Of a stretch of 64,000 nucleotides of DNA, positions 1 through 64,000 are shown piece by piece. The DNA comes from Nitrospirota bacterium. GTDB lineage: Bacteria > Nitrospirota > Thermodesulfovibrionia > Thermodesulfovibrionales > UBA6898. Every line of letters begins with the position of its first letter. Within the stretch, counting starts at the first letter, position 1. The translations under genes and the position numbers were made by a program. Where the stretch lies: the NCBI GenBank assembly GCA_016215155.1, contig JACRLQ010000012.1, forward strand, positions 1 to 64,000, written 5' to 3'. The notes beneath the pieces are model-generated. The model was not told the DNA's origin. It was given only the letters and a program-made list of their open reading frames with translations, and ran no database searches.

Positions 1-1245
1 ACTATGGTCGCCTCCGCGGAGGAGGCAAAAAACATACTTGCGACCCAATCCTTTGATGTCATAGTCTCCGACTATATGCTTGGCGACGGCACCGCCTTTG
101 ATGTCCTTGACCTGAAGATGGAGACACCCGTCATCATCACTACCGGGGCCGGAGATGAAGAGATAGCCGTAAGGGCCATGAAGGCCGGGGCCTATGATTA
201 TCTCCTCAAGGACCCCGACAACAATTACCATAAGATCCTGCCCGTCATCGTGGACAGGGCGATCGAGCAGAACACGGCCGAAGAAAGGGTCCGGGTCATG
301 GCTGACCGCGAATCCAGGGAGGCGGTCCTTGTCGGCAGTGAGGGGCTCAGGGAGACCTTGAGGCTGGTCGAACTCGCCGCGTCGTCCGATGTCCCTGTCC
401 TGATTTCCGGTGAGACGGGGACGGGGAAGAATCTGGTCGCTAAATCAATACATCTCAAAAGCTCGGCCTGGAAATCGCCTTTTCTCAGCATCAACTGCAC
501 CGCGCTTCCGGAGAACCTGATCGAGGCTGAGCTCTTCGGTTACGAAAAAGGCTCGTTTACAGGCGCGGTAAAGACAAGGAAAGGGATATTCGAAATGGCC
601 CATGGCGGCACGTTGTTCCTCGACGAGATCGGGGAGATGCCGCTTCATCTGCAGTCAAAACTCCTTGACGTGCTGGAAGAAAAAAGGATCAGGAGGCTCG
701 GCGGAGAGTCCGTCATTCCCGTCAAGGTACGTATCATCGCCGCGACGAACATCAATCTGGAGGAAACCCTGGGCAGGACCTTCAGAAAGGACCTCTATTA
801 CCGGTTGAGCGTCCTGAGGATTGTCATCCCGCCGCTGAGGGAACGGGTCCGCGACATACCTGAGCTCTGCAGCCATATCCTTGCCAAAATCACCGGTGGC
901 CGCTCCCTGAGCATGCCGGCGGAAGAGATGGAAAACCTTGCGGCGTATGATTGGCCGGGGAATGTAAGGGAGCTCAAAAATATACTGGAGCGGGCCGTGC
1001 TTCTTCATTCAGGGTCCGACCTGCGGCCCTCCGAACTGCTTAAAAAGAGTGAAGGCGCTTGCGGCGCACTTGACCGCATGGAGGGCGCGCTTGAAGTCCT
1101 GACTCTCACTGAGCTCGAAAAAAGATATATCGCCTCGATGCTCCGGCGGTTTTCAGGGAACGTCACAAAAACCGCGGAGGCTCTCGACGTGCCTCTTTCG
1201 ACATTCAAAAGAAAGATCAAAGAATACGGCCTGAAACGAGCCTGA
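1..1245 (+). CDS. sigma-54-dependent NtrC-family response regulator (5' partial)
   Basis: The gene runs in from before the window. The first visible residues already lie inside the receiver domain, and the beta1/acidic pocket is missing, so the ATG at base 4 is not the true start. Visible parts are the receiver phospho-acceptor Asp in VSDYML (about residue 23 counted from base 4), the AAA+ domain with Walker A GETGTGKN (about 136), the sigma-54 contact loop as GSFTGA (183-188, a mild variant of GAFTGA), Walker [10 protein letters not shown], and a C-terminal Fis-type helix-turn-helix ending at the stop. Such proteins, when phosphorylated by a histidine kinase, hydrolyse ATP to open sigma-54 promoters. 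A sigma-54 promoter lies about 100 bases downstream, ahead of the receiver and multicopper oxidase genes, so control of that locus is likely but inferred. No cognate kinase is visible beside it; it may lie upstream of the window. Confidence 0.93.
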
Positions 1246-1274
1246 GGTCAATACTGACCGGTCCAAAATGGACC
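1246..1274. promoter_or_regulatory. two adjacent dyads, candidate activator binding sites
   Basis: Directly after the regulator's stop codon lie two abutting inverted repeats, GGTCA-N4-TGACC (1246-1259) and GGTCC-N5-GGACC (1260-1274). They sit 71 to 99 bases upstream of the sigma-54 promoter, a normal distance for upstream activator sites of NtrC-type proteins. There is no T-run after them, so a terminator is less likely. The binding protein is inferred, not shown. Confidence 0.55.
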
Positions 1275-1344
1275 AATAAGCGGTCCCTGTCGTATATTTT
1301 TACTGTAACCCCCTGATAATCAATAAAAGTTCAAGCACGATATT

Positions 1345-1361
1345 TTGGCCCTCTTATTGCT
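1345..1361 (+). promoter_or_regulatory. sigma-54 (RpoN) promoter
   Basis: TTGGCCCTCTTATTGCT matches the -24/-12 consensus TTGGCAC-N4-TTGCW. GG (1347-1348) and GC (1359-1360) are separated by exactly 10 bases. It faces the receiver gene at 1421 and lies downstream of an NtrC-type activator gene. Transcription would start near 1372. Confidence 0.75.
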
Positions 1362-1420
1362 GTACTACTTCCGCAATTAACTTTTGTTAATGAATGCCAA
1401 TTCCTGATCAAAAGAGGCGG

Positions 1421-1846
1421 ATGAATAAGATACTTCTTATTATCGATGATGACGCGGCGCTCCTGTCTTATCTCTGCAGCAATCTGGAGAGGCACTTTAA
1501 GGAGTTTACCATAATGTCCGCGGAAAATGGCCTGAGGGCGGCAGAGCTGCTGGGTCTTCATCCCGTCGACATCCTCATCACCGACCTGCACATGCCGCTG
1601 ATGGACGGGTTTGAACTGCTGGCCCACACCGCGAAAAATTATCCGGACGTGACCTTGCTTGTGATGAGCGGCAATGACAGCGCCGAGGTAATCGGCAGGC
1701 TGACGCCTTTTCAGGTGGCCAGATGTTTTTTCAAGCCTTTTGCGGCGCGCGAATTATTGCGCGACCTGATCGGGGAAATAGAGGACCTTCGTCGTTTCAG
1801 CGGCGGAAGGGGGCCATCTGGCGAGTCGGGCGGCCTAGCGGCTTAG
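1421..1846 (+). CDS. stand-alone response regulator receiver protein
   Basis: A single CheY-like receiver domain of 141 residues with acidic pocket D9-D11, phospho-acceptor D55 in ITDLHMP, the conserved Ser in LLVMSGND and the conserved Lys in FFKPFA. No output domain follows, only a short Gly/Ser-rich tail. The start at 1421 is preferred because GAGGCGG precedes it and it begins the receiver fold directly (MNKILLIIDDD); an ATG at 1394 would add nine residues without a ribosome site. It is the first gene behind the sigma-54 promoter and lies 65 bases upstream of the multicopper oxidase gene. It may be a phosphate shuttle or sink for the preceding NtrC-type regulator's pathway; this is inference. 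Confidence 0.88.
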   Translation: MNKILLIIDDDAALLSYLCSNLERHFKEFTIMSAENGLRAAELLGLHPVDILITDLHMPLMDGFELLAHTAKNYPDVTLLVMSGNDSAEVIGRLTPFQVARCFFKPFAARELLRDLIGEIEDLRRFSGGRGPSGESGGLAA

Positions 1847-1911
1847 TGGAGCCGCCCGGACGTACGTGTTAAATGAATGAAAAAATCCGGATAGTCAGGA
1901 TGGGAGATATT

Positions 1912-4900
1912 ATGAAAGATACTCAGTGCCGCGGTATACGCCGCCTTACCCTAATGGTGATGATTGCGCTTTTGTCCCCGTTTGTTTTTCTTTCGGCAGG
2001 CGAGGCCTCAGACTGCGTGGTCGCGAATGTGGTCGCACTCGATGAGGTCATTTTTTTCAACAGGCTGGGGGCCGTAAACCCGCTTTCCCAGATATTCGCC
2101 CTGAGGGAGGACGTCGTCGACAGCGATACGGGCGAGAGCATAGGGCAGGAGGGCAGGGCCGGCCACGTTTCACTGAGACGAGGCAAACGCCCCAGGCCGC
2201 TGGTCCTTAGGGTGAACGCCGGCGACTGCCTGGAGATACACTTTACGAACCTCTTGTCGCCTGATCCCCTTGTCGAGGCCCCCGCGGTTGACACAGGCCT
2301 GCCGGAGGTCGCGGTTCCCGAGGCTGAAAACGGACAATCGGCAACAAGACATGTGTCGGTTCATGTAAACGGGATGCAGCTTGTAAACAGCATCGCTGAT
2401 GACGGTTCACACGTCGGCCGTAATAAAAGCAGCCTGGTGGCGCCGGGAAGGTCCCGCACCTATACCCTGTATGCCGAGCGGGAAAATACCTATCTTCTTT
2501 ACAGCATGGGGGCAACGGCCGGCGGCGATGGAAATGGCGGACAGACCTCTTCCGGACTTTTCGGCGCGATTAACGTGGAGCCCCGGGGTTCGCAGTGGTA
2601 CCGGAGCCAGGTGACACGCGACGACCTCGACAAGGCGGCGGTTGGGACGACAGCGGACGGCCATCCGATAATAGATTATGAGGCGCGTTATACGAAAGGG
2701 CCGCTGGCCGGACGACCCATCCTCAGCATGCTCGACGGCCGGACGATCGTACATTCGGACGTTGATGCGATAATTACCGGTCCGGGCAGGGGGAGTTTCT
2801 CTCCGGGGACATATAAGGTCAACCCGGCCTATCCCGACCGCGACAGGGCGTTCAGGGAATTTACCTCGATATTTCATGATGAGTTGGCCATCACCCAGGC
2901 ATTTTCGGTCTTCAATGATCCGATATTCAGCGCGACGCTCGCAGGGGTGAAGGACGGCTTTGCGATCAATTACGGCTCGACGGCGGTCGGCCCGGAAATC
3001 GTGGCGAACCGGCTCGGAGTGGGCCCTATGTGGGACTGCGCAAGCTGCAAGTTTGAGGAGTTTTTCCTTACCTCCTGGGTCGTGGGAGACCCGGCGATGG
3101 TGGTCGATTTTCCGGCCAACGCCACGGACGCCGCGGGGCGCATTATCACCGGGCCGAAGGCGACAAAGGCATTTTACCCCGATGACCCCTCGAATGTCCA
3201 TCACGGCTATATCGGTGATCACACAAAAATCAGGAACCTCCACGCCGGGCCGAAAGAGCACCATATTTTTCACCTGCATCAGCACCAGTGGCTCTTCACC
3301 CCCGACGACGACAATTCGAATTATCTGGATGCCCAGCATATAGGGCCCGGCTCCGGCTATACCTACGAAATGGTATATAACGGGGGCGGCAACCGGAACA
3401 AGGCGCCCGGCGATTCCATAATGCACTGTCACTTTTATCCCCACTTTGCACAGGGCATGTGGTCACTCTGGAGAAACCATGATGTGTTCGAGGCCGGCAC
3501 GGAGCTCGATTTTCTGGGCAGACCCGCGCCGGGTTCCAGGGCGCTGCCTGACGGTGAGATCTTAAGCGGCACCCCTATCCCGGCGGTGGTCCCTATCCCG
3601 GGATACGCCATGCCGCCGATGCCCGGGAAGGCGTTCATCGTCGATGGGCAGATAGAGCTCGACCCTTCCGACCTGGCTTCGGGGAAGAATTTCGGTTTTC
3701 CATTTTTCGTGCCGGGGGTCGCGGGGCAGCGTCCTCCGTCACCGGCCCTCGATATGGCCCTTGAAAATCCGGCCGACAATTTTATGGACGAGTCGGCACC
3801 TCGAATGGACGGCGGACTTCCAAGGCACGTCCTTCTGGGCGGCGAAACAGCTCAGAAGCAGACCCCTCTCGATTTCAGCAAGGAGGTGCTCTCGGCCGGT
3901 TCGGTATTTTACAAAGAGACTGGGGAACCGCAGGAAATCAACGCCATGAATTATCACGCGGTGAGGTTCCATCCGTCCTTCCTGCCTGACGGCACTTCCG
4001 CGCCGTATGAGCTCAACGGGCTCCCCCCTCAACAGGGCGCGCCCTTCGCCGACCCTTGCAGGTCGGACGACGGCGAGTCAACCGGACTCCCGAGGATCTA
4101 CAAAATGGCCGACATCCAGTTCGACATGATCTTCAACAAGGCGGGCTGGCATTTCCCCCAGTCGAGAATAGTCACTCTCTGGAAGGACGCACTGCCGACG
4201 GTGGAAGGGAGCAGACCTCCCCAGCCTCTTGTTATGCGCGCAAATACAGGCGACTGCGTCACGGCGTACCACACCAATCTTGTCCCTAATGTCTATGAAC
4301 AGGATGATTTTCAGGTCCGCACCCCGACCGACATAATATCCCAGCACATACACCTGGTGAAGTTTGAGGTCATATCTTCGGACGGGGGCACAAACGGATG
4401 GAATTATGAAGACGCGACCTTCAGCCCGGACGAAGTCCGCGAGCGGATCTCGGCCATAAGGAAATTCAATAACTGCCCGCCGCTGGCCGGACCTCCTACA
4501 GGGCCGTGTCCTGAACCGAAGACCCACGGTTTTTTCGGGCCGTCATTTAACGGCCGGGACATAACGGGGGCCAGGGCCACGGTGCAGCGCTGGTACGTCG
4601 ATCCGCTTGTGAATAACCAGGGCCTCGACAGGGGACTGGGCAATGTATTTTCGCACGATCATCTCGGCCCCTCCACTCATCAGCAGGCAGGTCTCTACAG
4701 TACTCTTCTCGTGGAGCCGTCGGGCTCCCGCTGGCGGGACCCTGAGACCGGGGTCTATTTCGGCGCCGATCAGGACGTTGCCTCCGGGGACGGTGGTCCT
4801 ACAAGCTGGCAGGCGAACATCGAAAATGGCGCTGACAGCTACCGCGAGTTTTTCCTTGAGTTCGCCGACTTTGGGCTGGCCTATGAAGCGGGCGGCGGCG

Positions 4901-6972
4901 GGGACGCCCTTAACCCCCGTCCCGATCCTGAGAAGGCGATCAACGCGCCGGGCAAGGTCGAAGCAGGGCTCCCCTTTATCGTCAGCAAGCCCCTGAGCTG
5001 TCCCAACGGCCGGCCGGCCTCCAATGGCTGCCCGACTGCGATATCCGCCGCGGATGACGGCACCTTTTTGGTCAATTACCGCAATGAACCGTTGGCCCAC
5101 CGCATACGCGATCCGCTGACCAATTCACAGGCGGCAGGGCTTGCGGGCGATCTCTCCTACGCCTTTTCGTCTCTGGTCGAACGCGCCGATCCCGGGCTGA
5201 ACACTCAGCAGAACCGGTATGTCCCGGGCAGGCCGGCGGGGAGGCCCCTTACATCCGGCGCCGGCGATAATGACCCCTTCACCCCCATGCTTAGGGTTTA
5301 CGATCGTGACAATGTCAAACTGAGGGTGCAGGTCGGCGCGACGGAAGAATCGCACATTGTCTCGATACATGGGCTCAAGTGGACCCAGGAACATAACAGC
5401 CCAGACTCCGGCTATAGAAACGCGCAGTCCATGGGCATCTCCGAGCAGTTCCAGCTGAGCACCCCCATTGTCAGGGAGAAGGGTCAGACGGGCACGGATG
5501 CGGATTACCTTTATACGATAAGTTCATCGAAGGAAGGATACTGGAACGGGGCCTGGGGGATACTGCGGTCTCTCGGAAAGAGGACCGATACCCTTGTGCC
5601 GTTGCCGAACAATCCCATTCCTCAGAAGGGATGGCCTATTTTAAATAGAATCGGGTTCAAGGGCGTTTGTCCGACCAGCGCCCCGGTCAGGTCATATGAC
5701 ATCACGGCCGTCACGGCCGCGGATGCCCTGCCGGGCGGTACGCTTGTCTATAACCCCCGTCCGGCTGTTATTGACCCGTTGGCCCTCCCTCCCGACCCTC
5801 TCGATGGTTTTGCGGGGATATCCTTCCCCGGAGGGACCGGACCTCTCCACGACCCCGGCGCGATACTCTATGTCATGACTGTCGACCTCGATGCCGCCGG
5901 AAGGCTCGTTCCCGGCGCGCCTGTGGAGCCCCTTATCCTTCGTGCCGCTGCCGGAGACTGTATCAACGTGACTCTTCGCAACCGGCTTCCTGAGGAGTTG
6001 ACTGATTTTGACGGCTTCAGCTCACTTCCGGCGATAATCCCCGGCTTTAACGCAAACCAGGTGAGGCCTTCAAGCCATGTTGGGCTCCATCCCCAGCTGG
6101 TCGAATATGACATCACGAAGAGCGACGGGGCCAATGTCGGCAGAAACCCCGTGCAGACAGCCCCCCCGGGAGGCGTCGTCCAGTATCAGTGGTACGCGGG
6201 CAATGTAACGGCCGAGGGCAGTATTTATCGCGGCAGACCGGCGGAATATGGGGCCACAAACCTGATATCGTCCGACAGGATAAAACATAGCGGCAGGGGG
6301 GCGGTGGGGGCCCTGATTATCGAGCCGGTCGGGTCCTCCTGGGTCGAAGACCCCGGCACGCGCGCGTCGGCGACGGTCACGTCGGGCAATACTTCGTTCC
6401 GCGACTTCGTCGCGATCATGCAGACCGATCTCAACATGAGGTACGGCGCCGGCGCCGGTACCCCTCTTCCCTGGGTCGCCGAGGCCGAGGACTCCGAGGA
6501 CTCAGGCCATAAGGCGATCAACTACAAAACAGAGCCGCTATGGTACAGGCTTGGGATAAGTCCACAGACGCCTCTTTCCCTTAACGGTAACTTCGACTAC
6601 AGAGACGCTTACTCAAATTCGGCAACTGATGGTGAAGACCCGGTCACGCCCGTCTTCACGGCAAAGGCAGGGACCCCGCTTCGGCTTCGCGTGCTCCAAC
6701 CCGGAGGCGCAAACAGGAACGCGGTCTTTACCCTGCACGGGCACGTATGGCAAAGGGAGCCCTATACGGGGCGTTCATTAAAGATAGGCGATAACCCTCT
6801 GTCCCAGATGATCGGAGCTCAGGAGGGGGTGGGCCCCGCAAACCATTTCGATGTTGTCCCGGCGCACGGCGCCGGAGGTCTGTATGGCATTCCGGGGGAC
6901 TATCTTTTCCGGGATGAGGCGTCTTTTGGCAACTACCAGGGGCTGTGGGGCATTCTGAGGGTGACGCCGTGA
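1912..6972 (+). CDS. giant secreted multicopper oxidase, McoA/MnxG-like (putative Mn(II) oxidase)
   Basis: About 1,690 residues with a signal peptide (basic n-region, then LTLMVMIALLSPFVFLSAGEA). The start at 1912 is chosen because GGGAGA lies just upstream and the signal peptide begins there; an in-frame ATG at 1873 adds 13 residues. Counted from 1873, copper-site motifs are HVSVHVNGM (160-168), HLHQHQW (467-473), HCHFYPHFAQGM (518-529), HIH (825-827), SHDHLGPSTHQQ (927-938), SHIVSIHGLKW (1160-1170) and LHGHVW (1621-1626). HCHxxxHxxxxM is the classic type 1/type 3 signature. Repeated cupredoxin modules containing ...LRxxxGDCxxxxxTN occur near 115, 790 and 1360, so the protein is built as three modules. 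Size and motifs recall the large Mn(II)-oxidising enzymes McoA/MnxG of Pseudomonas putida; substrate is inferred and Fe(II), Cu(I) or phenolics are alternatives. A propeller protein and a SCO chaperone follow in the same operon. Confidence 0.85.
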   Translation: MKDTQCRGIRRLTLMVMIALLSPFVFLSAGEASDCVVANVVALDEVIFFNRLGAVNPLSQIFALREDVVDSDTGESIGQEGRAGHVSLRRGKRPRPLVLRVNAGDCLEIHFTNLLSPDPLVEAPAVDTGLPEVAVPEAENGQSATRHVSVHVNGMQLVNSIADDGSHVGRNKSSLVAPGRSRTYTLYAERENTYLLYSMGATAGGDGNGGQTSSGLFGAINVEPRGSQWYRSQVTRDDLDKAAVGTTADGHPIIDYEARYTKGPLAGRPILSMLDGRTIVHSDVDAIITGPGRGSFSPGTYKVNPAYPDRDRAFREFTSIFHDELAITQAFSVFNDPIFSATLAGVKDGFAINYGSTAVGPEIVANRLGVGPMWDCASCKFEEFFLTSWVVGDPAMVVDFPANATDAAGRIITGPKATKAFYPDDPSNVHHGYIGDHTKIRNLHAGPKEHHIFHLHQHQWLFTPDDDNSNYLDAQHIGPGSGYTYEMVYNGGGNRNKAPGDSIMHCHFYPHFAQGMWSLWRNHDVFEAGTELDFLGRPAPGSRALPDGEILSGTPIPAVVPIPGYAMPPMPGKAFIVDGQIELDPSDLASGKNFGFPFFVPGVAGQRPPSPALDMALENPADNFMDESAPRMDGGLPRHVLLGGETAQKQTPLDFSKEVLSAGSVFYKETGEPQEINAMNYHAVRFHPSFLPDGTSAPYELNGLPPQQGAPFADPCRSDDGESTGLPRIYKMADIQFDMIFNKAGWHFPQSRIVTLWKDALPTVEGSRPPQPLVMRANTGDCVTAYHTNLVPNVYEQDDFQVRTPTDIISQHIHLVKFEVISSDGGTNGWNYEDATFSPDEVRERISAIRKFNNCPPLAGPPTGPCPEPKTHGFFGPSFNGRDITGARATVQRWYVDPLVNNQGLDRGLGNVFSHDHLGPSTHQQAGLYSTLLVEPSGSRWRDPETGVYFGADQDVASGDGGPTSWQANIENGADSYREFFLEFADFGLAYEAGGGGDALNPRPDPEKAINAPGKVEAGLPFIVSKPLSCPNGRPASNGCPTAISAADDGTFLVNYRNEPLAHRIRDPLTNSQAAGLAGDLSYAFSSLVERADPGLNTQQNRYVPGRPAGRPLTSGAGDNDPFTPMLRVYDRDNVKLRVQVGATEESHIVSIHGLKWTQEHNSPDSGYRNAQSMGISEQFQLSTPIVREKGQTGTDADYLYTISSSKEGYWNGAWGILRSLGKRTDTLVPLPNNPIPQKGWPILNRIGFKGVCPTSAPVRSYDITAVTAADALPGGTLVYNPRPAVIDPLALPPDPLDGFAGISFPGGTGPLHDPGAILYVMTVDLDAAGRLVPGAPVEPLILRAAAGDCINVTLRNRLPEELTDFDGFSSLPAIIPGFNANQVRPSSHVGLHPQLVEYDITKSDGANVGRNPVQTAPPGGVVQYQWYAGNVTAEGSIYRGRPAEYGATNLISSDRIKHSGRGAVGALIIEPVGSSWVEDPGTRASATVTSGNTSFRDFVAIMQTDLNMRYGAGAGTPLPWVAEAEDSEDSGHKAINYKTEPLWYRLGISPQTPLSLNGNFDYRDAYSNSATDGEDPVTPVFTAKAGTPLRLRVLQPGGANRNAVFTLHGHVWQREPYTGRSLKIGDNPLSQMIGAQEGVGPANHFDVVPAHGAGGLYGIPGDYLFRDEASFGNYQGLWGILRVTP

Positions 6973-8942
6973 CGCGTATTGGGATAAAAAAGACAGGGAA
7001 AATGCGGTCGGCAGGCAGGCCGGTTACGGCACTTTTCAGTGTCGTGCTGGCCATGCTGATATCACATGGAATTGCCGTTGCAGGGAGTTCCGAGGTCATC
7101 GATAAGGGGATGAAAATAAAGTTTTCGGCGGAAGCCGCCGGAGGTCAAAAAGAGGTCATGGCCGATGAACATGCCTCCGTGATTTTTTCTATAACCGATG
7201 TCTCTACCGATGAGCCGGTGACGGCGCTTAAGCCCGCTGTCTGGCTGGACCTCCTTTGGGGCGACGAGGGAGAAACCCCGGTTTTAGATCAGGAGCAGGC
7301 GTGCCGGGAGAAGGTCAAGATCTATCTCAAGGGGACCCTGGCGGTGCGTCCCCTTGTGGACCTCAACAGCTATTATGTCCTCTCCATGAACGAGGACGCG
7401 ACTATCTCGGTCATAGACCCGATCGTCGGGATGAAAGGGATTACCAATCTCTACGCGATCATAAAATTGGACAAACCTGCCGAGGACTGGGTCCTCGGAA
7501 AGGACGAAAGGCGGCTCTTTGTCACGATGCCCGGGGCGGCGAAGGTCGCCGTTGTCGACGCCGGGACGTTCAGCGTCGTCAGGAACATCGACGCCGGGAT
7601 TAACCCGGTGCGAATCGCCCTCCAACCCGACGCCCGCTACCTCTGGGTCGGCAACGATTCCCAGGACGATACTCAAAGCGGCGTCACCGTGATAGATTCA
7701 GTGTCACTTGACAAAGTGGCCATCATACCCACCGGCAGGGGTCATCATGAGATCGCCTTTTCCGGAGACAGCCTGACCGCCTTTATTACGAACAGTGACG
7801 AAGGGTATGTCTCCGTTGTAGATATACAGAAACTCAGGAAGATCTCCGACATTCGGACGGGTGAAGGGGCTGTCTCGATGTCTGTGTCCGATCTGGGCAA
7901 CTCTGTATATGTAGCACATGAACAAAGCGGGACCCTGGCGGTCATCGACGGCGAGAGCCGCGAGCTGATCACACGGATATCACTTAAACCTGGTCTGTCG
8001 GCAGTGCGCTTTGCGCCGGGCGGACGCTGGGGGTTCGTCTCGAACCCTAAGGACGACACCGTCGAGGTCATCGACGCCTCGATGAACCGCGTGGTCCAGT
8101 CTTTGAAGGTCGGCATGGGACCGGAGCGGGTCTTTTTTTCGGGGCGTTTTGCGTATATACAGCTGGCGCGGGCGGCCGAGGTCGCGGTGATACCGCTGTC
8201 CTCCGCCGGAATTGCCGGTGCGGAACTCCATGCGTTAAAGATCGTTGCAGGAGAAAAACCGCCGGAGGAGTCACGTTACCGCTCCCGCGCCGATACAATA
8301 GTGCCCGCGGGCGAGTACGATACGGTTTTGATCACGAACCCCTCCGACGGGCTTATTTACTACTATATGGAGGGCATGGAGGTCTCGATGGGGAGTTTCC
8401 GGAGCGCGGGCCGCGTGGCCAGGGCCTCAATGGTCATCGGCAGGAACATGCGTGAGACCTCAAAGGGGGTATATTCGGCCAAGTTCAGGGTCCCTAAGGC
8501 GGGGAGCTATGAGGCCGCCCTGCTCCTTGATTCCCCCAGGGTGGTTTCATGTTTCAGGTTTACCGTGCTTAATAACCCATCGGCAAGTCAGGTCGTTGAT
8601 GCAAAGACCGTGGCGGTGGAGGTCTTGAACACCGACAATACGGTCAGGGCCGGCGAGGATGCGACGTTAAGGTTCAGACTGAGGGACCCCTCCGGCAAGG
8701 GGCCTCTTTCAGGTATCACCGACATGGCGATCTTTGTGACCAGGACTCCCGGGACGTGGAAACAGCGGGTCCCTGTCCGTGATCAGGGAAGCGGGCTTTA
8801 CGAGGTCAGTTTCAAAGCCCCTGAACCGGGCGTATATTATGTATTTTTTTCGAGCAGGTCCCTGAGAATTGATCACACTCAGGCGCCCTATTTCGTCTTT
8901 TATGCCAGGGACGCCGGTTGGAAACAACAAAGGGGAGGCTGA
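6969..8942 (+). CDS. secreted YncE-like beta-propeller protein with C-terminal Ig-like domains
   Basis: The GTG at 6969 overlaps the oxidase stop by four bases (GTGA) and has GAGGG seven bases upstream; it gives a good signal peptide (VTALFSVVLAMLISHGIAVAG). Central repeats of the type VSVVDIQ..., LAVIDGESRELITRISL and VEVIDASMNRVVQSLKV form a seven-bladed YVTN/YncE-like beta-propeller (about residues 120-400). The C-terminal 250 residues look like two FixH/YtkA-like or Ig-like beta-sandwiches (for example SGLYEVSFKAPEPGVYYVFF). No haem motif is present, so it is not a cytochrome cd1 despite propeller similarity. Translational coupling to the multicopper oxidase suggests a partner or scaffold role in the periplasm or at the surface; the actual function is unknown. 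Confidence 0.85.
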   Translation: MTRIGIKKTGKMRSAGRPVTALFSVVLAMLISHGIAVAGSSEVIDKGMKIKFSAEAAGGQKEVMADEHASVIFSITDVSTDEPVTALKPAVWLDLLWGDEGETPVLDQEQACREKVKIYLKGTLAVRPLVDLNSYYVLSMNEDATISVIDPIVGMKGITNLYAIIKLDKPAEDWVLGKDERRLFVTMPGAAKVAVVDAGTFSVVRNIDAGINPVRIALQPDARYLWVGNDSQDDTQSGVTVIDSVSLDKVAIIPTGRGHHEIAFSGDSLTAFITNSDEGYVSVVDIQKLRKISDIRTGEGAVSMSVSDLGNSVYVAHEQSGTLAVIDGESRELITRISLKPGLSAVRFAPGGRWGFVSNPKDDTVEVIDASMNRVVQSLKVGMGPERVFFSGRFAYIQLARAAEVAVIPLSSAGIAGAELHALKIVAGEKPPEESRYRSRADTIVPAGEYDTVLITNPSDGLIYYYMEGMEVSMGSFRSAGRVARASMVIGRNMRETSKGVYSAKFRVPKAGSYEAALLLDSPRVVSCFRFTVLNNPSASQVVDAKTVAVEVLNTDNTVRAGEDATLRFRLRDPSGKGPLSGITDMAIFVTRTPGTWKQRVPVRDQGSGLYEVSFKAPEPGVYYVFFSSRSLRIDHTQAPYFVFYARDAGWKQQRGG

Positions 8943-8948
8943 AATAAT

Positions 8949-9590
8949 ATGGCGAAGTTGCTGCTGGCGCTGATCTGCGCCGTCATATTCTCCGTCCCTG
9001 CGGAAGGGACCGAACAGGGTATAAAAAAAGTGAAGGATGCGAAGGCCCCGGCAGGCGCTAACGCCGTCAAGGTGAGGGTCCATGACCTTGACCTGCTTGA
9101 TCAGGAAGGGAAGGGCCTGCGGTTTAAAACGGATGCCATCGGCGACAAACTCGTCGCGATCACCTTTATTTTTACGTCCTGCGAGACGATATGTCCCGTG
9201 CTCGATGCGATCTTCGTCAGGACCCAGGAAATGCTGGGTCAGAGGCTCGGCAGAGATGTCCGGCTTATATCCATGTCCATAGACCCTGCCGTCGACATCC
9301 CGCCGCGGCTTAAACAGTATGCCGGGCGTCACAAGGCAAAGCCGGGCTGGGTCTTCCTTACCGGCAGGAAACCGGATGTCGACCGGATACTCATCGGGCT
9401 GGATGTGTACTCCCGGGACAAGGCGAAGCATCCGCCCGCGGTACTGGTCGGAGACGGTCGCAGGGGGGTATGGAGACGGCTCAACGGATTTCCGTCTCCC
9501 GAGCAGATCATAAAGACTTTGAATGAACTTGAGGCGGAGAGGGCCGGGGAGAAAATCGGCGCCGGCATGGGAGAGAAATATTCAGGCTGA
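8949..9590 (+). CDS. SCO1/SenC/PrrC-family copper chaperone
   Basis: 213 residues with an N-terminal signal peptide (LLLALICAVIFSVPAEG) and a thioredoxin-fold SCO domain. The copper-binding residues are present: C78 and C82 in TSCETICP and H161 in AKHPPAV. SCO proteins deliver copper to, or act as thiol reductases for, cuproenzymes in the periplasm, classically the CuA site of cytochrome oxidase. Here the gene is six bases behind the propeller gene with an AGGGGAGG ribosome site and shares the operon with a multicopper oxidase, so metallation of that enzyme is the likely job (inference). No cytochrome oxidase gene is seen nearby. Confidence 0.92.
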   Translation: MAKLLLALICAVIFSVPAEGTEQGIKKVKDAKAPAGANAVKVRVHDLDLLDQEGKGLRFKTDAIGDKLVAITFIFTSCETICPVLDAIFVRTQEMLGQRLGRDVRLISMSIDPAVDIPPRLKQYAGRHKAKPGWVFLTGRKPDVDRILIGLDVYSRDKAKHPPAVLVGDGRRGVWRRLNGFPSPEQIIKTLNELEAERAGEKIGAGMGEKYSG

Positions 9591-9617
9591 ACGTTTTAAT
9601 AACTCAGGAGGTTTAAG

Positions 9618-10925
9618 ATGTTAAAAAGATCCTTACTCTTTGTTGTGACCGTTGTTATGTTGCTTACAGTCGCACGGACTGCGCCCGCCGAGCTGTACGC
9701 GGTCGGCCCGGCTGACACGCCTGTTCCGCCCGGAAGCGGGTACCCGCTTTGGTATCAGGACACGAAAGGGTTGGCGCTCGAACTCTGCCTCACGCCTCCT
9801 GATGCGGGGCCGCCGTGCTTTTTTGACCCGGTGGTCGGCGGCAATGCGCTTTCAGCCGCTACAGGTTTCGGCGGCGAGGCCTTCTGGTTTCTGTCCGATG
9901 GGTTGATTGACGATCCGACGGTCAACGGGCTGGTAGTCATGGGGGTCGAGGCGGCGTACGGCGCGGGAGATCCGGCCGCCGATACCCAGATCTCTTTTTC
10001 GCGCATAAGGATACGGGTAGACGTGCCTGACGGCACTCCCGGCGGGACTTACATCATCACCCACCCCTATGGAGTCAACACGTATTCCGGTCTTCCGGCC
10101 TGCGCGACGGACCCCGGAGCATTTTGTAAAAACGTAATCAATGAAACGATCGATGTCGGAGTGGGGGCCCCGGGTGACTTTACAGGGGCGCTTAAGGGCA
10201 GAATCGGGCCTTTCCTTACCATGGATCCGACCGACCCTAATTATGCCGCGATCCAGCTCGCATGGCCTGGCTATATAGGGGACGCGGGCACGCCGGTCAA
10301 GGTGACGGGCAGTCCGTTCGGCACAAACTATTTCCGGATCCAGGGCCCGGGGGGGATAGATGTGACTCAAAACCTCTTTACCCTCATGGGGAAATTTTAT
10401 ACAGGGACGCTGCCTACTCCTCTGTCGGTCCAAAGGGCCAGCTACAGCAGGACCGCGGCCGCGGGAAATCCCGGCCAGATCGATCTCTTCGCTACTTCGG
10501 CCGCACTGGCTACGCTGTCCGTCTCCGGCGCCGGCATTCCGGCTACACCGCTGTCGGGAGATGGGACAGGCAGGTTTTTTGTCCATATCCCTCTGGCCAG
10601 TGCCACAACGGTCCCGGCGACTCTTACCGTGACCGCGGACAACTCCGCGATATTCGCTAACAATACACAGACCTCCGTTCCCATTGCGACGACCGATTTT
10701 GTGACCGTAAGGAAAGTCGAATACAATCCGGTCTCGGGCGCTCTGACCATCGAGGCGTCCTCCGGCGATGAAGCCCCGGCCCCTACCCTGACGGCAACGG
10801 GTTTTTCGGACCTCACCGGGGGTACTCTCGTCCTGAGTACCGCGTCGCCCTTATCGTTTATCGAGGTCCTGTCCTCTGCCGGAGGGGGCGACTCGGGCAA
10901 GGTCCGTGTTTTAAGGCCGCAATAA
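9618..10925 (+). CDS. secreted protein of unknown function, paralogue A
   Basis: 435 residues with a signal peptide (SLLFVVTVVMLLTVARTAPA) and AGGAGG upstream of the ATG. I do not recognise the family. The protein is rich in Gly, Thr, Ala and Pro, almost free of Lys, with Cys-containing blocks such as LCLTPPDAGPPCFF and SGLPACATDPG. The first roughly 400 residues are clearly similar to the next gene's product: both share LxLELCLTPPDAGPPCFFDP, GFGGExFWFL, VEAAYGAGDP and RIRVDVPDGTxGGTY. The two are a tandem duplication. It lies 27 bases after the SCO gene on the same strand, so it may be part of the multicopper oxidase operon. It could be an extracellular matrix or surface component; this is a guess from composition only. 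Confidence 0.85.
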   Translation: MLKRSLLFVVTVVMLLTVARTAPAELYAVGPADTPVPPGSGYPLWYQDTKGLALELCLTPPDAGPPCFFDPVVGGNALSAATGFGGEAFWFLSDGLIDDPTVNGLVVMGVEAAYGAGDPAADTQISFSRIRIRVDVPDGTPGGTYIITHPYGVNTYSGLPACATDPGAFCKNVINETIDVGVGAPGDFTGALKGRIGPFLTMDPTDPNYAAIQLAWPGYIGDAGTPVKVTGSPFGTNYFRIQGPGGIDVTQNLFTLMGKFYTGTLPTPLSVQRASYSRTAAAGNPGQIDLFATSAALATLSVSGAGIPATPLSGDGTGRFFVHIPLASATTVPATLTVTADNSAIFANNTQTSVPIATTDFVTVRKVEYNPVSGALTIEASSGDEAPAPTLTATGFSDLTGGTLVLSTASPLSFIEVLSSAGGGDSGKVRVLRPQ

Positions 10926-10970
10926 CAGTATGCCGGTTTGAAGCGCTACGCGAGAGCCAAGGAGGAAACG

Positions 10971-13094
10971 ATGAAGAAATTTAGATTGATCCTGATGATA
11001 TATGCAGTAATAGTTTGCTGCGGAGGTGTTTCATACGGGGCCTTGACCGCTGTAGGCCCGACAAGCGCCCAGACTAATTTTCCGCTTTTTTATACGGATT
11101 CAAACACCCTTTCGCTCGAACTATGTCTTACCCCGCCGGATGCCGGGCCGCCCTGTTTCTTCGACCCTGTAATCCAGGGTAATCTCCTTTCCGGGATGAC
11201 CGGTTTCGGCGGTGAGGGTTTCTGGTTTCTAGCGGACAGTCAGCTGGACTCCGGGGGGGTCACCGGGACTCTGGTTCTGGCAGTCGAGGCGGCCTACGGG
11301 GCCGGCGATCCTGAACCAGGCACGCAGATATCCTTTGCCCGCGTCCGCATCAGGGTGGACGTTCCGGACGGAACATCCGGAGGGACGTACACGGTCACTC
11401 ATCCCTACGGAGTCAGAACTTATGCCGGTATCCCGGCCTGCAATGACCCAGGAAGAACGTGCAGCGTGATCAACGAAACGCTTGATGTGGGCGTGGGAGC
11501 CCCCGGTGTCTTTACAGGTGCCCTTGCCGGGGAGATAGGGCCCTTCTTGACGATGGACCCTCTTGACACCAACTATGCCGTTATTACTGCATTATGGCCT
11601 GGGTATATCGGCGACTCTGCCACTCCAGTAAAGGTGGTCGGCAGCCCGTTTACTACAAATTACTTCCGCGTAGAAGGACCTGGCGGCATTGACGTTCAGC
11701 AGGACCTCTTCACTCTTATTGGAAAGATCTACACCGGAAATGTCCCCACCGCGCTGAAGATTGACCGGGTGGCCTATACAAGGAGCGCAGCTCCCGGCAA
11801 CCCGGGTCATGTTGACATTTTCGCTACGTCGGCGCCGCTTGCCACTGTGAATGGATCAGGAAGCGGACTCCCCTTAACCGCCCTCACCGGCGACGGTGCG
11901 GGCAATTTTTACGCTCATATATTCCTGGCGAGTGCGACGACACTGCCCGCGGTGGTGACGGTGACCGCGAACAATTCGGCAAATGATCCGACAAATCTCA
12001 TAACGACCCTGTTCTCCACGCTTAGCGACTTTGTCACTATTTCACGCGCGGAGTACAGTACATCCTGCGGGAAGCTCGCAATCGATGCGTCATCGAGCGA
12101 CCAGCTCGCTCCTCTTCCGCAGCTTTCAGCCGCCGGGTTCGGCAATCTGTCACCGGTCGCGCCGGCTCCGCTGCAACGCAGGGTCGTCACTACGGCAGGC
12201 ACCCCGCCCGTCGCCGTCATGCCGCCGTCAGAGATATCCGTAACGTCGGCCAAAGGCGGCTCGGAGAAAAAATTGGTAAGCATTGTGGAGAACATTGCGC
12301 CTGTTGCGAACTATGATGCAGCCATTACCGACATTCAGACCGTCAAAGTTATTAACGTTCTCGCCAACGACGTGGACTTGGACGGTTCAATCAACACCGC
12401 TTCGGTCTCGATTGTGACACCTGCCGCGCATGGGACTGCCGTGGCGAACGTTGATGGCACCGTTACGTATACTCCTGACGGGATATTTGTCGGCACGGAC
12501 AGCTTCACCTATACGGTCCAGGATACGCCTTGTGCTCCATCAGTGCTTGTAGCGACATCGAATGCGGCGACAGTCACCGTGGCCGTCAATGCCTATTCAC
12601 TTTTGTTGACGAAGACCGGCCCCGGCACCGTGACAAGCACGCCGGCCGGGATTGACTGCGGTGACCGGTGCAGCGCTAATTTCGCCCCCGGCCAGCTCGT
12701 CACACTTACGGCGGTCCCTGACGCGCTTTCGGCGCTGCTGGGCTGGTCCGTGGACTGTACCGGAAGCGCGCTTGAATGCTCGCTTACGATGAACACGGCA
12801 AAGAATGTGACGGCAACGTTCGATGCCTGCTCAAATTCGACTGTCCGTGTTTCGCCGAACTTTTATACGGCCATTTCCGATGCCTATACCAACGTTCAGA
12901 CGCCGGCTGTCTATGACCTGAGGGGCGGCGCGCTGGTCACCTATACCGTGCCGCTCTTCGATCAGGCCCGGACCGTTACCCTGCGAGGCGGCTATGACTG
13001 CGGCTATGCGGTCAGATCGGGTACTTCGTCCGTTACCGGTCCCGTAACTGTCTCCGGAGGCGCGGTCACCGCCGACAGCATTACTATTGAGTAA
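10971..13094 (+). CDS. secreted multidomain surface protein, paralogue B
   Basis: About 707 residues. ATG at 10971 is chosen over a TTG at 10938 because GGAGG lies five bases upstream and a signal peptide follows at once (LILMIYAVIVCCGGVSYG). Residues about 20-400 are a paralogue of the previous protein. Then comes a cadherin-like/Ig module typical of repeat adhesins (VLANDVDLDGS...GTVTYTPDG..GTDSFTYTV), a divergent InlB-type B-repeat (GPGTVTSTPAGIDCG ... LGWSVDCTG ... KNVTATFDAC), and a C-terminal domain containing TLRGGYDCGY. That C-terminal pair also ends the unrelated P-domain protein at 51.6-55.1 kb. It is likely exported to the cell surface; its role is unknown. Confidence 0.87.
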   Translation: MKKFRLILMIYAVIVCCGGVSYGALTAVGPTSAQTNFPLFYTDSNTLSLELCLTPPDAGPPCFFDPVIQGNLLSGMTGFGGEGFWFLADSQLDSGGVTGTLVLAVEAAYGAGDPEPGTQISFARVRIRVDVPDGTSGGTYTVTHPYGVRTYAGIPACNDPGRTCSVINETLDVGVGAPGVFTGALAGEIGPFLTMDPLDTNYAVITALWPGYIGDSATPVKVVGSPFTTNYFRVEGPGGIDVQQDLFTLIGKIYTGNVPTALKIDRVAYTRSAAPGNPGHVDIFATSAPLATVNGSGSGLPLTALTGDGAGNFYAHIFLASATTLPAVVTVTANNSANDPTNLITTLFSTLSDFVTISRAEYSTSCGKLAIDASSSDQLAPLPQLSAAGFGNLSPVAPAPLQRRVVTTAGTPPVAVMPPSEISVTSAKGGSEKKLVSIVENIAPVANYDAAITDIQTVKVINVLANDVDLDGSINTASVSIVTPAAHGTAVANVDGTVTYTPDGIFVGTDSFTYTVQDTPCAPSVLVATSNAATVTVAVNAYSLLLTKTGPGTVTSTPAGIDCGDRCSANFAPGQLVTLTAVPDALSALLGWSVDCTGSALECSLTMNTAKNVTATFDACSNSTVRVSPNFYTAISDAYTNVQTPAVYDLRGGALVTYTVPLFDQARTVTLRGGYDCGYAVRSGTSSVTGPVTVSGGAVTADSITIE

Positions 13095-13108
13095 CCGTAT
13101 CATGTTCT

Positions 13109-13145
13109 TAAATCGGGGACTGAGGAGATATCAGTCCCCGATTTA
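13109..13145. terminator. long hairpin between convergent genes
   Basis: A perfect 15-base-pair stem, TAAATCGGGGACTGA (13109-13123) and its complement (13131-13145), with a seven-base loop. It sits between the ends of the convergent secreted-protein gene and the cytochrome/binding-protein fusion gene, so it may stop transcription from either side. Only short A/T ends flank it, so it is not a textbook U-tract terminator. Confidence 0.6.
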
Positions 13146-13173
13146 CCTCCGTGTCCAAAAAGATCCCGCCGGA

Positions 13174-14769
13174 CTATCGCGATGGAAACCATCCCTTCAA
13201 AGAGGTCCCGCCGGTTGTCTTTTCATTGCCGCCGGTAACGACAATATAGGCGCCGGACAGACCCGTCCGGATGTTTTTTCCAAAGGTGATCGGCGGTGTC
13301 AGACCGGTTTCGAACCCTCTGAGGCCCTCGAGTGTCTCGATAAAACGCTCCCTGCTCAAATCCCTGCCTGAGCGGCGGAGCACTTCCTCAAGGACCTTTA
13401 CTGCCGCATACGCGGACAGTTTCGCAAGCTGATTGGCCTCAGGCGCCCCGGACGCGAAGGCCTCTTTGGAGCGCCTGTCCTTGCCGCTCTCGCGGACTTC
13501 TCCGGGGATAGCGGGATACGCAAGATATGTCGTGTTTCTTAAGCGCGGCGGGATCGCGCCGATGCCAGTCCCTGTAAGTATGCCCGACAGAAGGACAAGT
13601 GGAGGCGGGTCCGCCTCTGAAATGACGCCCATCAGCGCTGTTACCTCTGTCGGGCTTCCCAGATGCACAATCAGGCGGACCTGGTTTTTCCTGAGATGAC
13701 CAAGCGCCTCCGCGGCATCAAATGCGCCCTTTCTATATTCGAGCGTAAGAATTTTTTTCCATCCGAGGTCCCTGTAGCGTCCGGCAACGGCGCCTGCAAT
13801 GCCGACCGCCTCTTTCTGTGAGGGATAGAGCAGGGCGATCCCCGGGTCGACGAGCCCGAGCTCTTTTTGGGAAAAAGACGCAAGGGCCAGCAGCTGGTCT
13901 TTCAGCCCCGGAAATAGATAGAAGCCGTATCGGCCCATCAACAGGTCATCAGGCGGGTTCAGTGTAAGCGGACCGATCAGTGGCGTACGCGCGGTTTCGA
14001 CGGCGGCGGACAATTCGCGGTCGGACTCCGGGGTGTATGTGCCGATCAGGCAGAAAAGTTCGTCTCTGTCGAGTATATCCATGATTGCTTTACGGTGAGA
14101 GAGCCTGTCGGACGGAAGCTTTTCGACGGAAAGTTCAAGCCTTCTGTTATATATACCTCCCCTGCCATTGATGTCATCGATGTAGGCGCGCAGGGACCTT
14201 TCGATGATTTCCCCGGGAGACCCCGGAGGTGAGTCGGATGGTAAAATCGTGCCGACCCTGATGACTCGTCCGTCTACCCCCGGACCTTCGGATGTTCCAA
14301 GGACCGAAAGATACGCGATCAGGGCGTCCATGTCTTTATCAGACATATCATATACCGGCATGGCGGGGTCTCCGCGCTTGCCGCCAGGATATATACCATC
14401 CCTGAGGTAACTCCTAAGAGACTCCTTCGTGAAGGCAGGGTGTACCGTCCCGTCCGGGTGTATGTGGCCGCCGGACTTCATCAGGTATTTCCAGGTTATA
14501 TTAGTAGGCTCGATCCCGCTTTCGGGCCGGCCCTTTCCGTCATATCCGTGACAACCGGCGCAGGCCGCGCCCTGTCCCTGAATTTCGATAAGTCCCCTCC
14601 CGAAATAGCCGGTAATAGCCGGGCCGGAGGGTGAGGCCCCGAAGAAATAGATCTTTCGCCCCTCATTTTCCAAAGGGGACCCGGCCGCGGCTGAAACTGT
14701 AACAGGGGAGATGGCCGCCAAAAAAGCGAAAGTAATAAGGAAGTGTATTGAAGGGGACTTTAGCGTCAT
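13174..14769 (-). CDS. cytochrome c / periplasmic ligand-binding protein fusion
   Basis: About 531 residues from the ATG at 14769. A longer frame begins at 14835, but 14769 starts a clean signal peptide (IHFLITFAFLAAISPVTVSAA). The N-terminal part is a mono-haem class I cytochrome c: CAGCH near residue 70 of this start, and a probable distal Met in GDPAMPVYDMSD. From about residue 170 onward the protein is a type 1 periplasmic binding domain like LivJ/branched-chain amino-acid receptors (RVGTILPSDSPPG... AYIDDINGRGGIYNRRLEL). The fusion suggests ligand-dependent or ligand-delivering electron transfer in the periplasm, or a sensor; no ABC transporter genes are adjacent. It converges with the multicopper oxidase operon, so a functional link is possible but unproven. 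Confidence 0.9.
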   Translation of the reverse strand: MTLKSPSIHFLITFAFLAAISPVTVSAAAGSPLENEGRKIYFFGASPSGPAITGYFGRGLIEIQGQGAACAGCHGYDGKGRPESGIEPTNITWKYLMKSGGHIHPDGTVHPAFTKESLRSYLRDGIYPGGKRGDPAMPVYDMSDKDMDALIAYLSVLGTSEGPGVDGRVIRVGTILPSDSPPGSPGEIIERSLRAYIDDINGRGGIYNRRLELSVEKLPSDRLSHRKAIMDILDRDELFCLIGTYTPESDRELSAAVETARTPLIGPLTLNPPDDLLMGRYGFYLFPGLKDQLLALASFSQKELGLVDPGIALLYPSQKEAVGIAGAVAGRYRDLGWKKILTLEYRKGAFDAAEALGHLRKNQVRLIVHLGSPTEVTALMGVISEADPPPLVLLSGILTGTGIGAIPPRLRNTTYLAYPAIPGEVRESGKDRRSKEAFASGAPEANQLAKLSAYAAVKVLEEVLRRSGRDLSRERFIETLEGLRGFETGLTPPITFGKNIRTGLSGAYIVVTGGNEKTTGGTSLKGWFPSR

Positions 14770-14776
14770 CGTAAAC

Positions 14777-14782
14777 ATTATA
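14777..14782 (-). promoter_or_regulatory. -10 box giving a leaderless start
   Basis: TATAAT on the minus strand, exactly seven bases before the ATG at 14769, with no Shine-Dalgarno sequence. Transcription would start at or next to the start codon. The same arrangement recurs at four other genes in the window. Confidence 0.5.
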
Positions 14783-14865
14783 ACAGGGTGTCGAACGAAA
14801 ACAGCGTAAATGTCGTTTATGCTAAACTTATCCATCTGACAGACCGGACCGGACAGGAGGTTGCC

Positions 14866-15153
14866 ATGAGCATATGCGCGCTATGCGGAAAAGATATCGA
14901 GACGGAAAAATTCATAACAAGAAAGACCTCCTGCCCAAAATGCGGCGGCGACCTGCATATCTGCCTTAACTGCCGGTTCTATTGCGAGACTTCCCATAAC
15001 AAGTGTCTGGAGCCGAAGGCCGAATTCCAGCGGACGCGCGACAAGGCGAATTTCTGCGATTATTTTTCATTCGCGGGGGCTAAGGCGGGAGGGCGGGCGG
15101 AAGGAACTAAGGTCGACGTAAAAAAGGCCTTCGACGATCTGTTCAGGAAATAG
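14866..15153 (+). CDS. small zinc-ribbon protein
   Basis: 95 residues from the ATG at 14866, chosen because GGAGG lies five bases upstream; an ATG at 14788 extends the frame into the divergent promoter region. It has Cys pairs CALCGKD, CPKCGGD and CLNCRFYC plus later C residues (CLEP, NFCDYF), consistent with one or two zinc ribbons. The C-terminus ends in a hydrophilic helix (VDVKKAFDDLFRK). I do not recognise a named function. It is transcribed divergently from the cytochrome fusion. Confidence 0.75.
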   Translation: MSICALCGKDIETEKFITRKTSCPKCGGDLHICLNCRFYCETSHNKCLEPKAEFQRTRDKANFCDYFSFAGAKAGGRAEGTKVDVKKAFDDLFRK

Positions 15154-15176
15154 GTATCTTTGTGTAAAGCTAAAGA

Positions 15177-15240
15177 CACCCTGGGTCCCTTGCCCCGGGT
15201 GAGCCGCCGAGAAGACCGGGTCAAGCCCGGGGATGACGGC
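15177..15240. repeat. intergenic palindromic (REP-like) element
   Basis: Between convergent genes. CACCC (15177-15181) pairs with GGGTG (15197-15201), and CCGGG (15216-15220) with CCCGG (15226-15230), followed by GGATGACGG. This GGTCAAGCCCGGGGATGAC type of sequence is a common dispersed intergenic repeat in many bacteria. It may also act as a terminator for both flanking genes. Confidence 0.4.
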
Positions 15241-15245
15241 GTTAA

Positions 15246-16268
15246 TCATCTCAACACAAGGACGATCGCGTACGCCATGTAAAGCAGTCCGCCGAAGAGC
15301 ATCACCAAAGGTGAGACGCGCTTTTTCACGACAATGGCCCCCAGGACGACCAGGGCCGAGGTTATCGCAAGAACGGCCGAAAAAAGCGCCATACCGGTAA
15401 GCCTCCAGTCCGTATAGAGGAGCCCCACGGAGACAGGGAACGTCGCCTGAAAGACCATCGCTCCGGTGATGTTGCCGAGCGCAAGAGTGTCCCTGCCCTT
15501 CCAGGTCCAGGTCACGCTGTTGAATTTTTCGGGCAGTTCCGTGGCCACCGGGGCCAGAAGCAGCGCGAAGATCAGAGGCTCGAGCCCAAAACTGACCGAT
15601 ATGCGCTCCAGACTTTTCACGAACGTATGGGCCCCCTGCACCATTACGGCGAGCGACGCGGTAACCTGCACCAGAATAAGTATGGGTGATGGACGCTGGG
15701 CCGTCCCGAACTTTATGAATCTGCCGAGCATCTTCCATAGATAGAGATGACCGCCATGTTCAATCTCCGCGGATTCCCCCCTGAAGGTCATCCAGGCGTA
15801 GAATATATATCCTCCGACGAGGGCAATCGCAAGGGGGACCGCGACCGTCCTGCCGAAGGCCAATGGCAGGACGACCGCTGCCAGGTACATCACGAGAAAG
15901 AAGGTGACGTCCCTTTTTACGGAATGGACCTCGATATTGAGTTCAAACCTGCGGTTGCCTTTTATGGCCGATACGGCCACGGTAAGACCCACAAGGAAGA
16001 AGGCAAGGGTCGAAAGCATGAACGGGGCCCCAAGAATCGCGCCGACGCCGATCTCTTTTGCCGAATCTCCGCCGTACATGAAAATGGCGACCACAGGCAG
16101 GATAGTCTCAGGAAGGGCCGTGCCGACCGCGGCCAGGAGGCTTCCGACTACGGCCTGCGAAAAGGAAAAGTGCCTGCCGAGGGCTTCTATCCCGTTTGTG
16201 AAAAATTCCGCGGCCAAAAGGATGAGTACGAGCCCGGCAAGGAGCAGGGCGGACTGTATGAGCATCAA
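15246..16268 (-). CDS. sodium/calcium exchanger family (CaCA) membrane protein
   Basis: 340 residues and about ten hydrophobic segments arranged as two inverted halves. The alpha-repeat signatures are visible: VGTALPETILP in the first half and LAPVATELPEKFNSV in the second, each with the acidic residue that binds cation. Such proteins exchange Ca2+ (or another cation) for Na+ or H+ across the inner membrane. The start overlaps the stop of the upstream Usp gene by four bases, so the two are translationally coupled. Ion specificity cannot be read from the sequence. Confidence 0.9.
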   Translation of the reverse strand: MMLIQSALLLAGLVLILLAAEFFTNGIEALGRHFSFSQAVVGSLLAAVGTALPETILPVVAIFMYGGDSAKEIGVGAILGAPFMLSTLAFFLVGLTVAVSAIKGNRRFELNIEVHSVKRDVTFFLVMYLAAVVLPLAFGRTVAVPLAIALVGGYIFYAWMTFRGESAEIEHGGHLYLWKMLGRFIKFGTAQRPSPILILVQVTASLAVMVQGAHTFVKSLERISVSFGLEPLIFALLLAPVATELPEKFNSVTWTWKGRDTLALGNITGAMVFQATFPVSVGLLYTDWRLTGMALFSAVLAITSALVVLGAIVVKKRVSPLVMLFGGLLYMAYAIVLVLR

Positions 16269-17140
16269 TGCACTACAAGCACGGGGCAGGGTGATGTCTT
16301 GAGCACATGTTCCGTAGTACTCCCTATCAGTATGCTCTCCAGATATGACAGGCCGCGCGCCCCTATTACTATCAGGTCGAAGGAACGCTCCGAGGCGAAC
16401 TTTGAGATCATCTCCCCCGGACTGCCCTCAAGCACTTCCGTATCTCCCTCGGTCCCGCATTCCCTGGAGAGCGATGAGATTGCGGCCTCCGACTCGGCGC
16501 GCATCAGGTCGTCGAATCTCTCCAGGTCCCTGTCGTCCATCCTGTTCCAGAGCGACAGCCGCTCCTTGATAATATGAGAAGGGATGACGTTGATCAGGGT
16601 CAGGCCGGCGCCATACACAGAGGCATAGGAGCACGCGAAAGAGACCGCCTTCTTCGAGTGCTCAGAGAAATCGACAGGACAGAGTATCTTCCTGATCCTT
16701 ACGGAACCGATACGAACAGGGGGTGCGTCGGACCTTGTCCTTACCACCAGCATAGGCGCCCGCAGGGACATAATGAGCCTTTCGGAACTGCTCGGCCTGA
16801 ACATATGGGACCTGAAGCCTATCACGAGAAGGTCCGGACGTTTCTCTTCGATAACTCCTGTAAAGGACTCGTGAAGACGGCCGACCACGATACGCGAATC
16901 CGTTTTTAAACCGGAGGCGGTGAGGAGGTCCTTCCATCTCGAAAGTTCGGCCTCTTCCCGTTTCTTTTCGTCCTCTATGTAGGAGGTCAGGTACGGAGGC
17001 GGTGTCAGAAGGTAGTCCAGCACGTAGAGGAGACTTACCGAGGCCCCCATCCCTGAGGCCATATACGCGGCGTAGGCCACGACCTTCTCGGAATCAGGCC
17101 CCAGGTCGATGCCGGCGACTATGGATTTTTCAGTGTTCAT
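16265..17140 (-). CDS. tandem universal stress protein (two UspA domains)
   Basis: 291 residues in two UspA-type halves. The second half has the ATP-binding signature: VIGARGLSYLESILIGSTTE ends in the expected G-2x-G-9x-G-S/T pattern. The corresponding loop of the first half (VIGFRSHMFRPSSSERL) is degraded, so probably only one site binds nucleotide. Usp proteins are cytoplasmic stress regulators; one fused or coupled with a transporter often modulates it. The gene directly precedes and overlaps the CaCA exchanger gene, which suggests it controls that exchanger (inference). Confidence 0.9.
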   Translation of the reverse strand: MNTEKSIVAGIDLGPDSEKVVAYAAYMASGMGASVSLLYVLDYLLTPPPYLTSYIEDEKKREEAELSRWKDLLTASGLKTDSRIVVGRLHESFTGVIEEKRPDLLVIGFRSHMFRPSSSERLIMSLRAPMLVVRTRSDAPPVRIGSVRIRKILCPVDFSEHSKKAVSFACSYASVYGAGLTLINVIPSHIIKERLSLWNRMDDRDLERFDDLMRAESEAAISSLSRECGTEGDTEVLEGSPGEMISKFASERSFDLIVIGARGLSYLESILIGSTTEHVLKTSPCPVLVVH

Positions 17141-17170
17141 GCATAAAAGGATAGCAGAGAGCGGACAATA

Positions 17171-17201
17171 AATAAAAGGGGCGGAAATGACCTTCCGCCC
17201 C
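17171..17201 (-). terminator. rho-independent terminator of the HU gene
   Basis: On the minus strand a nine-base-pair GC stem (GGGGCGGAA/TTCCGCCCC at 17178-17201 on the plus strand) with a six-base loop is followed by TTTTATT. It lies 18 bases after the HU stop codon. Confidence 0.8.
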
Positions 17202-17218
17202 CGGGGAAAAACGATATC

Positions 17219-17494
17219 TTATTTCTTTACGGCATCCTTGAGAGTCTTGCCGGCTGTAAACTTGGGTGTCTTAGCCGCAGGGATGTTGATTACCGCTCCG
17301 GTCCGCGGATTCCGGCCTTTTCTGGCCTTCCTCTTCGTTACCGCGAAGGTGCCAAATCCGACGATGGTTACCTTCTGGCCTTTCTTCAAGGCCGCCTTGA
17401 TCGAATCAAGGGTAGCGTCAAAAGCCCTTCCTGCATCGGCCTTGCTGAGACCGGCGCCCGAAGCTATTTTGTCGATGAGTTCCGTCTTTGTCAT
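17219..17494 (-). CDS. HU-family nucleoid DNA-binding protein
   Basis: 91 residues, the usual HU size. Typical features are the N-terminal helices ([21 protein letters not shown]), the GFGTF turn and the DNA-binding arm with RKGRNPRTG, where the Pro intercalates into DNA. It bends and compacts DNA and assists recombination, replication and also NtrC-type promoter looping. A strong ribosome site (GGGGGGAG) precedes the ATG, and the gene has its own promoter and terminator. Confidence 0.96.
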
Positions 17495-17545
17495 TAATTC
17501 TCCCCCCTTTCATGATTATTTATTGATTACAAATGGACTGGAATA

Positions 17546-17574
17546 ACAGTATCAAGAACTTATTGTTTTGTCAA
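17546..17574 (-). promoter_or_regulatory. sigma-70 promoter of the HU gene
   Basis: On the minus strand TTGACA (17569-17574) and TACTGT (17546-17551) are separated by 17 bases, the ideal spacing. It lies about 50 bases upstream of the HU start. Confidence 0.65.
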
Positions 17575-17702
17575 GCCCCTCCAACACACGGAAACGGCTC
17601 AGGAAGGAGACCGGACCTTGTTTCTGAAAGCCGGCGGGGGCCGTGGACCGGTATTGAACGGTCCGCTTTTTATCCCTTTTGGCCGGGGCTGAACAATTCT
17701 GA

Positions 17703-17708
17703 TATAAT
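17703..17708 (+). promoter_or_regulatory. extended -10 box giving a leaderless start
   Basis: TGATATAAT is an extended -10 element whose last base is seven bases before the ATG at 17716. A weak -35 (TTGGCC) lies 18 bases upstream of the hexamer. No Shine-Dalgarno sequence is present. Confidence 0.5.
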
Positions 17709-17715
17709 GTCAGCC

Positions 17716-18255
17716 ATGCGGGAAGTCGAGGTAAAGATACTGAATATTGACCGGACCGAAATTGAGGGAAAGCTCCTGAGGCTCGGAGCTGAAAAGGTCT
17801 TTGATGACGAAATCCATGCGGTCTATTACGATACCGCGGATTCCGCGATCCAAAAAAGCGGCGGGGCGCTCCGGCTCCGCAGCGAGGGCGGGAAGGCGGT
17901 CCTGACGCTGAAGCTTCACATCGAGGACGCCCGGGCAAAGGTCAGGGAGGAGAAGGAGGTGTGCGTATCCGACTTCGGGGAGATGCGGTCTATCCTCCTT
18001 TGTCTTGGGTACTCGGTCCGGCTCGAGATGAAGAAACATCGCACGACATACGAACTCGAAGGTGTCAGATTTGAACTGGACAGGTATCATGGAGAACACG
18101 GTTTTATCCCTGAATTCCTTGAGATCGAAGGTAAGGACATATCAGAGGTATATCATTATGCCGGGCTGCTGGGATTTACCCCCCCGGATTGTCTTCCCTG
18201 GGACGCGGTCCAGCTGGCCGTACACTACAGCCTCTCCGCCAAAGAAGAAGCCTGA
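17716..18255 (+). CDS. CYTH-domain protein (class IV adenylate cyclase/thiamine triphosphatase-like)
   Basis: 179 residues. The start at 17716 puts the family signature ExExK (MREVEVKIL) at the very N-terminus, as is usual; ATG 17707 adds three residues, and the frame opens much further upstream without homology. Other CYTH features are alternating charged strands: LRLRSEGGKAVLTLK, REEKEV, FELDRY and FLEIEGKD. CYTH enzymes bind triphosphates and divalent metal in a beta-barrel; members include CyaB-type adenylate cyclases and tripolyphosphatases. The exact substrate is not decidable here. It precedes msbA but shows no clear functional tie to it. Confidence 0.87.
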   Translation: MREVEVKILNIDRTEIEGKLLRLGAEKVFDDEIHAVYYDTADSAIQKSGGALRLRSEGGKAVLTLKLHIEDARAKVREEKEVCVSDFGEMRSILLCLGYSVRLEMKKHRTTYELEGVRFELDRYHGEHGFIPEFLEIEGKDISEVYHYAGLLGFTPPDCLPWDAVQLAVHYSLSAKEEA

Positions 18256-18371
18256 TACCCCCTCCGGAGGACCTGCTTTATATTGAGAGACCTGTTGAAT
18301 TATAATTTTAAAGCCGGTAACGGACACTGGGAAGCCGGACTCGGAACCCGGCATACGGAGACCATCGACTG

Positions 18372-20096
18372 TTGGAAGAATATAGGAATTTAATCACAGC
18401 CGTAAAGCCTTACTGGAAGAGGATCGCCGTTGCGGGTGTCGCGAGCCTGGCCGTATCAATCCTCAGCGGTTCTCTCGCGTGGCTCATAAAGCCCCTTATG
18501 GACGACGTATTCGTCAGGAAGGACACCCGGCTTCTCCATGTCATTCCGTTTGTGGTCTTTTTTATATTCCTCTTCAAGGGCGTATTTCTTGTGATCAACG
18601 GCTACCTTATACGGTCGGTAAACCAGAAGATGGTGACCGACCTCAGAAACAGGCTCTTTTCACACATCGTAAACCTGCCGGTCGGCTTCTTCAGCAGGAG
18701 TTCGAGCGGCGAACTCATATCAAAAGTCATCAACGACACCAATTTACTGAATGAACTCCTCAGCACCACGATCAAGGACCTGCTGATCGAAAGCGGCACC
18801 GCCGCGGCCCTCATCGTGGTCGCCCTCTGGCGCAGGTGGGACCTTACTCTCATATCCATCGTCGCCTTGCCGGCGGCTTTTTATACCGTCGGACGTCTGG
18901 GCAAAAGGATCAGGCAGATAAGCAGGAGGGCACAGGAAAAGATTTCACTCATCACAGAGTTCCTCAGTGAGACGTTTACCGGCATAAAGATATTGAAGGC
19001 CTTCAGCAGGCAGGAAGAGGAGGCGAGGCGGTTCGAGACGATTAACACGGAGTTTTACCGCGACAATATGCGCGCGACAAGGACAGGAGAGACAGCCACA
19101 CTTCTGATGGAGACAGTCGGAGGCGTCGGCATAGCCTTTGTCATGTGGTATGGCGGCAGTCTTGTCATCGAAAACAGTATGACCGTGGGCGATTTCTTCT
19201 CGTTCATCGCCGCCATTTTCTTGATGTACACACCGGTGCGGAGGCTGGCCAAGGTAAACATAAACCTTCAACAGGCCAGGGCGCCTTTTGAAAGGGTCCA
19301 TAAACTTCTTGAGGAAAAGGCCGAGGCTGAAGGGACCGTTGAACTCACCCATGATGTGGGCGAGATCGAGTTCAGGGGCGTGTCCTTCTCCTATCCCCAG
19401 TCGAAACACAAGGCCCTGGACAACCTGGACCTCAGGGTAAGCAGAGGCGAGATCATTGCGATAGTGGGCAAAAGCGGAGGCGGCAAGACCACCCTCATAA
19501 ACCTGCTGCCGAGGTTCTATCATCCGACCGAAGGCATTATCATGGTAAATAATACCGACATAGCGACTGCAACCCTCCGGTCTTTACGCGGTATTTTCGG
19601 CATCGTAAGCCAGGAGGTGATACTCTTTAATGACACGATAATGGCAAACATAGCCTATGGTAAACCGGAGGCGGGGAAAGAGGAGGTCATACAGGCCGCC
19701 AGGGCTGCATATGCCCATGATTTCATCATGGAATTTCCACAGGGATATGACACGGTGATCGGCGAAAAAGGCACTCGCCTGTCCGGCGGACAGAGGCAGC
19801 GGCTTTCGATTGCGCGGGCTGTTTTGAAAAACCCCCCGGTCCTTATCCTGGACGAGGCGACCTCATCGCTGGACACGGCCTCGGAAATGATAGTGCAAAA
19901 GGCCCTCGAAAATCTTATGTCTTCGAGGACCACCTTCGTCATCGCGCACAGACTGTCGACCATAAAAAAGGCCGACAGAATAATAGTCATAGACAAGGGA
20001 AGGATCAGCGAGGCCGGCACGCACAGGGAGCTCTACGAAAGAGACGGGCTATACAGGAAGCTCTATATGCTCCAGTTCAGCGGGCAGGAACTGTAA
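18372..20096 (+). CDS. msbA: MsbA-type lipid A/phospholipid exporter ABC transporter
   Basis: 574 residues with a fused membrane domain (six helices, about 20-300) and ATPase domain. Walker A is GKSGGGKT (about 366-373), the signature is LSGGQRQR, Walker B is VLILDEATSSLD, and the switch His is in FVIAHRLS. Homodimers flip lipid A-core from the inner to the outer leaflet of the inner membrane. The start is a TTG with GGAG about 12 bases upstream; a TATAAT box at 18301-18306 could serve as promoter. The following genes (DUF3108, O-antigen ligase, glycosyltransferases) fit an LPS assembly cluster. Confidence 0.93.
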   Translation: MEEYRNLITAVKPYWKRIAVAGVASLAVSILSGSLAWLIKPLMDDVFVRKDTRLLHVIPFVVFFIFLFKGVFLVINGYLIRSVNQKMVTDLRNRLFSHIVNLPVGFFSRSSSGELISKVINDTNLLNELLSTTIKDLLIESGTAAALIVVALWRRWDLTLISIVALPAAFYTVGRLGKRIRQISRRAQEKISLITEFLSETFTGIKILKAFSRQEEEARRFETINTEFYRDNMRATRTGETATLLMETVGGVGIAFVMWYGGSLVIENSMTVGDFFSFIAAIFLMYTPVRRLAKVNINLQQARAPFERVHKLLEEKAEAEGTVELTHDVGEIEFRGVSFSYPQSKHKALDNLDLRVSRGEIIAIVGKSGGGKTTLINLLPRFYHPTEGIIMVNNTDIATATLRSLRGIFGIVSQEVILFNDTIMANIAYGKPEAGKEEVIQAARAAYAHDFIMEFPQGYDTVIGEKGTRLSGGQRQRLSIARAVLKNPPVLILDEATSSLDTASEMIVQKALENLMSSRTTFVIAHRLSTIKKADRIIVIDKGRISEAGTHRELYERDGLYRKLYMLQFSGQEL

Positions 20097-20124
20097 TTTC
20101 CCTGACTATCCGTTAAAATAATCC

Positions 20125-20871
20125 ATGTCTGATAATTTGTCATCCCGATGTCCGGCGCTCCTTGTAATCCTGATGGTCTTATGCATGGCGGGCGCCGCGT
20201 CGTCTTTTCAGGTGCCCGAGACGCTTAAATACGACCTGTCATGGACCGGCATAAAGGCAGGGGAATCGGTCATCGAGATAAAAATGTCCGGCGACAACGT
20301 CCTCATATCCTCCGTCACAAAGTCCGCAAAGTGGCTCTCGGTCTTTTATACGGTTGACGACAGGGTCGAAAGCAGACTTACCGCCGGAACGGGTAAAAAC
20401 ATATTGGGTCCTCCGATATCCTATAAACTCAACCTTAGAGAGGGAAGACACAGGAAGAACAAGGAGGTCATCTTCGAAAACAGGGGCGCCAAGGCGCGCT
20501 ATATCGACCATATTACGGATGAGAAGAAGGAGTTCGACCTTCCCCCGGATGTCTTCGACCCGCTTTCATGTTTTTTTCAGCTGAGGGGGATGACTCTCGA
20601 GGCGGGCAGATCGGTGTATATCCGGATCTTCGACAGCAAGAAGATATATGATGCGGAAGTCCAGGTCCTCAGGAAAGAGCGCATTACGGGGCCGAGCGGT
20701 GAGGTGGACACCTTTGTCATCAGGCCCATTATGAAGTCTGAAGGCATTTTTTACAGAAAAGGGGAGATGCTTATATGGGTCACCGCAGACGAGAAGAAGG
20801 TCCCCGTCAGGATGAAGGCCCAGGTAAAGATCGGCTCCGTCACCGCGGACCTTACGGGGGGCAATTACTGA
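20125..20871 (+). CDS. DUF3108 periplasmic protein
   Basis: 248 residues with a signal peptide (PALLVILMVLCMAGAASSFQ). The fold is a DUF3108 beta-barrel: LKYDLSWTGIKAGESVIEI at the start of the mature part, then SAKWLSVFYTVDDRVES and FDPLSCFFQLRGM, and a C-terminal MLIWVTADEKKVPVRM. Members sit in the periplasm and are often encoded with LPS or lipid transport genes; a lipid-binding function is plausible but unproven. A TAAAAT box ends five bases before the ATG and there is no Shine-Dalgarno sequence, so it may have its own leaderless transcript in addition to readthrough from msbA 28 bases upstream. Confidence 0.87.
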   Translation: MSDNLSSRCPALLVILMVLCMAGAASSFQVPETLKYDLSWTGIKAGESVIEIKMSGDNVLISSVTKSAKWLSVFYTVDDRVESRLTAGTGKNILGPPISYKLNLREGRHRKNKEVIFENRGAKARYIDHITDEKKEFDLPPDVFDPLSCFFQLRGMTLEAGRSVYIRIFDSKKIYDAEVQVLRKERITGPSGEVDTFVIRPIMKSEGIFYRKGEMLIWVTADEKKVPVRMKAQVKIGSVTADLTGGNY

Positions 20872-20923
20872 TGACGAACGTATCCTGCTTATTGAACCAT
20901 CGGACGGGGACAGGAAGGCGGAA

Positions 20924-22192
20924 TTGACGCAATATCACGTCTCAACGGGACATGACGATGGGACGCCTGTCCTCTTCAATACCGTGTTGTCATGGAGTCT
21001 TGTGGTTTACACGCTGTCTCTTACCGTTTCGCACAGTCCGGTATACTTCCCCCTGGCCTGCGCAGCGTTATGCGCCGTATTAATCTGGCGACGGAAAAAA
21101 CTTCGCCCGGCTGCGCTGTCCGACCTTAAACTGCCGTTGACATGGATAGGGACCTTCTGCCTCTGGGAGTTTCTGCTGCGCCCGGCCGCCGGAGAGGCGC
21201 CGCTGACAACTCCTTTTGCGGAAGCGCTCGTGCTGGCGCCGGTGTTTCTTTTATACCGGCTCCCGGTTGAGGCTGAAGGCAAAAGACGCACTGTTGAGTT
21301 GATCTTTTGGGTCCTTGCGGGGGTCTTTTCTCTGCTTGTGCTTTTGGGTCTTTTGCAGCAGCTTACAGGCATCAACTACCCCTCCCCAAGACAGCTGTTC
21401 CGCGAGAACAGACTTTATGGGTTTTACAATCATTACAATCAGGCCGGCAGCATATTAAGTCCTCTTGCCGTATTTCTTATCGGTATGGGTCTGTTATGGC
21501 AAACGACGACCTTGCGAAGGCTGCTTCTGTGGATAGCGGCGGCAGTCCTCATAACAGGCACCCTTGTTACCTATTCACGAGGATATTTTGTGGCGCTGGT
21601 CGTCTCGCTTCTTCTGATGTTGCCTAGGAAAAGCGTCAGGGCAGCTGTTTGGGGCGCCTCAATTACCGTCGCGGTCCTTGCGCTGCTTGCGGTCGCTTCT
21701 CCGTCTTTTCGGGCCCGCAGCAGCAGCATTTTCGACGTCACCAGTCACCCAAGCAATATGGAACGCATATATTTCATGAAAATCGCGCTGGATATCATAT
21801 CTGATCACCCTGTGACCGGCATCGGCCAAAAGCAGTGGGCGGGCCATGCGGATAAATATGCGGAACCCTATAAAAAAATATGGTCCTTCAGCAATGTCCT
21901 TTATTCAAATCCGCACAACCTCTATCTGCTCGTCGCCGTGGAAACGGGAATTATCGGACTTGTTTTGTTTATGTTATTTTGGGTTCCTCTCGCCCATAAG
22001 CTGATCTTCCGGCCATCGGGCCTCAAAGGTTCTTTTTCCCATGCCTTCAGCCTGGGGACCGGGTTCGTAATAATCAACCAACTCATCGGCGGCTTTTTCG
22101 ACACAAACCTTAAAAGACCGATCAATGTAATGTTCGTGGTGCTCCTTGTCTCACTGGCTTTTTTAGTCAAAGAGTCGGGAGAGCCTTCTTGA
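20924..22192 (+). CDS. O-antigen ligase/polymerase (WaaL/Wzy family)
   Basis: 422 residues with about 10-12 membrane helices and a long periplasmic loop (about 280-335) containing GIGQKQWAGHADKY and the SNPHNLYLLVAVETGIIGL block, characteristic of the Wzy_C/WaaL family, in which the His is functionally important. These proteins attach polymerised O-antigen to lipid A-core, or polymerise it, on the periplasmic side. The start is TTG at 20924 with AGGAAGG upstream. The gene overlaps the next glycosyltransferase start by four bases. Confidence 0.9.
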   Translation: MTQYHVSTGHDDGTPVLFNTVLSWSLVVYTLSLTVSHSPVYFPLACAALCAVLIWRRKKLRPAALSDLKLPLTWIGTFCLWEFLLRPAAGEAPLTTPFAEALVLAPVFLLYRLPVEAEGKRRTVELIFWVLAGVFSLLVLLGLLQQLTGINYPSPRQLFRENRLYGFYNHYNQAGSILSPLAVFLIGMGLLWQTTTLRRLLLWIAAAVLITGTLVTYSRGYFVALVVSLLLMLPRKSVRAAVWGASITVAVLALLAVASPSFRARSSSIFDVTSHPSNMERIYFMKIALDIISDHPVTGIGQKQWAGHADKYAEPYKKIWSFSNVLYSNPHNLYLLVAVETGIIGLVLFMLFWVPLAHKLIFRPSGLKGSFSHAFSLGTGFVIINQLIGGFFDTNLKRPINVMFVVLLVSLAFLVKESGEPS

Positions 22193-23304
22193 AGATACTG
22201 ATCCTGAGCAGCTATCTCGGCCGTCCCGGGTCTGCCGTCGGCGGCTGTGAAACATATACGGAGATACTGGCCCGGCTGCTCAGCGACCTGAGCCACGACG
22301 TTATTCTCGGATGCTGGCAGGAGGGAACGCTGAGTCTCGCCCATATTTCAAGGACCTTGCGGACCCGCAGGGTCAGGATAAGAAATGCCATGGATATCGG
22401 CGCGATCATAAAGATCATAAGGATAATCAGACAGGACCGCATAAGTGTCATCATTGCAAACAGCCCCAAGGAATACTGGCCGGCGCTTATTGCCGCCAGG
22501 CTGACAGCAACGGAGGTCATACTGGTCAGGCATCTTACACTGCGCCTGTCCCCGGCCACTCGTTCCATGATCAACATCGCTGCTGATCGTATTATAGCGG
22601 TGTCCCATTCAGTAAGGAGGGCACTCCTCGACAGCGGTATCAGAGAAAATATTATACGGGTAGTCACAAACAGCGTGCCTGTCGATGAAATCGCCGGCTC
22701 TATCGGGGAAAGAGGGGTGACCAGGGTCGAACTTGGATTTCGTCCCGATGACCTGGTAATAGGTTTTGCCGGACGGCTCCACCCTGAAAAGGGTCTTATA
22801 TTTCTGATTAACGCATTCCGCCTGCTTGCCGACCGGTTCCCCCAGACCCGTCTGCTGATCGTCGGGGAAGGACCTGACCGCGGCGGGATTGAAAAAAAGA
22901 TCACGGAGCTGGGAATTGCCGACCGGGTCATTTTCACCGGCTGGGTGATGCCGATTTACAGGATGTATGCCGCCATGGATATCTTTGTAATGCCATCGAT
23001 CTGTGAAGAGGCTTTCGGGTATGCCGCGGCAGAGGCCATGGCGATGGGCAAACCCGTCGTAGCTTCGGATTACGGAGGACTTACCGAAATCATCACAAGC
23101 GGGACCGACGGCATTCTGGTGCCCCCTGGCAATTCAGATGCATTGGCGGCCGCGATAACGCATCTGATCCAGGACCCGGACCAATCAAAGGCCTATGGCC
23201 GCGCCGGGCATGAAAAAGTCCGGCGGCTCTTTTCATCCCGTATCCAGGGAGATATGATCCAGAATCTGATCCGTGATATCAGGCGCGGCGGGGCGGGGTC
23301 ATGA
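22189..23304 (+). CDS. glycosyltransferase family 4
   Basis: 371 residues, GT-B fold. The C-terminal donor-binding half has GFAGRLHPEKGLIFLINAF and EEAFGYAAAEAMAMGKPVVA, the EX7E-type motif of GT4 retaining transferases; the N-terminal acceptor half begins ILILSSYLGRPGSAVGGCE. The start TTG lies in TTGA, overlapping the ligase stop, so the two genes are coupled. It probably adds a sugar to the LPS core or O-unit in the cytoplasm; the sugar is unknown. Confidence 0.92.
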   Translation: MKILILSSYLGRPGSAVGGCETYTEILARLLSDLSHDVILGCWQEGTLSLAHISRTLRTRRVRIRNAMDIGAIIKIIRIIRQDRISVIIANSPKEYWPALIAARLTATEVILVRHLTLRLSPATRSMINIAADRIIAVSHSVRRALLDSGIRENIIRVVTNSVPVDEIAGSIGERGVTRVELGFRPDDLVIGFAGRLHPEKGLIFLINAFRLLADRFPQTRLLIVGEGPDRGGIEKKITELGIADRVIFTGWVMPIYRMYAAMDIFVMPSICEEAFGYAAAEAMAMGKPVVASDYGGLTEIITSGTDGILVPPGNSDALAAAITHLIQDPDQSKAYGRAGHEKVRRLFSSRIQGDMIQNLIRDIRRGGAGS

Positions 23305-23364
23305 AAAGCGCGGGGCGCGGGGCATGAAGAACCGCAAGGCCCCCCTGAATATGATGAAGGCCGC

Positions 23365-24213
23365 ATGATAAGTATAATCACTGCTGTCCACAATCAACTG
23401 CCGATGAACAGACTTTTTTTTGAGCGTTTGTCCAGATATACGTCGGGCCCATTTGAATTGATTGTCGTGGATAATGACTCAAAAGACGGGAGCCGCGAAT
23501 TTTTCAGGGGAAGAGGCGCCGTTGTTATTGAAAATGACGGCAACTATTCTTATCCGTATTGCCAGAATGCCGGAATCAGGGTGGCGCGTCATGACCTTCT
23601 CGCCTTTCTTAACAATGACGTGATCGTTGCCCCGGCCTGGGACAAAAATATGATGGCGGTAATGGAGAAGCACGATCTCGGCATCGTTTCTCCCTGCGGC
23701 ATTGAAATGATGGAAAACAGCGCCGTCACAAAGGCCTTCCGGCGGAGATGGAAGATTATAAGACATGGCCTTGGAGTATTCGGTCATAACGACATTACAT
23801 TAAGGGCCATGCATAAAATCATGTACGGGAACTGGGAGCGATTCAATGGAGAGAGGTTCAATGCTTTTTCTGATTCAGTGACGGAGGGCTTCATCGGCTG
23901 CGGCGTGATCATGACGAGAGCGGCCCTTGAAAAGGTAGGCCTGTGGGACGAGAAGATTCAGACAGCGGATTTCGATCTGTTCATGAGGACGAAAAAAAGA
24001 AGCCTGGATGTCGGGGATATCCGGCCTATGCATATCTCCCTGGGGGTTTTTCAGCATCACTATATACGTCTGACGCTTAAGTCGGGACATGCTCCCTTTC
24101 AGGATCAGGCCAGGCTGATTTCGCTGGAAGATAAATGGGGCAGAGAAAATATTTTGAAATATCTGGCCCATCGTGAAAGCCTGAGCTTTGATAAGCTAAA
24201 GCCTAGGCGTTGA
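23365..24213 (+). CDS. glycosyltransferase family 2
   Basis: 282 residues, GT-A fold. MISIITAVHNQ begins the nucleotide-binding strand, then IVVDNDSKDGS, and the metal-binding acidic motif as FLNNDVI. The middle (AFSDSVTEGFIGCGVIMTR) holds the usual acceptor region. Inverting GT2 enzymes use nucleotide-diphosphate sugars. Its position between two GT4 genes indicates work on the same surface glycan. The gap of 60 bases from the previous gene has no terminator. Confidence 0.92.
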   Translation: MISIITAVHNQLPMNRLFFERLSRYTSGPFELIVVDNDSKDGSREFFRGRGAVVIENDGNYSYPYCQNAGIRVARHDLLAFLNNDVIVAPAWDKNMMAVMEKHDLGIVSPCGIEMMENSAVTKAFRRRWKIIRHGLGVFGHNDITLRAMHKIMYGNWERFNGERFNAFSDSVTEGFIGCGVIMTRAALEKVGLWDEKIQTADFDLFMRTKKRSLDVGDIRPMHISLGVFQHHYIRLTLKSGHAPFQDQARLISLEDKWGRENILKYLAHRESLSFDKLKPRR

Positions 24214-24236
24214 TAAGCTGATGAAAACGGTATAGC

Positions 24237-25349
24237 ATGTTTTTTTGCGGGGACAGAGGAAGATTTCGCGGGACGGAAGAAAAGCGGCGCCGGTTCATCT
24301 CCCTGCGGGACGTGGCCGTGGTTGCCCCCAATCTGCACAGACGTTATTCCGGGGTCACCTCGACAATTGCGGCGCTGCTGCCTGTGCAGGCGCGTTCGCT
24401 GTCCATTGCGAGCGCGGGGTTCGGTCTGCCCCCCGGTCTGCCGGTGGTCAGGCTGACAGACCTTCTTATTCATGGCTGGACCAGGCCAAAAGGAAGGGCA
24501 TACAGGATCTGGCACGCCAGGCGCAATGATGAGATGATCGTCGGCATTTTGCTCGTGTATCTCCTCCGCCAGCCTTGGAGACTTGTCTTTACCAGCGCTG
24601 CCCAGAGAAGACACACGCGGTTTACCCGGTTTCTGTTACGGAGAATGGATGCGCTGATCGCTACCTCTTCGGCGGCGGCTTCGTATCTCGAACGGCCGTC
24701 CAGAGTAATCCACCATGGGGTTGATACCGGGCGTTTCAGCCCCGCGCCTGACCGTGCCGGGGAATGGGAATCAGCGGGTCTGCCCGGCAGATTCGGCATA
24801 GGGACCTTCGGTCGCGTGCGTAAGCAGAAGGGGACGGACCTTTTCATAGGCGCAATGATCGAATTGCTTCCCCGGTACCCGGAATGGACCGCGGTGATAA
24901 CCGGCCTGTGCGCGCCCGAAGACTCCGTCTTTGTCGAAGGGCTCAAGAGGCGGATATCCGAAGCCGGGCTGCTAAAGAGAATTCTTGTCCTAGGTGTCAG
25001 GCCCCCTGCGGAGATGCCGCTTTGGTTCCGGCGTGTGACCGTATACGTCGCCCCTATGCGGTGGGAAGGTTTTGGACTGACACCTCTGGAGGCGATGGCT
25101 TCGGGCGCTGCGGTGGTCGCCACTCGAACAGGCGCGGCCCCTCTGCTGGTGGACGACGGGGTGACGGGAAGCCTTATCGAGCCTGATTCGCTGGACGCTC
25201 TTGTCAGGGCCCTTGAGCCCCTTATGGCCGATCCGGCGAGGGCAGTGGAAATGGGCAGGGCCGGACGGACCAGGGCTGTAGACCTGCATGACATAGTTGC
25301 CGAGTCGGCCGCCATCAGAGAGGTCTACGAGAAGCTATGGGAAGCCTGA
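24237..25349 (+). CDS. glycosyltransferase family 4
   Basis: 370 residues. The GT4 C-terminal half is clear: GTFGRVRKQKGTDLFIGAM, then WEGFGLTPLEAMASGAAVVAT (EX7E), VDDGVTGSLIEPDS. The linker VIHHGVDTGRFSP is typical. The N-terminus begins with an Arg-rich stretch (GRFRGTEEKRRRF), so the true start might be slightly downstream. It is the last gene of the LPS/glycan run; a 225-base gap with promoter-like sequence follows. Confidence 0.9.
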   Translation: MFFCGDRGRFRGTEEKRRRFISLRDVAVVAPNLHRRYSGVTSTIAALLPVQARSLSIASAGFGLPPGLPVVRLTDLLIHGWTRPKGRAYRIWHARRNDEMIVGILLVYLLRQPWRLVFTSAAQRRHTRFTRFLLRRMDALIATSSAAASYLERPSRVIHHGVDTGRFSPAPDRAGEWESAGLPGRFGIGTFGRVRKQKGTDLFIGAMIELLPRYPEWTAVITGLCAPEDSVFVEGLKRRISEAGLLKRILVLGVRPPAEMPLWFRRVTVYVAPMRWEGFGLTPLEAMASGAAVVATRTGAAPLLVDDGVTGSLIEPDSLDALVRALEPLMADPARAVEMGRAGRTRAVDLHDIVAESAAIREVYEKLWEA

Positions 25350-25438
25350 GTCGCTGACGGTCGCGACCTAAAGCCCACCTTTATCGATGGCAAAAAAACT
25401 GCCGGATCGGTCTCTGCTTTGCTTGTCCTGAGATTGTG

Positions 25439-25452
25439 GTTATCAAGATAAC
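25439..25452. promoter_or_regulatory. perfect palindrome upstream of the cytochrome operon
   Basis: GTTATCAAGATAAC is a 14-base perfect palindrome about 120 bases before the multihaem cytochrome start. A TATAAT box follows at 25501-25506. It could be an operator; no matching regulator is identified. Confidence 0.4.
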
Positions 25453-25574
25453 TATACTGCAATTTATAAAGAAAAATGATAATGGACTTTTTTAGGCTCT
25501 TATAATATATTAATTGCATCTGAATTCGCGCCGGGGGGCCAAAGGTGCCCTTCGGATGTTTACTGGAGGCCGGT

Positions 25575-26906
25575 ATGAGAAGAGTTTTACTGTTTTTATT
25601 GTTTCTGTCCGCTGTCGTTATCTTTGGCGTCTCAACTTTCGGTATGGAGACCGCGGCACAACAGTCGTCTGACGACACCTGTATAACCGACAAGTGTCAT
25701 GCGTCGATGGGTAAGGCCAAATTCGTCCACGGACCGGTCGCAGTCGGCGAATGCCTGTCATGTCATGAAAGAAAGGCGAAACACAGTTTTCAGCCTATCA
25801 CCAATGTCGGGGAACTATGCTATAGATGTCACGACAGGGTCGACTCGAAAAAGGGCGTCCATAAACCGGTCAAGGACGGCAGCTGCACGAAATGTCATGA
25901 TCCGCATCAGTCTCCGTTTAAATTTCAGCTGAGGGCTGAAGGCACGAACCTCTGTTTCCTGTGTCACAACAAGAAACTTGCGGATGGCAAATTCGTCCAT
26001 GGTCCGGTCGCCGTCGGGGGTTGTTCCATGTGCCACAACCCCCATCAGACCGACTTCCCCAAAATGCTCAACGCCAGGGGCAACGATGTCTGCTTTCAGT
26101 GTCATACGGACAAGGCCGAGGCCTTTAAGGGGAAGAAGTTCGTGCATAACCCGGTGCAGGACAACTGTATAAATTGTCACAGCCCTCACGCGGGCGAATA
26201 TAAATTTAATTTCTCTTCTGAAGGAAGTATGGACCTCTGTTTCAACTGTCATTCCGACAAGAAAGAATGGATCGCCGCGGTCAAGGTGAAGCATGGCGGA
26301 CTTGAAACGGACAGGAAGTGTCTTGCCTGCCACGACCCGCATGTCTCGGATTTTCCCAAACAGCTCGTGAAGCAGCCGGTTGACACCTGTATGTTATGCC
26401 ATAACAAGCCTCTTGACACCCCTGAGGGCAAGATAGTCGACATGAAAGAGTACCTCTCAAAAAACAAGGAACACCATGGGCCCATTCTTCAGGGTGACTG
26501 CTCGTCCTGCCATAACACGCACGGCTCCGATAATTTCAGGATTCTCCGGAAATATTACCCGCCGCTTTTTTACGCGCCCTTCGACCCGAAAAATTATGAA
26601 CTCTGTTTCAATTGCCACGAAAGGACCCTGGTGCAGGACGCAAAAACCACGACCCTGACCGGGTTCAGAAACGGCGACCAGAACCTGCATTTCGTACATG
26701 TGAACAAACAGGTCAAGGGACGCACCTGCAGGGCCTGTCACGATGCCCACGCGACCAATAATCCGAAACACATAAGGAATGCGGTGCCTTTCGGGGCCTG
26801 GGGCCTGCCGGTGGGGTTCCAGCAGTCGGCCAACGGCGGCGCCTGCCTGCCCGGCTGTCACCAAAAGTTTGAATATGACAGAATCAAGGGCGTAAAAAAC
26901 AGGTGA
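25575..26906 (+). CDS. multihaem cytochrome c (13 CXXCH plus 2 variant motifs)
   Basis: 443 residues from ATG 25575, chosen because CTGGAGG lies upstream and the signal peptide begins there (VLLFLLFLSAVVIFGVSTFG). I count 13 CXXCH motifs (CLSCH, CYRCH, CTKCH, CFLCH, CSMCH, CFQCH, CINCH, CFNCH, CLACH, CMLCH, CSSCH, CFNCH, CRACH) plus CITDKCH (CX4CH) near the N-terminus and CLPGCH (CX3CH) near the C-terminus, so up to 15 haems. The motifs come in repeated units containing FVHGPVAVGxC and CHxPH, the doubled CXXCH pattern of cytochrome c3-like respiratory and extracellular cytochromes. It is exported, and probably transfers electrons across the periplasm or to the outside. First gene of a four-gene operon. 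Confidence 0.93.
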   Translation: MRRVLLFLLFLSAVVIFGVSTFGMETAAQQSSDDTCITDKCHASMGKAKFVHGPVAVGECLSCHERKAKHSFQPITNVGELCYRCHDRVDSKKGVHKPVKDGSCTKCHDPHQSPFKFQLRAEGTNLCFLCHNKKLADGKFVHGPVAVGGCSMCHNPHQTDFPKMLNARGNDVCFQCHTDKAEAFKGKKFVHNPVQDNCINCHSPHAGEYKFNFSSEGSMDLCFNCHSDKKEWIAAVKVKHGGLETDRKCLACHDPHVSDFPKQLVKQPVDTCMLCHNKPLDTPEGKIVDMKEYLSKNKEHHGPILQGDCSSCHNTHGSDNFRILRKYYPPLFYAPFDPKNYELCFNCHERTLVQDAKTTTLTGFRNGDQNLHFVHVNKQVKGRTCRACHDAHATNNPKHIRNAVPFGAWGLPVGFQQSANGGACLPGCHQKFEYDRIKGVKNR

Positions 26907-27472
26907 GCGGACTGATCCCGCGTTTCCCATGCGCCAGACCTTTGTCCTTCCGAAAGTCCCGGGACGGCGCGGTAACGCTGGTGTTTTTCACGTCGCTGAT
27001 TGTTATTTTTTTCGTGTACGCGCAGGCCTTTGCCGGGGCGCCCGAGAGGGAGAAAGCCGCCCAGCTATTAAAGTCGGCGGCTAAATTCAACGGTGAGGGA
27101 GAGACCGACCGTGCTATTGCCGCGGTGGAAGAGGCGATAATTCTGACCCCCGACCAGGCCGAAGCGCGTGAGCAACTGGGGACGCTATTGTTAAAGAAGA
27201 AACTCTTCGACGACGCCTCAAGGGCCTTCAATGAGGCGCTAAAGATCAATCCAAATATGAGGTCCGCCAAGACAGGGATCGGACTCGCCCTCATCGGCAA
27301 GGGAGATCTTGCGGGGGCCGAGGCCGCGTTGAAGAATGCCCTCACGCTGAACCCTTATCCGGCAATGACCCACTACGCTCTCGGACTCTTATACCAGAAA
27401 ATGAACAATGATGAAAAAGCGTTGTTACACTTCAAGGAAGGTCTGAGGACATATAAGGAAGGAAAAAAGTGA
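26903..27472 (+). CDS. membrane-anchored TPR protein
   Basis: 189 residues; the GTG start overlaps the cytochrome stop by four bases. An N-terminal hydrophobic segment (VTLVFFTSLIVIFFVYAQAFA) acts as signal or anchor, then about four tetratricopeptide repeats (for example ARAxxxxxEA.. AFNEALKINPNMRSAKTGIGLALIGKGDLAGAEAALKNALTLNP). TPRs bind proteins. Tight coupling to two multihaem cytochromes suggests a scaffold or assembly role for them in the periplasm (inference). Confidence 0.88.
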   Translation: MSGLIPRFPCARPLSFRKSRDGAVTLVFFTSLIVIFFVYAQAFAGAPEREKAAQLLKSAAKFNGEGETDRAIAAVEEAIILTPDQAEAREQLGTLLLKKKLFDDASRAFNEALKINPNMRSAKTGIGLALIGKGDLAGAEAALKNALTLNPYPAMTHYALGLLYQKMNNDEKALLHFKEGLRTYKEGKK

Positions 27473-28587
27473 AGACAACAGGTATACTCGGCGGATTTTA
27501 TAAAAAGGCGACTCTGGCGCTTCTGACTTCCCTGATTTTTCTCATAATATCCGGGGCCTATACCTCCGGGGCCTCGGCCCTGCTTCAAACCGGGAGTCAG
27601 GCTCCTGATTTCGCGCTCAGGGACCTCGACGGCAAAGAAGTCGCCCTGTCGCACTACTCGCAGCAGAAGGCGGTGGTGATTTTTTTCTGGGCCACCTGGA
27701 GCGCCAATTCACCGAAGGCGCTTAAACGGTTCGAAAACTTCAGGAAGAAATATAAAGACAGGGGCATAGAAATAATAGCGGTCAACGCCGATAATCAGGC
27801 AGTCTCCTCCGGTGACGTAGAAAAGATAAGAGACCTGGTAAAAAGCGCAGGGGTGACCTTCCCCGTCCTCATCGACAGAGGGCTCCAGACCTTTCGTGAC
27901 TATGAGGTCATTGCGCTGCCTTCAACAGTTGTGGTAGTCGAGGGCAAAATATCATATGTGCTGCCGGGGTTTCCGCTTGTCGCAACTGAAGAGCTCTTCG
28001 ACTACCTTTCGACCCTTGCCGGCGATAAACCCGTCAGCAAAACGGACGGGGGATATAAACCCAAACATGACGCGATAGCGGATGCCAATCTTGCGAAAGG
28101 GTTTGTCAGGAAAGAGAAGTTTGCCTTGGCGTACCCCCTGTACAAAAAGGCCATAGAAAAAGACCCAAAGTATATGCTCCCTTACGTCGAACTCTCCAGG
28201 CTCTATTGTCTGGAGGGAAGGCTTCAGGATGCGGAGGAGACCCTCCGAGGCGCCCTCAAGGTCGAGCCCGAACACCCGGCGGTCGTCAGTGAACTCGGCA
28301 ATGTGCTCATAAAGGAAAAAAAGATCAAAGAGGCCATTGAACTTCTGGCCAAGGTGGTCAAAGAAGAGTCTTATACACCCGCCGTTTATTATTACGCATA
28401 CGCCCTGTCCCAGGACGGACTTCTGGGGGAGGCTTTTGCGGTTTTTGAAAAAGCCATCCGGCTGAATCCCTTTGATCCGGCAATTTATAAATTGCGCGGT
28501 GAGGTCCTTGAAAATAACAGGATGACAAAGGAAGCCATAGCCGATTATAAGAAATCGCTTGAGCTTCTTATGAAATACAGGGACTGA
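27469..28587 (+). CDS. TlpA-like thioredoxin-fold protein without active-site cysteines, fused to TPRs
   Basis: 372 residues; the GTG start overlaps the previous stop by four bases. After a signal segment (ALLTSLIFLIISGAYTSGASA) comes a TlpA/AhpC-type domain (QAPDFALRDLDGKEVALSHY... IVIALPSTVVV-like cis-Pro loop). The redox motif WCxxC is replaced by WSANS in FFWATWSANSP, so it cannot do thiol-disulfide exchange in the usual way. Residues about 195-370 are four or five TPRs. A structural or chaperone role for the cytochromes of the same operon is plausible; loss of catalysis is read directly from the sequence. Confidence 0.9.
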   Translation: MKTTGILGGFYKKATLALLTSLIFLIISGAYTSGASALLQTGSQAPDFALRDLDGKEVALSHYSQQKAVVIFFWATWSANSPKALKRFENFRKKYKDRGIEIIAVNADNQAVSSGDVEKIRDLVKSAGVTFPVLIDRGLQTFRDYEVIALPSTVVVVEGKISYVLPGFPLVATEELFDYLSTLAGDKPVSKTDGGYKPKHDAIADANLAKGFVRKEKFALAYPLYKKAIEKDPKYMLPYVELSRLYCLEGRLQDAEETLRGALKVEPEHPAVVSELGNVLIKEKKIKEAIELLAKVVKEESYTPAVYYYAYALSQDGLLGEAFAVFEKAIRLNPFDPAIYKLRGEVLENNRMTKEAIADYKKSLELLMKYRD

Positions 28588-28588
28588 T

Positions 28589-29611
28589 TTGTCCAAAAGA
28601 CCTCGATTATTTCCGTCCGGACCCCTCATTTTGGCGCTTGTTATGATTGTTATATTTTCCCGGATCCAGTCCGCCGACTCCGCGGTGATGTCCGTAATTC
28701 AGCCCAGAAACAACAGTGTGATAACCGGCAGATTTCTGACCCTTTCGCTCAGGATAACCGACCCGGGAATCGACACTCTGACCGTCTCTTCGGGCAAGTC
28801 GGGCCGGGCACAGGTATTGCCCGTGCCGAAGGGAAAAGAGACCTTCTGCAAGGTCCTGCCGGTGAATTTTCGCGCCAATGAGATCGAGGTGACCGCGTCC
28901 AGGTCCGGGAAGATAGTTGATACCGCGAAAATAGCGGTCTCCTACAGGTCCGATATTTCTAACCGCTCAGGCCCCACGGGGGCTGAATTCACCTGGAAGC
29001 CGTTTCATGTTGAAGAAAGAGAGGCCGCCTGCGGCGGATGCCACAGGATGAACGTCACCGCCGGTGACCTGTTACCTAAAACCCCCGGGGACTCGATGTG
29101 CTATCCCTGTCATAAAAAAATTACTGACAACAAATCCGTTCACGGACCCTCAGCCCGGTGGGAGTGTCTCAGATGCCACGAGAAGGATTCCAAACCCAGC
29201 AGATTTGTCATCACGAATACCGAGGCCGACCTATGCTTTTCCTGTCATACAGGGGAAAAGGTCCTGTGGGCGAAAAAAAAATATATGCACGGACCGGCTG
29301 CGACCGGAAAATGCTCGATATGTCATGATCCTCACGCATCGCCGAGCCGTTATACCCTCAAACTACCGGTCAGGCAACTCTGCCTCTCCTGCCATGAAAA
29401 TGTCCTGAACGACTTCAAAAAACACTCTTTTAAGGTCTTCGCATCCGTCGCGGAGGAACATCCCATTCGGGGTGTCAGGGACCCCAAGAACCCTGGTGAA
29501 AAAATTACCTGTGCCAGTTGCCACAATCCGCACGCATCCGTAACGCCGGCCATGCTCGCCTACGAGGGTGGGAGCATTTATAATTTCTGCAACCAGTGCC
29601 ATAAAAAATAG
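28589..29611 (+). CDS. octahaem cytochrome c with N-terminal Ig-like domain
   Basis: 340 residues from a TTG one base after the previous stop. Signal peptide (LILALVMIVIFSRIQSADS), then about 100 residues of beta-sandwich (PRNNSVITGRFLTLSLRITDPGIDTL...), then eight CXXCH motifs (CGGCH, CYPCH, CLRCH, CFSCH, CSICH, CLSCH, CASCH, CNQCH) with CHDPHAS-type doublets like those of the first gene. It is exported and probably forms an electron chain with the larger cytochrome. No catalytic CXXCK motif is seen, so it is not recognisably NrfA or Otr. Confidence 0.92.
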   Translation: MSKRPRLFPSGPLILALVMIVIFSRIQSADSAVMSVIQPRNNSVITGRFLTLSLRITDPGIDTLTVSSGKSGRAQVLPVPKGKETFCKVLPVNFRANEIEVTASRSGKIVDTAKIAVSYRSDISNRSGPTGAEFTWKPFHVEEREAACGGCHRMNVTAGDLLPKTPGDSMCYPCHKKITDNKSVHGPSARWECLRCHEKDSKPSRFVITNTEADLCFSCHTGEKVLWAKKKYMHGPAATGKCSICHDPHASPSRYTLKLPVRQLCLSCHENVLNDFKKHSFKVFASVAEEHPIRGVRDPKNPGEKITCASCHNPHASVTPAMLAYEGGSIYNFCNQCHKK

Positions 29612-29622
29612 GAAGGAAACTC

Positions 29623-29652
29623 TTGACTAGCCTTGATCGGCCATGGTAATCT
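29623..29652 (+). promoter_or_regulatory. sigma-70 promoter
   Basis: TTGACT (29623-29628) and TAATCT (29647-29652) are spaced by 18 bases. Transcription would begin near 29659 and run into a strong hairpin at 29686, then on to the cold-shock gene. Confidence 0.55.
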
Positions 29653-29658
29653 AGCGGT

Positions 29659-29724
29659 GAAGTTTCAGAGGTTTTTGAATCGGTAGGGCCACAAAGACTT
29701 TTAGCTTTGCGGCCCTTTTTTTAT
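29659..29724 (+). ncRNA. candidate short leader/attenuator RNA upstream of the cold-shock gene
   Basis: A promoter ends at 29652 and a rho-independent terminator ends at about 29722, bounding a possible RNA of roughly 65 bases with no start codon plus ribosome site inside. It may be an attenuated leader of the cold-shock gene or a free small RNA. It could equally be simply the terminator of the cytochrome operon with an unrelated promoter. No known family is recognised. Confidence 0.3.
29686..29722 (+). terminator. rho-independent terminator
   Basis: GGGCC-A-CAAAG (29686-29696) pairs with CTTTG-C-GGCCC (29705-29715) with one internal mismatch and an eight-base loop, followed by seven Ts. It closes the cytochrome operon and precedes the cold-shock gene. 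Confidence 0.8.
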
Positions 29725-29772
29725 TGAAGTACGACGTCTGAGACTTAGTCTTAAGTAAGGAGGTAAAAAGTA

Positions 29773-29973
29773 ATGGCAAATGGAAAAGTAAAGTGGTTCA
29801 ATGAAGCAAAAGGATTCGGCTTTATCACAAGCGAAGACGGAAGCGACGTATTTGTACACTATTCATCCATCCAGAGCAACGGGTTTAAATCCCTTGCCGA
29901 AGGCGACGCGGTCAGTTTTGATACTGAAAAGGGACCGAAAGGTCCTAAGGCAGTGAATGTAGTGAAGATCTGA
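29773..29973 (+). CDS. CspA-family cold-shock protein
   Basis: 66 residues, the usual length for a single cold-shock domain. RNP1 is KGFGFIT and RNP2 is VFVHYSSI; the N-terminus [16 protein letters not shown] is diagnostic. It binds single-stranded RNA/DNA and melts secondary structure. AAGGAGG lies upstream of the ATG and a strong terminator follows. Confidence 0.97.
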
Positions 29974-29986
29974 TTGGGGTATGAGC

Positions 29987-30020
29987 GCCCCCCTGCTAAG
30001 CGGCAGGGGGGCTTTTTTTT
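29987..30020 (+). terminator. rho-independent terminator of the cold-shock gene
   Basis: GCCCCCCTGC (29987-29996) pairs with GCAGGGGGGC (30003-30012), loop of six, then eight Ts (30013-30020). Confidence 0.92.
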
Positions 30021-30081
30021 GTCTTTTCGCATGATAATTGCGAATAGTCCGTTCGGATATGCCGCCCATCCGCAAAATGAA

Positions 30082-30090
30082 TGATATAAT
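30082..30090 (+). promoter_or_regulatory. extended -10 promoter element for hgcA
   Basis: TGATATAAT is an extended -10 element 35 bases before the hgcA ATG, just behind the terminator of the cold-shock gene. No good -35 is visible. The leader of about 29 bases lacks a Shine-Dalgarno sequence. Confidence 0.5.
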
Positions 30091-30125
30091 ATAACAAAGG
30101 GCGTGGACCTTTATTTCAACGAATC

Positions 30126-31271
30126 ATGGCAGAACTGAAATTCAGAAATGATCTGATCGGCGGCAGTGCCGGCATCCCCGGCGGCCCGCCACGGGAGTGT
30201 TGCCCCGGGAGCGCAGGGAAAAAACCTGACTTTGTTATCGGGACGATTATGACCGCCTCAGGTCCTGTCGAAAAAGTCTCCACCAGGCTTTCCTCGTCCG
30301 ATTATCTGGGGCATATCAGGTGCCGGACGACCGCCTTCAGAAACAATTATACTATACCCCCAGGGATATACGCTGCGGGACAACCCGGTGAAGATTCCGA
30401 TATACTCGTCAGTTCCAATTACAAACTCAGCTTCGACGCGCTCAGAAAGGAACTGGAAGGGTTAAATGTCTGGATCCTTGTCCTCGATACACGCGGAATA
30501 AACGTATGGTGCGCCGCCGGGAAGGGCACCTTCGGGACGGAAGAATTGCTCAGGCGGATATCTTCGACCGGCATTGAACATATCGTCAGCCACAGAAGGC
30601 TCATCGTTCCTCAGCTCGGGGCCCCCGGAGTAAGCGCCTATAAGGTGAAAAGGGCCTCCGGTTTCACGGTATGTTTCGGTCCCGTGCGGGCGAGGGACCT
30701 GAAAGAATTCATAGCCCGGGGGTACAGGGCAACGGATATGATGAGAACCGTGAGTTTTCCGATATATGACAGGCTCGTGCTGACCCCCATGGAGATTGTG
30801 CCGGCGATGAAGAACTATCCTGTGTATGTCCTGATCGTGCTTGTCATATCAGGCCTTCATCCCGATGGCATACTCTTCAGGGACGCCATCGCGGGGGGAA
30901 TACCGCTTCTGCTTCTGGGACTTGTGGCGATACTGGCGGGGGCCTTCATAACGCCTCTTTTGCTTCCGTATATCCCTTCCCGGTCATTTGCAGTCAAGGG
31001 ATGGATAGCCGGGATATTCTTTGTTTTCCCGCTGGTCCGGTTCACCTGGCCTGACGGCGGACAGGACCCGATTCTTCTGGGCTTTTCGTGTCTTTTTTTC
31101 CCCATGGTGAGTTCTTACGTTGCGCTTCAGTTTACAGGGTCCACCACATTTACCGGAATGTCGGGCGTGAAGAAGGAATTGAGGACAGCCGTGCCGGTCT
31201 ATATTGTCTCTGGTGTAATATCCCTGGTTTTGCTCATTATCCATAAGATCGCCGGATGGGGTCCACTTTGA
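30126..31271 (+). CDS. hgcA: HgcA, corrinoid protein of mercury methylation
   Basis: 381 residues. The family-defining cap-helix motif is present intact as NVWCAAGK (126-133); C129 corresponds to the corrinoid-ligating Cys93 of Pseudodesulfovibrio mercurii HgcA. The soluble corrinoid-binding domain spans about 1-225, followed by five hydrophobic segments (about 232-251, 258-281, 289-307, 315-335, 355-373) that anchor it in the inner membrane. HgcA transfers a methyl group from the corrinoid to Hg(II), giving methylmercury. The N-terminus carries an unusual CC pair (25-26, PPRECCPGS). hgcB overlaps its 3' end. The preceding cold-shock gene is separated by a terminator, so hgcAB form their own unit. 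No arsR-type regulator gene is adjacent. Confidence 0.95.
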   Translation: MAELKFRNDLIGGSAGIPGGPPRECCPGSAGKKPDFVIGTIMTASGPVEKVSTRLSSSDYLGHIRCRTTAFRNNYTIPPGIYAAGQPGEDSDILVSSNYKLSFDALRKELEGLNVWILVLDTRGINVWCAAGKGTFGTEELLRRISSTGIEHIVSHRRLIVPQLGAPGVSAYKVKRASGFTVCFGPVRARDLKEFIARGYRATDMMRTVSFPIYDRLVLTPMEIVPAMKNYPVYVLIVLVISGLHPDGILFRDAIAGGIPLLLLGLVAILAGAFITPLLLPYIPSRSFAVKGWIAGIFFVFPLVRFTWPDGGQDPILLGFSCLFFPMVSSYVALQFTGSTTFTGMSGVKKELRTAVPVYIVSGVISLVLLIIHKIAGWGPL

Positions 31272-31564
31272 AATATCTCACGGGAGTTTCAAGCCTCGTC
31301 CTCGATCCGGAGAAATGCACGGGTTGCGGGGTATGTATGACGGTATGTCCGCATAAGGTCTTTACGCGTATGGAAAAGAAGGTGACGGTCACCGACAGGG
31401 ACCTGTGTATGGAATGCAGCGCGTGCGTCAATAATTGCGCCTTCGGCGCGCTTACCGTCGACAGGGGTGTCGGGTGCGCGGCAGCGTTAATAAACAGCAT
31501 GATTAACGGCGGAGAGCCCTCCTGCGACTGCAGCGGCGGTCCCGACAAAGCCTCCTGCTGCTGA
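31256..31564 (+). CDS. hgcB: HgcB, ferredoxin of mercury methylation
   Basis: 102 residues with two [4Fe-4S] motifs: C21, C24, C27, C31 and C51, C54, C57, C61. The second reads CMECSACVNNC, close to the HgcB signature CMECGAC with Ser for Gly. The extra conserved Cys (C74, in GVGCAAALIN) and the terminal Cys pair (C101-C102) that distinguish HgcB from ordinary ferredoxins are present; C90 and C92 are additional. HgcB reduces the corrinoid of HgcA and is thought to hand over Hg(II). ATG 31256 lies 16 bases inside hgcA; a TTG at 31268 overlapping the hgcA stop is an alternative start. Confidence 0.94.
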   Translation: MGSTLKYLTGVSSLVLDPEKCTGCGVCMTVCPHKVFTRMEKKVTVTDRDLCMECSACVNNCAFGALTVDRGVGCAAALINSMINGGEPSCDCSGGPDKASCC

Positions 31565-31656
31565 CGTTATAATTTCTTTCATCACTTCCCGTAGTTCCGA
31601 ATATTTCCTGTTATCCTTCTGATACCCGGATACGTCATGTGCCGAAGCGTCCGGGG

Positions 31657-31685
31657 TTGACATTCGCGTTGCAATGAAATAAATT
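31657..31685 (+). promoter_or_regulatory. sigma-70 promoter of the sensor kinase gene
   Basis: TTGACA (31657-31662), 17-base spacer, TAAATT (31680-31685). The kinase ATG is 65 bases downstream. Confidence 0.65.
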
Positions 31686-31749
31686 CTAATCAGGGAGACC
31701 GTTTTGAGACCTGTTTGCGCGGATATCTACTATCTTAGCGGGGAGGATT

Positions 31750-33657
31750 ATGGAAAAAGCCTGGTTGCCCGAGTACCCGTTTTTGCGGCCGGGGGATGTT
31801 TTTAACGCGCTGTTTGAAAACTCCCCCGACATCATAATGCTTGTCGACCGGCAGTGCAGGGTCCTCAAGGGCAACAATCAATTTTCGCTGGAGACGGGTA
31901 TCGACGACCCTGCCGGACTTGATATCTCCGTGGTCCTTCATGAGGAATGCAGGGAGGCCGCCAGGGAGTCGATAACTCAATGTTTCGGCTCCGGAAGCCC
32001 GACTTTTTTTGAGCATTCCCTCAGACCTGACCGATGGTTCAGCTCCCGCGTCATCCCGATAAAAAGTGATGGGGCGATAACGCATGTCATCGTCATGTCC
32101 TCATATAACAGGGACCGCAGACGGACGGAGACCGCGCTTCGGGAAAGCGAAAGGAAGCTGCGCGCCATTACCACCCACATGGGTGAAGGCTTATATGTGT
32201 TGGACCCCGGCGGTACGGTCAGGTATATGAATCCGGCCGCCGAGAGGCTTCTGGGCTGGACGATCGAAGAGCTTTGGGGCAGAAATGTTCATGACGTCTT
32301 CCATTATCTCAAAGCGGACGGCTCGCCGCTGACGTTCAGGGAATGTCCCATCCGGAGGGTCCTCGAAGAAGACGGCCCGTTTGTGTCAAACGAAGAAGTT
32401 TTCGTAAGGAAGGACGGTGTGGTTTTCCCGGTTTCCGTAATCGCAAGCCCGCTTATGGAAGAGGGGAAAAAAGTGGCGACGATTACGGTTTTCAATGATA
32501 TCACAAGCCGGAAGGCCCTGGAACATCAGCTTGTCAGGACGCAGAAGCTTGAGTCCGTAGGAATCCTTGCGGGTGGAATTGCTCATGATTTCAACAACAT
32601 TTTGCAGGCAATTCTGGGATATATCACCATGGCGGGATTATCTATAGTTCCGGGACATGAGGCGCATGACAAATTACGCAGGGCTGAGGAGTCCGTGGCG
32701 CGCGCAAGGGAGCTGAGTTTGCGCCTGCTGACGTTTTCCAAGGGAGGGGAACCTTTCAAGAGGGTCACGACGGTCCAGGACCTTCTGCAGGATGCGTCGG
32801 TATTATCTCTTGGCGGGTCGAACATATCCTGTGACTATGACATTCCCGCCGGTCTGCACCGGGTGGAGGCGGACGTGGGGCAGGTCAGACAGGTGCTGCA
32901 TAATCTGCTCATAAACGCAAGGGAGGCGATGCCCGAGGGCGGGGCCGTGAATATAGCGGCGGAGAACATAGAGCTTGAGGAAAACCATAACGCCGGTGCG
33001 GGCGAAGGGGAATATGTAAAGATCTCGGTAACCGATAACGGCAGAGGGATATCGCCTGAAAACCTCGAAAAGGTGTTCGACCCTTATTTTACGACCAAGG
33101 GCATGGGGAGCGACAGAGGCACCGGCCTGGGGCTTGCGGTGTGTCATTCGATCATCAGGAAGCACGGGGGGCTGATGTCCGTTTCGTCGGAGCCCGGGAA
33201 GGGCTCAAAATTCAGCATATATCTGCCGTCGGCGGACAGACATTCCAAGGTGCTGGCGGTCGGCAATTACGAAATCAGCGCCCGAAAATCGATACTTTTT
33301 ATGGATGACGACGCCGTCGTCAGAAAAATAATGACCGACGTTGTCAGGCGGCTGGGGTATGACGTGTCGGTTGCATCGAATGGTGAAGAGGCGGTTGACC
33401 TTTACAGACACTACATGGACCAGGGCTGTCCGTTCGATCTGGTGATACTTGACCTGACGGTGCATGACGGGATGGGGGGGGAAATGGCGATGCGCAAGCT
33501 TAGGGAGTTAGACCCTGACGTCAGGGGGGTGATATCCAGCGGTTATGCGGAAAGCGAGCTTCTCAGGAACTTCAGAGACCATGGCTTTGCGGGGGCGATT
33601 GCCAAGCCTTACAGGATGCAGGAGCTGCGCGTTCTCCTGGGCAGACTGATCCCGTGA
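31750..33657 (+). CDS. hybrid sensor histidine kinase (PAS-PAS-HisKA-HATPase-receiver)
   Basis: 635 residues without membrane segments, so cytoplasmic. Two PAS domains (about 15-125 and 135-255), dimerisation domain with phospho-acceptor H279 in AGGIAHDFNN, ATPase domain with N box NAREAM, G1 DNGRGIS and G2 GTGLGL, and a C-terminal receiver (about 515-633) with phospho-acceptor D568 in VILDLT. The H-box type AHDFNNIL is that of NtrB-like/HPK4 kinases. The signal, read by the PAS domains, is unknown; no haem or flavin motif is evident. GGGGAGG precedes the ATG. No output regulator is adjacent, and a link to the neighbouring hgcAB is possible only by proximity. Confidence 0.93.
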   Translation: MEKAWLPEYPFLRPGDVFNALFENSPDIIMLVDRQCRVLKGNNQFSLETGIDDPAGLDISVVLHEECREAARESITQCFGSGSPTFFEHSLRPDRWFSSRVIPIKSDGAITHVIVMSSYNRDRRRTETALRESERKLRAITTHMGEGLYVLDPGGTVRYMNPAAERLLGWTIEELWGRNVHDVFHYLKADGSPLTFRECPIRRVLEEDGPFVSNEEVFVRKDGVVFPVSVIASPLMEEGKKVATITVFNDITSRKALEHQLVRTQKLESVGILAGGIAHDFNNILQAILGYITMAGLSIVPGHEAHDKLRRAEESVARARELSLRLLTFSKGGEPFKRVTTVQDLLQDASVLSLGGSNISCDYDIPAGLHRVEADVGQVRQVLHNLLINAREAMPEGGAVNIAAENIELEENHNAGAGEGEYVKISVTDNGRGISPENLEKVFDPYFTTKGMGSDRGTGLGLAVCHSIIRKHGGLMSVSSEPGKGSKFSIYLPSADRHSKVLAVGNYEISARKSILFMDDDAVVRKIMTDVVRRLGYDVSVASNGEEAVDLYRHYMDQGCPFDLVILDLTVHDGMGGEMAMRKLRELDPDVRGVISSGYAESELLRNFRDHGFAGAIAKPYRMQELRVLLGRLIP

Positions 33658-33672
33658 TCACATTGACGGGGA

Positions 33673-34455
33673 TCAGTTGTTTTCCTTGAAAAAAGGGACC
33701 CTCATTTCATGCTTAAGGCCGTACGCTGTGGTCTTTTCATATTCACTTACCCTGCGTCCGGACTCCCTTGCCCAGTCAGAGACGAGTTTTTCCGATTCCT
33801 GTTTCAGATAAGATTCGATGGCTTTTTCCACGTCCATACCCTCTTTGTAGTCAAATATTACGTAGCTGATCTCCCCGATACCGTCCGATACCTTCCTTCC
33901 GCTTCCGGGATCGCGCAGTATTTTGACCGTGTCATGCGCCTGTCCGACAAGACGCAGGAGGTATTGGTTCCAGATATTTTTTTCCACCGGATTAAGAAAT
34001 GTGTCATCAATGAGGGCGGGCAGCATTATATGGATGCGGTCGTCCGTTGAGATATCATATATCGTGAATTCAACATGGACCTTCGCGCTCTCCTCTTCAA
34101 TGGCATAGGTCGCTGAAAACTGATATGTGACGCCCAGGACCCAGTCGCACCTGTAGGGGAGACGCCTGGAACGGTCCCTGTTGAAGGGCCCGTTTTCGTC
34201 TATCGATTTTATGACCTCGGAAAAGGTCCTGCCGGAGACAAGATAGAATTCATATTCGACATTTTTGAGCAGTTCCGTCCCTTCAGGGACGCCGTATCTG
34301 GGCGCCTTGTCCAGGCCTTTCGTTTCGGACCGAGCCGGCGGTGCGGAAACGATATTTCCTCTCCCGTCGGCATAGATCGATATGGCGGAATATGAGCTTC
34401 CCCGGCACAACAGGACTAACAGCAAGGCAACAAATATGCAGCTTTTCCGGCTCAT
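33673..34455 (-). CDS. secreted DUF922-like protein
   Basis: 260 residues with a signal peptide (CIFVALLLVLLCRGSSYS), then a short DUF4124-like opening (ISIYADGRGNIVSAPP), then VEYEFYLVSGRTFSEVIKSI and CDWVLGVTYQFSATY, which resemble DUF922 putative zinc peptidase-like proteins. The expected HExxH is not present; the region reads LVGQAHDTVKIL, so catalysis by a metal is doubtful. Family assignment is from memory of pattern and is tentative. It converges with the sensor kinase gene. Confidence 0.7.
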   Translation of the reverse strand: MSRKSCIFVALLLVLLCRGSSYSAISIYADGRGNIVSAPPARSETKGLDKAPRYGVPEGTELLKNVEYEFYLVSGRTFSEVIKSIDENGPFNRDRSRRLPYRCDWVLGVTYQFSATYAIEEESAKVHVEFTIYDISTDDRIHIMLPALIDDTFLNPVEKNIWNQYLLRLVGQAHDTVKILRDPGSGRKVSDGIGEISYVIFDYKEGMDVEKAIESYLKQESEKLVSDWARESGRRVSEYEKTTAYGLKHEMRVPFFKENN

Positions 34456-34659
34456 GTTTAAGGATACTATTCTTTGATAACGAAATCAAATAAGCAAGGG
34501 CGGGCCGTGAGGACCTTCAAATCCCTTTTGTATTTAATTCCCCATGGCGGACATGACCAGGCCCCTGTTATAACCCTCGTCATCGTTTAAGTTCCGACTA
34601 AACAAAGGTTTTTCAACGCGCTGATGTTTAACGGGTGACCCACTTTAGTTTTCTTTATT

Positions 34660-35238
34660 TCACAATTTTTTCACGGGCTCAACGCGCCAGACTCCCGCTC
34701 GCATCTGGAGCGAGGCGGTCACTCGTTCGGGGCGAGTCGACCCCGGCGTTCTCAAATAAGTCACCTCAATTTGTGAATCCGTAGCATGAATGTTCTCTAT
34801 ATAGATTAAGCCCAGGTCCCCTGAGTCGATTTTGAGGTGTGAAGCGCCCTGAAACAGGTAAAGACTGCTTGCCTGCGTCACTGCCGCAGAGCCAAGACTC
34901 ACGAGATACAGGCCTTTTTTTACTTTCTTTATCTCGAACTGGGGGACCCACTCTTTCCAAAGAGGCAGGGGAAAAAGAGAACGAAATCTTCCGTGCAAAT
35001 CATCATCCGATAGGTTTTCCGGCTCAGAGGCTTCAAGAAACAGACCAACCGCTTTCACTACGCGCGGGTTCTTATGCCCCGTATCAGGAAGATCCGCTGT
35101 CTGCGTGACTTGAGACAGAATAGATGAAACGCGCTGATACTTCACGCTTGATGTACCCGCCTGCACTGGCGCAAGTACGCTAAACAAGAAGATGACTAAG
35201 ATAAGACAAACCGGTGATTGCTTCACTTTTAGCTCCAT
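34660..35238 (-). CDS. secreted protein of unknown function
   Basis: 192 residues with a signal peptide (LILVIFLFSVLAPVQAG). I do not recognise it. The mature part is mixed alpha/beta, with LFPLPLWKEWVPQF and paired strands LYLVSLGSAAV and IEVTYLRTPGST near the C-terminus. GGAG lies 11 bases before the ATG. It stands alone between two minus-strand and plus-strand neighbours; base composition is lower in GC than the flanking core genes. Confidence 0.65.
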   Translation of the reverse strand: MELKVKQSPVCLILVIFLFSVLAPVQAGTSSVKYQRVSSILSQVTQTADLPDTGHKNPRVVKAVGLFLEASEPENLSDDDLHGRFRSLFPLPLWKEWVPQFEIKKVKKGLYLVSLGSAAVTQASSLYLFQGASHLKIDSGDLGLIYIENIHATDSQIEVTYLRTPGSTRPERVTASLQMRAGVWRVEPVKKL

Positions 35239-35617
35239 TGACGCACAAAGCTCCAGTCGTTGCCCTTATCGCAATTATAGGAGCAAAATATGCATGTTAT
35301 ATGAATTTTTTGAATGTGCTACCTTAAAGAAGGTATTATCCCCCTCCGATTTGTTCTGTCTTAGTTCCCTCTATAGACAGCCCTGATGATCCGCACATCA
35401 TCCTGCAAAAATCTTGCAGGACTACATTATGTTATATAAAACAACTCTGGAAGGCAATAAATAAATGCACCGTTGTTACGCCAATTTAGAGATGTCCTTA
35501 AAAATGCATAAATGGTTTTGTTCCGGGCCTGCCGGCAGGCCTTAAAAACAGTCTTAGGGCCGCCTGCGAGGGAAAAGTTTGGTATAATCTGTTAAAATAG
35601 CGGCCTGAGCGATCATC
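35239..35617. other. 379-base intergenic region with a palindrome and the scpA promoter
   Basis: No gene seen. It is AT-rich up to about 35,500. It holds a perfect 16-base palindrome GGCCTGCCGGCAGGCC (35526-35541) of the dispersed GC-rich type, and an extended -10 element TGGTATAAT (35580-35588) about 30 bases before scpA. There is no clear -35 and no Shine-Dalgarno sequence before scpA. Confidence 0.5.
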
Positions 35618-36370
35618 ATGGAAGACCTTTATAACATAAAACTGCCGGTCTTTGAGGGGCCGATGGACCTTCTCCTTCATCTCATCAAGGAAAACAAGCT
35701 CGATATTTACGATATCCCGATATCGTTCATCACCGGCCAGTACCTGAAATATATAGATATCATGAAGGACCTCGATCTCGAGGTTGCCGGGGACTTTCTT
35801 GTCATGGCCTCGACCCTGATACACATAAAATCGAAGATGCTGCTGCCGGTAGACGAGACATCCGAAGAACAGCAGATGGAGGACCCGAGGCTCGAACTCG
35901 TCCAGAGGCTGCTTGAATATCAGGCGTATAAGGACGCCGCATCGATACTCAAAGAAAGAGAGGACGAGACCCTTAAGGTTTTTGTCAGGGAACCCCTCGA
36001 TGAAGAAGAAGAGGAAAGCGAGCAGGAGCCATACCTGTTTGACGTCAATATCTTTGATCTCCTCGGGGCGTTCAAAAAGATCCTCGACACCGTGCCGCCG
36101 GAGGTGCGGACGATCACAAGGGAGACCCTGACCGTAAAGGACCGGATGTCCGCCATCGTCGAGATGATCGAGAATATCGACAGCCTGAGGTTTGAGGAGG
36201 TCTTCAGGGAGAATATATCGAGGTTCCAGGTGATAGTGACGTTTCTGGCGCTTCTGGAACTCCTCAGACTCGGACTGGTCAGGGCTTACCAGGAGAAGGA
36301 ATTCGGGCTCATCTGGATCATTAACCCGAGCCGGCAGGGGCTGGAGGAAGAAGCCCGAAACCCTGCTTGA
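35618..36370 (+). CDS. scpA: segregation and condensation protein A (kleisin)
   Basis: 250 residues, the normal ScpA size. The N-terminal SMC-contacting region starts YNIKLPVFEGPMDLLLHLIKEN, followed by DIPISFITGQYLKYI and FLVMASTLIHIKSKMLLP, all diagnostic; the C-terminal winged helix ends with the SMC-head-binding segment (VTFLALLELLRLGLVRAYQ). It links SMC and ScpB in chromosome condensation. scpB, usually next, is not here; ileS follows after 33 bases. Confidence 0.96.
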   Translation: MEDLYNIKLPVFEGPMDLLLHLIKENKLDIYDIPISFITGQYLKYIDIMKDLDLEVAGDFLVMASTLIHIKSKMLLPVDETSEEQQMEDPRLELVQRLLEYQAYKDAASILKEREDETLKVFVREPLDEEEEESEQEPYLFDVNIFDLLGAFKKILDTVPPEVRTITRETLTVKDRMSAIVEMIENIDSLRFEEVFRENISRFQVIVTFLALLELLRLGLVRAYQEKEFGLIWIINPSRQGLEEEARNPA

Positions 36371-36403
36371 TTTTGAAAACGACGAGGTGCTAATTTAAAC
36401 GTT

Positions 36404-39226
36404 ATGGCCAAGGATTATAAAGACACTCTTAACCTTCCGCAGACAGATTTTCCGATGAAGGCCAATCTCGCCCTTCGTGAGCCTGAAATGCTCAAACACT
36501 GGGACGATCAGAAGACCTATCAAAAAATGCAGGAGAAAAACCGGGACGCCTCCGGAAAAAAGTTTATACTGCATGACGGCCCTCCCTACGCAAACGGCCA
36601 CATACATATGGGCCACGCGCTCAACAAGGTGCTCAAGGACATAATAGTCAAGTACAAGTCGATGAGGGGTTTTTATTCTCCTTACGTGCCGGGCTGGGAC
36701 TGCCACGGGCTGCCGATTGAACTTCAGGTCGATAAAAACCTCGGTGATAAAAAAGACGGCATCGATATCATCGAAAAAAGAAGGCTGTGCAGGGAATACG
36801 CCCTTGAGTTTGTCGATATCCAGAGGGAAGAGTTCAAAAGGCTCGGGGTCTTCGGCGACTGGGCCGACCCTTACCTGACCCTGAATTTCGGTTACGAGGC
36901 GACCATAGTCCGGGAGTTCAATAAATTTATAACTCAAGGGTACGCGTATAAGGGGAAGAAACCTGTCCACTGGTGCGCCTCCTGCGTCACCGCGCTGGCC
37001 GAGGCCGAGGTCGAATATGCCGACAAGGAGTCTCCGTCCGTTTTTGTCAAGTTCGGACTGGATGAAGAAAATATAGATAAGTTCATGCCTCAACTTAAGG
37101 GCGGAAAAGTATCGGTCGTGATATGGACCACCACCCCCTGGACGCTTCCCGCCAATCTGGCGGTCGCTTTCCATCCTGAACTCATTTATGCGGCGGTTGA
37201 GCATGGAGACGAGGTATTTATCGTGGCCGAAGGCAGGCTGGACGCCCTTAAGTCACGTATAGGCCTCGAAGGAAATGTTCTTTTGAGAATCCCGGGGCAG
37301 GACCTTGAGGGCATGCTGGTGAGACATCCCTTCATCGACAGGACTTCAAGGGCGGTGCTGGGAGATTTTGTATCTTTGGAAGAAGGCACGGGAGTCGTGC
37401 ATATCGCCCCCGGACATGGCGAGGACGACTACAGGGTCGGTCTGAAATACGGCCTGGATATCTATGTCCCGGTCGACGACAAGGGGAAGTTCACACGCCA
37501 TGCCGGCGAGCTCGAAGGCCAGTTTGTATTTAAGGCAAACGTCAGAATTATAGAGGTCCTTAAGGAAAAAAATGCCCTCGTAAGGGAAGAAAAGATCACC
37601 CACTCGTATCCCCATTGCTGGCGCTGCAAGAAGCCGGTCATATTCCGGGCCACCGAGCAGTGGTTTATATCGGTAGAACATAAGGACCTGAGGAAGAAGT
37701 GTCTTGAAGAGATAGGCAGGGTCAGCTGGGTCCCCAGGTGGGGCCGTGAGAGGATATACGGAATGGTGTCGAACAGACCCGACTGGTGTGTGTCGAGGCA
37801 GCGGAGCTGGGGTGTTCCCATAACAATGCTAAGGTGCAAGGAGTGCGAGGCCTTTGTCGATGACGCTCAAGTGCTCGAAAATATAGCTAAGCAGGTCGAT
37901 CAGCTCGGGGCCGACGCCTGGTATATAAAAGGCCCCGTGGAACTGCTGCCCGAAGGTTATAAATGTAAAAAATGCGGACAATCCGGATTCACTAAAGAGA
38001 TGGACATACTGGATGTGTGGTTCGATTCCGGCGTCAGCAATGCCGCGGTCCTCGAAAACGACTCCAGGCTATCCTGGCCCGCGGACCTGTATCTGGAAGG
38101 AAGCGACCAGCACAGGGGATGGTTCCAGAGTTCTCTGCTCGCCTCCGTAGGCACACGGGGTTCGGCCCCTTATCACACCGTGCTTACTCATGGTTTTGTG
38201 GTGGACGGCTCGGGAAAGAAGATGTCCAAGTCTCTTGGAAACGTCATTGCGCCCCAGGAGATCATAAAGGGTTACGGGGCGGAGATACTGAGGATCTGGG
38301 TGTCAGCGGAGGATTACAAGGACGATATACGCATATCCAAGGAGATCTTGAACAGACAGACGGAGGCCTACAGGAAGATCCGCAATACCTGCAGGTTCCT
38401 TCTGGGTAACATCAGTGATTTTGACGGCAGCGATTACAGTGACAGGCTTCAGGAGATCGACCGCTGGGCGATGAACAGTCTCCAGGGCCTCATAAAAAAG
38501 GTGACCAGGGCCTACGAAAGCTTCGACTTCCATGAGGTCTTTCATTCGATACACAATTTCTGCGTCGTCGACATGAGTTCGATATACCTCGATATTCTTA
38601 AGGACAGATTATACACCGCCGGAAAAGACTCGGTCGAGCGGAGGGCGAGCCAGTGGGTGTTGTCGGAGGTCCTCTCGGTTCTGACGAGACTTATGGCCCC
38701 CGTCCTCTCCTTCACCTCGGAAGAGGTCTGGGGACACATAGTAAGAAAACAGTCGGAAGCTGGAAGTTTGAAGCCGGAACAAAACATTCAAATGCCTGAG
38801 TCAGTATTCCTTTCGGCATTTCCGGAGGCGGAGGACAGATTTATGGATACTGAACTTGAGGCCCGCTGGAAGGACCTGCTCGGTATCCGGGACGATGTGA
38901 ACAAGGCCCTTGAGATCAGGAGGGCCGAGAAATTCATAGGCAATCCCCTTGAGGCAAAGTTAACTCTGCATCTTCCGGAAAAATATTTTGCGCTCTGTAC
39001 GGCATACAAGGAATTTCTGCCGACTTTCTTCCTTGTTTCCGAGGTCTCCCTCAGTAAGGAGAAACTGGTCTCCGCCCATGAAGGGAGTACGATAGAAGGC
39101 CTCCAGGTGCTTGTGGAGAGGGCCTCCGGAGACAAATGCCAGAGGTGCTGGAACTGGTCGGTCAAGGTCGGGACATTTGCGGATGAGCCCGAACTCTGCG
39201 ACCGCTGCTACGGCGTTATAAAATAA
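36404..39226 (+). CDS. ileS: isoleucyl-tRNA synthetase
   Basis: 940 residues, full length for the bacterial enzyme. Class I signatures: HIGH box as HIHMGH (66-71) in PYANGHIHMGH and KMSKS at 606-610. The editing domain (CP1, with WTTTPWTLPANLA) removes misactivated Val. The C-terminal zinc site is present (CQRCWNW ... CDRCYGV). It charges tRNA-Ile in the cytoplasm. No T-box leader is visible in the short gap from scpA. Nothing unusual in the catalytic parts. Confidence 0.98.
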   Translation: MAKDYKDTLNLPQTDFPMKANLALREPEMLKHWDDQKTYQKMQEKNRDASGKKFILHDGPPYANGHIHMGHALNKVLKDIIVKYKSMRGFYSPYVPGWDCHGLPIELQVDKNLGDKKDGIDIIEKRRLCREYALEFVDIQREEFKRLGVFGDWADPYLTLNFGYEATIVREFNKFITQGYAYKGKKPVHWCASCVTALAEAEVEYADKESPSVFVKFGLDEENIDKFMPQLKGGKVSVVIWTTTPWTLPANLAVAFHPELIYAAVEHGDEVFIVAEGRLDALKSRIGLEGNVLLRIPGQDLEGMLVRHPFIDRTSRAVLGDFVSLEEGTGVVHIAPGHGEDDYRVGLKYGLDIYVPVDDKGKFTRHAGELEGQFVFKANVRIIEVLKEKNALVREEKITHSYPHCWRCKKPVIFRATEQWFISVEHKDLRKKCLEEIGRVSWVPRWGRERIYGMVSNRPDWCVSRQRSWGVPITMLRCKECEAFVDDAQVLENIAKQVDQLGADAWYIKGPVELLPEGYKCKKCGQSGFTKEMDILDVWFDSGVSNAAVLENDSRLSWPADLYLEGSDQHRGWFQSSLLASVGTRGSAPYHTVLTHGFVVDGSGKKMSKSLGNVIAPQEIIKGYGAEILRIWVSAEDYKDDIRISKEILNRQTEAYRKIRNTCRFLLGNISDFDGSDYSDRLQEIDRWAMNSLQGLIKKVTRAYESFDFHEVFHSIHNFCVVDMSSIYLDILKDRLYTAGKDSVERRASQWVLSEVLSVLTRLMAPVLSFTSEEVWGHIVRKQSEAGSLKPEQNIQMPESVFLSAFPEAEDRFMDTELEARWKDLLGIRDDVNKALEIRRAEKFIGNPLEAKLTLHLPEKYFALCTAYKEFLPTFFLVSEVSLSKEKLVSAHEGSTIEGLQVLVERASGDKCQRCWNWSVKVGTFADEPELCDRCYGVIK

Positions 39227-39518
39227 CAAGATTGGATGCCGCCGGAAACGCAAATGGTAACAGATATGAAATAGCTGCATGGGTGATCTCTCAAACTCGA
39301 ATATTTCCTTAATGCCCGCATTGTCCCCCAATCCCTAGGAGGGGTTATGATTGCCCCCGTCACCGGAGGGCACGTCGGCAAAATTCCTCTTTTCATAAAT
39401 TTTCTCATTACATATAATCAAGCAGGGTTTCAAGGTGCCGTTTTTTTCATTTTAATATTTATGAGTCTTAACGCTAAGGTCTGTAGCGATGCTGACACCA
39501 AAATGATACTATAGAGGC
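39227..39518. other. intergenic region marking the start of the accessory patch
   Basis: 292 bases without a gene. The sequence becomes AT-rich after about 39,400. A TACTAT box just upstream of 39519 may be the promoter of the DUF4258 gene. No clear ileS terminator is seen. Confidence 0.4.
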
Positions 39519-39782
39519 ATGGAAATCCAAATAGATCCACATACTCTTGAGCGGGCTGAAGAACGCGGCACGAATGAAACTGAAATCAAAGACGTGATTC
39601 TTTCCGGTTTCTCAATACCGGCAAAATACAGTCGCATTGGGAAGGCCAAGGTTTACGATTTCGAACAAAACCGGCATAATAAATACTATGAACACAAGAG
39701 GGTTGAGGTATTTTATCTCCTCGAAGGAGATAAAATTATTACTGTGACGGTATATGTTTTCTACGGAAAATGGGAGGTGTAA
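39519..39782 (+). CDS. DUF4258 family small protein (toxin-like)
   Basis: 87 residues. The pattern of DUF4258 is visible: an N-terminal helix with HTLERAEERGTNETEIKDVI, then the strands KVYDFEQNRHNKYYEHKRVEVFYLLEGDKIITVTVYVFYG. Family members are short and often encoded with DUF2283 proteins, as here, in an arrangement resembling toxin-antitoxin modules; toxicity has to my knowledge not been shown for this type and is inference. Codon use and AT content differ from the preceding ileS. Confidence 0.8.
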   Translation: MEIQIDPHTLERAEERGTNETEIKDVILSGFSIPAKYSRIGKAKVYDFEQNRHNKYYEHKRVEVFYLLEGDKIITVTVYVFYGKWEV

Positions 39783-39783
39783 C

Positions 39784-39996
39784 ATGAATATAGCCTACAA
39801 CGATAAAACAGACCTTCTTTATATCAGGCTCGATGATAAAAAGCAGGAAGTTATCAACAGGCGGGTATCAGAAGATATTGTTCTTGATGTCGGGGAAAAC
39901 GACAAAATTATAGGAATAGAAATCCTCGACGCTTCCAGACGCGTTTCACTCGATAAGCTATTGCCTGTTAAATACGAAGTAGCAAAAGCATCCTGA
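39784..39996 (+). CDS. DUF2283 family small protein (antitoxin-like partner)
   Basis: 70 residues from ATG 39784, one base after the previous stop and preceded by GGGAGGTG. DUF2283 signature: YNDKTDLLYIRLDDKK followed by VLDVGENDKIIGIEILDASRRV. Its stop is about 20 bases from the 3' end of a thymidylate-synthase-like gene remnant on the other strand. Forms a probable two-gene unit with the DUF4258 gene. Confidence 0.85.
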   Translation: MNIAYNDKTDLLYIRLDDKKQEVINRRVSEDIVLDVGENDKIIGIEILDASRRVSLDKLLPVKYEVAKAS

Positions 39997-40018
39997 ACAC
40001 GTTTGAAAAGAGAAGAAC

Positions 40019-40140
40019 AGGTCCCGAATGGCGCGAGGGTTTTCAAACTGCCGGTCTCTCCCGCCACATATTTCTTCAGAAGCTCGATGCCGTCCATATT
40101 TGTGAGGCAATCCTGGGAATAGGGCTTCTGCCACTGAACC
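40019..40140 (-). pseudogene. remnant of a thymidylate-synthase-like gene
   Basis: On the minus strand the translation reads TNMDGIELLKKYVAGETG, matching TNLGGIELLKKYVAGETG of the intact gene at 46,764-47,486. DNA identity is high over about 50 bases (GCCGGTCTCTCCCGCCACAT is exact in both). Similarity fades on both sides and no start or full domain exists, so this is a truncated copy in the same orientation as the intact gene 6.7 kb away. Confidence 0.8.
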
Positions 40141-40369
40141 GTAAACTTAACACATCACAGTAAACAATTTATTATTCTCACAGAAATCGAAACAGCAGAG
40201 CGTTCTAATAAATAGTTTGACTTCTTCCTGGAGTCCACATTTTTCCAATCTGATATAATTGTGTTGGATGCAAATGGTATTCTAGTATCGAAATTGCCGG
40301 GCGGGGAGTGCAAGTGGATTTGAGAACGCATCCGTCGCCTTTCTTTACCTAAAAAAGAAGACTAAACGA
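40141..40369. promoter_or_regulatory. AT-rich upstream region with an extended -10 element
   Basis: No gene. An extended -10, TGATATAAT (40251-40259), precedes the broken propeller gene by about 110 bases. TTCTTCCTGGAGTC (40222-40235) also occurs at 44888-44901. Confidence 0.4.
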
Positions 40370-41500
40370 ATGAGCTTCAGACTCGCCCCAACAATCATTT
40401 CTGCCATTATGCAGGTTCTCATCCTCTTGAGCGTTTCTCATGGGGCAGTCGCCCTGTCGCCTGACAAAAGCGACAAGAAAAAATTGCCAGAAGCTATTGT
40501 CGACCCAGCACAGATGATTGGGGTGTTCTATACTGACGACTACTATCCTGACAAAACCTCAACTATAAATGGAGTTTTCTGGTTATACGATTTCTCTACG
40601 GGGAGGCAGGAGAGAATATTTACCTTTCCAATGGAGATTGCAGGCATAAGCCATAAGTTTCAGAATAATCAGATCCTTTTTAATAACGGTGGCGATCTTA
40701 GCCTGCTGAGACTTCCTACCGCTATGCTTACACGCATATCGGAAAAAGTAACGGAGTACGCCTTTTCTCAGAATGGTCTAAGCGTGTACTATGTGACTTG
40801 CAAAGAGGTATGCAAACCCGATCTGACGTGGGAAAAGAATATGTGTGATCTCTATCAGCATTCTATCACGACTGGAGTAACAAAAAAGCTAAAAGCCGAT
40901 ATTAAGGTGGATGTTCTTTTGGGCACAGATGCCACGAACGAGCGCATACTTTTCGCAGTCAGAGATGAAGTATATGCCATACGAACCGGACGCGTTAAGC
41001 GCATATACAAGGCTGGAAGGGGAAAGGAGTCTTGAATCAACTTCACTCTTTCGTCAGACGGAAGAGTGATCATGGTAAGTCGAGAAATGCGACGCGGCGG
41101 CATTTTTGAGGTCGGCATCATCGATATCGCCCGAAAGAAGCACAGCATTCTCGATAAGCGACTCGCTAAACTTGAAGGCTCGAACTTTAGTGACGGTTCG
41201 AAACGAATTCGCGGTTTCCATTTTGATGATAATAAAGCCCAGTATGTATGCTTAACTCTAGATATTGAATCACTCGGCTTTTCAGAAGCAACTGTCCCGC
41301 CCAAAAGCGGATATCCTGTGATCTGGCATCCCGATTATGATTTATTTCTTGTTCGACACGAAGAGTTTATTAATCGTCGCGGGCGAGTAACATATAGTCT
41401 CGTGCCAGAACAGAACCGGCAGTTCAGTTTCACCGTCGATAGCGAGGTGGCTGATGGGAACACGCCTAACTTTGGGTTTGTAGGCTGGTTTAAAAAATGA
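40370..41500 (+). pseudogene. secreted propeller-like protein interrupted by one in-frame stop
   Basis: Two open stretches (40370-41035 and 41066-41500) are in the same frame, separated by a single TGA at 41033-41035. The sequence just after the stop reads naturally on (INFTLSSDGRVIMVSRE), like a TolB/WD40-type blade. The first part has a signal peptide (SAIMQVLILLSVSHGAVA) and blade-like strands. Joined it would be about 376 residues. It is either a nonsense-mutated pseudogene or a sequence error. Selenocysteine is unlikely: no Sec context or family is recognised. Confidence 0.7.
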
Positions 41501-41671
41501 CGAAAATCTGATAACAAAAAGATGTACTTCCTGGAACGTTCTTCTCGGACTTCGCCGCATCCAGTGATTAATTTTCTTTGAAATTGCCATTATCTTTCAT
41601 AAAATATTGTAGAGCATAATATCGATTCTACTGATAAATGGCGCAGGGCAAAGGTGAAGGGAGATCAAAAG

Positions 41672-42031
41672 ATGCCAGATCGAACAAAGTATAAGGTTGA
41701 TGGCAGCAGGCCCTACGGGAAAGGGCAATTAGTTTTGGAGATCGTCAGAAAATACCTCGAACAACATCCTAATGCTCGGTTTGAAGAAGTGCTGAACGCG
41801 TTTCCTGACAAGTTACAGCGATCAGGAAGCCAGTTCGATAATGACGGCCAGTGTGTAATAAAGAGGCTCCGGGATATAGTTCATGAGAGGCGTTATCACA
41901 TGAATGCAGATGATCAACTTCTCATAATGGGAGAGTCAGTTGTTATCTCCAGGGAGTGGAATACCGAAAATATTCAAAACCTTATTTCAAGAGCAAGGGA
42001 ACTGGGATTTGAAATAGAGAGAGTGGCGTAA
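41672..42031 (+). CDS. small protein resembling the DNA-binding module of restriction/McrB-like proteins
   Basis: 119 residues from ATG 41672, preceded by GGGAGA at seven bases; a GTG at 41654 is possible. Y-G-K-G-x-LVLEIVRKYLEQHP, then FEEVLNAFPDKLQ, and a C-terminal EWNTENIQNLISRARELGFEIE recall a winged-helix-like module that I associate with N- or C-terminal parts of restriction or McrB-type proteins; here it stands alone. The recollection is not strong, so treat the function as unknown. AT-rich island gene. Confidence 0.65.
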   Translation: MPDRTKYKVDGSRPYGKGQLVLEIVRKYLEQHPNARFEEVLNAFPDKLQRSGSQFDNDGQCVIKRLRDIVHERRYHMNADDQLLIMGESVVISREWNTENIQNLISRARELGFEIERVA

Positions 42032-42093
42032 TAGGATATCTTGATGCGACACGGCAATAGCCGAGTTTATCCGCAGAGTTGTCTATATGATGC

Positions 42094-43347
42094 CTATCCG
42101 GGGTCTTTCAAATCCTTTGGAAGTTGCCACCAGGCCCCCTTTTTCTTTGAAATCCTGCGTTCAACATTTAAAAAATCTGGGTTGTGGACATCAAAGTCGA
42201 CTTCGCGAGGCGACAGTGTTGGCGCATTCGCTGCCGCTTTCAGATGTTCGGTTAGCTTTGTAGAATCTCCAGAAGGCCTTCGTGGTTTATCGTCCATTAC
42301 GGAACGCCACAACGGCAGGTGGCGATCCCAAAGTCGTGTTGTGAGGAAGGCGCCGTCGGACGGGGGGCCGCTTGCAAAAGAGTCCAGCGACATAATACCC
42401 TTTTCTTTCATTCCCTCGGTTAGGCTGCTGTAATGGAGATTTAGTAATTGGAGGTCCTTTTTTAGATCCCCACCCCAGATGAAATCTTGGTCATCGCGAA
42501 GAAAATAGGGAGCACACCGCTGATGGAGTTTGTCGGAAGATACGAAGACGTGGCAAAATGGCAGATAAAAAAGATAACCGATGTCCACGCGATTGTTCGG
42601 CCGCTCCGGCGAAATGAGGCCGACAGAAATGGCGATCTGAAAGAAGACCTCTACCGTCAGTGCGTATGAAACATAGGGCGCGTATTGAATGAGGGGAGGG
42701 TACCCCATAATGCTCCATCTCTGCAGAATTGTGCTGTGATATCTCTCGGGGATATTCAGGAATGTAAGGGCAAGGTTCATGCGATCGAACGGCCTATCCT
42801 TTTCTCTCGCAACCGTTTTCGCCATCGCGCTGACTTCGCCAAGGGTTTTACAGTGTTTGCCATCAACTCCAATCTGCCGAAATAACTGCGCGATCTTTGC
42901 CAGATCAAGTGCATTGACAGCAATCCTCCAGGCAGCCGCAGACTCTCGCTCGATATCCATGAACTTCCCCTCCTGCCATCGCTGGAAGGCGGCAGCTTCG
43001 GGTGAGCGATCGAAGTTGACCCCAGTTTGTCCATCATGCTTGACCGGCCGACCTGCCGCAAGGTAGATCCGTCCGTCCATACTAATAGTGTCACCCATTA
43101 ACTCCGCGAGACAGAGTTCCATGTGAAATATGTTCGGCGACCCGTGCATTTCAGGGAATTTGGAAGCAATAATCTGCACCTCACGTTCCGGCGTCCGACC
43201 TTCGCGGACTTTTTTTGTGAGATCCCCCAGTGTTTCGACAAAGAAAAGGGGACAGACATTCGAAAGATAGAAGTGGTCGAACCAGACGGACTCATCGACC
43301 GTCAGGGACTGCAGAAAGGATTTGTCGGAGAGAGTAATAGGTCCCAT
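42094..43347 (-). CDS. protein of unknown function
   Basis: 417 residues, no signal peptide or membrane helices. I do not recognise a family. The segment RVDIGYLFYLPFCHVFVSSDKLHQRCAP looks like the acidic pocket of PIN-like nucleases (D...YLPFC..F.S.D), which would suggest an RNase or defence function; this is weak. The C-terminus is polar and basic (NVERRISKKKGAWWQLP). It is transcribed away from the DUF4238 gene's promoter side and has no co-oriented partner nearby except that gene upstream. Confidence 0.7.
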   Translation of the reverse strand: MGPITLSDKSFLQSLTVDESVWFDHFYLSNVCPLFFVETLGDLTKKVREGRTPEREVQIIASKFPEMHGSPNIFHMELCLAELMGDTISMDGRIYLAAGRPVKHDGQTGVNFDRSPEAAAFQRWQEGKFMDIERESAAAWRIAVNALDLAKIAQLFRQIGVDGKHCKTLGEVSAMAKTVAREKDRPFDRMNLALTFLNIPERYHSTILQRWSIMGYPPLIQYAPYVSYALTVEVFFQIAISVGLISPERPNNRVDIGYLFYLPFCHVFVSSDKLHQRCAPYFLRDDQDFIWGGDLKKDLQLLNLHYSSLTEGMKEKGIMSLDSFASGPPSDGAFLTTRLWDRHLPLWRSVMDDKPRRPSGDSTKLTEHLKAAANAPTLSPREVDFDVHNPDFLNVERRISKKKGAWWQLPKDLKDPG

Positions 43348-43532
43348 ATTCGCCTCTGTCTGCTTTTATTTTAATCTATTGTTAGCCATTTATGTCCGCC
43401 GTCCGTTCTACAATAATAGTCAATTCAAGAGAAAAGTAGTCAAAAAATATCACAACAAAATGTCGGTGGTCTAAAAGCAAGGCTGCTTCCTGAAGTCAGC
43501 TACCAGTCGGCATACTCAAATACTAAGCAATA
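43348..43532. other. AT-rich intergenic stretch
   Basis: No gene seen; it contains the likely promoter of the minus-strand gene that starts at 43347 (a TAAAAT-like box on the minus strand about 25 bases upstream). Nothing else recognisable. Confidence 0.35.
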
Positions 43533-43754
43533 CTAGCTGAAATTAGTAGCAACTCCGCCATCAATGGCACAAATCACACACTGATTGAGTGTTTCTTTCG
43601 CCGCGGAGATTCGCCCGCGTAGTTGCCTATCCGATTGCATATGCTCGTTGAGTTCATCTTCGATGGAGGCGAGGGTATGCAGGCTCTTTACGGAAAGGTT
43701 TCCGAGTTCTGCGTGTTGTTTCTGAACGCCTGACATATCCGAGTGCTGATCCAT
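43533..43754 (-). CDS. possible small coiled-coil protein
   Basis: 73 codons on the minus strand, downstream of the DUF4238 gene. The sequence is helix-rich and polar (NLSVKSLHTLASIEDELNEHMQSD) with GGGGGG-AG about 12 bases before the ATG. No family recognised. Could be a chance frame. Confidence 0.3.
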   Translation of the reverse strand: MDQHSDMSGVQKQHAELGNLSVKSLHTLASIEDELNEHMQSDRQLRGRISAAKETLNQCVICAIDGGVATNFS

Positions 43755-43828
43755 TTGTGAAGACTGCTCCCCCCATTATTCTGCGGCCTATCTGAGATGG
43801 CCACGAGAGCGGGACAGGGTTAATTACC

Positions 43829-44743
43829 TTAGTGTGCACAATTGCTTCGGTGTATTTCTGGCGTACCCCAGGGTCGACAACACGATATCGCAAGAACCGC
43901 TTGGGTGGTTATGTAGGGATTCGTCGGACGGTTCCTCGCAACTTCAGAAAATGCGTCATGGACGACTGCAGAATGCTCAGCATCCTGTACAAATAAATTT
44001 GCGCGACAGTTAAGAATCTGATGCTGATTGAAGGATGCAATATCACTTTCGCTGCGCACGTCTGCAATGCCGCGATTTTGTGGGACGCTGTATACGTCGC
44101 CATCATATCCTAGACAGAGCAATTTCGGGGTGAGTGGAAGGAGAACGATAGCGCCGGCGGAATGGAAACCGAATGAGAGCCCCCGGGACCGACTGTCAGT
44201 AATCGACCACTTATTTGTGAGTACGGCAGGATTATCAGAGGTAAAAAAGGGGATTTGCGTTTTGTTCCTAATTAGACAAATTGTCAAATCGTCAATAATA
44301 TGCATTGCGTCAGTAAATGTGTGCATGGCCATAATTACGGCGTCTTTAATGGCCAGACGAAAACTGGAATCTGTAAGTCCTATTACCTCTCTCATAGAGG
44401 TTACCATTTCGACTGATCGTCTTGCAGCGGATTCAGTCCTCAAGTGTTGAAATACCCAGAATAATCGCAATGTAGTTGCGTGTGCACCGGTCAATACATA
44501 GCCGGGCCTAGTGATCTCGCGCAATGCGGCTGCATATGCGCCCTCAAGAGTTTGGATTGCCTTCTCAAGCCCTATATCGTCCCCATAAAAATAGTCTCCG
44601 GAACACTGATTCTTGACTGGTGCAAACGGTATGAATCGCCGTTGATCGATGTTGTATAGGTTGATCGCAGCATTTGCCCCATTGACCGTGAAGGGCCGGA
44701 GATAACACCGGGGCACGAAATGTTGATTCTTGTTAGTTGCCAT
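43829..44743 (-). CDS. DUF4238 family protein
   Basis: About 304 residues from ATG 44743; the frame opens 19 codons earlier but the family start NQHFVPRCYLRPF is at residue 5 here, and a minus-strand TATAAT box (44757-44762) lies within the extension, so the shorter start is preferred. The DUF4238 features are the N-terminal NQHFVPRxYLRxF, a YFYG.D..LEKAIQTLEG helix, and the C-terminal segment with PFFTSDNPAVL. Function unknown; such proteins occur patchily in islands and are often found in accessory or defence regions. The C-terminal tail (SCCRPWGTPEIHRS) looks non-native, so the 3' end may be altered. Confidence 0.85.
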   Translation of the reverse strand: MATNKNQHFVPRCYLRPFTVNGANAAINLYNIDQRRFIPFAPVKNQCSGDYFYGDDIGLEKAIQTLEGAYAAALREITRPGYVLTGAHATTLRLFWVFQHLRTESAARRSVEMVTSMREVIGLTDSSFRLAIKDAVIMAMHTFTDAMHIIDDLTICLIRNKTQIPFFTSDNPAVLTNKWSITDSRSRGLSFGFHSAGAIVLLPLTPKLLCLGYDGDVYSVPQNRGIADVRSESDIASFNQHQILNCRANLFVQDAEHSAVVHDAFSEVARNRPTNPYITTQAVLAISCCRPWGTPEIHRSNCAH

Positions 44744-44810
44744 ACTAGAGAAACGAATTATACCGCATTGGATATAATCTTGGCGATAATTATGCTCCAT
44801 GCTGTTTGAA

Positions 44811-44857
44811 GCACCTTTCCTCTTGAAATTGTAAAGGTTGCTTTTTTTGAAAGGTGC
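44811..44857. repeat. 9-base inverted repeat
   Basis: GCACCTTTC (44811-44819) and GAAAGGTGC (44849-44857), spacer 29 bases with a run of seven Ts before the second arm. Lies upstream of the DUF4238 gene and of the broken IPTL propeller gene. Could be an RNA hairpin or an element end. Confidence 0.35.
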
Positions 44858-45023
44858 GGAGTAGTCGGTGAAGTCGATTCCGTTATGTTCTTCCTGGAGT
44901 CGGCATTGGTCACCGTTCCTCTTGTTGTTCGGACTGCCACCAGAAATAAACAGATTATTATTGACTCTACTGCCGTGGATAGGATATAAATAAATGCCGG
45001 TTTCTCTACAGGCTGGCAGTTAA

Positions 45024-46168
45024 TTGGGGGAGATCTTGCAGAAAACCAATAAATCAGAACTTGTTAGATATTTATCACAGGTGATTGGGGATAGAGTTCT
45101 GTGTGGGTTCGCTGCGGTATTGATGATTCTCGGGATGCTCTTTTTTGCTGAACCCGCGCAAGGGGAAATTGCCTATATTCCCTGGCTTGACGGAACGAAC
45201 TATGACAACGCAACGGACAACGAGATCCTTGCCGTGGATATTGCGAACGGAGTAATTCTTAAACGGATTCATGTCGGCAATAACCCTCGCGGCGAACCCT
45301 TTCAGTGATATCGACTATTCCTGTCGGTAATAGCCCCCTTTTTGTAGCTCCCTCGACGGACGGCAAACGGATGTATGTTGGAAATGTAGGAGACAACACG
45401 ATCAGTATCATCAAAGTGCAGTCGCTTGAAGTCACCGACATTATCACAATAAGCCATCGGCCTTACGTTATTGTCGAGGACCCTAAACGGAATCGCCTGC
45501 TTGTATCGGGCTCTTACGTCGATGACCTGATCACCCCTGTCGATCTTGGAAACCTGCAGCCGCAACCGCCTGTTGCCGCACCAGGTTCGGGATTGGTCGT
45601 TTCAGCTGACGGGTCCGCGATTTATGCTGGAGAATATGACGATGTTTACAAGATTGATCCAGTAAGCCTGGGAGTCGTGGGCTCCATTCGTGTGGGTTCA
45701 TTTGTTAATGAGCTTGTACCTGACCACAGAAATAACAAGTTATTTTCGGCGGTCTCCCTTAGAGGGGTCTATGTGCTGGACGCTGAAAATCTTCACATTA
45801 CCAATACTCTTATGTTTCCGAACTTTACGCAAGGATTTGGGATGGCTCCAGGAGGGACGCGCGGCGTTGCTGTTGAGGGAGTAGACTCTACCATCTGCAT
45901 GCCACTCTTACCCTGTGAGCCACGCTACATAGACGCTTCTGTCTATATTATCGATATTGATACACAAACTGTGCAAAGAGAAATCCTGCTTGGCCCTGGC
46001 GGTTCAAATATTTACGGCCGTTTCTTCGTCGGGCCAAATTTGTTCGGCGTGACGGGCCCGGCGGTGCCAGTCCCAACGCTCACCGAATGGGGAATATTTC
46101 TCTTCGTGGTTCTGGCCGGATTTGGATCAATTATTGCGTTGCAAAAAAGGGAGAGGGCACACAATTGA
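45024..46168 (+). pseudogene. frameshifted YncE-like propeller protein with IPTL-CTERM sorting signal
   Basis: The 5' part (45024-45308) gives a signal peptide (FAAVLMILGMLFFAEPAQG) and first blade (NEILAVDIANGVILKRIHVGNNPRGEPF). The 3' part (from about 45302, in another frame) continues with further blades (NTISIIKVQSLEVTDIITI and others) and ends in VPTLTEWGIFLFVVLAG-FGSIIALQKRER, an IPTL-CTERM tripartite signal (motif, membrane helix, basic tail) recognised by exosortase-type enzymes. The two frames join near 45300 by a one-base shift. Start is a TTG (45024 or 45036). Either a pseudogene or a sequencing error. No exosortase gene is in this window. Confidence 0.8.
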
Positions 46169-46467
46169 GCCTGTGTGAGGTAGGGCCTATCAGTTTATTT
46201 CGTAAAATCTCAAGAGTTGCAATTCGCAAGACCTATTGACTCGTCGGTGAATCCCTCAATTAGCGCAAGCATGTTGACAGTGTTAGTTATTCAGGTGAAG
46301 GAAGTGCGCTGCTTTAAAAATGCTGTTTGAATGCTGAAGAATCAGAGCGGAATTAAGACAGAACCCTGTAGCTCAAAAAGACGGGTCCTTTTGACAAGTT
46401 CAAGATGTCCAGACTTCCTGCCGGGCGGACAACCTGTAGAAAAACCCTGTTTATCAATAGTATATTT
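46169..46467. other. intergenic stretch without a recognised gene
   Basis: About 300 AT-rich bases between the broken IPTL gene and the brnA operator. A BrnT toxin gene would be expected here but no BrnT-like frame is visible. A 69-codon frame (46331-46540) looks spurious because it runs through the operator and lacks a ribosome site. Confidence 0.5.
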
Positions 46468-46488
46468 AAGGTATAATAATTATACCTT
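46468..46488. promoter_or_regulatory. 21-base perfect palindrome, operator of brnA
   Basis: AAGGTATAAT-A-ATTATACCTT, perfect in both arms. The left arm contains a TATAAT -10 box (46472-46477), so a bound repressor would block transcription. brnA starts 33 bases downstream. BrnA-type antitoxins are DNA-binding autorepressors, so self-control fits. Confidence 0.75.
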
Positions 46489-46520
46489 GCGCCGGTCGAG
46501 AAAAGAGGAGGTTTATATAT

Positions 46521-46754
46521 ATGAAGACTATCAAGGCTAAAGAAATTGACAGGAAATTTGACGAAGGCGAGGATATTTCTAAATATCTCGATTTATCAAA
46601 GCTCAGAAGACCTGAGCAGGAACAAAAAAGGGTAAATGTGGATTTTCCTTTATGGATGGTTCAATTATTGGACAAAGAAGCGAGACGCTTAGGTGTGCCC
46701 CGGCAATCCATAATCAAAGTCTGGGTGGCAGAACGTCTTGAAAAGGCAATCTGA
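46521..46754 (+). CDS. brnA: orphan BrnA-family antitoxin
   Basis: 77 residues. BrnA features: FDEGEDISKYLDLSKLRRPEQEQKRVNVDFP and the ribbon-helix-helix domain LWMVQLLDKEARRLGVPRQSIIKVWVAERLE. It normally binds and neutralises the BrnT RNase, whose gene usually lies directly upstream, but no BrnT frame is present. GAGGAGG precedes the ATG. Its stop is nine bases from the 3' end of the thymidylate-synthase-like gene on the other strand. A solitary BrnA could protect against BrnT of mobile elements or be a relic. Confidence 0.9.
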   Translation: MKTIKAKEIDRKFDEGEDISKYLDLSKLRRPEQEQKRVNVDFPLWMVQLLDKEARRLGVPRQSIIKVWVAERLEKAI

Positions 46755-46763
46755 TCTGCTCAA

Positions 46764-47486
46764 TTATTTCTTAGGCTTCAACGTCCTAAGCCTGGCGATG
46801 TCTTCCTGATAGCCGTAGATATGAGCGCCGGCGCTGTAGGCGAACATGGGGCCGTTTTTAAGGCCGGTCTCTCCCGCCACATATTTTTTTAAAAGTTCTA
46901 TACCGCCAAGGTTCGTGGGAAACCCTGCCCAGAGGTCCCATGACCTGAAATAGCAGCTCACCGTAAGGGCGAGTTCCCCGCCTTCGGGGATGACCTTGAA
47001 ATCAAGCAGCCTGAGGCAGGGGGGATCGACCTTTCCGTCATTTCCTATGCAGATATCCTGGTCCACGGGTGAGCCTATCTCCACAATGGCCTGGTTGGTA
47101 AGGGGGGTTTCCTTCAGCATTTCGATCACCCTCTCGAGCTGGGTGCCGCCATTTGGCATCGGATAATGGACCCTGCTTGCATACTTATATGTCTCGTTCT
47201 CCGACAGCTCGGGGTCCATAAGATAATTGGCGAAATAGTCCTCGATATATTCCATCGTAGTGGGGGAGGGTATGCCGGACCCCGGAGGCATGATAGGTAT
47301 CATGTCCAGCCCCGGGTGTTCGATATAGACCGCAATTCCGGGATACTGAAGACGGTACTGTTCCCGCTCGAAGGAACCCCTCTGGATCTTCTGTTCGTAG
47401 GAGTTTTCGAAGATGTTATAGATCAGTTGAAACCAGGCATCCGCTATTGTCTTTGCGTTAAGGAAATAAGGGTACATATAGGCCAT
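46764..47486 (-). CDS. thymidylate-synthase-like protein
   Basis: 240 residues. The thymidylate synthase core is recognisable: C157 in DPPCLRL at the place of the catalytic Cys, RSWD (181-184) for the phosphate-binding Arg-Ser-x-Asp, N192 for the pyrimidine-binding Asn (11 residues after the Arg, as in E. coli ThyA), and AHIY (H222, Y224) near the C-terminus. The canonical N-terminus and some folate-contact regions differ, so it may be a divergent TS or a dUMP/dCMP hydroxymethylase-like enzyme rather than the housekeeping ThyA. It is the last gene of a FadL/acyl-ligase run (nine-base gap), an odd setting. A truncated copy lies at 40.0 kb. Confidence 0.8.
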   Translation of the reverse strand: MAYMYPYFLNAKTIADAWFQLIYNIFENSYEQKIQRGSFEREQYRLQYPGIAVYIEHPGLDMIPIMPPGSGIPSPTTMEYIEDYFANYLMDPELSENETYKYASRVHYPMPNGGTQLERVIEMLKETPLTNQAIVEIGSPVDQDICIGNDGKVDPPCLRLLDFKVIPEGGELALTVSCYFRSWDLWAGFPTNLGGIELLKKYVAGETGLKNGPMFAYSAGAHIYGYQEDIARLRTLKPKK

Positions 47487-47495
47487 CCTCTTTCA

Positions 47496-49022
47496 TTATT
47501 GTTTATTGTCCGACAGCTTCTTTTTAACCAGTTCCGTGACGCCACGGAAATCTATCTTTCCGCTTCCCATCTTGGGAAGCTCCTCGATGATCACAAACTG
47601 CCGGGGCAGCGCAATGTTGGGGAGATTATCAGCGAGTTTCCTGAGTATCTGTCTTTCATCGATCTGGCGTGTGACGGCAGCGATTATCTTCGCGCCCTTA
47701 AGAGGGTCAGGGACCTCGACCACACAGCATGAGACCTCCTCTGGCAGAAATTTTTCGAGTTCGTTTTCGACCCGTACGAGCGAGACCATTTCCCCTCCGA
47801 CCTTGACAAAACGCTTAAGTCGCCCCGCATGCCAGAGATAGCCGTCAGCGTCAAAAAAACCCATGTCACCGGTATCATACCAGCCGTGCCGGATGCGCAT
47901 GGATGTCTCCTCCAGGTCGCCGTAATAGCCCTTCATGACAAGGTCGCCCCTTACCAGGATCCGGCCTGTCTCCCCGGGCGCGCAGTCCTCTCCCGTGTCA
48001 TAATTTTCTATCCGGACTTCCACACCGGGCAGCACGGGCCCCACACTCCCCGGCCTGTTATGCTCCGGGACATTGACCGATATGACAGGAGAGGTTTCCG
48101 TCGTGCCGTAGCCCTCATAAAGTATCAGCCCGTGCTTTTCCATAAACCCCTGACGCAGTGCGTCGGGGCATTTATCAGCTCCGCATAAAATGAGCCGCAG
48201 GCTTTTAAAGTCGCCCGGCTCCGACTTTTTAAGGTATCCCCAGAGGAAACTCGGGGTGCCTACCATGAGTGTAGGCCTATGTTCCCTGATTATGGAGCAT
48301 ATGGTCCTGAAGTCGAGCGGGTTGGCATGGGATATGATCGTCATGCCGTAAAAAAGCGGGGTCCAGAGATTGATCGTAAGTCCGAAGACATGGAAATAGG
48401 GCAGGTTGGCCAGGATCCTGTCGCGGTCCGAGATGTCGACGATGCTGCTGAAGCTCCCGATATTCGAGGATATATTGCGGTGCGTCAGCTGGACGGCTTT
48501 GGGGTCTTTTTCACTGCCGCTGGTAAAAAGGACCACCGCACTGTCGTCCTCATCAACGGGCCGCATATTTCCGAGGATGAAAGATATGGGGAGTTTAGAG
48601 ATCAACGCGGCCTTCAGGCGCTCGGCGGCGGATATCCCGTCCATTATGTCTTCGATGAATACCATGCCCTCAACAAAGGGACAACCGATCTTTTCGATGA
48701 AGGTCCGTGAAGTTATTATTGTGCTGAAGCCGCACCTGCGTTGCGCGTATTCGGCGTTTCGGGAAGCGCCGGTGGAATAGTTGATCATCACAGGGGTCCG
48801 GCCGCTCATGAGGACGCCGATGAACGACAGGGCGCACCCCGCTGTCGTAGGGAGCATGATACCCAGGAAGCCCGGCTTATACCTGCCGAACTTCGCCGAC
48901 AGAATGATTGACGCGATCAACGCCTTCGAATAGGAGACATTCCTTTCCGCGGACGTGTCGACGAAGGCGAGTTTTGCCCCCTGCTGTTTTGCCGTCCGTA
49001 TAAATTTATGGTGAAGAAGCAT
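47496..49022 (-). CDS. AMP-forming acyl-CoA/acyl-ACP synthetase
   Basis: 508 residues of the ANL superfamily. Motifs: P-loop LFTSGSEKDPKAVQLTHRN, YGTTETSPV, GWYDTGDMGFFDADGYLWHAGR and the C-terminal catalytic Lys region LPKMGSGKIDFRG. The general layout, with GYYGD and LPEEVSCCVVEVPDPLKG, is closest to the acyl-ACP synthetase half of Aas. It activates a fatty acid with ATP and loads CoA, ACP or a lysophospholipid acyltransferase partner. Eight bases downstream of fadL-like and nine upstream of the TS-like gene, so probably one operon for uptake and activation of long-chain fatty acids. Confidence 0.92.
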   Translation of the reverse strand: MLLHHKFIRTAKQQGAKLAFVDTSAERNVSYSKALIASIILSAKFGRYKPGFLGIMLPTTAGCALSFIGVLMSGRTPVMINYSTGASRNAEYAQRRCGFSTIITSRTFIEKIGCPFVEGMVFIEDIMDGISAAERLKAALISKLPISFILGNMRPVDEDDSAVVLFTSGSEKDPKAVQLTHRNISSNIGSFSSIVDISDRDRILANLPYFHVFGLTINLWTPLFYGMTIISHANPLDFRTICSIIREHRPTLMVGTPSFLWGYLKKSEPGDFKSLRLILCGADKCPDALRQGFMEKHGLILYEGYGTTETSPVISVNVPEHNRPGSVGPVLPGVEVRIENYDTGEDCAPGETGRILVRGDLVMKGYYGDLEETSMRIRHGWYDTGDMGFFDADGYLWHAGRLKRFVKVGGEMVSLVRVENELEKFLPEEVSCCVVEVPDPLKGAKIIAAVTRQIDERQILRKLADNLPNIALPRQFVIIEELPKMGSGKIDFRGVTELVKKKLSDNKQ

Positions 49023-49030
49023 GCTCCCTG

Positions 49031-50401
49031 TTACTTGAACCTGATAGTCAGTTGCGCGCTGATGATATCGACATGCGCGGAGTACGTCCCGGTAAGCCCG
49101 CCGCGTGAAGCATCTTCACCTGTGGGTGTCTTGGCGATCACTGGATCACTTACAAAAAGATGGGCATATCCGACGTCGAAGCTCATGCTGTCGGAGATTT
49201 TACGCCCCACGCCAAGGGCGACCCAGGTCCTGCTGCCGTCGGGAATTCTGGGCGTTCTCAACTGGGCATTTTTAATGGGTGTCCGGTCATAAGCAAGGCC
49301 CAGGCGATAGGTCCAACTGTTTTTAGGCGCATAGGTAAGCCCGAGGGAATAGCGGAAGTTGTCCTTCCAGTCCGTTGTTGTCACAGAGGGTCTGGGCTTT
49401 AGCGCGGGGCTGTCGAAATTGACCCTGAGTTCTTCAAAAAGACTCCAGTTCGTCCAGGTGACGTCCCCCATGACGGTCCACTCTGGACTGACCTGGCGCG
49501 CGATGCTTGCGGATAAGGTGTCAGGCAGGGTAATGTCGGCTGTTATAGTATCATGGCCGAAGACCCCGGCAAGCGGCGCCGGGGCCCCGGTGAAATCGAC
49601 GGTGCCGGAGAGGGACTGCTTTATTCTCGAGCGGTAGGCGACCCCCATACGGGTGTTCGGGTCCATTTCATAGAGGAGGCCGAGGTTAAACCCTATACCC
49701 CAGCTGTCACCTTCCATCGTCGCTATCCCGTCGGCCATCTGCGGGACCAGGTGCAGCGCGCCCTTGGGGACTCCGGGGAGCATGCCCGCCGCGTCGAGAA
49801 GGCCGAAATCAATCGCATTCGAAAGGGTCGCCTTGATATACTGGGCGCTTATTCCCGCCCCGAGGCTGAGCTTTTCGTTCGCCTTATACGCTACCGAAGG
49901 ATTGATATTGATCGTCATCATCTCGGACTTGATGGCGTGGTAGCGGCCGACCCAGGTGTTGTCGTATTCGGTGGCAAGCCCAAATGGCGCATTGACGCCG
50001 ATGCCGACAGTGAAACGGTCATTAAGTCTTTTTGTCGCGTAGAGGTTCGGGGCAAACCCGGTGACGCCGCCGTCGCCGCCGTTACCGCCGGCAAGCGGGG
50101 CCTTGGTCACGGGCTGAAGGGCATGGGTAGACCCCTCGTTACTGAATTTGGCGGACGGCGCGATAATATGGCCGCCCGTGAGAAACTGGCCTCCGGAAAG
50201 TCTGGTCATGCCGGCAGGGTTGAAAAATACGGTTGAGGCGTCTTCCGCCAGGGCAGCGCCTCCGGCATAGGCGTTGCCTAACCCGCTGACGCCCTGTTCG
50301 ATAAGGGCAAACCCCGCCGCAAACGAAGAACCGGCGGCCATGAGAACGAAAATGACGGTGAAACCCAAAATTCCGACGCGGTGCATTAATACTTTGTTCA
50401 T
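49031..50401 (-). CDS. FadL/OmpP1/TodX-family outer-membrane transporter
   Basis: 456 residues with a signal peptide (GILGFTVIFVLMAAGSSFAAG). Then the FadL hatch motif GFALIEQGVSGLGNAYAGGAALAEDASTVFFNPAGMTRL, diagnostic for the family, and amphipathic strands to a C-terminal aromatic/charged end (ISAQLTIRFK). It carries long-chain fatty acids or hydrophobic compounds across the outer membrane. GGGAGGAG precedes the ATG. First gene of the operon with the acyl ligase. Confidence 0.95.
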   Translation of the reverse strand: MNKVLMHRVGILGFTVIFVLMAAGSSFAAGFALIEQGVSGLGNAYAGGAALAEDASTVFFNPAGMTRLSGGQFLTGGHIIAPSAKFSNEGSTHALQPVTKAPLAGGNGGDGGVTGFAPNLYATKRLNDRFTVGIGVNAPFGLATEYDNTWVGRYHAIKSEMMTININPSVAYKANEKLSLGAGISAQYIKATLSNAIDFGLLDAAGMLPGVPKGALHLVPQMADGIATMEGDSWGIGFNLGLLYEMDPNTRMGVAYRSRIKQSLSGTVDFTGAPAPLAGVFGHDTITADITLPDTLSASIARQVSPEWTVMGDVTWTNWSLFEELRVNFDSPALKPRPSVTTTDWKDNFRYSLGLTYAPKNSWTYRLGLAYDRTPIKNAQLRTPRIPDGSRTWVALGVGRKISDSMSFDVGYAHLFVSDPVIAKTPTGEDASRGGLTGTYSAHVDIISAQLTIRFK

Positions 50402-50534
50402 CGACTCCTCCCGGAATAATAGTTTTGAAGATACAAATCAAGAATTTTTTTGCGCCGGGACACAGGTCTGCCCCGTCAAAAAAACAACCGAAAAAAAAGC
50501 CTCATATAGATTAACGATCTTTTAGAAAAAAGGC

Positions 50535-50540
50535 TATAAT
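50535..50540 (+). promoter_or_regulatory. -10 element for the CooC-type gene
   Basis: TATAAT (50535-50540) with TTAACG 18 bases upstream as a possible -35. The gene starts 33 bases downstream with GAGGTGAT as ribosome site. Confidence 0.45.
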
Positions 50541-50572
50541 AAAAAAAATCTATAAGTCTGAGGTGATCAGTT

Positions 50573-51340
50573 ATGGCTTATGTTATAGCTTTGGCAGGGA
50601 AGGGCGGGACAGGGAAGACCAGCATCGCGTCACTCACGGTTAAATATATTATGGAAAAGAGGAAGAAGCCGGTGCTTGCGGTCGATGCGGACAGCAACTC
50701 CTGCCTGAACGAGGCGCTCGGGGTCCCGATCCACGCCACGATCGGCGGGCTCAGGGAGGACGCCCTTGAGAAGATCCGGGGCGGCGGGGACAGGCCCGGC
50801 GGCATGTCGATGGAACAGCTCTTTGACTATCAAGTCTCCCAGTCGGTCATCGAGGCAAAGGGTTTTGACCTGATGGTGATGGGCAGGCCCGAGGGGCCGG
50901 GCTGCTACTGCGCCGCCAATAATATCATCCGCAAATATACGGACAAGCTTTCGGAAACCTATGACTATGTCGTGATCGACAACGAGGCCGGGATGGAGCA
51001 CCTGAGCCGCCGGACCACGCATAAGGTCGATCTTCTTTTGATAGTGAGCGACCCTTCCGTCAGGGGGGTCAAGACCGCCGAGCGCATACAGAACCTGGTG
51101 AAGGAACTGAACCTCGATGTCGCGGCCAATGCGATCATCATAAACCGCGTTTCGGATAAGGACGGAGCGGAACTCAAAAAATACGCCGAAGGACTCGGGC
51201 TTACGGTTGCGGCGATGATCCCACAGGACCAGAATATCTTCGATTATGACCTGCAGGGCAGGGCGATCTGCGAGCTTCCGTCCGATTCCCCCGCTGTTGC
51301 CGGACTGTTCGGTCTTCTCGATTCGTACAATATACCCTGA
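50573..51340 (+). CDS. cooC: CooC-type ATPase for nickel insertion into CO dehydrogenase
   Basis: 255 residues, MinD/ArsA-like P-loop ATPase. Deviant Walker A GKGGTGKT (9-16); the CXC metal site is C111 and C113 in GPGCYCAANN; VVIDNEAGMEHLSR is the switch/Walker B region. CooC (and AcsF) dimers bind Ni(II) between the CXC motifs and help load CO dehydrogenase/acetyl-CoA synthase. No CODH gene lies in the window, so the target is elsewhere. Its presence suggests a Wood-Ljungdahl or CO metabolism, which would also supply methyl-corrinoid chemistry related to HgcA (inference). Confidence 0.92.
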   Translation: MAYVIALAGKGGTGKTSIASLTVKYIMEKRKKPVLAVDADSNSCLNEALGVPIHATIGGLREDALEKIRGGGDRPGGMSMEQLFDYQVSQSVIEAKGFDLMVMGRPEGPGCYCAANNIIRKYTDKLSETYDYVVIDNEAGMEHLSRRTTHKVDLLLIVSDPSVRGVKTAERIQNLVKELNLDVAANAIIINRVSDKDGAELKKYAEGLGLTVAAMIPQDQNIFDYDLQGRAICELPSDSPAVAGLFGLLDSYNIP

Positions 51341-51359
51341 TACGGAGCACCGTAGCCGC

Positions 51360-51450
51360 CGGCCGTGCCGGGAGATTTTTTCGCGCCCCGTTGAATTCGT
51401 CGCGTCTAAAACAAGAGATTTCTCCCGTTGGTCGAAATGACAAGGCCTCC
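51360..51450. repeat. intergenic repeat-like sequence
   Basis: Contains GAGATTTCTCCCG...GGTCGAAATGACA, a type of sequence found as a dispersed intergenic element in many genomes, plus a GC-rich stretch after the CooC stop. The remaining bases up to 51,580 hold nothing recognisable. Confidence 0.35.
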
Positions 51451-51580
51451 TGATAGAACTTTTTTCAGGTCTTCGCGGGGGAACCCAGGCGGCATAATAA
51501 GGGACGATGACAGTGTCATCTCGTTTCTGTTATATTTATCCGACTGTCGGCAATAGAAACTCTGCAGGGGGGAGAATATT

Positions 51581-54500
51581 ATGAGTAATTATGTTTACCT
51601 GGGGCGTGCCTTTATTATCTCAGTTTTGGCGGCTGTTGTTTTCATAATTCCAGGGGGTTCGGAGTCCGCGGTATTTCCCAGTACGGATGTTCCGAAGAAC
51701 ATACCCGACAATAACATCGCAGGCGTTAACTCGTCCCTTACCATCGGCGCCGGGGTCTGCACATGGATTACGGACCTGAATGTCTCATTGCAGGCCACAC
51801 ATACCTTTGTCGGGGATCTGATCTTTACCCTGACTCATCTGGAGACCGGCGCCAGTTCGGTTATTATAAGCCGGATTCCCGGAAGTGGCGGGCAATCCGG
51901 TTCATGCGCACAAAATAATATCAGTGCAACCCTTGATGACGGCGCAAGTCCTTCCGTTCAGACGCAATGCTCTTTGACACCTCCTGCCGTTAACGGTACA
52001 TTTGCCCCGAAAAGCGCTCTTGATGTCTTCAATGATAAGGATGCTGCCGGCGACTGGAGGCTTAATGTCGCTGACAGGGTAGCCACGGATACAGGAAGCC
52101 TTGACTCCTGGAGTCTGGATATTACCTGTGCGGGTGATCAGTCGATCGTGGTCGGTGACGGGGCTGCTCCTCAGGACAGGTTTGCCGGTCCCGGCAGTGT
52201 CAACCAGACTGTCAGTTCCTTTACAGTCAGGACCGTTGCAGGTGTGGATACGGTGACGGCCGTCACCGTATCCGGATCGAATATGGACAATGTGGCTGTC
52301 CTCAGGATATACCAAGACAGCGGGACGGTCCCGAATGAATGGGATGCCGCTGATACGCTCTTGGGTACGCTTGCTTCCCCCGTATCTCCTGCTCAGGTGA
52401 CCTTGACGAACGGCATTTCGGTTTCGACGACGCCGGCGCAGTATCTTATAGTTTACGACATCATACCTTCTCCGACAGACGGCCAGACCCTGACGGCCTC
52501 GCTGACCGAAATCACCGCTGCCTACACGGTCTATTATTATGACGATGCGGATGCCGCCGTTACTATAGATTCTCAGGCCCCGGCGAGCGGGGCTTTTTTT
52601 GAGGCCCGCCCCGCTGAAGCAAGCTGTTTTCTCGAATGGGACCATGCCGTGGACAGCGGTTCCGGTATGCATCCGGCGGAAGCCAATGTGGTGCGGTATC
52701 AGCAGGACACTCCTCCCGGAAGCTGTTCCGAAGGTTCACAGGTCTATCTCGGGACCGGGGCGGGGTATCTGCATTCAGGACTGAGCAACGGGGCCACTTA
52801 TTATTACCGGCTCTGCTATAAAGATGCGTTGGGCAATCTGTCGGAGTATTCCGGTAACCCGGTTTCCTGCAGTCCCTGGAATAACGGTATATTCTATAAG
52901 ATAAGTTCCGACGTACCTAAGGACATTCCTGACAATAACCCCACGGGGACGGATTCGCTGATAACAATCCCTCCCGGGGAGTGTTCGACAATAACCGACC
53001 TTGACGTCCTGCTGCAGGCCGCGCATCCCTTTGTCGGCGACCTGATCATTACCCTGACTCACCTGGAGACCCAGACAAGCGCTCTGATAGTGAATAGTTC
53101 CAATTGCCCACGCGATGATATCAACGCAGTCCTCGACGACAGCGCCACACTGCCTGTTCAGAGCCAATGTTCCGCAACTCCTCCCGCAATCGGCGGTTCC
53201 GTGCTCCCGGCCAATCCGCTTAGTGTCTTTAACGGTGAGGAGATGTCAGGGACATGGATCTTGAATGCATCGGATTCGATGGCTGATGACCTCGGGACCC
53301 TGGTTTCATGGGGTCTGCGCTTCAGCTGTATTACCGACTCTACCGTTATTGCAGGTGACGCTTCTTCTCCGCCCGACCGGTACGTGGGCTCAGCGAGCAT
53401 GAAGCAGCTGATAAGCAGGTTCACCCTCGAAATAGCAACAGGCACAGCCGACGTTACGGCGATAACGGTCTCCGGACCGAACATGCAGAATGTCGCGGCC
53501 ATACACATTTATGAAAACACAGGCCCTATGCCTGAGTGGGACCCGTCTGATACGCTCAAAGGGACCCTTACAAATCCGGTATCTCCGGCTGTAATCCCTG
53601 TAAACAATCTGACCGTGTCGTCAACCCAGGCAATTTATATGATAGTATACGACTTTAAATCCACGGTTACGGATGGCGAGGCACATACTGCAAGGGTATC
53701 GGCAATAACTTCTCCGAATCCCTCCGGCATACTGGACAACCCTGATGCCACAATCACGATCGACCTTCAGGGCCCTGTTTCAGGGACCCTGTTCAGCAGT
53801 CGCGGCGGAGGCGACGCCGGAGGGGGAGAGTGCCTCCTTACCTGGAACATGGCTCAGGACATCGGCGCGGGCCTGCATATGACGGAGCCGTACGAATTGA
53901 GGTTTGCCCAGAATGCGCCTCCCGGAAGCTGTGCCGGAGGCTCGCAGACCTATGCCGGGAATGCCCTGAGCTATGTGCATTCAGGACTTATAACCGGGGC
54001 GACCTATTATTACAGGCTCTGTTACAGGGACGTTCTCGACAATCAGTCGCAGTTCAGCGGAGGTGTAATCTCCTGCATCCCCCAGAACAACAACACCAGG
54101 TTTTTTTCTGCCGTGAATCTCCCCATGCAGATTCCGTCGGGCTATCCTGCCGGGGTTGACTCCACTATCAGCATACCGCTGGAAGAGTGTCCCGCCGTTT
54201 CGGATGTAGACGTATTTATTGGGGCGCGACATTCTTCCGTCGGCAGCTTCAGGGCCGAACTGCTTTATAGCAATGAGGGAGCAAATGCGAGTTCGGTTAT
54301 CATAGACCGTCCGGGTGATCCTGCCGTGCAAAACGGCTGCACCGGTCAGGATATATTTGCCTTTCTGGATGATGAAGCCTCCCAGCCGGCTGAGGACGAG
54401 TGCTCATTGACTCCGCCGGCTCTGTCCGGCAGCCTTACCCCGAACAATCCTCTGAACTCATTCGATGGTCAAGCCGGCGGCGGGACCTGGACTCTCAGGG

Positions 54501-55108
54501 TGGCTGACATAAACGGCTCAAGCGGGCTGCTGTACCTTGATTCCTGGGGGCTTGTCCTTACCTGCAACCAGCCGGCAAACTATCTGTTGCATGTAACAAA
54601 CCACGGTACGGCTGTTGACGAGGTGACGAGCTCCCCCGGCGGGATATCCTGCAACACTACCGGGCAGCAGTCGGTCTGCGATGCGTCTTTCCCTGCCGCT
54701 CAGCAGGTCCGGTTGACTGCAACGCAGGTGGATGGCCAGTCTTTTTTTGAAAGATGGCTGGGTGACTGCTTTGGGAATGACCCGGTATGTGATGTCACCA
54801 TGAATTCCGAGAAATTCGCAAACGCATATTTCAATGCCTGCTCTTCAACCAAAGTCCAGGTTGGTATTGTCTATTATGCCTCGATCGAAGCGGCATATAG
54901 CAACCCTTTTCTTATTACCGCGGAATACAGGCTGAGGGCGCTCGACTATCCGGTGGCCGCGCTTGTTTTCGACAAGGAAAAGACGATTACCCTTAAGGGA
55001 GGCTACGACTGCGGTTATTCGCAGGTGACGGGGCCTGCGAGGTTGACTGGCGGACCGTTGGTCATCAGCAGCGGTACGGTCATTGCTGACGGCATTGAGA
55101 TCCCATGA
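51581..55108 (+). CDS. large secreted surface protein with three P-domains
   Basis: 1,175 residues with a signal peptide (AFIISVLAAVVFIIPGGSES). Three proprotein-convertase P-like domains (about 31-184, 438-583, 840-994), each starting VPKxIPDNN-like and ending SWxLxxxC; between them lie Ig-like repeats with VSGxNMxNVAxxxIY and fibronectin-like parts (LEWDHAVDSGSGMHPAE, YYYRLCYKD). Near 1001-1087 is a divergent InlB-type B-repeat, then a C-terminal domain with TLKGGYDCGY shared with the protein at 13 kb. No protease catalytic domain is seen. GGGGGGAG precedes the ATG. Probably exported and displayed; function unknown. Confidence 0.9.
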   Translation: MSNYVYLGRAFIISVLAAVVFIIPGGSESAVFPSTDVPKNIPDNNIAGVNSSLTIGAGVCTWITDLNVSLQATHTFVGDLIFTLTHLETGASSVIISRIPGSGGQSGSCAQNNISATLDDGASPSVQTQCSLTPPAVNGTFAPKSALDVFNDKDAAGDWRLNVADRVATDTGSLDSWSLDITCAGDQSIVVGDGAAPQDRFAGPGSVNQTVSSFTVRTVAGVDTVTAVTVSGSNMDNVAVLRIYQDSGTVPNEWDAADTLLGTLASPVSPAQVTLTNGISVSTTPAQYLIVYDIIPSPTDGQTLTASLTEITAAYTVYYYDDADAAVTIDSQAPASGAFFEARPAEASCFLEWDHAVDSGSGMHPAEANVVRYQQDTPPGSCSEGSQVYLGTGAGYLHSGLSNGATYYYRLCYKDALGNLSEYSGNPVSCSPWNNGIFYKISSDVPKDIPDNNPTGTDSLITIPPGECSTITDLDVLLQAAHPFVGDLIITLTHLETQTSALIVNSSNCPRDDINAVLDDSATLPVQSQCSATPPAIGGSVLPANPLSVFNGEEMSGTWILNASDSMADDLGTLVSWGLRFSCITDSTVIAGDASSPPDRYVGSASMKQLISRFTLEIATGTADVTAITVSGPNMQNVAAIHIYENTGPMPEWDPSDTLKGTLTNPVSPAVIPVNNLTVSSTQAIYMIVYDFKSTVTDGEAHTARVSAITSPNPSGILDNPDATITIDLQGPVSGTLFSSRGGGDAGGGECLLTWNMAQDIGAGLHMTEPYELRFAQNAPPGSCAGGSQTYAGNALSYVHSGLITGATYYYRLCYRDVLDNQSQFSGGVISCIPQNNNTRFFSAVNLPMQIPSGYPAGVDSTISIPLEECPAVSDVDVFIGARHSSVGSFRAELLYSNEGANASSVIIDRPGDPAVQNGCTGQDIFAFLDDEASQPAEDECSLTPPALSGSLTPNNPLNSFDGQAGGGTWTLRVADINGSSGLLYLDSWGLVLTCNQPANYLLHVTNHGTAVDEVTSSPGGISCNTTGQQSVCDASFPAAQQVRLTATQVDGQSFFERWLGDCFGNDPVCDVTMNSEKFANAYFNACSSTKVQVGIVYYASIEAAYSNPFLITAEYRLRALDYPVAALVFDKEKTITLKGGYDCGYSQVTGPARLTGGPLVISSGTVIADGIEIP

Positions 55109-55117
55109 TATGAAAGC

Positions 55118-56662
55118 TCAGCGGCCGAACCTGTTTCTCAGGATTTGCGCGGTCAGGTATTCCACCGGAGCATAATTATCGGTGAGTATCGGGTATGAGG
55201 ACACGTCGAACCTGCCGGGGGCGATGATTTTCCTTCCGAGCGATGCGATGACCGGGTTTTCATTTTCCGCGATCTTCGGGTCGCTGAAATCGATAAGGTT
55301 GTCGCTATTGTAGCCGGCAAAGATAATATTCTGAGCATCAGTCTTGTCCGGCGACTCGACGGCAAAGAAATAACTATTTGGAAAAACCGACTTGAACGTC
55401 GCCATTTCAGACATAAGAAATGACGCCTCCTGCCGGGACAAATCGCCGATTACGTTGGCCATGAATATACCGTCCCTGCTCAGGCGGTCCTTTGCAAGTT
55501 CAAAAAATTCTTTTGTGGTAAAGTGGGCGGGAATGGAGTACAGGGAGTAGTACACGTCGCTGAATATAAGGTCATACTTTACGTCTGTATCGTGAAGCAG
55601 CCGTCTGCCGTCCTTTATAATGGTGTTCAGGCGCGCCGTTTTTTCGACTTTAAAATATGTCCGGGCCAATTCCGGCAGAGACGGCTCTATTTCAGCCACG
55701 TCGACGACCGCCTCCGGAACGTCTCTCAGCAGGGCCTTGGGTATGGAGTACGCCCCGCCGCCGATCACCAGGACGCGCCGCAGGTCCGGCCTGAAGACCT
55801 TATACAGAACATAATATTTCGTGTAGTCAAGCGCCAGGTCGTCAGAGTCCAGAAACATGGCGCCTGAATTACTCCGGTCCTGCTGGAAAAATCTCGTCCG
55901 ACGTCCCTCATACCAGGAGTCATTAATGGTGATTTTTTCATACACCCCGTCGCGACAGTATATGACGGTATCATCTTTGGAAGGCAGCGCGTTTACAAGC
56001 AGATACATTGAAGTGAGCAATAGGAACATGACCGACCCCAGGGTCTTTCCGCTCACCCCGATTTTGATCAGCGGGACAAGTCCAAGGGCTGTAAGGATGA
56101 GCTCGATGGACAGAACGAGGGTGTCAATTCCGAAGCGGGGAATTAGCACAAACCCGGCAAGCATGCATCCGGCGATACTGCCCAGGGTAGACCAAAAGAA
56201 AATTTCGCCCGTGATGCCGCCGATCCCCTCTTCGGCAAAGCGCAGGCCCTGTAATTTGACGGCAAACGGAGACAGCGCGCCGAGCAGCAGTGCGGGCAGA
56301 AAAAATAAAATACCGGCCGCAACGATCGGCCCCTTAATGATCGACAGCCGGTATCCGAATTTCGGGAGCAGGAGGACCATGAGGGCATAAAGCAGCAGGA
56401 TACTCAGGCCGCTGCACAAAATGAGGGAATAGAAAAATTTATACGAGGGGTACTTGTCGGCGAGTTTCCCTCCGAAGTAATAGCCGGCGCTCAGGGCGGC
56501 AAGCACGGTGCCGATGACACTGGAAAAGGTAAATATGGTATTGCCGAAATACGGAGATAAAATGCGGGTCGCTATAATCTCTATTATCAGGACACAGGCG
56601 CCCGTCAGAAAGACGACAAAAGGCAGATGAAATTTATATAAATAATTCATCTGCCTTTTCAA
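55118..56662 (-). CDS. spermidine-synthase-like protein with N-terminal membrane domain
   Basis: 514 residues. About seven N-terminal hydrophobic segments (1-220), then a soluble polyamine synthase-type Rossmann domain: VLVIGGGAYSIPKAL (SAM-binding loop), VDVAEIEPSL (acidic ribose contact), DGRRLL and YDLIFSDVY (D in the substrate pocket). Similar fused proteins are widespread and their substrate is often unknown; aminopropyl transfer is possible. Eight bases downstream of argJ, so it may use a product of arginine metabolism, but this is inference. Confidence 0.88.
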   Translation of the reverse strand: MKRQMNYLYKFHLPFVVFLTGACVLIIEIIATRILSPYFGNTIFTFSSVIGTVLAALSAGYYFGGKLADKYPSYKFFYSLILCSGLSILLLYALMVLLLPKFGYRLSIIKGPIVAAGILFFLPALLLGALSPFAVKLQGLRFAEEGIGGITGEIFFWSTLGSIAGCMLAGFVLIPRFGIDTLVLSIELILTALGLVPLIKIGVSGKTLGSVMFLLLTSMYLLVNALPSKDDTVIYCRDGVYEKITINDSWYEGRRTRFFQQDRSNSGAMFLDSDDLALDYTKYYVLYKVFRPDLRRVLVIGGGAYSIPKALLRDVPEAVVDVAEIEPSLPELARTYFKVEKTARLNTIIKDGRRLLHDTDVKYDLIFSDVYYSLYSIPAHFTTKEFFELAKDRLSRDGIFMANVIGDLSRQEASFLMSEMATFKSVFPNSYFFAVESPDKTDAQNIIFAGYNSDNLIDFSDPKIAENENPVIASLGRKIIAPGRFDVSSYPILTDNYAPVEYLTAQILRNRFGR

Positions 56663-56670
56663 TCCGTTTT

Positions 56671-57855
56671 CTACGTCCTGTATTCCGCGTTGATGCGGAC
56701 ATACGCCTCGGACAGGTCGCAGGTAAGCACCTTTGCCCCGGCCTTTCCTGATTTAAGGTCGACAGTAATCCTGATCTTCTTTGCCTTGAGTTCCTCCGTG
56801 GCCTCTTTGTCCTTGTTATTGGCAAGGCCGTCCTTGACCACCTTTACCTTGTTGAAGTAGATGTCGGCCCTCTCTTCCTTAAAGGATATGCCGGAATAGC
56901 CGACCGCGCAGATGATCCTGCCCCAGTTGGCGTCGTTTCCGTGGACCGCCGTCTTTACGAGGCACGAGTTTGCCACTGAAAAGGCCGCCTTCTCGGCGTC
57001 CTTCTCTGTCCGGGCGCCCTTTACCAGCACCTCGACAAGTTTTGTCGCGCCTTCGCCGTCTTTCACCACAAGTTCGGCAAGTTCGTAGGTGATCTCGTCG
57101 ACCGCCTTCTGGAATTTCACGAGGTCCTGGGATTTTGCGGTCACCGGATCATTCCCCGCCAGACCGTTTGCCATCATCAGTACGGTATCGTTCGTCGACA
57201 TATCTCCGTCTATCGTTATACGGTTGAAGGACCTTTTGACCGAGCTTTTGAGCACGGCGGACAGCGTCTTTTTGCCCACCGCGAAGTCAGTCAGGATAAA
57301 GCAGAGCATCGTCGCCATATTCGGAGCTATCATCCCCGCGCCCTTGCATATGCCCGAGACCGTCCCGCTCACATTGCCTATCTTCAGCCTCCTGTGCACG
57401 ACCTTCGGAAAGGTGTCGGTCGTCATGATCGCCTTTGCGACCTCGTCGAGGGTCGCCTTGCCGATCTCCTTTGCCAGGGTCTTAAGCGGCTGCCTGATCC
57501 GCTCCATCGGAAGGGGCGTGCCTATTACGCCGGTCGAAGCGATATAGACCAGGTCCTGGCCGAGGCCTGTCTCCTTCGAGACGATACGGATCATCTCCCT
57601 GGCGTCCTTCATCCCCTGCTGCCCGGTGCAGGCGTTAGCGTTGCCGCTGTTTACCACGATGGCCTGGCCCGTGCATGAGGCGATTTTTTTCATACAGATC
57701 TTAACAGGCGCGGCCTTTACGGTGTTTGTCGTGAAGGTCCCGGCCATATCGGCCTCGACCGCCGAGACAATAAGGGCGATGTCCTGCCTCCCGGGTTTCT
57801 TCACCGCCGCCTCGACCGTAGAAAATATAAAACCTTTAGGAATCATGTTTTTCAT
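56671..57855 (-). CDS. argJ: ArgJ, glutamate N-acetyltransferase/amino-acid acetyltransferase
   Basis: 394 residues, normal length. The autocleavage site is in GAGMIAPNMATMLCF (Ala-Thr, with Thr as nucleophile of the beta subunit); the oxyanion region STGVIGTPLP is present, as is VHGNDANWGRI near the C-terminus. It transfers acetyl from N-acetylornithine to glutamate (and may use acetyl-CoA), the cyclic arginine pathway. It lies downstream of argC in the same orientation with 129 bases between; GGAG precedes the ATG. Confidence 0.97.
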   Translation of the reverse strand: MKNMIPKGFIFSTVEAAVKKPGRQDIALIVSAVEADMAGTFTTNTVKAAPVKICMKKIASCTGQAIVVNSGNANACTGQQGMKDAREMIRIVSKETGLGQDLVYIASTGVIGTPLPMERIRQPLKTLAKEIGKATLDEVAKAIMTTDTFPKVVHRRLKIGNVSGTVSGICKGAGMIAPNMATMLCFILTDFAVGKKTLSAVLKSSVKRSFNRITIDGDMSTNDTVLMMANGLAGNDPVTAKSQDLVKFQKAVDEITYELAELVVKDGEGATKLVEVLVKGARTEKDAEKAAFSVANSCLVKTAVHGNDANWGRIICAVGYSGISFKEERADIYFNKVKVVKDGLANNKDKEATEELKAKKIRITVDLKSGKAGAKVLTCDLSEAYVRINAEYRT

Positions 57856-57894
57856 AAAATAAACTCCTGTTTTAGTGTGTTTTTCATTTATGTT

Positions 57895-57982
57895 TGACGC
57901 TCCATAACTCCCCCGATACCCCCCTCATACCCTAACAGGGCAATGTCGATTCCTCCCATTAAAGGGGAGGGCAGGAGGGGTT
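57895..57982. repeat. intergenic repeat between argC and argJ
   Basis: Polypyrimidine/purine-rich; CCTCCC (57952-57957) pairs with GGGAGG (57965-57970), followed by CAGGAGGGGTTAT. A commonly dispersed intergenic element; may be a weak hairpin. Confidence 0.4.
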
Positions 57983-57984
57983 AT

Positions 57985-59025
57985 CTACGGAAACAGGGCC
58001 ATATTCTGAAGCCCCTCGGTCTCCCTGAAGCCCGTCATAATATTCATGTTATGTATTGCCTGGCCTGATGCGCCCTTGACCAGGTTATCGATGGCCGAGA
58101 CAATAATGAGTGTGCTCGTCCGCTCGACGAGTTTCACTCCGATGTCACAAAAGTTCGAGCCCCGGACGTTATTTATGTTCGGATATACCCCGGCGGCAAG
58201 GACCCTCACAAACGGTTCCTTTTTGTAGGCCTTCTGATAAATCCCGCCGACCTCCTCCTGTGAGGTCTTCTTCGATACACGGGCATAAATTGTCGTCAGT
58301 ATCCCCCGGTCGACCGGCAGGAGGTGAGGGGTGAAATTCACGGTAATGTTTTTGCCGTGTATGCCGGAGAGCTCCTGCTCTATCTCGGGAGTATGCCTGT
58401 GATTGCCTATACCGTAGGCCTTGAACCCTTCGTTGACCTCGCAGAACGATACGGCAAGGTCGGCCTTTCTGCCTGCCCCTGTGACGCCGGACTTCGAATC
58501 GACTATGATATTCGACGTATCGATGATCCCGCTCCTGAGCGCCGGCATAAGTCCAAGTATTGCGCTTGTGGGGTAGCACCCGGGATTTGCTATCAGCTTC
58601 GCCTTCTTAATGCGGGCCCTGTAGAGTTCCGGAAGGCCATAGACCGCCTTCCTCAAGGCCGGTATGAATTTATGCTCAAGCCCGTACCATTTCTCGTAGA
58701 CCTTTTCATCAGAGAGCCTGAAGTCGGCCGAGAGATCTATAACCAACTTTTTGCGGCTGAAAAAATAGCTGACCGCCTCCTGTGACGCCCCATGCGGGAG
58801 CGCGAGAAAAAAGAGGTCCGCCTTATCAACCAGGGCGTCCCGGTCCATCGGCTGAAATTTAAGGCCGCCATAGACGCTAAGGTGAGGAAAGACATCGCTC
58901 ACCTTTTTACCCGCTGATCTCTCCGACGTTACGGCCGTTATCCTGACCCCGGGATGTCCCGCCAGTATCCTTAAAAGTTCGATGCCCGTATAACCGCTTG
59001 CACCGCATATAGCCACTTTTAACAT
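57985..59025 (-). CDS. argC: ArgC, N-acetyl-gamma-glutamyl-phosphate reductase
   Basis: 346 residues. NADP-binding start VAICGASGYTGIELLRIL, catalytic Cys in NPGCYPTSAILGL, His in GNHRHTPEIEQ, C-terminal IDNLVKGASGQAIHNMN. Reduces N-acetylglutamyl phosphate in arginine synthesis. AAAGGA precedes the ATG. It follows rpsI but a terminator lies in between, so it may have its own promoter. Confidence 0.98.
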   Translation of the reverse strand: MLKVAICGASGYTGIELLRILAGHPGVRITAVTSERSAGKKVSDVFPHLSVYGGLKFQPMDRDALVDKADLFFLALPHGASQEAVSYFFSRKKLVIDLSADFRLSDEKVYEKWYGLEHKFIPALRKAVYGLPELYRARIKKAKLIANPGCYPTSAILGLMPALRSGIIDTSNIIVDSKSGVTGAGRKADLAVSFCEVNEGFKAYGIGNHRHTPEIEQELSGIHGKNITVNFTPHLLPVDRGILTTIYARVSKKTSQEEVGGIYQKAYKKEPFVRVLAAGVYPNINNVRGSNFCDIGVKLVERTSTLIIVSAIDNLVKGASGQAIHNMNIMTGFRETEGLQNMALFP

Positions 59026-59125
59026 AAGTTTTGTCCTTTGGTTATTTATAAATATTTAAGTTATTAATCAGTTGCAGCAGATGGGAATGCCGAAAAAGTT
59101 CTGCCTGCAACACCTTGTAGATATT

Positions 59126-59160
59126 AAAAAAAAAGGCCCGTGATTAAACGGGCCTTTTTT
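59126..59160 (-). terminator. rho-independent terminator after rpsI
   Basis: GGCCCGT (59135-59141) pairs with ACGGGCC (59148-59154), loop of six; A-run on one side and T-run on the other, so it can act on the minus strand (nine Ts) and the plus strand (six Ts). Confidence 0.9.
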
Positions 59161-59182
59161 ATATACGTAGTCAGAAACCTTA

Positions 59183-59575
59183 TTATCTCTTTGAGAACTG
59201 GAAACGTTTCCTTGCGCCCTTGAGCCCGTATTTCTTTCTCTCGACTTCTCTTGGGTCTCTCGTCAGGAAGCCTTCCTTTTTCAGCTTGAGTCTGAGGTCG
59301 CTGTCCATCTTTATAAGTGCCCTTGAAATTCCAAGTCTTACCGCCCCTGCCTGTCCCGTTGCGCCGCCGCCCTTGACGCTGGCTGTTGTATCATGTTTGC
59401 CGGTCGCGCCGATAAGCTCAAACGGCTGGCGGATGATCATGCGGAGGGTTTCCCTCGGGAAATAGGTGTCTATCGGTTTTTTGTTGACAGTGATTTTACC
59501 CGTACCCGGGGTGATGTTGACCTGGGCTATTGAGGTCTTCCGTCTGCCTGTTGCGCCGTATTTGATTTCTGCCAT
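59183..59575 (-). CDS. rpsI: 30S ribosomal protein uS9
   Basis: 130 residues. Typical [22 protein letters not shown] start, the [19 protein letters not shown] middle and the C-terminal basic tail RKRFQFSKR reaching the decoding P site. Follows rplM by 39 bases, the usual conserved pair. Confidence 0.98.
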
Positions 59576-59614
59576 GAAAAATATGCTCCTTTAGTCCTTA
59601 TAATTTATGATAAC

Positions 59615-60040
59615 TTACTGTAAAACCTGTGGTGACTGTGCCTGATGCGGGTGTTCAGGTCCTGCATAGACTTTAAGCTTTTTTATCATGGCCCTGCCGA
59701 GTCTGTTTTTAGGGAGCATCCCCCAAACAGCCTTCTCGATGATGGCCGCGGGTTTGCTCTCGTTCAGCTCCCTGGCCGTCTGGCCCTTAATGCCGCCTAT
59801 ATAACCAGTGTGATGATAGTAGACCTTGTCGTCCATCTTGTTGCCGGTCAACCTTATCTTGTCGGCATTGACAACGATTACGAAATCGCCGGTGTCAACG
59901 TTAGGGGTGAAGATGGGCTTGTTCTTGCCTCTTATATAAGTGGCGATTTTTACGGCCAGTCTGCCGAGTACGGCATCCTTGGCGTCGACGACATACCATT
60001 TCTGAACAATATCACTCTTTTTAGCAAACTGGGTCTTCAT
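59615..60040 (-). CDS. rplM: 50S ribosomal protein uL13
   Basis: 141 residues. [20 protein letters not shown] start, [17 protein letters not shown] and [20 protein letters not shown] are diagnostic. The C-terminus ([11 protein letters not shown]) is normal. First gene of the rplM-rpsI unit. Confidence 0.98.
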
Positions 60041-60076
60041 TGCAGATGACTACCTTCCTTTAAAATTAGATTAAGT

Positions 60077-60106
60077 AATCTACTCGAAATGACATGAAAA
60101 TGTCAA
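60077..60106 (-). promoter_or_regulatory. sigma-70 promoter of rplM-rpsI
   Basis: On the minus strand TTGACA (60101-60106) and TAGATT (60077-60082) with an 18-base spacer. Close to the divergent tsaD start. Confidence 0.6.
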
Positions 60107-60117
60107 CCCGACTCCTA

Positions 60118-60123
60118 TATAAT
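60118..60123 (+). promoter_or_regulatory. -10 box giving a leaderless tsaD
   Basis: TATAAT ends five bases before the tsaD ATG at 60129; no Shine-Dalgarno sequence. -35 is weak (TGAAAA, 17-base spacing). Confidence 0.5.
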
Positions 60124-60128
60124 AACCC

Positions 60129-61178
60129 ATGCTTCTTCTGGGAATCGACACCTCCTGTGACGACACCTCCGCCGCCGTGGTTGAAGGCGGCGCAACTATA
60201 CGATCTAACGTGGTTTCAGGGCAGGCGGAAATACATTCAAGATACGGCGGTATAGTGCCCGAGCTCGCCTCGAGAAGACATATCGAAATGATCGTTCCCG
60301 TGGTCGATGAGGCCCTTAAGTCGGCAGGCGTTACGTTAAAAGACCTGGATGCCGTTGCGGTGTGCGAGGGGCCCGGGCTGATAGGTTCCCTCCTTGTCGG
60401 GTGTTCTTTTGCAAAGGCGGTCTGTCATGCGGGGCATATACCGCTTGTCGCGGTAAACCACCTCGAGGGGCACCTGCTCTCACCGTTTCTCGAATCTCCC
60501 GGCCTTTCCTTTCCCTTTATTTCCCTGGTAGTTTCAGGGGGCCATACTAGTCTTTATAAGGCCGAGGATTTCGGACAATATACCGAACTCGGAAGGACCC
60601 GGGACGACGCCGCGGGAGAGGCCTATGACAAGGTCTCCAAGATACTTGGTCTGGGGTATCCGGGAGGGCCTGTAATAGACAGGCTGGCGGCAAAGGGAGA
60701 CCCCGGGGAGATAGATTTCCCGAGGTCATTCCTCCCTGACACCCTTGACTTCAGCTTCAGCGGAATTAAGACAGCAGTCCTTAATTATGTCAATCGCGAG
60801 AAGGTAAAGTTGAAAAAACAGGCCGACATGTCCCTCAACTCCGTACCGTTGCCTCCGACTCTCAGCCAGTCCCGGAAAGAGAATGTCGCCGCGGCGTTTC
60901 AGGCGGCGGTCGTAGACGTCCTCGTCAGAAAGGTCGAGTGGGCCGTCGCCGCCACAGGGGTCAAAAGGGTCGTCATCTCCGGAGGGGTCTCGGCCAACGG
61001 CCTGCTCAGGCAGAGGATCCGGGAGATGGGAGACTCGCAGGGGGTTGAGGTGTACGTCCCATCCATTTCATTGTGCACCGACAACGCGGCGATGATCGCC
61101 GCGGCCGGTTATCATCGCTTCAGAAAGGGGCTTCTGGCCGGCCCCGACCTCAATCCCAGGGCATATCTGCCGCTTTGA
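60129..61178 (+). CDS. tsaD: TsaD, tRNA t6A threonylcarbamoyltransferase
   Basis: 349 residues. Start LLLGIDTSCDDTSAAVV, metal-binding His pair in VNHLEGHLLSP, SGGHTSLY, the VSGGVSANGLLRQRI nucleotide loop and the metal Asp in LCTDNAAMIA. With TsaB/E it transfers threonylcarbamoyl to A37 of ANN-reading tRNAs. Start by homology; no ribosome site. Confidence 0.98.
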   Translation: MLLLGIDTSCDDTSAAVVEGGATIRSNVVSGQAEIHSRYGGIVPELASRRHIEMIVPVVDEALKSAGVTLKDLDAVAVCEGPGLIGSLLVGCSFAKAVCHAGHIPLVAVNHLEGHLLSPFLESPGLSFPFISLVVSGGHTSLYKAEDFGQYTELGRTRDDAAGEAYDKVSKILGLGYPGGPVIDRLAAKGDPGEIDFPRSFLPDTLDFSFSGIKTAVLNYVNREKVKLKKQADMSLNSVPLPPTLSQSRKENVAAAFQAAVVDVLVRKVEWAVAATGVKRVVISGGVSANGLLRQRIREMGDSQGVEVYVPSISLCTDNAAMIAAAGYHRFRKGLLAGPDLNPRAYLPL

Positions 61179-61238
61179 TGATATTCGCGGTGCTTAAAAA
61201 TTAAGACGGCGTGTTGTTTTCCCGGCACTGAGCTTCTA

Positions 61239-61267
61239 ATGACAAAGAACGTCCAGTAAGTTATAAT
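61239..61267 (+). promoter_or_regulatory. sigma-70 promoter giving a leaderless proB
   Basis: ATGACA (61239-61244), 17-base spacer, TATAAT (61262-61267). The -10 ends seven bases before the proB ATG at 61275, so transcription should start at or one base before the A of ATG. This is the best-formed of the leaderless promoters. Confidence 0.65.
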
Positions 61268-61274
61268 TTTCAAA

Positions 61275-62378
61275 ATGAAAAGAATTGTTATTAAAATCGG
61301 GAGCAACATACTGGCCGACGATAAAGAGGGGCTTAACATGAAACGTCTCGCGGCCATAGTCTCGGATATTGTCGAGATGAAGTCCCACGGGTGCGAGATC
61401 GTTGTCGTGTCCTCCGGAGCTGTTGCCGCGGGAATGAAGAAACTGGGGCTCAGCACAAAACCGAAGGAGATCATGCTGAAGCAGGCGGCGGCGGCGATAG
61501 GGCAGAGCAGTCTTATGTGGGCATACGAAAAAACTTTCGGCGACCATGATACAAAGGTGGCCCAGATACTTCTTACGAGGGACGACCTCTCCAACCGCAA
61601 GCGTTATATCAACTCGAAAAATACGCTGTTGACCCTCATTTCATATGGAGTCGTCCCGATTGTAAATGAAAACGATACTGTCGTGACCGACGAGATTAAA
61701 TTCGGAGACAACGATAATCTTGCCGCCCTGGTTTCGATCCTTATCGAGGCCGATCACCTGATAATACTGTCGGATGTCGACGGGTTATATAAGGAAGACC
61801 CGAGGATTAACCCGGAGGCTGAACTGATAGCGGTTGTCGAGGAGATTGACCACTCCATAGAGAAGAACGCCGGAGGCGCGGGAAGTCAGCTGGGCACCGG
61901 AGGGATGTATTCGAAGGTCCTTGCGGCAAGAAAGGCCACGTCGCACGGCATCGCGGTAACTATTGTAAACGGAAGAGAAAAAGGACATCTGGTCTCCCTG
62001 TTGAGGGGAAGGCCGCGGGGGACCTTCTTCAAACCCGGGACTGAGCGCCTGTCTCACAGGAAGGGATGGATCGCTTACAGCAGCCGCGCGATGGGCTCCG
62101 TCGAACTTGACGAAGGCGCGGTAAGGGCCATCACCGGGATGGGCAGGAGTCTCCTGCCCTCAGGGATCACTTCCGTATCTGGTGATTTTGAGCTGGGCGA
62201 CCCTGTTTATTGTTTGGACGCCAGGGGAAAACGGCTTGCGAAAGGACTTACCAACTATTCTGCCGATGATATCAGGAAGGTGATGGGGAGACAGTCGTCC
62301 GAGATCGAAGGCATACTCGGCTATAAATATTCCGAAGAGATAATTCACAGGGACAACCTGGTTTTGCTTCAATCGTAA
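61275..62378 (+). CDS. proB: glutamate 5-kinase with PUA domain
   Basis: 367 residues, full length. RIVIKIGSNIL start, VSSGAVAAGMKKLG, IVNENDTVVTDEIKFGDND (active-site loop) and GTGGMYSKVLAARKA; the C-terminal PUA domain spans about 285-360. First step of proline synthesis (glutamate to glutamyl phosphate). proA is not next to it. No Shine-Dalgarno sequence. Confidence 0.98.
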   Translation: MKRIVIKIGSNILADDKEGLNMKRLAAIVSDIVEMKSHGCEIVVVSSGAVAAGMKKLGLSTKPKEIMLKQAAAAIGQSSLMWAYEKTFGDHDTKVAQILLTRDDLSNRKRYINSKNTLLTLISYGVVPIVNENDTVVTDEIKFGDNDNLAALVSILIEADHLIILSDVDGLYKEDPRINPEAELIAVVEEIDHSIEKNAGGAGSQLGTGGMYSKVLAARKATSHGIAVTIVNGREKGHLVSLLRGRPRGTFFKPGTERLSHRKGWIAYSSRAMGSVELDEGAVRAITGMGRSLLPSGITSVSGDFELGDPVYCLDARGKRLAKGLTNYSADDIRKVMGRQSSEIEGILGYKYSEEIIHRDNLVLLQS

Positions 62379-62514
62379 CCCCGGCACCGGAGCCGTTTCA
62401 TTTTAAACTTCATCCCGTTTGTGGTATATTGAATAACCAAAAAAAGGACATTTCCATGCGGAGGAAAACATTTTGACAGTGACAAATCCGGTAACTGTCA
62501 GACGATAGGATATA

Positions 62515-64000
62515 ATGTCGAAACTTCATCTGATTCTTGCGTTTCATAACCATCAGCCGGTCGGAAATTTCGACCATGTTCTCGAAGACTGCTATGAAAA
62601 GTCTTATCTTCCGTTTATCGAGACGTTGACAGGACAACCGGACGTAAAAACAGTGCTTCATTATTCGGGCCACCTGCTGTCGTGGATAAAAGACAGACAT
62701 CCGGAGGCCATAGCAATGATACGCTCTCTTGTGGATGACGGAAGGGTCGAGATGTTGTCAGGCGGTTTTTATGAACCTATATTGTCCGTGCTCCCTGAAA
62801 AGGACAGGGCGCCGCAGATTACCGCCCTGTCTGAGTTCATCAGGAAACATCTCAATTATGACCCCAAGGGAATGTGGCTGGCCGAAAGGGTCTGGGAGCC
62901 GAATATGCCGCGCTGCATGGCGCAGGCCGGGATCTCTTACCTGCCGGTCGACGATTACCATTTCAAGCTGACCGGGCTCGGGGACGGGGACCTTCTGGGC
63001 TACTATAAAACAGAGGACCAGGGATCGGCGGTAAGTGTCTTCCCCGGGAGCGAAAAGCTCCGTTACTTTATACCCTTCAGGTCTATTGATGAACTTTTTT
63101 CATATTTCAGGTCCATACATATAAGGGGAGGCGATCCGCTTCTGACGATGGCGGACGACGGCGAGAAATTCGGCGTCTGGCCCAAGACCTACAAGCATTG
63201 TTACGAAGACGGGTGGCTGAACAACTTTTTCAGCGAACTCAGGAGAAACTCCGACTGGATCGAGACGACCACCTTCAGTGAGTACCATGCGAAGTTCCCG
63301 CCGGCCGGCAGGGTCTATCTGCCCACCGCTTCATACAGGGAGATGGGGGAATGGACCCTGCCTTCGGAGGCCTCGCTTGAATATGAATATGTGTCAAAGG
63401 AACTCGAAAAAATAGTCGGCGAGAAATCCAGGCAACTCCTTCGGGGGGGCATCTGGCGGTCGTTTATGGTTAAATATCCCGAGGCGAACCATATACATAA
63501 GAGGATGATGACCATAAGCAAAAAAGTACACTCGGCCTTAAAGGCCGACGGACGCAAAGGACTTAAGGCCCTCGATGAACTCAGGAAGGGCCAATGCAAC
63601 GACGCCTACTGGCACGGCGTCTTCGGAGGGCTCTACCTGCCCCATCTGAGGTCGGCCCTCTACCGGCATCTCATAAAGGCCGAATCCCTTGCCTGTGACC
63701 TTCGGAATAAATACCCTGTTTCCGAGAGGTCCGATTTTGACTGTGACGGTTATGCGGATATTACTGCCTGCACCCGTGACCTTACCGTTGTGGCCACGGA
63801 GCGGTCCGGCAGTCTGTCTGAGATCTCCCTGAAAAAGAAGCTGGTGAACGTCCTCGACATCCTTGCCAGAAGACCGGAGGCCTATCACTCGAAGCTGGCC
63901 ACGGCGTCCGGTCCGGCCGAAGACGCTACGAAGACTATACATGACCAGCTTGTACTCAAGGAGGAAGGTCTCTCCGATTACCTGATCTACGATGACTCCA
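62515..64000 (+). CDS. GH57 4-alpha-glucanotransferase/alpha-amylase (3' partial)
   Basis: At least 495 residues, cut by the window end. Family GH57 motifs: FHNHQP near the N-terminus, GGFYEPIL (motif 2), WLAERVWEPNM with nucleophile E124, and MADDGEKFGVWP with acid/base D214. The positions agree closely with E123 and D214 of the Thermococcus litoralis glucanotransferase. The later part (GEWTLPSEAS and the DUF1925/1926-like region from about 300) supports a glucanotransferase rather than a simple amylase. Acts on glycogen or maltodextrins in the cytoplasm. The start follows a weak GGATA; the overlapping TATAAT at 62511 is probably not its promoter, because transcription would start after the ATG. 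Confidence 0.93.
   Translation, partial: MSKLHLILAFHNHQPVGNFDHVLEDCYEKSYLPFIETLTGQPDVKTVLHYSGHLLSWIKDRHPEAIAMIRSLVDDGRVEMLSGGFYEPILSVLPEKDRAPQITALSEFIRKHLNYDPKGMWLAERVWEPNMPRCMAQAGISYLPVDDYHFKLTGLGDGDLLGYYKTEDQGSAVSVFPGSEKLRYFIPFRSIDELFSYFRSIHIRGGDPLLTMADDGEKFGVWPKTYKHCYEDGWLNNFFSELRRNSDWIETTTFSEYHAKFPPAGRVYLPTASYREMGEWTLPSEASLEYEYVSKELEKIVGEKSRQLLRGGIWRSFMVKYPEANHIHKRMMTISKKVHSALKADGRKGLKALDELRKGQCNDAYWHGVFGGLYLPHLRSALYRHLIKAESLACDLRNKYPVSERSDFDCDGYADITACTRDLTVVATERSGSLSEISLKKKLVNVLDILARRPEAYHSKLATASGPAEDATKTIHDQLVLKEEGLSDYLIYDDS

Follow-up and report, generated by a model that had tools for sequence, protein, structure and literature searches.

An intact hgcAB gene pair in an uncultured Nitrospirota bacterium, a probable mercury methylator

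Two adjoining genes for the mercury methylation proteins HgcA and HgcB were identified in the window, the whole analysed stretch of 64,000 nt (contig JACRLQ010000012.1, positions 1 to 64,000, assembly GCA_016215155.1). Very probably they form a bona fide hgcAB operon of an uncultured sulfur-cycling Nitrospirota bacterium, which would act by the methylmercury mechanism of its homologues. Judged from its sequence, the host is a probable mercury methylator. Gene identity, intact frames, key residues, predicted fold and gene overlap were established here; cofactor, methyl donor and product are inferred from other organisms. The hgcAB annotation is correct and of an ordinary kind, hgcA of Nitrospirae having been published since at least 2020.

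Identity of the gene pair

The pair and the unit flanking it upstream consist of the following features:

29773 to 29973, + strand: cold-shock protein gene (PF00313, 104 bits), a separate unit upstream of hgcAB
29987 to 30012, + strand: probable intrinsic terminator of the cold-shock gene, with a run of T after a stem of 11 pairs
30126 to 31271, + strand: hgcA, mercury methylation corrinoid protein of 381 aa, match to NF040863
31256 to 31564, + strand: hgcB, dicluster ferredoxin of 102 aa, match to NF040864, overlapping hgcA by 16 nt

An earlier note on this DNA had claimed a complete hgcA-hgcB pair, and both ORFs were found where it placed them, with intact frames. In the HMM search with the curated NCBIfam equivalog profiles, both proteins exceeded the cut-off. 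HgcA scored 404.8 bits with NF040863 (cut-off 275; profile positions 1-324 of 325 aligned) and HgcB 115.1 bits with NF040864 (cut-off 99). The chosen start of HgcA is supported by the N-terminus MAELKFR, which is common to its relatives.

The corrinoid-ligating Cys named in the note was confirmed in the translated ORF as C129. It lies within NVWCAAGK, a form of the motif N(V/I)WCA(A/G)GK with the Co-ligating Cys. In the alignment with 29 relatives this motif and its neighbouring residues were invariant. Across 104 HgcA sequences, 81 columns are conserved to at least 90%. HgcA of the window deviates at two of them, with S97 for A and I150 for L, both conservative; two deviations are also the median of the 104 sequences. 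In HgcB all described features were found: two CxxCxxCxxxC motifs for [4Fe-4S] clusters, C74 in GVGC and a C-terminal CC. The residues equivalent to C73, C94 and C95 of Pseudodesulfovibrio mercurii, namely C74, C101 and C102, are thus all present. The overlap of hgcB with the end of hgcA is repeated in many relatives.

The AlphaFold model of HgcA, built with 29 relatives, reached a mean pLDDT of 85.7. It combines a corrinoid-type domain with five helical segments of membrane length (213-243, kinked; 251-278; 288-307; 315-336; 348-377). Hence, the five C-terminal membrane segments of the earlier note are borne out as a prediction. The best PDB match with Foldseek was 9a0b_A, the published HgcAB model (E 6e-18); the other matches were large subunits of the corrinoid iron-sulfur protein (CFeSP). 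With a sequence-only search of the PDB set, the relatives found for HgcA were CFeSP subunits, and the corrinoid domain alone aligned. The CFeSP large subunit (CdhE/AcsC, PF03599; 2h9a, 4djd) is alike in the fold of this domain over about 120 residues, with 23-27% identity (Foldseek). Unlike HgcA, it has no Co-ligating Cys and no membrane domain, and it belongs to CODH/ACS.

In the corrinoid-domain tree, HgcA of the window stands among the HgcA rows, apart from the CFeSP gamma subunit of the same genome and from HgcAB-like fusions. HgcA-type rows are split from fusion and variant rows with an SH-aLRT of 88 and from CFeSP with 100. As this outgroup tree has 130 columns, long branches that meet and weak inner HgcA forks, only its coarse split is trusted. 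A position outside the HgcA clade, which the earlier note had named as evidence against its reading, was not found.

Equivalog scores, Cys motif and five predicted transmembrane segments are shared with the HgcA of mercury methylators such as P. mercurii ND132. Likewise, HgcB resembles the ND132-type protein in its two [4Fe-4S] motifs, the third Cys, the terminal CC and the position of its gene, which adjoins and overlaps hgcA. Other hgcAB pairs of Nitrospirota (Candidatus Magnetominusculus xianensis, Nitrospirae MAGs) match the same family profile, with HgcA identities of about 44-60%, and lie in a different genomic neighbourhood. The HgcAB-like fusion family (NF043039) has a related corrinoid domain and a ferredoxin, but fused into one chain. 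Assignment to this family was rejected, with 188.4 bits for HgcA and 57.8 bits for HgcB against a cut-off of 285 and with two separate ORFs.

Several variants were observed in other genomes. Within the same order, NVWCSAGK replaces NVWCAAGK in an HgcA of 407.8 bits (L047/L006, G310), and HgcAB-like fused chains of corrinoid domain, membrane part and ferredoxin occur in three genomes (L051, G190; L053, G270; L050, G254), the last of which also carries a normal HgcA. A divergent full-length HgcA-like protein of 344 aa with NVWCSAGK (L052, G154:C1, a genome of 6 Mb) scored 159 bits, below the cut-off; 37 of the 81 conserved columns are changed, and it is a possible HgcA paralogue. G084 (completeness 74%, contamination 5%) has two HgcA genes above the cut-off (L048, L049), which lie on separate contigs and occupy separate places in the HgcA tree.

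Proposed function and alternative explanations

For HgcAB of P. mercurii, cobalamin with Cys thiolate ligation and mercury as methyl acceptor are described; its HgcB needs C73, C94 and C95 and has two [4Fe-4S] clusters, the proposed electron source for reaching Co(I) (PMC11588087). By homology, the corrinoid would be bound by the cytosolic domain of HgcA, where Cys129 would be the lower ligand of Co. The corrinoid would receive electrons through both [4Fe-4S] clusters of HgcB and be reduced to Co(I). The Co(I) corrinoid would then be methylated, possibly by SAM, which served as methyl donor for P. mercurii HgcAB in vitro (PMC11588087). The acceptor of the methyl group would be Hg(II), which C74 and the terminal CC of HgcB probably deliver, and methylmercury would be formed at the membrane. 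Not every isolate with hgcAB clearly methylates; eight of nine tested methanogens with hgcAB were above the controls (PMC5893877).

The reading as genuine HgcAB of a probable methylator is supported by the profile scores, the predicted structure, the trees and the conserved residues, and three other explanations were weighed against it. A CdhD/CFeSP-type subunit of the Wood-Ljungdahl pathway next to an ordinary ferredoxin would account for the match of PF03599 (CdhD) to the corrinoid domain above its cut-off and for the fold that HgcA and CFeSP have in common. The probability of this explanation is negligible. NF003195 (CFeSP gamma) gives HgcA 64.5 bits against a cut-off of 306, and a separate CFeSP large subunit (PF03599, 329 bits) was found on contig C20 of the same genome, which reads SVLTAWAAGK at the motif, without the Cys. 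Together with the predicted membrane helices and the tree split, this upholds the distinction from CdhD-type proteins drawn in the earlier note. It is also quite improbable that the pair is a decaying or silent, degenerate copy. The end branch of HgcA (0.56-0.66, against a median of 0.35-0.39) and the missing adjacent HgcC or ArsR point in this direction; the intact frames, the number of deviating conserved columns, which equals the median, and a GC and GC3 like those of the neighbouring genes argue against it.

More weight, although we still consider it unlikely, is given to a real HgcAB homologue with another native role. Here the corrinoid methyl transfer would serve a thiophilic metal or metalloid or one-carbon metabolism, and mercury methylation would be a side reaction. 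The literature has not settled on a native role for hgcAB (PMC10349881). The putative regulator HgcC occurs upstream of arsM in relatives without hgcA, and arsR and permease genes lie near several hgcAB loci; both observations are pointers to metal(loid) stress in general. On the other side, every residue known as required for mercury methylation is retained, and no feature of the window indicates another substrate. The reading as an hgcAB operon for mercury methylation is preferred.

Host genome, neighbourhood and descent

The host is an uncultured sulfur-cycling Nitrospirota bacterium, present as a Thermodesulfovibrionia-like MAG of 3.43 Mb (completeness 100, contamination 1.81); no 16S gene was found in its assembly. 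Profile searches detected dsrA and aprA above the cut-off, and the genome also encodes a CODH/ACS corrinoid protein. The nearest named relatives of HgcA are mostly Nitrospirae MAGs, two of them labelled Thermodesulfovibrionales, an order within Thermodesulfovibrionia (Nitrospirota). HgcA above the cut-off occurs in 55 of 396 genomes sampled from the phylum, patchy but common, and in 11 of 20 further genomes of the host's own family. No match to the MerB profile was found in the host genome; the control was likewise empty. The best MerA candidate scored 373.5 bits against a cut-off of 454; hence, it was regarded as a related flavoprotein and not called MerA.

Upstream of hgcA, the terminator at 29987 to 30012 probably separates the cold-shock gene from hgcAB. 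Since the consensus scan gave overall no more sites than shuffled sequence, this candidate rests on the strength of its single hairpin. No obvious sigma-70-like promoter was seen between it and hgcA. Downstream of hgcB, a gap of 185 nt is followed by a gene for a PAS hybrid histidine kinase. Upstream of the cold-shock gene, at 25545-29611, cytochromes with 13 and 8 haems in paired CXXCH motifs flank a TPR protein and an AhpC/thioredoxin-TPR protein; the four genes adjoin or overlap and probably form one operon. The "many cytochromes" of the earlier note hold in the form of these two multihaem proteins. Its CooC (50573-51340) is backed only as a CbiA/MinD-type P-loop NTPase; the CooC identity found no NCBIfam match at 1e-20. 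A predicted fusion of a c-type cytochrome domain (PF00034, weak) and a periplasmic binding protein domain (PF13458, strong) is encoded at 13174-14835 on the - strand. Across 83 hgcA loci, hgcA and hgcB are the only genes of the window found at a consistent position; thus, the upstream cytochromes and the downstream histidine kinase are probably unrelated to hgcAB. Rfam features were absent from the window.

Within the genus, HgcA of the window is 56-57% identical to its counterparts, no higher than to other families; for IleRS the identity is 80-83%. The HgcA trees do not join the genus. Constraining the four genus HgcAs to one clade cost 30.9 log-likelihood units with a p-AU of 0.09, so a single clade is not rejected. 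It is possible that hgcAB was acquired more than once in this genus.

The regulator HgcC and the place of the pair among Nitrospirota

HgcC (NF040962, AbrB-like, cut-off 70 bits) is named for its position beside hgcAB. A regulator upstream of hgcAB was recorded before (PMC7438021, 112 genomes), as was an AbrB/PrlF-like gene (PMC10349881). Unlike ND132, with arsR beside hgcAB, and many relatives with hgcC, the pair of the window has neither gene beside it, and its host belongs to a different phylum from ND132. No HgcC was found in the whole host genome as assembled, where the best score was 29.1 bits. HgcC lies directly upstream of hgcAB in two of three genus-mates bearing hgcA; in the third (G186), ArsR-like and permease-like genes lie about 2.4-2.8 kb upstream.

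Among Nitrospirota, HgcC was detected in 35 genomes, 23 with HgcA above the cut-off and one (G242) with an incomplete HgcA at the end of a contig. In seven of the remaining 11, an ArsM-like gene is next downstream (L193, G304; L194, G012; L195, G021; L196, G030; L198, G053; L199, G068; L201, G178), and in an eighth (L200, G107) the next gene encodes another SAM methyltransferase. Five of the seven ArsM-like proteins were run against NF008823 (cut-off 263), and four exceeded it; that of G068, read from an internal start, scored 201 over 168 residues. The calls for G021 and G030 rest on close similarity to the scored proteins. In the HgcC tree (72 columns), hgcAB-linked and arsM-linked HgcC are not cleanly separated. 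A search of open-licence papers found no description of the HgcC-arsM arrangement. These loci suggest HgcC as a common regulator of metal(loid) methylation. Tentatively, and with considerable doubt, the genus may have acquired hgcAB repeatedly by horizontal transfer, the copy of the window working without HgcC or ArsR; HgcC itself may regulate genes for metal(loid) methylation in general, be they hgcAB or arsM, and not be specific for mercury.

Contigs, isolate genomes and transcripts of Nitrospirae with hgcA were reported before (PMC7438021, PMC7573106), and in one sediment sample set the phylum accounted for as much as 20% of the hgcA population (PMC7573106). According to PMC7573106, methylation tests had been made on none of the sequenced Nitrospirae that carry hgcA, and the literature searched contained no such test for Nitrospirota. 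The earlier view of a little studied lineage thus applies to methylation itself; hgcA was already documented in metagenomes and transcripts. To the hgcAB genes known from uncultured Nitrospirota, the window adds a further complete pair; the phylum is a contributor to environmental hgcA pools. The occurrence of HgcC with hgcAB in some genomes and with arsM in others, and its absence here, offers a testable idea on how methylmercury formation may be controlled.
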